24,985 bases of DNA from a virus. Within the stretch, counting starts at the first letter, position 1. Every line of letters begins with the position of its first letter. The stretch covers positions 1 to 24,985 of the IMG/VR virus record IMGVR_UViG_3300023112_001811. One strand, given 5' to 3'. Positions 1 through 24,985 of the stretch are shown piece after piece. The translations under genes and the position numbers were made by a program. The notes beneath the pieces were generated by a model. It was not told where the DNA came from and ran no database searches. It was given only the letters and a program-made list of their open reading frames with translations.

Positions 1-1
1 C

Positions 2-163
2 CCAGCACCATCGTTTAGTCCTATTGAGTTTGGCCCAGCACCATCGTTTAGTCCTATTGAGTTTGGCCCAGCACCATCGTTTAGTCCTATTGAGTTTGGT
101 CCAGCACCATCGTTTAGTCCTATTGAAATTACTGGTCCATCGTTCAGTCCTATTGAGATTACT
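2..163 (+). repeat. Tandem 33-bp coding repeat, array A
   Basis: Four 33-bp units start at 2, 35, 68 and 101, followed by one 30-bp variant (134-163). The first three are almost identical and encode PAPSFSPIEFG; the fourth and fifth end in IEIT. The array continues upstream beyond the window edge. The near-identity at DNA level suggests recent expansion or homogenisation. Confidence 0.9.
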
Positions 164-1750
164 GGTCCGCCAATTCCATCTGAAATAACAATTTTAGATG
201 ACATCCCCGACGTAATTCTTGTTTTAGATGATATACCAACAGTAATAAGTGTTGTAGCTGACATCCCAACAGTAATAAGTATTGAAAGCCCTGACATCCC
301 AACAATAATAAGCGTCTACGATGATATACCAACAGTAATAAGTATTGAAAGCCCTGATATACCAACAGTAATAAGTATTGAAAGTCCTGATATACCAACA
401 GTAATAAGTATTGAAAGTCCTGATATACCACCAGTAATAAGTATTGAAAGTCCTGATATACCACCAGTAATAAGTATTGAAAGTCCTGATATACCAACAA
501 CAATAAGTATTGAAGGTTGCGATATACCAACAACAATAAGTATTGAAAGTCCTGATATACCAACAACAATAAGTATTGAAAGTCCTGATATACCACCAGT
601 AATAAGTATTACTGGTGACATCCCAACAACAATAAGTATTACTGGTGACATCCCAACAACAATAACCGTTGTTGACAGCATCCCAACAACAATAAGTATT
701 ACTGGTGACATCCCAACAACAATAAGTGTTACTGATGATATCCCAATCCAAATAACCGTTATTGATGATATCCCAACAACAATAAGCGTATATGATGATA
801 TCCCAATCCAAATAACCGTTGTTGATAGCATCCCAACAACAATAAGCGTATATGATGATATTCCAACAACAATAAGTATTGATGGTGACATCCCAACAAC
901 AATAAGCGTATATGATGATATCCCAACAACAATAACCGTTGTTGACAGCATCCCAACAACAATAAGTGTTGAAAGTCCTGATATACCAACAACAATAAGT
1001 ATTGAAGGTTGCGATATACCATCAGTAATAACCGTCTCCTCTGACATTCCAGATATAAATGTGAACTGGGGTCCAGTTCCTTCAGTAGATGTGAACTGGG
1101 GTCCAGTTCCGACAATTACAGCATCTGTAACTGTCGCTGTTGAGTGTCCTGGAGCAAGTGCAACTCCGTTCAGATCGCAATCTTTTGATGACAGTTTTGT
1201 TGATTCATTTGGAGACGATTTACTAGAGGTGCAAACCGCAGATATTGGAATACCATCTGAGATAAAGATAATTGCCCCTAAGATCCCAAATGTGAGAATT
1301 TTGCACGATCTTCCTAAGAGTATAGCCCTTGATGTCCCAGATATTCCAAACATAAGAATAACTGGGGTTGACTCTATTCCTAGACAAATAGAAATTGTAG
1401 GAACGGAAGTTCCAAATTCGGTTGAAATAGTGCATGAATTACCAGACGTAATAAAATTGGAGTCTAGTTTGCCAGAAGAAATTCGTCTTATAGTTCCAGA
1501 AAATTTCCCATCTCAGATAGTAATAGATGGATCACAAATTCCTTCCGAAATACAAGTTGTTGGCGTTCCAGACTCAATAGAACTGAAGGGAAGTCTGCCT
1601 AGCGAAATCACAATTAAAGCACCAGAAAATTTAGAGGTTCCACTAGTTTATAAAGGCGGTCCTGTTCCAATAGAGTTTACAACCAGTAACGTGCTCGGAG
1701 ATGGAGATGGGACTGATGGTCCATGTTTTAGATTTGTACCTTGTAACTAA
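2..1750 (+). CDS. Repetitive fibre/adhesin-like virion protein (5' end outside window)
   Basis: One reading frame is open from base 2 to the TAA at 1748-1750, so the gene starts before the window; the ATG at 1061 is internal. The visible 582 residues begin with five copies of a PAPSFSPIEFG-type unit. About 28 units of 10-11 residues of the form DIPTxIS(I/V)xx(x) follow up to about base 1042, and then a degenerate part keeps the IPxxIxI rhythm almost to the end. A short non-repeat stretch at about 1040-1240 holds two NWGPVP repeats and an acidic, aromatic segment; the end (GDGDGTDGPCFRFVPCN) is Gly/Asp- and Cys-containing. Regular short units with alternating Ile/Val and a fixed Pro suggest a beta-solenoid or fibrous fold. 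Role as a tail fibre or adhesin is inferred from this architecture and phage context; no family is recognised. The next gene overlaps its stop by one base. Confidence 0.8.
   Translation, partial: PAPSFSPIEFGPAPSFSPIEFGPAPSFSPIEFGPAPSFSPIEITGPSFSPIEITGPPIPSEITILDDIPDVILVLDDIPTVISVVADIPTVISIESPDIPTIISVYDDIPTVISIESPDIPTVISIESPDIPTVISIESPDIPPVISIESPDIPPVISIESPDIPTTISIEGCDIPTTISIESPDIPTTISIESPDIPPVISITGDIPTTISITGDIPTTITVVDSIPTTISITGDIPTTISVTDDIPIQITVIDDIPTTISVYDDIPIQITVVDSIPTTISVYDDIPTTISIDGDIPTTISVYDDIPTTITVVDSIPTTISVESPDIPTTISIEGCDIPSVITVSSDIPDINVNWGPVPSVDVNWGPVPTITASVTVAVECPGASATPFRSQSFDDSFVDSFGDDLLEVQTADIGIPSEIKIIAPKIPNVRILHDLPKSIALDVPDIPNIRITGVDSIPRQIEIVGTEVPNSVEIVHELPDVIKLESSLPEEIRLIVPENFPSQIVIDGSQIPSEIQVVGVPDSIELKGSLPSEITIKAPENLEVPLVYKGGPVPIEFTTSNVLGDGDGTDGPCFRFVPCN
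200..1042 (+). repeat. Tandem 30/33-bp coding repeat, array B (about 27 units)
   Basis: In-frame units of 30 or 33 bp encode DIPTVISIESP (11 residues) or DIPTTISVYD/DIPTTISITG (10 residues). Neighbouring units often share the same variant in runs (IESP units near 330-600, 10-residue units near 610-960), a pattern expected from local duplication. All length changes keep the frame. The long minus-strand open frames across this region are by-products of the repeat. Confidence 0.9.
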
Positions 1751-2598
1751 TGAGAATAAAAAAATATAAATCGAACCAATATGTTCTTTCAACGGATGGA
1801 ACGTGGGTTAGAGATCCTTTTAAGAATTCTTCACCTTTGGATATTAACTCGTTCAGAAGCGAGGATTATTCATTGATTTTCAACAATGAATATAAAAACA
1901 AAAGAAAAAAATATCCCATTCTTGAAAACAATGCAAATGTATTTAAAAATATAATTATAGTTTCAGATGGATACGACTTTAAAAGTAAGCAAAAGATTTT
2001 ATCTGAAGTTCCAAACGACGTTTGCATATTGGCTGCAAATGGTGCTTTAAAGTACTGGGACTTAGTTGGAGAGGAATGCCCGCAAGCTATGCGGAGAAGA
2101 ATCAACTACTATGTAACGTCCAATCCTTATGAAGAGTGCTTATTAAGCCTTCCAGATAAACATAGATATTACCCAAATTGTATTGCATCTATGAGAACAA
2201 ATCCAGAATTTCTAGAGTCGTACAGGGGTCAAAAGATTTTATTCAACCCTGTGAAAAATGAAAACTTCTCTTGTAAGATCGACAATCTTGGAACAACAAT
2301 AGACGACTACAGAAATGTAATTTGTGCCTGTATAAATTTAGCTTGTAACTTTAAAGTCGATAAATTAATGCTATTTTGCTGCGACGATTCTTTCAACCAA
2401 GAACGTCCATCGTCAATTGAATTGGAGAATGGTCTGTGGGCGTATGAACAACAAATCAAATCAAATCAAATCATAGACGCTTTGCTGCAATGGTTTAAAA
2501 AAGAAAATATAGAAGTATCTGATTATTCTAGTGGCCCAAAGTTGAGTAATGCAACATATATAAAAACAGAAGAAGAAGTTAAAGATTTTTTTAGGTAA
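1750..2598 (+). CDS. Unknown protein, possibly MptE/DUF115-like Rossmann fold
   Basis: 282 residues. The ATG at 1750 shares its A with the TAA of the repeat protein (TAATG), so the two are translationally coupled and probably transcribed together. The segment around residues 65-105 (a run of hydrophobic beta-strand residues, VSDGYDF, then ILAANGALKYW) resembles the substrate-binding Rossmann region of 6-hydroxymethylpterin diphosphokinase MptE-like and flagellin-modifying MAF proteins (DUF115), but this is a weak match by eye. No transmembrane segment or signal peptide is seen. Cysteines cluster in the second half (ICACINLAC, LFCCDD). Because it follows a fibre-like gene directly, a role in modifying or assembling that protein is possible; function otherwise unknown. 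Confidence 0.7.
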   Translation: MRIKKYKSNQYVLSTDGTWVRDPFKNSSPLDINSFRSEDYSLIFNNEYKNKRKKYPILENNANVFKNIIIVSDGYDFKSKQKILSEVPNDVCILAANGALKYWDLVGEECPQAMRRRINYYVTSNPYEECLLSLPDKHRYYPNCIASMRTNPEFLESYRGQKILFNPVKNENFSCKIDNLGTTIDDYRNVICACINLACNFKVDKLMLFCCDDSFNQERPSSIELENGLWAYEQQIKSNQIIDALLQWFKKENIEVSDYSSGPKLSNATYIKTEEEVKDFFR

Positions 2599-2602
2599 TA
2601 AA

Positions 2603-2899
2603 ATGCAAACAAATTCATTTTTCAACTTTGATGATTTTAAAAAGTGGATAAAAGATAAGCCCGAAGAAGACTCGCAAAAATTTAAAAGAAAATCATTCAA
2701 TGGTATATTTGTTGAATCAAAAATTGGAGTTAGAAAATTAATTTCAAAGATGGAACCAAATGAAGGAGATGCTTACGAGGTGGCTCAAGAATTTCTTGAA
2801 AAAGGGGGAATTATAAAAGAATCGCAGGATAAGCACTTTTTAATTGAAACAGACCTAGGAGATTTTTATATTCACAGGTCTTACGTTAGAAGGTCTTAA
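2603..2899 (+). CDS. Hypothetical small protein (98 aa)
   Basis: Starts 4 nt after the preceding stop, with an AGGT sequence in the previous gene's last codons acting as a weak ribosome site. Soluble, charged, lysine-rich N-terminal half; the C-terminal half alternates hydrophobic and charged residues (KHFLIETDLGDFYIHRSYV) as in a small beta-barrel. No family recognised. Probably the third gene of the unit that begins with the repeat protein. Its stop overlaps the convergent minus-strand stop by 2 nt. Confidence 0.65.
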   Translation: MQTNSFFNFDDFKKWIKDKPEEDSQKFKRKSFNGIFVESKIGVRKLISKMEPNEGDAYEVAQEFLEKGGIIKESQDKHFLIETDLGDFYIHRSYVRRS

Positions 2900-3294
2900 T
2901 TTTTTTTTCTTCTCAACATAGTTTTTGTTTCTTTTAAATTCCTAAAATTAAAATCTCTTCCTTGCTCTTTCTTGCCAAATGAAATTTTCGAGGAAATACT
3001 TTCTTTAAATTTTGGGAAAGAGCTAATTGGTAAGTTTTTATACCCTCTTTTCTTTAGAGATTCTTTTAAATCTTGAAATGAATCAGAGCTTTCAGCCCAA
3101 GCTTCCCAAAGCATCCGGTTATCTGTGATGCTTTTTTGAATAGAGTTTTGAATTTTAACCGGCAGGTTAAACTCACTAATACTTTCTATTTTATTTGGAT
3201 GTATCTTGCGATTCGTCCCTTGAAACATGTAGAGAACCTGCACGCCCTTCCTGTCCCGCCTCGCCAGATATATGTAAATGTTCTTCTGTCCCAT
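2896..3294 (-). CDS. Hypothetical basic protein (132 aa)
   Basis: Reads leftward from ATG at 3294. The N-terminal part (NIYIYLARRDRKGVQVLYMF) looks like two beta strands of a small folded domain; the rest is Lys/Ser-rich and ends in RRKKN, giving a strongly basic tail that could bind nucleic acid. The first 104 nt overlap the upstream minus-strand ORF in another frame, an unusually long overlap for this window, so the exact start or the reality of one of the two is open. No family recognised. Confidence 0.55.
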   Translation of the reverse strand: MGQKNIYIYLARRDRKGVQVLYMFQGTNRKIHPNKIESISEFNLPVKIQNSIQKSITDNRMLWEAWAESSDSFQDLKESLKKRGYKNLPISSFPKFKESISSKISFGKKEQGRDFNFRNLKETKTMLRRKKN

Positions 3295-3415
3295 AAATTT
3301 CCTTAAATACCTCTTCTAATACTATCATAGTATAAACGTCTCTGTCTCCAAATTGTTCAAAAAATGAGTTGAGAGTTTGATATCCTTCTATATTTTTTTT
3401 ATTGGGGTTTTTCAT
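3191..3415 (-). CDS. Hypothetical small protein (74 aa), overlaps neighbours
   Basis: ATG at 3415 is preceded on the minus strand by AGGAAA about 10 nt upstream, a fair ribosome site. Residues 1-45 have ordinary protein-like composition (MKNPNKKNIEGYQTLNSFFEQ, then an acidic, hydrophobic helix). Residues 46-74 lie in the overlap with the next minus-strand gene and look like an out-of-frame tail (Gly/Glu/Ser/Arg rich). Its start codon overlaps the plus-strand ATG at 3414. It may be a real leader gene coupled to 2896-3294 or the N-terminal part of one gene split by a frameshift. Confidence 0.4.
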   Translation of the reverse strand: MKNPNKKNIEGYQTLNSFFEQFGDRDVYTMIVLEEVFKEIYGTEEHLHISGEAGQEGRAGSLHVSRDESQDTSK

Positions 3416-3737
3416 GTCAATAAGATTTCCTGATTATGCAAAAATTAAAAATAGATATTGCATATGTTATTTTGGGCCTAATGAAAAAACAATTAAGCAG
3501 TTGAAGTATCTACGTCCAATTCTTGAAAAAACATTCCCATCCACAGAGGTTTATGTGTGCCTAAGAGATCAATTTGTATCAAATTCCGAAGAAAAAACAT
3601 TGAAATATTCAAACATACAAGAGAACAAAAGGAACTTTTCGCACATTCGTGAATTAACGTTTAACATGAAAGATGATCCTATAATTGAGTTTTTAAAAGA
3701 ATCTGAATTGTCCTTTTTAGAGAGTCAATTAAAATAA
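3414..3737 (+). CDS. Hypothetical protein (107 aa)
   Basis: The frame could start at TTG 3402, but ATG 3414 is preferred; GGGG lies 8 nt before it. The start MSIRFPDYAKIKNRY is followed by a strand-helix-strand pattern (CICYFGPNEKTIKQL, then LEKTFPSTEVYVCLRD) like the first half of a Rossmann or glycosyltransferase N-terminal domain. At 107 residues it is far too short for such an enzyme. The two ATG codons of this gene and the divergent 3415 gene share the sequence CATG. Function unknown. Confidence 0.6.
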   Translation: MSIRFPDYAKIKNRYCICYFGPNEKTIKQLKYLRPILEKTFPSTEVYVCLRDQFVSNSEEKTLKYSNIQENKRNFSHIRELTFNMKDDPIIEFLKESELSFLESQLK

Positions 3738-3738
3738 A

Positions 3739-3763
3739 TATGAAATTGTTTTATTATTTCATA
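3739..3763. repeat. AT-rich inverted repeat after stop codon
   Basis: TATGAAAT (3739-3746) and ATTTCATA (3756-3763) form an 8-bp stem with a 9-nt loop, two bases after the stop of the 107-aa gene. There is no following T-run, so it is a poor intrinsic terminator; it could be an mRNA 3' hairpin. Confidence 0.3.
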
Positions 3764-3771
3764 CATAAATA
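3764..3771 (+). promoter_or_regulatory. T4-late-like box upstream of the 193-aa virion gene
   Basis: CATAAATA differs by one base from the T4 late promoter TATAAATA and lies about 40 nt before the ATG at 3812. The leader between them carries a strong ribosome site. Assignment is by similarity only. Confidence 0.35.
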
Positions 3772-3811
3772 GAAGGCAAAAAAAATAATCCGTTTTTTTT
3801 CGGAGGACATA

Positions 3812-4393
3812 ATGAGTGTATTTAGAGTAAACCTAAACAATGATATTCAAGGACAACTGGATATCAACCCAAAAACGGGTCAGGAATTCGCAACATCGAT
3901 CCAAAGAACAATATATGTTATGGGTCCAAACAGAATCAATCGCTTACTGAAAGATGGAGAAACTTTCACAGATTGTAACTACTGGAAAAGATTTGCGTAT
4001 CCTCAAGTTCCACTGAGTGATTCATTCATCGAAATAGTTACAGACGATGGAAGCATTTACAGTGATATTGCAAGTGAAAATTCATATCCAAAAGTTTATG
4101 ACATCACTGCCGCCGCAGGAAGTGCATATGCCGCTAATCAAGCGGATATTAATGGAGACACTGGCGGATATGCTGTATTTGCCCAAATTACTAACAATGG
4201 CGCAACTGGTTCTGTAAAAATTCGATTAAATGGCATTGTAGATGGAGCGTTTGATTTGGTCGCAGGTGATACTCAGGTATTTAATGCTGGCGATCTTTCA
4301 ATTAGCTTGATTGAAATTGACAACAGTGCATCTGGAAATCCAGAAAGCGATGTTCAAATTATTCTTTCTGTGCGAGCTTCTTGCGATAGCTAA
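3812..4393 (+). CDS. Putative virion structural protein (193 aa)
   Basis: Strong ribosome site (CGGAGGACATA before ATG). After an N-terminal segment (residues 1-60) with few hydrophobic runs, the protein becomes Gly/Ala/Asn/Asp-rich with alternating beta-strand character (residues 95-190), typical of capsid decoration or tail proteins. The stretch from about residue 118 (GGYAVFAQITNNGATGSVKIRLNG) resembles a beta-sandwich. It stands alone between a late-like promoter box and a very strong terminator, an arrangement expected for a highly expressed single gene. The structural role is inferred from composition and context; no family is recognised. Confidence 0.6.
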   Translation: MSVFRVNLNNDIQGQLDINPKTGQEFATSIQRTIYVMGPNRINRLLKDGETFTDCNYWKRFAYPQVPLSDSFIEIVTDDGSIYSDIASENSYPKVYDITAAAGSAYAANQADINGDTGGYAVFAQITNNGATGSVKIRLNGIVDGAFDLVAGDTQVFNAGDLSISLIEIDNSASGNPESDVQIILSVRASCDS

Positions 4394-4430
4394 TCAGTAC
4401 AGATAAAATATTGATTAAAAATCCTAACAA

Positions 4431-4468
4431 ATAAACCGTGACCATCTCTGGTCACGGTTTATTTTTGT
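4431..4468 (+). terminator. Strong rho-independent terminator
   Basis: ATAAACCGTGACC (4431-4443) pairs perfectly with GGTCACGGTTTAT (4450-4462) around the loop ATCTCT, followed by TTTTG TTT. It ends the single-gene unit of the 193-aa virion protein and separates it from the glycosyltransferase. Confidence 0.92.
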
Positions 4469-4506
4469 TTAGTTCAACTTTTTTTGTTTTTAAACTAATT
4501 TAATTC

Positions 4507-5472
4507 ATGCCAAGAATCATAAGAAGAAACGATCCTATAAAGAAATCATTGTCAATAAAAGAATTTCATGAAAGAAAAAACAAAATATTGATAATGCGTG
4601 AAACAGGTGGTTTGGGCGACATCTTAATGCATAGACAGATGTTTGAGGACTTTAACAGGATAATGCCCGATGCGAAGATTGTTTTTGCATGCCCCACCAT
4701 GTATCACGAGGCTTTGAGAGATCATCCTTTTATTGATGAGATTTTGGATTCGAGAAAGGTGAATCCTTATGATTATACAATTCATTACAACACGACAAGT
4801 GCCTGCACTAGACATGAGATGAGGCACGCACCTCTATCTAACAAAAACAGAAGCGACATTTGGGCCAACCATTGCGGCGTAGAGCTTCAAAATCACAATA
4901 TGCATATAAATCTTGACGAAGATACAATAAATTTTGGCAAAGAAAAAATAAGACAAGCAGGACACGATGGTAAGTCTCCTGTAGTGGTGCTGAACCCTAT
5001 ATCAGCGATGCTTACTAAGAATCTACAGGATTGGCAGCAGGAAGGTTTAATTAAGGGATTAAGAGATAGGGGCACGTTTGTTGTTGGACTTCATCTTCGC
5101 CCTATAGACGGATTCCCGAAAGACACACCACAAATTTACGGTCTTAAAATTAAAGAATGGATGGGTATTCTAAACGCAGCAGATTATGTAATTAGTGTGG
5201 ATACGGCTGCTTTTCACTTTGCAGGAGGAATTGGAAAACCTTTAATGGGAATATTCACTTTTGCAGATGGAAAGGTATACGGGAAGCACTATGATTTCAC
5301 ACTAGTTCAGAAACACAGGGATAATGACGATTGGCCTTGCGGCCCCTGCTATAACTGGCCTAACTGCTCGCTGGAAAGAAAAAACCCAATTAAACCTTGT
5401 TGCTCTAAAATATCAGTGGATATGCTTCTAAATGGCGTAGATCAAATGTTAAAAAAATGTCCCATAATTTAA
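4507..5472 (+). CDS. GT9 (heptosyltransferase-like) glycosyltransferase
   Basis: 321 residues. GGLGD at 34-38 matches the N-terminal loop of ADP-heptose:LPS heptosyltransferases (GT9, GT-B fold), and residues 226-250 (DYVISVDTAAFHFAGGIGKP) match the C-terminal nucleotide-sugar-binding motif with the conserved D-T/S-x-x-x-H. Length fits the family. The C-terminal part has a cysteine cluster (C278, C281, C287, C298, C299) around a WPNC sequence that may bind metal or form a structural knot; this is not part of the core fold. It likely transfers a sugar to host surface glycan or a virion glycoprotein; the substrate is unknown. No clear ribosome site precedes the ATG, and a terminator lies just upstream, so it must have its own promoter in 4463-4506. 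Confidence 0.82.
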   Translation: MPRIIRRNDPIKKSLSIKEFHERKNKILIMRETGGLGDILMHRQMFEDFNRIMPDAKIVFACPTMYHEALRDHPFIDEILDSRKVNPYDYTIHYNTTSACTRHEMRHAPLSNKNRSDIWANHCGVELQNHNMHINLDEDTINFGKEKIRQAGHDGKSPVVVLNPISAMLTKNLQDWQQEGLIKGLRDRGTFVVGLHLRPIDGFPKDTPQIYGLKIKEWMGILNAADYVISVDTAAFHFAGGIGKPLMGIFTFADGKVYGKHYDFTLVQKHRDNDDWPCGPCYNWPNCSLERKNPIKPCCSKISVDMLLNGVDQMLKKCPII

Positions 5473-5492
5473 AAAAAATAATCTTTTACTAA

Positions 5493-5500
5493 TATAAATA
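5493..5500 (+). promoter_or_regulatory. Exact T4-late-like TATAAATA box
   Basis: TATAAATA is an exact match to the T4 late promoter and lies only 4 nt before the ATG at 5505, with no ribosome site between them. If used, the transcript would start at or near the ATG and be leaderless. Confidence 0.45.
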
Positions 5501-5504
5501 CAGT

Positions 5505-5762
5505 ATGCCTAATTTAATAAGACCCGGATCAACAAAAGTAGTAACTCAAGATGGAGAAGTTCAAATCTCCATTGTTCTTGACTTAAATGTCAATCTAAAC
5601 TCAGATGGATTGCACATTTCAGCTAAAGCTGCACAAACTTCATCTGAAGAAGTCAAAAAGAAAAATGATGACGAAGATGTAAATTGGGCAATACCAGATT
5701 TCTCAAGTGCTAAAAAGAGAAATAAAGTCAAATTTGGCATAGAAAAGAAAGAGGACAAGTAA
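5505..5762 (+). CDS. Small hypothetical protein ahead of actin-like gene (85 aa)
   Basis: The N-terminal half is beta-rich (GEVQISIVLDLNVNLNS), the C-terminal half is charged and probably disordered (EEVKKKNDDEDVNW, then a Lys-rich end). It directly abuts the actin-like gene (TAA at 5760-5762, ATG at 5763), so the two are almost surely co-transcribed. A short protein encoded beside a filament-forming ATPase is often an adaptor or regulator; here that is inference from position only. Confidence 0.65.
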   Translation: MPNLIRPGSTKVVTQDGEVQISIVLDLNVNLNSDGLHISAKAAQTSSEEVKKKNDDEDVNWAIPDFSSAKKRNKVKFGIEKKEDK

Positions 5763-6779
5763 ATGGCAGGATTAGGATTTGATTGTGGGACATACAACCT
5801 TGTTTGTTGCAGAAGAGACGAAAACAAAGACTTCTCGCATAAAAGAGAGGTAAATGCATTCATTGAAATGCCTTTAGAAAATAGATTTGTGTTCAACATG
5901 ATGAAGAACGCAGGCGTTCCTCTAATTGAAAGAACTGAGGCAGGGATTGCCTACGCTTTAGGAGAAGCCGCTGTAGATATCGCATACACAATGAACGACA
6001 TTGAACTAAAGCGACCAATGAAAGATGGCTGCTTGAATCCAAAAGAAAAGTATGCTCAACAAATCATGAGTATAATGATGCACAGTCTTCTTGACGAACT
6101 CGACGAAGATAAGCAGCAACTCTATTACAGTGTGCCCGCAAATGCTATTAATCAAGATACAGATGCAGATTACCACTCAAAAGTTTTAGAAGCTGTATTC
6201 AATGCGTTTGAAGATGAAACAGGAAAAGTTGTTGAAGCTCACCCAATTAATGAAGCATTGGCACTAGTATATGCTGAACTGAAAAAGACAGCATATACTG
6301 GAATTGGAATTTCGTTCGGCGCAGGCATGGTAAATCTTTGCTTTGCAATCTATGGTGCTCCAATTTTTGAATTCGCTCTCGTTAATAGTGGAGACTGGAT
6401 CGACAAAATGGCAGCTAGGGCAACAGGCGAAAGTCCTACTTATATCAATAAAGAAAAAATGAAAGTAGATTTAAATGAAGATTCAGACTTGCTAGTTCAA
6501 AGAGCTATCAAGGCACAGTATGAAATCATGATTCAAAAGACAGTTACAGGAATCAAGAACGGCATTGAAGAAGCGGGCAAAAGTGCTCGTGCTGATCATC
6601 CGATTGACATTGTAATTGCAGGTGGAACAAGTTCTCCGCCTGGATTTGATACTATGTTTAGTGATGTGCTTAAGTCATCAAATATAGGCATTGATATTGG
6701 GGAGGTTATTCGGCCTAGCGACCCCCTTTATTCAGTAGCACGAGGATGCCTTGTGGCAGCAGAAGCTGCACAAGGTTAG
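5763..6779 (+). CDS. Actin/Hsp70-superfamily ATPase (ParM/MreB-like fold)
   Basis: 338 residues. Phosphate-1 loop FDCGTYNLV at 6-14, a connect-1 region NEALALVYAEL at 163-173, phosphate-2 loop GISFGAGMVNLCF at 182-194, and adenosine motif IVIAGGTSSPPGF at 284-296 occur in the order and spacing of the actin-ATPase fold. Length fits bacterial and plasmid actin-like proteins (ParM about 320, MreB about 345) and is too short for DnaK with a substrate domain. The phosphate-1 loop has Cys and Tyr where MreB/ParM usually have a Gly/Thr-rich sequence. Such proteins form filaments that segregate plasmids or position phage DNA, but filament formation here is not shown. Spacing to neighbours suggests an operon 5505-8833. 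Confidence 0.8.
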   Translation: MAGLGFDCGTYNLVCCRRDENKDFSHKREVNAFIEMPLENRFVFNMMKNAGVPLIERTEAGIAYALGEAAVDIAYTMNDIELKRPMKDGCLNPKEKYAQQIMSIMMHSLLDELDEDKQQLYYSVPANAINQDTDADYHSKVLEAVFNAFEDETGKVVEAHPINEALALVYAELKKTAYTGIGISFGAGMVNLCFAIYGAPIFEFALVNSGDWIDKMAARATGESPTYINKEKMKVDLNEDSDLLVQRAIKAQYEIMIQKTVTGIKNGIEEAGKSARADHPIDIVIAGGTSSPPGFDTMFSDVLKSSNIGIDIGEVIRPSDPLYSVARGCLVAAEAAQG

Positions 6780-6783
6780 TAAA

Positions 6784-6819
6784 GAACGAACGAACGAACG
6801 AATGAATAAATAAATGAAC
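6784..6819 (+). repeat. Tetranucleotide tract in the leader of the next gene
   Basis: Nine consecutive 4-nt units: GAAC x4, GAAT x2, AAAT x2, GAAC x1. It lies between the actin-like stop and the ribosome site (AAGGAAATAGGT) of the next gene. The tract could slip and change leader length; it could also be a protein- or RNA-binding array. Confidence 0.85.
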
Positions 6820-6844
6820 AAGACCGAAAGGAAATAGGTACAAG

Positions 6845-7090
6845 ATGGAAAACGAAAACGAAAGCGTTACCAAAAAAGTTGGAGATTTAGGCGCAGCAGC
6901 TTATTTAATGATGCACGGATATAGGGTGATAGGCAGACAACAAAGAGCTATTATCTTTCAAGTCGAAGAATCAGGATCTTCAGAATTCGATCAAAGACAA
7001 TTAGAATACCTGTCTAGCGAATTCCACAGATTCGATTCTTGCATTATGTCTTTGAAGAAAATTGGCGATTATATGCCTAATCATAATTGA
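6845..7090 (+). CDS. DUF5659-like small protein (81 aa)
   Basis: After a charged start, residues 17-75 (AAYLMMHGYRVIG, a strand ending IIFQVEE, LEYLSSEFHRFD, then IMSLKKIGDYM) match the pattern of DUF5659, a short domain found in phage and bacterial proteins with a helix, a G-x-x hairpin and a long C-terminal helix. The match is by eye. The function of this domain family is unknown. It is the third gene of the actin-like cluster, so it may act with the filament or with DNA. Confidence 0.65.
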   Translation: MENENESVTKKVGDLGAAAYLMMHGYRVIGRQQRAIIFQVEESGSSEFDQRQLEYLSSEFHRFDSCIMSLKKIGDYMPNHN

Positions 7091-7101
7091 TTCAATTAAT
7101 G

Positions 7102-7109
7102 CTATATAG
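7102..7109 (+). promoter_or_regulatory. CTATATAG promoter-like box
   Basis: CTATATAG lies 23 nt before the ATG at 7133, and a GGAG ribosome site sits between them. The same core recurs upstream of other genes here (13139, 20769, 23816). Confidence 0.4.
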
Positions 7110-7132
7110 TGTAGGATTAATTGGAGTGAAAA

Positions 7133-8833
7133 ATGGCTAAAGACAGAATAGAAGAAATTTTAGACAGTTTACTGAATGACATTGGAATAGAAGTCGATGA
7201 GTTTATTGCTCAAGTACACAAAAGAGAGCCTGTAAAGGCATCTAGTGATGAGCTTCATCCTCAAAAAAATGATACTCCATCTCCCATCCCTAAACTCCCA
7301 AAATCCGGTGATGCCCCAGCATTGCCTTCTGGAACTAAGGCCACTCAGCCAGAATTTGATTCTGAAGATCTTAAAAAGACATTTGCTCCAAAACCTGAAA
7401 CACCTGAATATGGCTTTGGTCGGGCATCAAGTCCAAGTGGCATGAGCGGCGGTGTGTCGCCTGTCCAACAATCAAGATCTGGATATGATCCGAATTCAAA
7501 GCTTCCATGGTTTAAACATGGAATGAAGGGATTTTTTAGAAAGCTGTGGCACGGCGACCATCCTGAGAATCCCAGTTGGCAAGGGTATAAAGCCGAGCAA
7601 AGGCTAACTCTAGATGAATGCATATTCTTAAATAAGCAAATATCAGAAAAAGTTGACCAACTTTCAAATCAATTTTTGACAGAAGCTGTAGTGACCGATT
7701 ATGATGATCTAATCAATTCTCTCAAAGAAAAAATAGCAAGTCACTTCAGGCAAGCTGTGGCCGAAGCTAGACAAAAAGGCAGCAACTCTAGAGGAGCGGG
7801 CAGGAAAACCAACCTTGAAACATTAAACGTTTTCTTGAGTCAATTAGGAATAGATCCATTAACTAATTTAGATGAAGCCATGGAAACTCTAATCAATAAA
7901 ATCAATACGGATGAAATTGATATGGAAGGATGGGAGTTCGTAAAAAATAAAAACACTTGGATACTGAAAAAAGGTACTCGAACCCTGCCGCCGTTCGGTA
8001 ACCAAGGAAAGGGAATAATTCAAAGATTGATTAATAAAAAGAAATCTCCCGAGGCAGATTCTGCTGAAATGTCCTCTTCGTCAGCACCCACTGCTGATGA
8101 TGTGGATGCTGGTAAAGGGGACGACACGCCCACGGGCGTTGTAAGCAAAGTAAGGCCAATCAGTCCTCCTTCTGGTGGAGACGAGTCTGGCAAAGAAGGC
8201 GACAATGCTGACGTTTCAAGCAAAACGGCCAACGTCTTTACTAATGAGAAATCTAAAGAATTTATAGGGCTAATGCCCCATGTATTAGGAGACAGCGACC
8301 CTTTAATAGATATCTACAGTCTAAGATCGTGGAAAAAGAATATAGCAAATTCAGAAGACGAAGAGCTAAAATCTTTTTATACAAAACGACTTAAGCAACA
8401 CAACGATGAAACTAAGGAAAGTAAAAAACTTGAGGAATTAAAAAAGGATCAACAACTTAAATTGCATATTCAAGTCATGGCAGATTTAATTTCTAAACAC
8501 GGCTTCAGCGGTGAACTCTCTCCTGAAGAAATTTTGAAAATGGACAAGTCACAGGTCGAAAACAAACTTAGAGAAATTCCAGTTGATCGTGAGCCAGTTG
8601 AACTCTCTCAAGGACCGAGCAAAGGTGCAGTTTCTTCATACAAATTTGAAGGAGCGGGCTTAGATCATTATAAAGCTACAAAAATACTAGAACAATTAAA
8701 TCCGCATCATAAGCTGGAGTATTACAAAAAACTTTTGTCTTGTGGGATTCGTATGAGTTCAGACAGAATTAATTTAAGCGAAATTAAGCTCAACGAAAGA
8801 GTTAAATACCTAAAAGAAAAACTATATCGCTAA
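7133..8833 (+). CDS. Large hypothetical protein with disordered linkers (566 aa)
   Basis: Ribosome site TTGGAGTG precedes the ATG. Regions: a short N-terminal helix (1-30, acidic, DDLLNDIGIEVDEF-like), a Pro/Ser-rich linker (40-115), a folded basic segment (120-235, with WFKHGMKGFFRKLWHG and a helical region), a helical part at 235-300, a Ser/Asp/Gly-rich linker (300-365), and a charged helical C-terminal part (370-566). No catalytic motif or transmembrane segment is visible. The multi-domain, linker-rich layout would suit a scaffold, a virion core protein or a partner of the actin-like protein. It is the last gene of the rightward cluster and faces glpX tail to tail with 2 nt between stops. 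Confidence 0.7.
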   Translation: MAKDRIEEILDSLLNDIGIEVDEFIAQVHKREPVKASSDELHPQKNDTPSPIPKLPKSGDAPALPSGTKATQPEFDSEDLKKTFAPKPETPEYGFGRASSPSGMSGGVSPVQQSRSGYDPNSKLPWFKHGMKGFFRKLWHGDHPENPSWQGYKAEQRLTLDECIFLNKQISEKVDQLSNQFLTEAVVTDYDDLINSLKEKIASHFRQAVAEARQKGSNSRGAGRKTNLETLNVFLSQLGIDPLTNLDEAMETLINKINTDEIDMEGWEFVKNKNTWILKKGTRTLPPFGNQGKGIIQRLINKKKSPEADSAEMSSSSAPTADDVDAGKGDDTPTGVVSKVRPISPPSGGDESGKEGDNADVSSKTANVFTNEKSKEFIGLMPHVLGDSDPLIDIYSLRSWKKNIANSEDEELKSFYTKRLKQHNDETKESKKLEELKKDQQLKLHIQVMADLISKHGFSGELSPEEILKMDKSQVENKLREIPVDREPVELSQGPSKGAVSSYKFEGAGLDHYKATKILEQLNPHHKLEYYKKLLSCGIRMSSDRINLSEIKLNERVKYLKEKLYR

Positions 8834-8835
8834 AT

Positions 8836-9786
8836 TTAATTTCCGTGTTCTGTCGTCAACCATCTGACTGTCCCGCTTTCTGATCTCATAGATACTGAGC
8901 TAGTGACTGGGCCATTGGATGTAAATCTAACGCCTTTCAAGAATTTCCCATCCGTAATCCCAGTGGCAGCAAACATGACCTCGCCTTCAGCGAGGTCATT
9001 TATATGCATCGAATCAGATGCATGTGTCAAAATTCCTTGAAAATCACCACATTTTTGTACTGACTCCTCGACTTCCCTACATTGCAGGAAACCTCCCATG
9101 CATTTCATCGCTGAGGCGGCTATCACAGCCTCTGGTGCTCCACCGATGCTCCAATACATATCAATCCCGCTATCGGGCACACAGGTGGCAATACAGGCCG
9201 TCACATCGCAGTCACTAATAAACTTGATCCGGCAACCTATTTTCCTCAGTTCTCCAACAAGTGGCTTTGTTCTTTCTCGGTCTAGAACACATACGGTAAC
9301 ATGCTCTGGCGATTTCCCCAAAGCAGCAGCAACCATCCCAACATTTGCACTTGCAGGGTTTTTGAGGTCAATCTGAGCCTTTGCTGCCACCTTGGGACCC
9401 ACGGCAATCTTGTCCATGTAAAAAACATCTGTTTTGTACAGTGATCCTACATTCCCCATAGCAAGAACGGCCATTGCTTCGTACCCACCTTTAGCCGTGG
9501 GGGTTGTTCCCTCAATCGGATCGACTGCAATATCATATTCCGCATCAGAGGGACAATCCCCATATGCGGCTCCGACCAGATCTCCTTCAAAAAGCCCGAA
9601 AGAACCATCTTTGATTCCTTCGCCTATAGCTATTTGCGCACGAAAATCTATATCGTTCAATCTTGAACGCATTGCATCGGTTGCAGCTTTGTCTGCTAAC
9701 TCTTTATTGCCTCGACCAACCCATTCGGCAGCAGATATTGCCGCTGCCTCTGTCGCCCTTATTATATCTAAGTGATGGTTTTTCAT
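8836..9786 (-). CDS. glpX: Fructose-1,6-bisphosphatase class II (GlpX type)
   Basis: 316 residues, normal GlpX length. It hydrolyses fructose-1,6-bisphosphate (in some lineages also sedoheptulose-1,7-bisphosphate), a step of gluconeogenesis and the Calvin cycle. Seen: D37 (KAATDAMR), E56 in IGEG, DPIEGTT with D89, E92, T94, TAKGG at 97-101, YMDKIAVGP, SDCDVTA, and GGAPEA with E219; these correspond to the metal- and substrate-binding residues known from E. coli GlpX. After IGEG the usual ERDEAPMLY-type loop is replaced by IKDGSFGLF. The start overlaps the upstream gene by ATGA (4 nt), showing translational coupling. The gene looks more GC-rich than its neighbours (53% in 9121-9180 by hand count, against 38% in 9901-9960), suggesting later acquisition. 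Likely an auxiliary metabolic gene. Confidence 0.94.
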   Translation of the reverse strand: MKNHHLDIIRATEAAAISAAEWVGRGNKELADKAATDAMRSRLNDIDFRAQIAIGEGIKDGSFGLFEGDLVGAAYGDCPSDAEYDIAVDPIEGTTPTAKGGYEAMAVLAMGNVGSLYKTDVFYMDKIAVGPKVAAKAQIDLKNPASANVGMVAAALGKSPEHVTVCVLDRERTKPLVGELRKIGCRIKFISDCDVTACIATCVPDSGIDMYWSIGGAPEAVIAASAMKCMGGFLQCREVEESVQKCGDFQGILTHASDSMHINDLAEGEVMFAATGITDGKFLKGVRFTSNGPVTSSVSMRSESGTVRWLTTEHGN

Positions 9787-10193
9787 TTTATATCTTTCTG
9801 TATCATGTCAGATAAGTCACTCATGGAATCTACATTTAAATATTCAGAAGATTCGGCTTGAGCATCATCTTTTCCTTGAGTGCTATATTGTTTTTTGATC
9901 TGTTCGGCGTCTTCTTTATATTTTTTGATCATTTCAGCATCGTTTTCGTTCTCTGGGTCTAGGACTTCTTCCTCAGAAATGCTTACGACATTATTCATGA
10001 AGACAAAAGTGGACAAACCAGTTGTCACTTGTTGCATCATGATTCCATGTTCGTTCACAAATTCTATAGCACCCATAAAATAAACATACAAAGGCTTTGG
10101 ATATGTTTTTGGATTTTCTTGTTTGAAATCTCTATTGATGCCTACAGTAAAAACCGTGCATACTTTTCCAACAAATCTCTCTAAATGTTTCAT
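9783..10193 (-). CDS. Hypothetical protein coupled to glpX (136 aa)
   Basis: Residues 1-75 form an alternating beta pattern (KVCTVFTVGINRDF, then LYVYFMGAIEFVNEHGIMM, TGLSTFVFMNNVVSISEEE) like a small five-strand barrel of the Sm/SH3 kind; residues 76-136 are acidic and probably disordered. The TGA overlaps the glpX ATG. No ribosome site precedes its ATG; TTTATATC lies directly upstream, as in other possible leaderless genes here. No family named with confidence. It might be a phage regulator unrelated to metabolism into whose unit glpX was inserted. Confidence 0.68.
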   Translation of the reverse strand: MKHLERFVGKVCTVFTVGINRDFKQENPKTYPKPLYVYFMGAIEFVNEHGIMMQQVTTGLSTFVFMNNVVSISEEEVLDPENENDAEMIKKYKEDAEQIKKQYSTQGKDDAQAESSEYLNVDSMSDLSDMIQKDIK

Positions 10194-10224
10194 GATATAA
10201 ACTAGTTAATTAAGAATTAGTTTT

Positions 10225-11292
10225 TTATTCTGTGTCTAAGTTTTTAGCGATTTTACCGCTTTTAATTTCCCATTCAAAAACATCAAATGGTTCGGTGCTT
10301 TTCTTGATGTAGGCACTTATAATTTTTGCATTTAACTTTTCCAACATTTGATTCCAGTCTTTATATCCTTCCGGTGGGAATGCATATTCAACAGAAATTC
10401 CACCCCTTACGCAAGATAAACCGATTTCTGGTAAAGAGTCTTTTCCAGCCCTATCGTTATCCAAACATAGGACAACTTTTGACTCTAAGTCTCTTAAAAT
10501 CTGGGCATGCTTATCGCTAATTTCCTTTCCCCCAAAAGCACCAGACCACATACCAGACATTCTTAAAACTTTCGCATCCAATTCGCCCTCTGTTAAATGT
10601 ATTTTTGATCCTTGCTCAGGCCAAGCTGGAAAATATAAAATATCTGACTTTCCGATTCCAAGTTCTTTAGGAGGTCCCATATACTTCGGAACTCTTTTCT
10701 CGCTTCCTAAGTATCGAGCATTGAAGTAAATTAAATCCCCATACTTATCATAATAAGGTATAATGATTCTATTAGTGTAGTCAATGTCGCCAATCTTGCC
10801 GCCAATGCACACCAGAAGTCCATCTGTGGGGATCTTCCTTTCAGATAGGTGCATCTCTGCATTTATTCGATAAAAATCGCTTTCTGGAAGGTCTTTGATT
10901 TTATATGAATTTGGCGGAAGGGACAAAGTTAACTCTTTCTCTTCCGCCACAGGGGCAATTTCTTGATTTGAATTATTAAATATTTCTTCTAACTTTAATT
11001 CTGCCTCTGCTAAAAACGTGTCGCTTCCTCCCAATATCTCCAAAGCTTCGTCGTATGAGCATCCATCTCTAAACATGACAAGAGAAATTAAAGTTCCTCG
11101 TTCTTCTGTTTTCCAACAGTGAAAGACTCCATTATTTCTTTTTTTCTTACCGCCAGAGCAATTACACCACATCTTATGTTTGTAATCTTCAGTAAAAGGA
11201 GAATTCAAGCGAATTTCTTCACCCTTTACTATCACATCGCCACCCCAACGGGATTCTGCCCAAGCTAGAAATTTATCAAAATCGACCGACAT
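10225..11292 (-). CDS. DNA primase (zinc finger + Toprim)
   Basis: The frame is open to 11355, but ATG 11292 (MSVDFDKFLAWAESRWGG) is preferred because the upstream codons would overlap the divergent promoter region; this gives 355 residues, close to T4 gp61 (342). The N-terminal zinc-finger-like segment has C43, C45, H58, C59 (pattern as in CHC2 primases, spacing altered). Toprim motifs: TEGELDA with E236 and CLDNDRAG with D278 and D280, followed by YKDWNQML at 310-317, typical of DnaG-type primases. No helicase domain is present, so a separate helicase is expected elsewhere. It would make RNA primers for lagging-strand synthesis. Divergent from the Cas4-like nuclease. Confidence 0.88.
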   Translation of the reverse strand: MSVDFDKFLAWAESRWGGDVIVKGEEIRLNSPFTEDYKHKMWCNCSGGKKKRNNGVFHCWKTEERGTLISLVMFRDGCSYDEALEILGGSDTFLAEAELKLEEIFNNSNQEIAPVAEEKELTLSLPPNSYKIKDLPESDFYRINAEMHLSERKIPTDGLLVCIGGKIGDIDYTNRIIIPYYDKYGDLIYFNARYLGSEKRVPKYMGPPKELGIGKSDILYFPAWPEQGSKIHLTEGELDAKVLRMSGMWSGAFGGKEISDKHAQILRDLESKVVLCLDNDRAGKDSLPEIGLSCVRGGISVEYAFPPEGYKDWNQMLEKLNAKIISAYIKKSTEPFDVFEWEIKSGKIAKNLDTE

Positions 11293-11381
11293 TAAGACCA
11301 CTCTGCAAATTGGTATTGCTATTTTTTTACTTGAAGAATAAATTAACAAAAACATTTTCTTTAGTCAACGGAAGTTTCTCA

Positions 11382-12158
11382 ATGGATATCAACCACATAA
11401 GCGTTTCCCGAAAAGATGTGTGGAATAAATGTCAGCAACAATACAAGTATAAATATCATCTAAAAATTGACACTGGAGTTGAGGAGCCTTTTTTCTTCAC
11501 ATACGGATCAATGGTCCACAAGATTGCAGAGTTGTATGTCGAAAAAGAAGCAAAAGTTTCTTTAGAGAAGATATCGCAAGATATACTGGAAGGAAAAATA
11601 CCTTTCGACCAAGATAAAGATGGGAATGAAATTTTTGCTCCTACATTGCCCAAGGAATATAAAAAGAGATTTCCCAAACATATGGAATCAATTCAGTATT
11701 TGACTGATCAACTTGGAACAGAGGGAGAGATAGAATATAAATTTGAATTTGACATCGATCCTCCAAACAACAAAATGATCAAGGGATTCATCGACAGGTT
11801 GATTCCTAAAGGTGATGAATGGATAATTATTGATTACAAAACAACTAAAAAGGGAAGATATAGGAAAAATCTAAGAACAATTCGAACAGACTTGCAATTG
11901 CGAGCATATGCCAGAGTTGTTCAATTGGAAAAAGGAATACCAGCAAACAAAATTCGTGCTGCTTTGTATTACTTAGAAGACAAATCTTTGATTGGATGCA
12001 AGTTTTCTGAACAATCACTTATCGAAGCTCATGAAGAACTGATCTATGCATATGATCAAATTAAACGAACCCCTGAAAATAAAGCATGGGGAAACGTGCA
12101 AGATCACTGCAAGTTTTGCGACTATAGAACCATATGCCCGTTTTATAGATTAACATGA
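11382..12158 (+). CDS. Cas4/RecB-like PD-(D/E)XK nuclease with Fe-S cluster motif
   Basis: An open frame reaches back to 11310, but ATG 11382 (MDINHISVSRKDVW) with GGAAG upstream fits the family's S-x-S/T start; 258 residues. Motifs: C17 in WNKCQQQY, H46 in YGSMVH, E near 118, D138 in KGFIDRL, D151-x-K153 in IIDYKTTK, Q172 in LQLRAYA, and C243-x2-C246-x5-C252 at the end. One early plus three late cysteines is the 4Fe-4S arrangement of Cas4 and AddB-type nucleases. No cas1/cas2 or CRISPR array is nearby, so a DNA-processing role in phage replication, recombination or host DNA breakdown is more likely than CRISPR adaptation. Confidence 0.88.
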   Translation: MDINHISVSRKDVWNKCQQQYKYKYHLKIDTGVEEPFFFTYGSMVHKIAELYVEKEAKVSLEKISQDILEGKIPFDQDKDGNEIFAPTLPKEYKKRFPKHMESIQYLTDQLGTEGEIEYKFEFDIDPPNNKMIKGFIDRLIPKGDEWIIIDYKTTKKGRYRKNLRTIRTDLQLRAYARVVQLEKGIPANKIRAALYYLEDKSLIGCKFSEQSLIEAHEELIYAYDQIKRTPENKAWGNVQDHCKFCDYRTICPFYRLT

Positions 12159-12159
12159 C

Positions 12160-13107
12160 CTATCTCAAACCTAGCGGAACACTCATTCGTCCTGAAGGAA
12201 TTGGTATATAACTTTTTGGGAATCTTCTATCGAAATCAGATCTGTCTAGGATTCTAATTTCTCTTGCAGAACCAAAAGGATTAATATCAAGTAACCAGCC
12301 ATATCCATTTTGGTTGAACATTTTATGGATTGCACTCAATGGGGTAAAGTACCCAATTCCAGATCCATTATAATTAGAGGTTCCCCAACAAGTTCCGATA
12401 TAATATCCAGCATCATCTAAAAGACCGCCACCACTTCGACCTGGCCTCGGTGAATTATATTTGGTAATTAAATCGCCACCTCGAAATTCATCTATCACTA
12501 CATCATAATGTGCCACTTCGCTCCCGTTGTCGCACCCAGTAGAATGTCGATGAGAGTTTTCTGGTATTATGTGATATTTTGGCGCAATTGGAAAATAAGA
12601 AGGCTCCCAGTCCGCTTTAAATTTAAGAAGACTGCTGTCGTATCCTCTGTCATTTGACCAAAACAACACTTGTGCCTTATATACTTTTGGTCTTTTTAAT
12701 TTAACATTATTGTGATACCATACAACAATCTCACAGCTTACAGGATTACTCCTAAGATCAGCAGATGAACGAGTCCCGCTCCAGAGGTGTCCACAACTAG
12801 CCACGTAGGCTTCTTTTGTTACCTTGTCGTAATAGACAATTGTTCCAGACCCTGAAGCATTCGATACTCTGATTTTTACAGAAGGGGATAAAAAACGTCG
12901 AAACTCAATTCCTCTTTGAGCAAGCGGCTGATCGGTTTTTAACGATGCAGTACGTGGGTTTCCATCTTGTACAAGAGGCATACGGGCAACATCGTTATCT
13001 GATGCACCCCACATAACTATAGGATCGCCAACGTGTGAATCATGACTGTGGAAGAACGTCATGAAACAAAACATAAATGACAACACTAGTAAAAATGTTT
13101 TTTTCAT
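12160..13107 (-). CDS. Exported trypsin-like serine protease
   Basis: ATG 13107 is chosen because AAAGGAG lies 5 nt upstream; a GTG at 13113 would add two residues. Residues 1-20 form a signal peptide (KK, then a long Leu/Phe run, ending near HSHDS). Catalytic triad of the chymotrypsin fold: H107 in VASCGHLW, D157 in DRGYDSSLLKF, S225 in RPGRSGGGLLDD, followed by YIGTCWGTS. Length (315) fits S1-like bacterial proteases. Cysteines C105, C125, C192 and C240 may form disulfides outside the cytoplasm. It probably acts in the periplasm or outside the cell; substrate unknown. The stop lies 2 nt after the stop of the Cas4-like gene, convergent. Confidence 0.87.
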   Translation of the reverse strand: MKKTFLLVLSFMFCFMTFFHSHDSHVGDPIVMWGASDNDVARMPLVQDGNPRTASLKTDQPLAQRGIEFRRFLSPSVKIRVSNASGSGTIVYYDKVTKEAYVASCGHLWSGTRSSADLRSNPVSCEIVVWYHNNVKLKRPKVYKAQVLFWSNDRGYDSSLLKFKADWEPSYFPIAPKYHIIPENSHRHSTGCDNGSEVAHYDVVIDEFRGGDLITKYNSPRPGRSGGGLLDDAGYYIGTCWGTSNYNGSGIGYFTPLSAIHKMFNQNGYGWLLDINPFGSAREIRILDRSDFDRRFPKSYIPIPSGRMSVPLGLR

Positions 13108-13138
13108 TATCACTCCTTTGAATTATCGTGTTCGTTCA

Positions 13139-13150
13139 ACTTATATAGTT
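13139..13150. promoter_or_regulatory. Shared divergent TATATA box (protease / 161-aa gene)
   Basis: ACTTATATAGTT on plus reads AACTATATAAGT on minus. It lies 31 nt before the protease ATG (minus) and 21 nt before the ATG at 13172 (plus), and each gene has its own ribosome site between box and start. One near-symmetric element could drive both genes. Confidence 0.5.
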
Positions 13151-13171
13151 TTAGACAATAGGAAAAAGAAA

Positions 13172-13657
13172 ATGTTAACCTTAGCAGTATCTCATAATGT
13201 GTTTTTGAACGAAAAACAAAGAAAAGAACTAATAAATGGAAAAACTATAGAATGTATAGGCGTTAGTGTTCCAGTTTGGTTTCATAAAGGAACAACATCA
13301 GAACCTGCTGTTGAAATATTTAGCAAGTACCATTTAACAAACGTAAAACAAATCTATCCTGTTTCTACAACTAAACAAGGTTACAAAATAAACTTGCCAC
13401 AGGTTCCTGATGATTATGAAAAAATAGAAACAGAAGAAGACGAGTGGAATGAAATGACGGAAAAAGAACGTCTTCTATGGGGTGAAATAAATAAAGAACC
13501 TGACAGTGCTGAGAATTTAAGAGATATAAAAGATGGTGGAAATGAATTTTTAAAGTTCAAAACTCTTGATTTAATTACAAAAGATAAATGGAAAATAAAT
13601 GTAATCCACTATGTGGAAATACAAAAAAAAGAAATTTTAGAAAGCACTTTATCTTAG
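13172..13657 (+). CDS. Hypothetical protein (161 aa)
   Basis: The open frame begins at 13061 inside the protease gene; ATG 13172 is preferred because AGGAAAAAG lies just upstream and the shared TATATA box precedes it. The N-terminal part (MLTLAVSHNVFLNEKQRKEL) and residues 30-75 appear folded with beta strands; residues 85-125 are very acidic (EKIETEEDEWNEMTEKE). No recognised motif, signal or membrane segment. Its stop overlaps the convergent virion-like gene by 3 nt. Confidence 0.62.
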   Translation: MLTLAVSHNVFLNEKQRKELINGKTIECIGVSVPVWFHKGTTSEPAVEIFSKYHLTNVKQIYPVSTTKQGYKINLPQVPDDYEKIETEEDEWNEMTEKERLLWGEINKEPDSAENLRDIKDGGNEFLKFKTLDLITKDKWKINVIHYVEIQKKEILESTLS

Positions 13658-14196
13658 GGAGCAGGAGGGCAATCTCTCAAACTCAAGCCCATTCTCATGT
13701 TTACAGACTCTCCATCAGACAAAGTTATTTCACTACTGAGTGCGACCGTTGCAATTAAGTCGCCTGATAAACCAGTTGCGTTCGTAAAAAACAACTGTCT
13801 CACTGGCCCCCAAGATCCGCCCGAGGCACTAAATTGAATAATAGGCCCATTAGCCTGATTCACTCCTTCTACCTCAGAAACCGAAAACTGTCCCTCTGAG
13901 CTTATAGTTTGTCTAAAGTAGCCATTAGTAACAGGTTCTCCGAGAATATCTGCCATCGAATCACCAGCGTTTGGAGATATCCTACCATCCAAACCAAAGT
14001 AATAATTATTTGGTATAAATGTGTTTGGATTATTTCCACCCGAAAAAACTGAATTCAGTACAAATGCCTCACCTTCAGTGTGGAAAATATTTTTTAAATT
14101 ATAATCTTCCCAAAGAATGTCGCCATTTTTAGACAAATGCTGAATATGCAGGACTTTTACCAATCCCGACCATGGTGATTCATTTTTATTTTTCAT
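13654..14196 (-). CDS. Putative virion (tail) protein (180 aa)
   Basis: Ser/Gly/Asn-rich with long beta-type stretches. Features: LHIQHLSKNGDILWEDYNLKN near residue 15-36, YYFGLDGR near 65, and an end rich in short strands (SSEITLSDGESVNMRMGLSLRD). The pattern (sentence-like beta strands, YFGLDG, final MRMGLSLRD) resembles small tail or receptor-binding virion proteins of T4-like phages; assignment is inference. No ribosome site precedes its ATG; only 18 nt separate it from the divergent ATG at 14215. Confidence 0.55.
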   Translation of the reverse strand: MKNKNESPWSGLVKVLHIQHLSKNGDILWEDYNLKNIFHTEGEAFVLNSVFSGGNNPNTFIPNNYYFGLDGRISPNAGDSMADILGEPVTNGYFRQTISSEGQFSVSEVEGVNQANGPIIQFSASGGSWGPVRQLFFTNATGLSGDLIATVALSSEITLSDGESVNMRMGLSLRDCPPAP

Positions 14197-14199
14197 AAT

Positions 14200-14210
14200 A
14201 GTATATATCA
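14200..14210. promoter_or_regulatory. TATATA box between divergent starts
   Basis: AGTATATATCA sits in the 18 nt between the ATG codons at 14196 (minus) and 14215 (plus), within 3-4 nt of each. Neither gene has a ribosome site. If this is a promoter, both transcripts would be nearly leaderless or start inside the gene. Confidence 0.35.
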
Positions 14211-14214
14211 GAGT

Positions 14215-14412
14215 ATGAAATGTTTATCTTTTAAAAAATGGATAGAATCACAGGTGTTAGGAGGAGGTTTGGAGCCTCCTAAACAAAGCCCTGTTGATCC
14301 TTCGCCAGCCCCTGGACAGTCCAGAGGAGCCTTCCCTACATATAATGCCGAAGAAGATCCGCCTACAAAGAAAAACAAATTCAGAATGAAGAAAAAGATG
14401 AAAAAAATCTAA
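14215..14412 (+). CDS. Small Pro-rich basic protein (65 aa)
   Basis: MKCLSFKKWIESQ is an amphipathic start; the middle is Pro/Gly/Ser-rich and the end is a Lys/Arg/Met tail (FRMKKKMKKI), so most of the chain is probably disordered and may bind nucleic acid or a virion surface. No family known. Weak start context (no ribosome site) keeps confidence moderate. Its stop overlaps the convergent 201-aa gene by 4 nt. Confidence 0.5.
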   Translation: MKCLSFKKWIESQVLGGGLEPPKQSPVDPSPAPGQSRGAFPTYNAEEDPPTKKNKFRMKKKMKKI

Positions 14413-15014
14413 TTGTAAATACGATGAAAAATTAATTCTCCAGCAATATCTGATTTCTTGATTAGATTTTTTTGCCAAATTTGCCAGTATTTCCAAAGCT
14501 TAGGATAATCTGATTTTAAAGTTTCAACTTGATTTGCATAAACTTCTGACCTTCTCAACTTAATCCCAAGCCAATTGTATTTTGGAAATTTACATGACGG
14601 ATTGTAGATTTTTACAAATTCATTCCAAAGCCAGAACTTCTTTGCGTTTTCATGCTTAGATGGACACAAGATGTTGTTGCAATAAGAATCATATTCTTTT
14701 TTAGGCATTGGTCTTCGCCAATTATTCAGGCTGGTGGGAATTGGCTGCTCTTGGAATTTGAACATTTTATAACTAGACAAGTGCGAGCCTTTGTCAAATA
14801 CATCATTTACATAGATTTCTTTCATGGGAGGAAGAACTAAATCTTTTTCGCATTCTGATATATTCCAATGCTTTACGAGGCAATCACTAGGCCACCCGTC
14901 TATTGTTGTTACTATTTTTTTTCCTGACTTGGAAGTTAAAAATAAAGAACACGGAAAAAATAAAGATAAATCTTTAAACCTGGATCTGACAAAGTATTCA
15001 ACTCCAAGATTCAT
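14409..15014 (-). CDS. Hypothetical protein (201 aa)
   Basis: The ATG at 15014 lies directly after the TAA of the acidic-protein gene (no spacer), so the two are coupled. Aromatic-rich (many Trp/Tyr/Phe) with a C-terminal half of helical, Lys-rich character (KLWKYWQIWQKNLIKK). Cysteines at C22, C45, C55 and C116/C121/C146 have no clear spacing pattern. No signal peptide and no recognised catalytic motif. Possibly an enzyme modifying or reading host molecules; function unknown. Confidence 0.62.
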   Translation of the reverse strand: MNLGVEYFVRSRFKDLSLFFPCSLFLTSKSGKKIVTTIDGWPSDCLVKHWNISECEKDLVLPPMKEIYVNDVFDKGSHLSSYKMFKFQEQPIPTSLNNWRRPMPKKEYDSYCNNILCPSKHENAKKFWLWNEFVKIYNPSCKFPKYNWLGIKLRRSEVYANQVETLKSDYPKLWKYWQIWQKNLIKKSDIAGELIFHRIYN

Positions 15015-15275
15015 TTAATGCTCCCACTCATCTTCATCTTCATCTTCATCTTCATCTTCATCTTCATCATTTTCGTCCCATTCATCGTCTTCGTCATCGT
15101 CTTCGTCGTCATTATAGTAACTTGGATAATCCCTTCTACCATACCCGTCATCATATTTTTTACGCTCGCCATCATCATAGTCAGGTCTATCATCATCGTC
15201 TTCTTCATCATATTCTGGTTCTGGTTCGAACCATCCATTATCTTCATCATCAGACCATTTATTATAATTAGACAT
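15015..15275 (-). CDS. Extremely acidic repeat protein (86 aa)
   Basis: AAGGCG precedes the ATG at 15275. Nearly half of the residues are Asp/Glu; the last 30 are almost pure D/E with Trp (ending DEWEH), encoded by a hexanucleotide tract (TCTTCA on plus, 15031-15066). The middle is Tyr/Arg/Asp-rich. Strong negative charge and likely disorder suggest DNA mimicry or binding of basic proteins, as known for some phage anti-restriction proteins, but the low-complexity sequence makes this inference only. Divergent from the lipoprotein gene 51 nt away. Confidence 0.6.
   Translation of the reverse strand: MSNYNKWSDDEDNGWFEPEPEYDEEDDDDRPDYDDGERKKYDDGYGRRDYPSYYNDDEDDDEDDEWDENDEDEDEDEDEDEDEWEH
15031..15066 (+). 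repeat. TCTTCA hexanucleotide microsatellite
   Basis: Six perfect TCTTCA units on plus, encoding alternating Glu/Asp on minus in the tail of the acidic protein. Any gain or loss of a unit keeps the frame and changes the acidic tail by two residues. Confidence 0.9.
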
Positions 15276-15326
15276 TTTTCGCCTTTCTTATTTTTGGATA
15301 ATTAATACATATTATAGGAGGTTAAA

Positions 15327-15743
15327 ATGAAAAAAATTCTTATAATTTTTCTATTTGCAATTACTTTTGCGGGATGTGGACCTGAAATTTTTATTGCTCC
15401 AATCGTGAGTGGAGTAATAGCTTGGAGTGAAGGAGAAGCGCATGTGTATTATAACTATAATTCTAAAACAATATACAGAGTTACAAAGTCAACATTATCC
15501 GAAATGGGGATTGAAATTCTAAAAGACGAAACATCGGAAAATGAAAATTATTACATCATTGCTGGAAAAAATGATAAATTTAAAATAACAATCCAACCCT
15601 ACGAAAAAGAAATTTCGAAGCTCAGTATAAGAGTTAATTTCATGGGGGACAAGCCATACGCAGAGTTGCTTTATAAAAAGATAGAAGAAAACATTGCTAC
15701 AATTAACTTCAGAGATGGGAATCCCGTAAGAAAATTTCAATAA
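15327..15743 (+). CDS. DUF3568-like lipoprotein
   Basis: Strong ribosome site (AGGAGG, 5 nt spacing). KK, a hydrophobic run, then FAITFAGC with C17 is a signal peptide with lipobox (position -3 is Phe, less usual). The mature part (138 aa total) with IYRVTKSTLSEMGIEI, a central strand pair and LSIRVNFMGDKPYAELLYKKI fits DUF3568, a family of small bacterial lipoproteins of unknown function. It would be anchored in the inner or outer membrane. A phage lipoprotein can block superinfection or change envelope traits, but no target is visible. Its end overlaps the convergent 92-aa gene by 7 nt. Confidence 0.78.
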   Translation: MKKILIIFLFAITFAGCGPEIFIAPIVSGVIAWSEGEAHVYYNYNSKTIYRVTKSTLSEMGIEILKDETSENENYYIIAGKNDKFKITIQPYEKEISKLSIRVNFMGDKPYAELLYKKIEENIATINFRDGNPVRKFQ

Positions 15744-16015
15744 TTTTTTATTTTTGAAAGATATACAGGTTCTTGCCAAAACATTGCCCAAAATATTGGA
15801 GTTTCATTGAAGTATTCATTTTCTATTTTTATTTTAAATTTTTTATCGTGAGGCAAGACCTTCCATCCATTGCCCTCTATGGCAATACGTTCAGCATACA
15901 TGTAGGGGTCTTTAAAATTATTGTGGTCGGCTACAATTTTTCTGGCTTCTCTAACATTCGAAGCAAGAACATAATCATATCCATTTTGCCAAACATTTAA
16001 CAACCAAACGTTCAT
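15737..16015 (-). CDS. Hypothetical protein (92 aa) coupled to metallopeptidase
   Basis: The frame opens at 16057, but ATG 16015 forms an ATGA overlap with the peptidase stop (TGA 16012-16014), so this start is chosen. MNVWLLNVWQNGYDYVLASNVREARKI suggests a small alpha/beta domain beginning with a strand and a helix; aromatic residues are frequent. No signal peptide, no motif recognised. Translational coupling suggests it acts with the peptidase, perhaps as a regulator or immunity-type partner; that is inference. Confidence 0.62.
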   Translation of the reverse strand: MNVWLLNVWQNGYDYVLASNVREARKIVADHNNFKDPYMYAERIAIEGNGWKVLPHDKKFKIKIENEYFNETPIFWAMFWQEPVYLSKIKNY

Positions 16016-17460
16016 TGCATGTATATTCTTTCTAATTTGCCTGATTTCACTTCCCACATACTATCCCAAGCTTTGTTTATTAAGTTTTCATCTTGTATTA
16101 CATTTAGACAAAATACAGCATCATCCATTGCCTCTGTTCCATTTGGAACTATTTCCTCAATTAAGTTTCCAGATTTATCAAATTCATACAAACCATCTTG
16201 AGCTAATTCAATCTCTACATCAAACAAAGGATTGTCGCCAGACAAACCGCTAACTACATAGTCGCTTAATTTTACAACGTGATTTGACTTGGAAATATAA
16301 GTAAGTCCATCTTTATGTTTGAAAACATTATCTTCTGGCTCGACTCCTTTTTTGAAATCTTTCCAATTTAGACCTTCATTATCTTTTGATAACATTTTAA
16401 CTTCTTGTGTAAGTATTTTTCTTCCTTCAAAGACCTTTCTCATTATTTTTCCATACGGACTACCAGCTTGGCGATCCACGTCCATCATTGATTTAGCTAT
16501 TGCTTGGTAGTATTTTGAGGTTCTAGGGGTTCTTGGAATTGCCTTAAATAAATAAAGACTCATTACATCTCTAGCTTCTTTTAAAGATTCAATATCTGAT
16601 TTGTTTTGTTTAAGATGGTTAAAAATTCTAACCATAATTTCATACCACACTCCTAAGAAAACTCTTCCAAACGAATGACACTCAGCGGCAAGCTTATTGT
16701 TTGGTGCTTGTTTTGGAAGGTTTCTAGGATCTTGATATTTAAATGTGTTATTTGCTTTTCTTAGGTATGCATGACTATATCCGCCTTTACCGCCTGTAAG
16801 GTTGAATATAGCACTGCCCATTTCTTCCGCCAACTTACTTATAACATTGTCTTTTCCCAGATCTCCATCTGTCTCTTTCAACGCATGTTCTAAAACTTCA
16901 TCTGATTCCATTAATGTGAGTATAGCAATTATGTCTGCGAAGGCTTCATGGAATGACCAAATTTCCAAAGCAGGTACGCTCCAAAAGTCCGGCCTCATTG
17001 CATCCAAAATGGCATGGCCAGCCTCATGTGCAATTATATCCACAGAGTCAGCGGTAAAAATCATTTTCTTAGTTTTAGAATCCTGATCGTAGAAAAAGCT
17101 CAAACTCTTGCGATCATACCAAGCATTGAAATCATTTCCCGCTCTTGGCTTGACAATCAAACTTTTAGTTGCTGCCCATTTGTCAAGAGGCTTTCTAAAG
17201 CTTTTAATATTTCTTTGTGAGAGTTCAACCGTTCTGCACATTGTTTCAACACAGCAAGATGCCTGATGGTCTTTTGATCCTTTTTTGAAATTTCCTTTTT
17301 TATACCCAAACACTTGAAAGTTTAGTTTTTTAGGTGGAATTTTTGGACTAATTAAAGAACCTAAACTTGGTGTAGTTGGATCATTAAACGGATACCAAAG
17401 TTGATTTGCAGATAAAGCACCAACCTCTCTAGAAAACATTGATTTAATATAATCAAACAT
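16012..17460 (-). CDS. Gluzincin zinc metallopeptidase (M4/M36-like)
   Basis: 482 residues with ribosome site AAGGAG before ATG 17460. HEAGH at 145-149 (in DIIAHEAGHAILDAM) gives two zinc ligands and the catalytic Glu; E172 in WSFHEAFADI, 22 residues on, is the expected third ligand of gluzincins (thermolysin/fungalysin type). A later ECHSFGRVFLGVWYEIM segment resembles the conserved His region after the active site in M4/M36. No signal peptide and no propeptide are evident, so it probably works in the host cytoplasm or inside the virion. A cysteine group (C69, C70, C75) precedes the core. The last 130 residues lack motifs and may bind substrate or the coupled 92-aa protein. Divergent from mscL. 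Confidence 0.85.
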   Translation of the reverse strand: MFDYIKSMFSREVGALSANQLWYPFNDPTTPSLGSLISPKIPPKKLNFQVFGYKKGNFKKGSKDHQASCCVETMCRTVELSQRNIKSFRKPLDKWAATKSLIVKPRAGNDFNAWYDRKSLSFFYDQDSKTKKMIFTADSVDIIAHEAGHAILDAMRPDFWSVPALEIWSFHEAFADIIAILTLMESDEVLEHALKETDGDLGKDNVISKLAEEMGSAIFNLTGGKGGYSHAYLRKANNTFKYQDPRNLPKQAPNNKLAAECHSFGRVFLGVWYEIMVRIFNHLKQNKSDIESLKEARDVMSLYLFKAIPRTPRTSKYYQAIAKSMMDVDRQAGSPYGKIMRKVFEGRKILTQEVKMLSKDNEGLNWKDFKKGVEPEDNVFKHKDGLTYISKSNHVVKLSDYVVSGLSGDNPLFDVEIELAQDGLYEFDKSGNLIEEIVPNGTEAMDDAVFCLNVIQDENLINKAWDSMWEVKSGKLERIYMQ

Positions 17461-17507
17461 TGCAGACTCCTTGGATAGATATTCATGAGTATGTATTTGG
17501 TAATAAT

Positions 17508-18002
17508 ATGAAAAAAGAATTTATAAATAGAGCTAACATAAAAAAAGCGAAAGATACCATCGAAGATGGTATCGAGCACGTCGTTGGAGAAGAAGAACTA
17601 AAGCAGTGGAAGAAGTTCGCATTCAAAGGCAGAATGATCGAAATGGCGATTGCCTTCATACTTGGAGCGGCATTTCAAAAGGTTGTAAGTTCTATTTCCC
17701 AAAATTTGATCATGCCAATGGTGAATTATGTCGTTGGGAAAACTGGCGAAGACTGGAGGGATTACAGTCTTTCCCCTCTTGAAGGAATGACTTTTGAACT
17801 AGGTCAATTCGCTGGCTCTTTCTTAGACTTTGTGCTAATTTCTATTATTTTGTATGTCGTTTACAGGAAAGTCATGTTTCCTTTATTGAAAGAAGATGTA
17901 AAAATAAGATGCATTCAAACCATATCTTGCCCAGAGTGTCAAGAAGAGATACACTACAAAGCAAGCAAGTGCCCATTTTGCACATCAACTTTGAAAGAAT
18001 AA
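17508..18002 (+). CDS. mscL: MscL-family mechanosensitive channel with C-terminal zinc ribbon
   Basis: The frame can start at TTG 17460, but ATG 17508 (MKKEFINRANIKK) gives a normal form (164 aa); no clear ribosome site is seen. An N-terminal helix (KQWKKFAFKGRMIEMAIAF) leads into TM1 with ILGAAFQKVVSSISQNLIMP (51-70), the hallmark of MscL, then a short periplasmic loop, TM2 (102-122) and a cytoplasmic tail. C141-P-E-C144 and C155-P-F-C158 form a zinc ribbon, known in some bacterial MscL-family proteins and absent in E. coli MscL. MscL opens a large pore when membrane tension rises, releasing osmolytes. In a phage it could protect the swelling infected cell, or vent it at lysis. First gene of an operon with the next two. 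Confidence 0.88.
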   Translation: MKKEFINRANIKKAKDTIEDGIEHVVGEEELKQWKKFAFKGRMIEMAIAFILGAAFQKVVSSISQNLIMPMVNYVVGKTGEDWRDYSLSPLEGMTFELGQFAGSFLDFVLISIILYVVYRKVMFPLLKEDVKIRCIQTISCPECQEEIHYKASKCPFCTSTLKE

Positions 18003-18003
18003 T

Positions 18004-18642
18004 ATGAACGAAAGAGAAAAGAGAATACAAGAACAAAGAACGATTGAAGCAACCAGAAAAAATCTAATGGGGTTGACTGGAAAAATTGGGACTGTGCTTC
18101 GAAACCTCGGTGAGCCATTGATAGCACAAAGTCAAGGCGGATCGCTTATGGATTCGTCATATCTCGATGATCCTTGGGCTTTGCAATCGGAAAATACTCC
18201 TGGAGAACTTAGAGAGGGACCCGCTGACTATGTTCAAAACCAAATTCCATATATGGAAATGAACCCACAAGGAACAGAAGAACCTATTGACGGTGCTTTC
18301 AGACAGAGCAGAGACTATGATATGCCTTTCAATTCTACATCTCAAATTGGATGGTACTTTGACGGCTTAAGCAGCGGTGTTCATATGGAGATCAAATACG
18401 ATGAACACAGCAAAAGCTTAACGTTGAACTGGAAGGGATATCTGGCATATAAGGAGTCAGCAGGTGAGTTGGCTGCATATTCTCCCAATGAAGAATGGGA
18501 AAATAAAATTAATTATTTGTACCAAATCGCTGCAACAAAAGAAAGATCCGTCAAAAAAGAAAGAAAAGAAGAAGAAATAAAAGAAGTTCAGAAAATGAAA
18601 ACAAGCTGGATTCAAAAAATGAGAGAAAGGTGGGGACTGTGA
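18004..18642 (+). CDS. Hypothetical protein (212 aa) in mscL operon
   Basis: Starts one base after the mscL stop, so it is coupled to it. Residues 1-40 are helical and charged, 45-115 look disordered (Gly, Pro, Asn, Gln, Met), 115-165 form a beta-rich folded segment (SQIGWYFDGLSSGVHMEI, then LTLNWKGYLAY), and the C-terminal 45 residues form a Lys/Glu coiled-coil-like helix ending KMRERWGL. No membrane segment, no known family. A soluble partner of the channel or a virion component are both possible. Confidence 0.65.
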   Translation: MNEREKRIQEQRTIEATRKNLMGLTGKIGTVLRNLGEPLIAQSQGGSLMDSSYLDDPWALQSENTPGELREGPADYVQNQIPYMEMNPQGTEEPIDGAFRQSRDYDMPFNSTSQIGWYFDGLSSGVHMEIKYDEHSKSLTLNWKGYLAYKESAGELAAYSPNEEWENKINYLYQIAATKERSVKKERKEEEIKEVQKMKTSWIQKMRERWGL

Positions 18643-19097
18643 CAAATTGGTCAAATGAATATTTGCTCTTAAAAGAATTGATGAACCGTGGGATTGCGAT
18701 ATGGAAGGACCATAGCAGATGGATAATAACAAAAACACCGTCTCCTCACGATACAAGAAATTCATTTCCAAATGCGAAGCCTCCACATGTGTATCAATTG
18801 CAGTTTAATTCTTTCAATGATGCAATTGAATTCGCTAAAGAATTTATTGAATGGGAAACACCTGAAGAAAAAAACCAATGTCCTCCAAAGCAAAGATGGC
18901 GGGTCTCAGTGATGTATGATCAAGGATTAGGACCAGAATACAAAAACTTATTTGTCGAAGCTCGAACGCATGAAGAGGCCGATGCAATTGGGAGAAAAAG
19001 TGCAGAGGCTTTGCTTGAAAAATTAAGGATCGATCCAGAAAAGATAGTACAAGTATCTTGCAGACCTGTTAGAGATGACAGCAATCCTCTTCTATAG
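18639..19097 (+). CDS. Hypothetical protein (152 aa) in mscL operon
   Basis: GTG at 18639 overlaps the preceding TGA (GTGA), with AGGTGGGG upstream; an earlier in-frame GTG at 18630 is less likely. Alpha/beta pattern without signal or membrane segments: a helical start (SNEYLLLKELMNRGIAIW), an extended middle and RWRVSVMYDQGLGPEYK followed by a helix (ARTHEEADAIGRKSAEALLEKL). The last part resembles the small sensor-like domains of phage proteins that modify host enzymes, but no family can be named. A terminator follows after 15 nt. Confidence 0.65.
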   Translation: MTNWSNEYLLLKELMNRGIAIWKDHSRWIITKTPSPHDTRNSFPNAKPPHVYQLQFNSFNDAIEFAKEFIEWETPEEKNQCPPKQRWRVSVMYDQGLGPEYKNLFVEARTHEEADAIGRKSAEALLEKLRIDPEKIVQVSCRPVRDDSNPLL

Positions 19098-19111
19098 AAT
19101 TTTTAAAAGAA

Positions 19112-19150
19112 AAGCCTATAGACTTCTCAAAGTCTATAGGCTTGTTTAAT
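19112..19150 (+). terminator. Rho-independent terminator ending the mscL operon
   Basis: AAGCCTATAGACTT (19112-19125) pairs perfectly with AAGTCTATAGGCTT (19130-19143), loop CTCA, followed by GTTTAATTCTTTT. On the minus strand the hairpin is followed by CTTTTCTTTT, so it could also stop leftward transcription. It lies inside a questionable minus-strand ORF (19069-19314). Confidence 0.82.
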
Positions 19151-19259
19151 TCTTTTAACGTTCGAAATATAACCTTTTCTACACATTCTTTATTGCGAGG
19201 GTTAGCTGCGCAAGAAGTCAAATTCAAATTATATAATGTGTAGGGATGGAAATTTTCTT

Positions 19260-19766
19260 CTACATCAATGTGATGTATGCGAGTGTTGCTCCCAATCCTG
19301 CAATGACTACCCATAGTACGATATCCAATGTATTTGAACTTTTCGATTCAACACGCTTGGCGACATTCGCTTGCATAGCGGAAATTGGAGTATCGTCGTG
19401 ACCTTCATGATCGCACTTGTGATCACAACTGCCACCTTGAACTAAAACGACTGCTCTCATAATTGCCTCTTGAAGTTCTTCTTGTGTTACTCCAGCGGCC
19501 ATCTTCTTCAATTCTTCGCCGCTATCAACGACTTCTTTTGTTTTGTCAACAACGTTGCCTTCCTCATCAAGGACTTCAACATGTCTTTCAACAATCATCG
19601 GACGTTCAACTTCAACGACTCTCTTAGCGAGTTCCATTGGTCGTGCTTCTTCTACGAAAAGCTCTGTGATGTGTTTTGTCTCACCGTTTTCTTCAACCGT
19701 ATGAAGATGCCTTTCAGCATTACGCCCATCTTCCATGACAAATTTCTCTATTTTTTTAGCATCCAT
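19260..19766 (-). CDS. Tail-anchored membrane protein with Cys/His motif (168 aa)
   Basis: ATG 19766 is chosen over 19781 because GGAGGG lies 7 nt upstream. The long N-terminal part (1-115) is acidic/basic and strand-forming with V-E-E/VERPM repeats (AKRVVEVERPMIVERHVEVLDEEG). It is followed by GGSCDHKCDHEGHDD (a compact Cys/His cluster that could bind a metal), a short linker and one C-terminal transmembrane helix (LDIVLWVVIAGLGATLAYITLM), so the bulk faces the cytoplasm. No family is known. A role in anchoring DNA or virion parts to the membrane, or in sensing metal, is speculative. Confidence 0.75.
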   Translation of the reverse strand: MDAKKIEKFVMEDGRNAERHLHTVEENGETKHITELFVEEARPMELAKRVVEVERPMIVERHVEVLDEEGNVVDKTKEVVDSGEELKKMAAGVTQEELQEAIMRAVVLVQGGSCDHKCDHEGHDDTPISAMQANVAKRVESKSSNTLDIVLWVVIAGLGATLAYITLM

Positions 19767-19832
19767 TATAAATCCCTCCATTTAAAAGACTTCTATGATA
19801 TGTATGATTAATATGAAAAATTTAAATGGGGC

Positions 19833-20741
19833 TTACGGAGGAGTTATTAAATCGCCTGCTTCTAAGGTGTAAGGAAGGTTAAATTTGTTAACTAATTCAG
19901 GAGTAACGTCATATTGTTCGACGACTTTCAACGCAAAGTCTCCAACTTCTGCTCCTGCCGGATAAATTATTGAAGTATTTGTGGATGCTACAACAGCGGC
20001 GGAATACTTTGTGAATTGGAAAATCCCTGATTTTCCACTCATAATTTCCCAATCTTCTTGAACAACGGAAGAATTAAACCCTAATGATTTTCCTGCTGCA
20101 TTTAAAGCATTATCAATCACAGCAGCGTCAACATTGCTGCCTGCTGGATCGAGTTTGATCAAACAGTTGTTTCCAGGTCTATCTCCTGCGGGATTGTGCC
20201 TTGTTCTTTCATCGGAAGTGAAAAAATGAAAAACTCTATCTCTATCGAAATACGTAAGAATTTCATTTACACCTGATCTAGCGTTGAATTGAATCGCTTC
20301 TTCGGCTCTTCCATTTTCGATATAAAATCGAAATTCTCCTACATTTTTCTTTTGTCTTATAAACAATCGTTCTTGTTCTGAGGTGTCATTTCCTGGACTA
20401 GATGAAAGAGTGAACCAAGCAGAGAATTGTGCGTTTGCATTTAACGCCGCTGCAATAGTCGTATTAGTTTCAGCAGCACCATTCGGCAGAGCAATAGATA
20501 TCTTGGCCCAATTTGTAAATTCATCAGTGTTTCGAGCAAACCAAATAACGAGTGTATCACGGGAATTTACGCCGTCTGCATCGTTGCCAGAAAGATCAAA
20601 TGGCCCTGATTGCCAAGCCATTACTAAATCGTCACCACGACCTGCGTTTCTTTTAATCGGGAAACCGGGAATGTGATGCCTGTCTCCTAAAAGGAGATTG
20701 CCTTGATAATCAAATGAGAATGGATTTTGATAAAATGTCAT
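19833..20741 (-). CDS. Putative virion structural protein (302 aa)
   Basis: Ribosome site GTGAGGAAAA before ATG 20741. The composition is that of a virion surface protein: rich in Asn, Asp, Ala, Gly, Phe, with many short strands and no signal or membrane segment. It starts with YQNPFSFDYQGNLLLGDRHH and includes WFARNTDEFTNW and FHFFTSDERTRHNPAG segments. The visible order of strands suits a decoration, neck or tail-fibre-associated protein. No family recognised. A TATATA box lies 27 nt upstream, and the leftward gene before it ends in a strong terminator, so it is a unit of its own. Confidence 0.6.
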   Translation of the reverse strand: MTFYQNPFSFDYQGNLLLGDRHHIPGFPIKRNAGRGDDLVMAWQSGPFDLSGNDADGVNSRDTLVIWFARNTDEFTNWAKISIALPNGAAETNTTIAAALNANAQFSAWFTLSSSPGNDTSEQERLFIRQKKNVGEFRFYIENGRAEEAIQFNARSGVNEILTYFDRDRVFHFFTSDERTRHNPAGDRPGNNCLIKLDPAGSNVDAAVIDNALNAAGKSLGFNSSVVQEDWEIMSGKSGIFQFTKYSAAVVASTNTSIIYPAGAEVGDFALKVVEQYDVTPELVNKFNLPYTLEAGDLITPP

Positions 20742-20768
20742 GTTTTTTCCTCACGGATACTGTGTGGT

Positions 20769-20778
20769 TTTATATAGT
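20769..20778 (-). promoter_or_regulatory. ACTATATAAA promoter-like box
   Basis: Reads ACTATATAAA on minus, 27 nt before ATG 20741, with the GAGG ribosome site between. Same core as at 13139 and 23816. Confidence 0.5.
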
Positions 20779-20808
20779 TAATCAACCTCTATAAATGATT
20801 TTTAAATA

Positions 20809-20835
20809 AAAAAACCCCGCCTAAAGGCGGGGTTT
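20809..20835 (-). terminator. Strong rho-independent terminator
   Basis: AAACCCCGCC (20812-20821) and GGCGGGGTTT (20826-20835) pair perfectly around a 4-nt loop. On minus the stem is followed by TTTTTTATTT, so it ends leftward transcription from the 69-aa gene. On plus it is followed by ATCTTATTTTTT, so it may also work rightward. Confidence 0.92.
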
Positions 20836-20852
20836 ATCTTATTTTTTACATT

Positions 20853-21062
20853 TCAGGGTTCTACACATCTAGAATTAGATAATGATCTAATTTGACCATT
20901 GTTTTCCTGAATAACTGCTCCACGACCATTTGGTCCAGTATAAGAACGAATTTTTATTCCATCTATTTTTCGTAAGACATTTGATCTGGTTCCATCTTTC
21001 TTACGAGTAGGATATAGAACCGAGACTTTTCGTTCATTTCTTTTGCTATATAAATCAAGCAT
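20853..21062 (-). CDS. Small basic protein (69 aa)
   Basis: The open frame reaches 21146, but GGAGGG lies 7 nt before ATG 21062 (MLDLYSKRNERKVSV), so the shorter form is chosen. Basic (many Arg/Lys) with alternating strand residues (KVSVLYPTRKKDG, then KIRSYTGPNGRGAVIQENNGQI), like a small beta-barrel nucleic-acid-binding or structural protein. Its strong ribosome site and dedicated terminator suggest high expression. No family known. Confidence 0.68.
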   Translation of the reverse strand: MLDLYSKRNERKVSVLYPTRKKDGTRSNVLRKIDGIKIRSYTGPNGRGAVIQENNGQIRSLSNSRCVEP

Positions 21063-21204
21063 TATTGTACCCTCCAATATCAGTTTTTTAATGTTAGTTT
21101 GATTTGTTAACTTTGTAAGTTTACAGATCTCTCTATCTTGATTCAATATGAATCATAATAATTTTATATTTTTTAACAATAACTATTGTCGTCTACTTAA
21201 GAGA

Positions 21205-21666
21205 TCAGTTACCTGATCGGGCTTTAGTTTCGCATGTTTTTTTAGGGATCATTTTCTGAACTTCTCTAGCAGTTTTCCAAGAATCTAAAAGCTGCTCTTC
21301 GTAGAAAAGATGCGTGTATGCTGTAGCGGCATTATCATAGTCTTCAGTTGACTTGAGACGCTTCGCATAATTATCTGCGACTTCATCTTCCATCTCTACA
21401 ATTGCTTTGACAATCGAAGTGGGGCAGGTTAAGCCAGAAGGGTACGGGTTTGTTCTAACATCTGGGGTTCCGCCTAGATGAACTATAAGCTCTGAAAATT
21501 CAGTAACATGCTTTAGTTCATCAGCAGCCTGAGTCTCACAAAACTCTCGAAGCTCTTCTCTATGTAACCCTGTTAACTGAACAGCATATTGCGTGTACGC
21601 TGACAGATGTTTTCTTTCATTCTTCAAGTCTTCTTGTAAGAATTCAATTAGTTGTTCATTTTCCAT
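21205..21666 (-). CDS. Ferritin-like (bacterioferritin/rubrerythrin-type) protein
   Basis: 153 residues, predicted four-helix bundle as in ferritins. E17 in helix A, E50-x2-H53 (AADELKHVTEF) in helix B, E91/E94 (VEMEDEVADNY) in helix C and E123/E124 (YEEQLLDSW) in helix D give a diiron-type pattern. The second E-x2-H is degenerate: Leu127 takes the place of His, with Asp128 next to it. Ribosome site AAGGGA. It may store or detoxify iron or protect DNA against peroxide during infection. Three nt separate it from the M28 stop, so it ends an operon with the GT8 and M28 genes. Confidence 0.8.
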   Translation of the reverse strand: MENEQLIEFLQEDLKNERKHLSAYTQYAVQLTGLHREELREFCETQAADELKHVTEFSELIVHLGGTPDVRTNPYPSGLTCPTSIVKAIVEMEDEVADNYAKRLKSTEDYDNAATAYTHLFYEEQLLDSWKTAREVQKMIPKKTCETKARSGN

Positions 21667-21669
21667 TTA

Positions 21670-22782
21670 TTATTCCCTTTCAAATTTAACTTCAGGATTT
21701 CCGTGGTCATGTTTATAATTCATAGTTTTAAAGTTTGCAATATTGAATTTTGGCTTATTTTCGATATTTGCAAGTTCCCAAACTAATTCCAACGTATACT
21801 TTGAAACCTGCTTCATTCCGGCATAATTCAATTTATCGGGAGTATCAGAAGGAGTGTGATAATGTTTATGGCCTCCTGTGTGCAAAAACGCCACAGGAAT
21901 TTTATTGTTATAGAATGGAGCATGATCGCTTCCGCCTCCTCCACGACTTGTGATTTTATTTGCAAAAATATATTTTTCATTTAATTTTTTAATTATATTT
22001 TTAACGTCTATAGAACTTTCTCCATCGCCCCATCCTGTGAAATATACACCTTTATCTAAGTATCCCACCATATCTAAGTTAACCATCGCAACATGACTTC
22101 TTATGTTTGGATTTTCTCTAGGAAAAGTTGGATTAGCACAGTAATATCGACTTCCAATTAATCCCATTTCTTCGCCAGAGTAGTGCTGTATCACAATAGT
22201 TCTCTTAGGTTTTTCCATCTTTGAAAGGGCTTCTGCAATTTCCATGATTACAGCAGTTCCGCTCGCATTGTCATCTGCGCCTGGATGAATTGCCATCGTC
22301 CTTGATCTGGACATTGAAGGACCGTATCCAATGTGATCCATGTGAGCACCTAGCACAACAATTTCATTGGGATTTTCGCCTTCGATCCAAGCAAATATAT
22401 TTTGTGTATAATTGTCACCCGTTTCATTGTTAGGACCTGGATTCAAGCGTCTAATGTCAAATCTTTGATATTCAGTCTTTAAACCATTACTTTCATGATA
22501 TTGTTTTATCCATTCGGCTGCGGCGACGTTTCCAGCCTTGCCAGACATACGTCCTTCCCACTTATCGTCTGCAAGTTTGAACACATACTCTTCGCATTCT
22601 TCTTCTGTGATGGTCTCTAGAGCTTCGGTCAAAGTTAAGTCTGGATCGGGATCAATGGGAACTATAGGGCCGATTGGAACTATAGGGTCAACGGGCTTGT
22701 TTGTAATGAAATTATTTTTCAAAACAACAACGCTTGAAATCATTACAATCAAGCAAAAAATTATATATTTTTTATTCATCAT
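21670..22782 (-). CDS. Exported, membrane-anchored M28 zinc peptidase
   Basis: 370 residues. An N-terminal hydrophobic segment (6-21) with KK before it acts as a signal anchor, followed by a Pro-rich linker of repeating VPI/DPI units (30-48). The catalytic domain is complete: H147 and D149 in GAHMDHIG, D170/D171 in GADDNASG, E204/E205 in SGEEMG, D237 in VNLDMVG, and H309 in HYHTPSDTP, matching the ligands and catalytic residues of M28 aminopeptidases (cocatalytic two-zinc centre). It would cleave peptides or N-terminal residues in the periplasm or at the cell surface; the substrate is unknown. ATG lies 2 nt after the GT8 stop, so it is translated from the same mRNA. Confidence 0.92.
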   Translation of the reverse strand: MMNKKYIIFCLIVMISSVVVLKNNFITNKPVDPIVPIGPIVPIDPDPDLTLTEALETITEEECEEYVFKLADDKWEGRMSGKAGNVAAAEWIKQYHESNGLKTEYQRFDIRRLNPGPNNETGDNYTQNIFAWIEGENPNEIVVLGAHMDHIGYGPSMSRSRTMAIHPGADDNASGTAVIMEIAEALSKMEKPKRTIVIQHYSGEEMGLIGSRYYCANPTFPRENPNIRSHVAMVNLDMVGYLDKGVYFTGWGDGESSIDVKNIIKKLNEKYIFANKITSRGGGGSDHAPFYNNKIPVAFLHTGGHKHYHTPSDTPDKLNYAGMKQVSKYTLELVWELANIENKPKFNIANFKTMNYKHDHGNPEVKFERE

Positions 22783-22784
22783 AT

Positions 22785-23582
22785 TTAGCAGTCAAAATTT
22801 GACCACCATATCCTTTCCATTTCGTTTTCTGGTTCTTTGCTCCAAGGATTATTGTCTGCGCCTGTGAAGTGCAAAACGTGTATGTCCTCTTTATCTTTCT
22901 CAAATTTTTCTGGCCACATTTCAAAATGTCTGCGGGAATAATTAAATTTGTGATCCATAGGGTGCCATCGCCCTTTAAAGTAATTGTTCAAAAACCCTTG
23001 ATCGCCATTGCTGTTGTTTGGAACAATTGCGTCTTTTAGACTCATCATTTTTTTATAGTCTTCTTTATTCGGCTTTAAAATTAACACCCCAGCATTGAAG
23101 TAATCATTCTTATAATTTGTTTTTATGAATTTTCTGGGAATGTCTTTAAGGCTTGCAGACTTTTTAAAAGAAGGATGTTTCTTAAATTCATCAATGTTGA
23201 TTTCGACGTTTAATGATCGACAAGCAGAAAAGTCCGAATCTGTTTCGAACATGCAATCTGTGTTTTTCAACACAACTGTGTCTGAATCTAAATAAACAAT
23301 TTTGTCGTATTCTGTCGTATTCCACATGTTTAGTTTACAGAAACAATTTTGACAAAAATTTTCATCCTTGTGAAAGGGGAGCACTTTCACCAATTTAGAA
23401 GTTATCTTAGGAACCTCAATCACACCCGCTCCTAAGTCTTTAAGGTGATGTTTCTCATCGATAGAGAGATCTACGCTCATTACTACTATGGGGATTTTGC
23501 TATGCTTTTTTAGACTCTTTACAAGACAAACGGCACCTTTAAGGTAGTCTGAGGTGGCTAGAGTAAAATACGCTTTATTCAT
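22785..23582 (-). CDS. GT8-type glycosyltransferase (glycogenin-like)
   Basis: 265 residues with a GT-A fold. FTLATSDYLKGAVCLVKSLKKH at the start, D99-S100-D101 in KIVYLDSDTVV (metal-binding DxD), YFNAGVLILKPN at 161-172, NGDQGFLNNYF at 192-202, and HFTGADNNPW at 238-247 (the H-x2-G motif of GT8) all fit family 8. It transfers a sugar from a nucleotide sugar to an unknown acceptor: host surface glycan, a phage protein, or the hypermodified DNA of the phage. Residues 74-82 have a cysteine group (C77, C80, C82). No ribosome site before its ATG, so it probably relies on the upstream small gene. Confidence 0.87.
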   Translation of the reverse strand: MNKAYFTLATSDYLKGAVCLVKSLKKHSKIPIVVMSVDLSIDEKHHLKDLGAGVIEVPKITSKLVKVLPFHKDENFCQNCFCKLNMWNTTEYDKIVYLDSDTVVLKNTDCMFETDSDFSACRSLNVEINIDEFKKHPSFKKSASLKDIPRKFIKTNYKNDYFNAGVLILKPNKEDYKKMMSLKDAIVPNNSNGDQGFLNNYFKGRWHPMDHKFNYSRRHFEMWPEKFEKDKEDIHVLHFTGADNNPWSKEPENEMERIWWSNFDC

Positions 23583-23616
23583 CTAATTAGTATAACGCAA
23601 AACAGCAAAAAATGAA

Positions 23617-23787
23617 TTATTTTTTTTTGTTTTTGAACTTTTTAAACATCTCTACAGTGAAGAAAGCAATCATTCCTCCTATAGCATTCTTTACTATGAA
23701 GAAAAAGGTTGGCGCAGCGGCTGGAACTAAGAACTCTTTTTCAATATATTTTTCTTTTTTACATTTAGATTTTAATCTTCTAGCCAT
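23617..23787 (-). CDS. 56-aa basic membrane protein (holin-like topology)
   Basis: A short gene with a perfect ribosome site (AAAGGAG, 5 nt before ATG 23787). Sequence pattern: an Arg/Lys-rich start (MARRLKSKCKKEKYIEKEF), one hydrophobic segment of about 25 residues (residues 19-44: FLVPAAAPTFFF, then a Gly-Gly hinge and an aromatic end), and a Lys-rich C-terminus ending KKK. Size and topology resemble small phage membrane proteins, including holins or antiholins, but no family can be named. It heads the leftward unit with GT8, M28 and ferritin-like genes and shares the TATATA box at 23816 with the terminase. The longer plus-strand open frame here (23612-23824) has no ribosome site and is its shadow. 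Confidence 0.72.
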   Translation of the reverse strand: MARRLKSKCKKEKYIEKEFLVPAAAPTFFFIVKNAIGGMIAFFTVEMFKKFKNKKK

Positions 23788-23815
23788 TAGAACTCCTTTT
23801 TTGAATAAATTTCCT

Positions 23816-23825
23816 ACTATATAAA
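23816..23825. promoter_or_regulatory. Shared ACTATATAAA box between 56-aa gene and terminase
   Basis: ACTATATAAA on plus (TTTATATAGT on minus) lies 28 nt before the 56-aa gene start on minus, with its ribosome site between, but only 4 nt before the terminase ATG at 23830 on plus, with no ribosome site. The element could serve both directions, giving a leadered transcript leftward and a leaderless one rightward. Confidence 0.5.
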
Positions 23826-23829
23826 TGAT

Positions 23830-24985
23830 ATGAACAACGAAAATTTAAATATTGCAATACCAGACATTAAGTTTGAAAAGTTTTTCCCAAAGCACGACAC
23901 TATTAGAGATGTCGTAGAAACTGAAGAGTGGGACGAGGTTTATAAACACTACTTCGAATTTAGCGAAAACGAATTAGATATAAAAATCAATGAAACTAAA
24001 GAACAAATTGAAGCATACTCCCAAGAAAGACAGATAAAAGAAATAATCAAGTGCGTTAATGATTTCGCCTATTTCTGTACAAAGTATGTAAAAATCAATC
24101 ACCCAATTCATGGATTGATTCCATTCATCATGTATTCCTATCAAAGGAGAACAATTGATGGATATGACTCCAATAGGTTCAACATCCTAAGAAAGTTCCG
24201 ACAAGGAGGACTAACGACTGTTAGTGTTGCGTGGGCATTGTGGAGAGCATTGTTCAAAACAGACCAAAGAATACTTGTCATGTCAAAAACAGATCGTGAA
24301 GCAATCGCTGCTGGCGATGTTGTGAAAAATGCAATGTTCAATTTGCCCGCATGGATGAAGCCAGAAATGGGCAAACATAATGAACACGAAAGACAGTTTT
24401 TAGATACTGGTTCTGTCATTTGGTTTTACACACCTGAAGCCGCTCGTGGTAAATCTATCACGGTTTTAATTATTGACGAAGCTGCGTTTATTCAAGACAT
24501 GCACAAACACTGGAAATCAATGTATCCAGTTATATCAACAGGTGGTCAGTGTTGTGTTATATCTACGGTTAATGGTCTTGGTAACTGGTATCAAGAAATT
24601 TACCACGAGGCTGAAGCTGGGAAGAATGCCTTTAACATAATTGACCTTCATTATTCCTCCCATCCAGATTACAATGATCCCACATGGGTGAAATCAACAA
24701 AGGCCAACCTTGGAGCAAAGGGTTGGAGGCAAGAAGTTTTAGGAGACTTCCTTGGGTCTGGTGAAACCTATATAAATGGAAAAGTAATTAAAGAACTTGA
24801 TAGATATACAAGGGAAAACTATCCATTAAGAATAAAATTTCAAAAATGGCTTAGTATAACAAAAGATAGAGACCAAAACGAAGAAGACACTGGGGCACTT
24901 TGGTTGTGGAAAGAGCCTAAAGACGGTCACGAGTACATAATTGGAGTTGACTGTGCAGAGGGCGTGGGAGAAGGTGGAGACAATA
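23830..24985 (+). CDS. terL: Terminase large subunit, T4 gp17-like (3' end outside window)
   Basis: Open from ATG 23830 through the window edge; 385 residues visible. The packaging ATPase is clear: RKFRQGGLTT (121-130) is a deviant Walker A in which Lys122 sits at the start of the loop and the usual GK position is Leu128. Walker B VLIIDEAAF with D216-E217, and coupling motif STVNGLGNW at 245-253. YIIGVDCAEG at 369-378 brings the first catalytic Asp (D374) of the RNase H-like nuclease domain; the other nuclease residues lie beyond the edge. It pumps DNA into the prohead and cuts the concatemer. A short, charged N-terminal part (1-80) precedes the ATPase. Confidence 0.94.
   Translation, partial: MNNENLNIAIPDIKFEKFFPKHDTIRDVVETEEWDEVYKHYFEFSENELDIKINETKEQIEAYSQERQIKEIIKCVNDFAYFCTKYVKINHPIHGLIPFIMYSYQRRTIDGYDSNRFNILRKFRQGGLTTVSVAWALWRALFKTDQRILVMSKTDREAIAAGDVVKNAMFNLPAWMKPEMGKHNEHERQFLDTGSVIWFYTPEAARGKSITVLIIDEAAFIQDMHKHWKSMYPVISTGGQCCVISTVNGLGNWYQEIYHEAEAGKNAFNIIDLHYSSHPDYNDPTWVKSTKANLGAKGWRQEVLGDFLGSGETYINGKVIKELDRYTRENYPLRIKFQKWLSITKDRDQNEEDTGALWLWKEPKDGHEYIIGVDCAEGVGEGGDN

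Follow-up and report, generated by a model that had tools for sequence, protein, structure and literature searches.

A phage lineage of predicted MscL channels beside a conserved gene pair of T4-type huge phages

The genome of Lacticaseibacillus phage R23.1 encodes an MscL, whose function its authors leave open in the text available (PMC10219966). On estuarine viral contigs, mainly Caudoviricetes, MscL genes rise with salinity and are proposed, in the accessible part of that study, to aid the host under osmotic stress (PMC13288924). Additionally, a protein resembling a mechanosensitive channel is described for phage PANV1 (PMC9239159), and for Oenococcus prophages the available text mentions MscL solely as a gene close to an integration site (PMC8074189). 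Searches of the open-access literature gave, among the matches listed, no study of an MscL lineage in huge phages and, for huge phages combined with mechanosensitive, no title on phage channels; MscL with a zinc ribbon and jumbo phage with a mechanosensitive channel gave no match in the same literature.

The DNA analysed here, referred to as the window, is the whole stretch of 24,985 nucleotides. It contains an mscL gene that is followed on the same strand by two further genes and preceded by a divergent one. The features of the locus are as follows.

16012..17460, minus strand: putative divergent metallopeptidase-like gene (HExxH motif in the alignment; weak match to Pfam M4)
17461..17507, no strand: divergent intergenic stretch of 47 bp between the metallopeptidase-like gene and mscL (from the coordinates)
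17508..18002, plus strand: mscL, predicted phage MscL channel of 164 aa (Pfam and PDB matches, model, 20-row alignment)
17928..17984, plus strand: coding part for the four-cysteine ribbon at the C-terminus (CPEC...CPFC), limits approximate (regular expression)
18004..18642, plus strand: gene 2, 212 aa, conserved phage gene (relatives in 49/49 distinct loci; model pLDDT 84)
18630..19097, plus strand: gene 3, 155 aa (of the loci searched, L139 alone has a clear relative; others weak)
19112..19143, no strand: hairpin separating convergent genes, resembling a terminator on either strand (14-pair stem, 4-base loop)

The ATG frame at 17508-18002 on the plus strand is translated to 164 aa that include ILGAAFQKVVSS and CPECQEEIHYKASKCPFC, and the MscL core and four-cysteine ribbon that an earlier note on this DNA had claimed are both present as it wrote them. 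The Pfam family MscL (PF01741) matches residues 31-129 with an E-value of 3.4e-21 and 76.3 bits (cut-off 27.4). A search of PDB sequences matched eight distinct MscL sequences, including 3hzq (4e-14, the best), 28oa (8e-10), and 4y7k (2e-9), and the PHROGs match is to phrog_25692 (8.8e-17), a phage family without a name. As sequence matches, those in Pfam, PDB and PHROGs are well beyond chance. The structure was modelled as a monomer with AlphaFold2 (25 aligned sequences, mean pLDDT 81.5, pTM 0.44), and the model consists of an N-terminal helix (8-26), S1 (28-38), TM1 (41-77), a short loop with two strands, TM2 (98-127), and a ribbon likewise of two strands, such that the S1 helix, the two TM helices and the loop between them that characterise the family fold are all found in it. 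The top Foldseek matches of the model are the closed archaeal MscL 4y7k (2.5e-4) and the MscL 2oar (0.022), and the best matches to MscL chains have a TM-score of 0.41 by query length. The structure 6RLD we take to be an MscS-type channel. About 30 extra N-terminal residues, on which the earlier note was silent, precede the MscL core and are modelled as a helix. Judged by the matches and the predicted fold, the window gene encodes a credible MscL.

The neighbouring genes gave weaker matches. The metallopeptidase-like gene matches Pfam M4 at 0.058, which is under the cut-off, and a profile of 3 rows found nothing in the PDB at 0.01. For gene 2, no Pfam family matches more than 2 of the 42 members (best E 0.0015, in one member), the best E against PDB sequences is 0.16, and the best matches of the model are a Foldseek E of 0.65 and a VIA Z of 4.4 against PDB folds and an E of 0.038 against BFVD; weak or absent matches do not show that the fold is novel. 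The gap between mscL and gene 2 is 1 bp, and genes 2 and 3 overlap by 13 bp. The hairpin at 19112-19143, counted on both strands, is among 3 terminator-like sites, versus 1.6 expected in shuffles, and the count is therefore unremarkable, though the 14-pair stem is long. No sigma-70-like site was found in the 47-bp intergenic stretch upstream of mscL. A TATAAATA box, which we take to resemble the T4 late promoter, is located upstream of the portal gene (L011, upstream of 17573), and none is located upstream of mscL. The motif CTATATA occurs 7 times in the window versus 2.7 expected, and 4 of 100 shuffles reach 7.

The genes in the window include a terminase, a primase, and an exonuclease. Two longer virus contigs match it at 99.97% identity: a 25.9-kb contig contains the entire window, and a 44.6-kb contig covers bases 227-24985 and adds a portal, a head protease, and a T4-type major head protein. 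Among 50,697 phage records, the nearest relative of the major head protein is in LR756511.1 (595,163 bases) with 77% identity, and the next is at 34%. We take LR756511.1 to come from a published huge-phage survey. By its gene content the contig is that of a genuine T4-type tailed phage; the phage context that had been claimed for it is thus borne out, and the objection that the contig is bacterial fails on the terminase in the window and the T4-type head genes on the longer contig. Contigs of this phage extend to 44.6 kb at most, and relatives reach 595 kb (without MscL), 527 kb (MscL at the locus), and 533 kb (MscL elsewhere).

The search for MscL homologues in viral genomes that the earlier note had called for was carried out and resulted in 23 phage MscLs, 20 at the locus and 3 elsewhere, which form one clade (support 100/100) against 91 other rows. 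The clade also holds when the ribbon is removed (100/99). The first comparison set consisted of 94 rows, 14 of them from phage or virus records, from which the short rows L093, L124, and L131 were dropped. A second set was made from the best 30 loci in 244 genomes of Cyanobacteriota, the phylum to which Goleter apudmare belongs. In a tree of these loci and 52 rows out of the 90 left in the first set, the phage clade joined 15 MscLs that carry a W-R motif in the loop (99/97). In an enlarged tree, with 18 first-set rows, 20/20 Chloroflexota loci, 14/20 Verrucomicrobiota loci, and 30/30 cyanobacterial-phylum loci, the phage clade was still sister to the W-R MscLs (100/97), and the W-R group itself was weak (77/34). 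The motif is found in all 23 phage MscLs and in 15 of the best 30 cyanobacterial-phylum loci; it is absent from the best 20 Chloroflexota and the best 20 Verrucomicrobiota loci and occurs in one of the 94 first-set rows, the cyanobacterium L080. On these trees the phage MscL is a line of descent apart from the bacterial MscLs compared here, and mscL was probably acquired once by an ancestor of the phage group from an MscL type of the cyanobacterial phylum. Closer relatives may exist beyond the phyla compared, as Pseudomonadota and Archaea lie outside the sampling by phylum.

The 14 other virus-labelled MscLs, including that of phage R23.1, fall among bacteria in the tree, and therefore either phages have picked up MscL repeatedly or these records contain host DNA. 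Such cases would lend some plausibility to the window gene being a passenger as well, whether a recent capture of a bacterial mscL or bacterial DNA in a viral bin, but we consider this highly improbable, since the phage copies form one clade, 17 of the 49 distinct loci have the gene at the same site, flanked by phage genes, it is under purifying selection (see below), and T4-type head genes are on the same contig.

Several other genes of these contigs were noticed. Window positions 5763-6779 encode an actin-like protein assigned to the Volactin family (PF25216, 8e-67), which has a 64% identical relative in LR756511.1. A class II fructose-1,6-bisphosphatase, GlpX (PF03320, 4e-106), is encoded at 8836-9786 and has relatives in 5 of the 50,697 phage records, several of which look like host DNA. 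The window GlpX is 40-42% identical (182-193 bits) to those of five cyanobacterial-phylum genomes and 41-43% identical (212-222 bits) to those of one Paenibacillus, one Chloroflexota, and one Verrucomicrobiota genome (8/10 genomes matched). MscL hints at a host in the cyanobacterial phylum, but GlpX is no closer to that phylum than to the other genomes. A long open frame at 2-1750 is composed of short near-repeats (PAPSFSPIEFG, then DIPTTISI-like units) and has no Pfam or PHROGs match. A ferritin-like gene at 21205-21666 (PF00210, 3e-15) adjoins an M28 peptidase gene at 21670-22782 (PF04389, 3e-43), and both have relatives beside the MscL locus of L016. In LR756511.1 (L053), the portal-like gene at 26015-28588 holds an intein-like stretch that starts with CVAGDTLIS and ends with VMHNC (translation read by eye).

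The distribution of mscL at this site was surveyed with its neighbours. Virus scans with the metallopeptidase-like protein gave 57 loci and with gene 2 gave 8 loci; together with LR756511.1 and L016 these make 67 locus entries, overlapping ones counted, which collapse into 49 distinct loci when clustered at 95% protein identity. Both the metallopeptidase-like gene and gene 2 are present in 67/67 entries and hence in 49/49 distinct loci. At 17 of these, MscL is encoded between the two genes; on the contigs searched for the others, it is encoded at another place in 4 and was not detected in 28. Where gene 2 has no MscL beside it (32 loci, with 42 locus entries in their clusters), one whole contig per locus was searched (two for L185), which makes 32 contigs for 31 loci plus LR756511.1, and because most contigs are fragments the absence in 28 loci is provisional. 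In LR756511.1 the two genes are back to back with no gene between, and no MscL was found in the 595 kb, all of which was searched. These results suggest that related phages may do without MscL. When a tree is built from the metallopeptidase-like protein, all 17 MscL loci fall within one 20-row group (93/84, not starred), and three changes suffice to account for the presence of MscL, versus about 14 in shuffles. One gain at the locus followed by two losses would fit this pattern, but a tree of this kind does not distinguish gains from losses. Among 19 loci from a second scan of viral sequences, three are on new contigs (L213, on a 527-kb contig, L214, and L218). L213 and L218 have mscL with both neighbour genes, and L214 has the gene 2 neighbour only, as its stretch starts just before mscL; L218 is near L173 (93% in MscL).

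The earlier note had proposed that genes 2 and 3 are partners of the channel and regulate it through the ribbon. The distance from the mscL stop to the gene 2 start is within 34 bp in 9 of the 12 relatives measured (4 of 16, whose start of gene 2 remained unplaced, were excluded) and is 1 bp in the window, and this tight spacing is the one point favouring a link. It is set against 949 bp between the two genes in L139 and the 28 of 49 loci, including a whole 595-kb genome, in which gene 2 is present and MscL, as searched, is not; because all 49 loci have gene 2, it appears independent of MscL. In L174 and L197 the mscL frame continues past the ribbon with a 176-bp overlap into gene 2 in another frame. 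A clear relative of gene 3 occurs in L139 (2e-27), the only locus where one is found together with mscL. Weak matches (5e-7 to 0.002) right after gene 2 were found in L164, L177, L182, L184, and L185/L186, all of them loci without MscL next to gene 2, and therefore genes 2 and 3 look like a phage block in which mscL is optional. The order of mscL, gene 2, gene 3, and hairpin in the window, with its close spacing, is as had been noticed, but the group is not conserved as a unit in relatives (gene 2 at 49/49 loci, mscL at the locus in 17/49). Gene 2 as an MscL partner finds no support in this distribution, and regulation of the channel by genes 2 and 3, which is further weakened by the ribbon of bacterial MscLs and by three phage MscLs that lack it, is quite unlikely.

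The ribbon cysteines are residues 141, 144, 155, and 158. By regular expression, two CxxC pairs with the usual zinc-ribbon spacing are found in 20 of the 23 phage MscLs, which marks these as having a putative zinc ribbon; all 20 MscLs at the gene 2 locus carry it, and the 3 copies elsewhere do not. The ribbon is in the place of the C-terminal helical bundle of the MscL family, which is absent in the window protein. According to the text available, the bundle of one tested MscL is dispensable for the pentamer and for mechanosensitivity, and it was therefore not counted as defining MscL (PMC6167328). The N-terminal helix of MscL matters for gating, as far as the accessible text describes (PMC4917966), and the extra helix of the phage protein could therefore matter too. 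Ribbons are also carried by bacterial MscLs, including 4 of the 15 W-R sister sequences of the cyanobacterial phylum, and thus channel and ribbon may have arrived together. In the pattern-picked set of bacterial MscLs (at least 595 candidates, 409 confirmed, 80 kept) the ribbon is found in 74 of 80, a figure that is biased upward because the set was picked by pattern from a ribbon-rich alignment. It is found in 20/20 of the best Chloroflexota MscL loci versus 1/20 of the best Verrucomicrobiota loci. Since bacterial MscLs have a ribbon and three phage MscLs do not, this putative domain need not be a phage invention for partners encoded by genes 2 and 3.

It could be that the MscL body is mainly a membrane anchor or scaffold that presents the ribbon and the N-terminal helix to a host or phage protein, with conduction being secondary. 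The conservation of the ribbon in 20/20 locus copies and the extra N-terminal helix are in keeping with this, and the modelled ribbon is similar to small zinc-finger chains, with E above 1. However, the TM1 glycine and the gate are conserved, three phage copies have no ribbon, and the same ribbon is found on bacterial channels, and we regard an anchoring role as improbable.

Pore positions were compared, in E. coli numbering, for the window protein and 19 further MscLs at the locus (n=20), plus the 3 copies elsewhere. The position of G26, the TM1 glycine, is G in 20/20 locus copies and A in the 3 copies elsewhere. The hydrophobic gate is kept in 20/20, with M/L/I/V at 19, A/G at 22, and F/V/I at 23. 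The V23 position is the bulkier F in 13/20, the window included, and the archaeal 4y7k also has the A22-F23 pair. At position 30 all 20 copies have a polar residue (N, Q, or K), and positions 14, 15, and 18 are variable. The loss of pore residues in a proper alignment, which the earlier note had named as a danger to its reading, is not seen at the glycine or the gate, though gate-adjacent positions have changed, and the conducting core at the locus looks intact by residue identity. As position 30 is polar and 14, 15, and 18 are altered, gating may differ from that of E. coli MscL. Selection was measured in seven mscL pairs, which are not independent (L173 was used twice): two are unsaturated, with dN/dS of 0.15 and 0.35, one shows no difference in amino acids, and in the remaining four, where synonymous sites are saturated, pN is 0.13-0.26. 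These estimates indicate that phage mscL is under purifying selection. The MscLs of L202, L203, L204, and L205, which are off the gene 2 locus, are ribbonless, carry A where E. coli has G26, and may represent a second functional type.

Gain-of-function mutations of E. coli MscL cluster at such TM1 positions. The polar residue at 30 in 20/20 copies and the rewritten positions 14, 15, and 18 would suit a late permeabiliser, that is, a channel retuned to open easily that dissipates ion gradients, releases solutes or triggers lysis in the manner of a mechanosensitive pinholin. No paper on the gain-of-function residues was found in the open-access literature searched. The F at the V23 position, which the archaeal 4y7k shares, argues against easy opening, and no lysis gene was recognised beside mscL among the window genes scanned (Pfam and PHROGs, not every gene). 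This function seems to us doubtful. With similar reserve we consider that huge phages might have evolved an MscL gating class of their own, set to an infection-specific tension, that has timed the host burst as a mechanosensitive lysis timer since the ancestor of the clade; this reading is built on the polar 30, the altered 14, 15, and 18, A/G at 22, F/V/I at 23, the W-R loop, and the ribbon.

Building on gene identity, predicted fold, the phage contig, common ancestry, purifying selection, and locus history, the reading we favour over the others, at about even odds, is that the protein is a tension-gated valve made during infection. The gene would have been acquired a single time, as set out above, and in one clade it sits within an old divergent phage gene pair. 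The MscL would form a pentamer in the inner membrane of the host, and as membrane tension rises the channel would open so that ions and small solutes leave. A swelling or osmotically stressed host would thereby be kept from bursting early, and a very large phage could complete its replication and assembly; the pentamer, gating, timing, and protective role are all conjectural. Because hosts usually carry an MscL themselves, the phage copy may serve another purpose.

A phage-carried MscL is already published, as the available texts of two papers make clear (PMC10219966, PMC13288924); what is new here is the single phage clade, its cyanobacterial-phylum sister, the selection, and the pore changes. 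Phage MscL has so far been mentioned in lists. With a selected, lineage-specific clade at a fixed huge-phage site, the question of why a virus needs a pressure valve is now directly testable, and about 20 natural variants altered at gating positions should be useful to the MscL field.

In comparison with known systems, the phage protein has S1, TM1 with the G26 position, the loop, and TM2 in common with bacterial and archaeal MscL (PF01741; 28oa, 3hzq, 4y7k, 2oar), and it differs in its extra N-terminal helix and in a ribbon that replaces the C-terminal bundle, the phage copies having N/Q/K at 30 and an invariant W-R in the loop. The MscL of phage R23.1 (L009) comes from a 14.5-kb genome (PMC10219966); in the tree it groups with bacteria and not with this clade, and it has no ribbon. 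The estuarine viral MscLs are given, in the accessible text, as abundances along salinity without analysis of loci or residues (PMC13288924). The W-R MscLs of the cyanobacterial phylum have the same loop motif, the sister position at 100/97, and a ribbon in 4 of 15. Unlike the phage proteins, they retain G14, N15, and mostly D18 and G30, have V at 23, and show no phage-type N-terminal extension.
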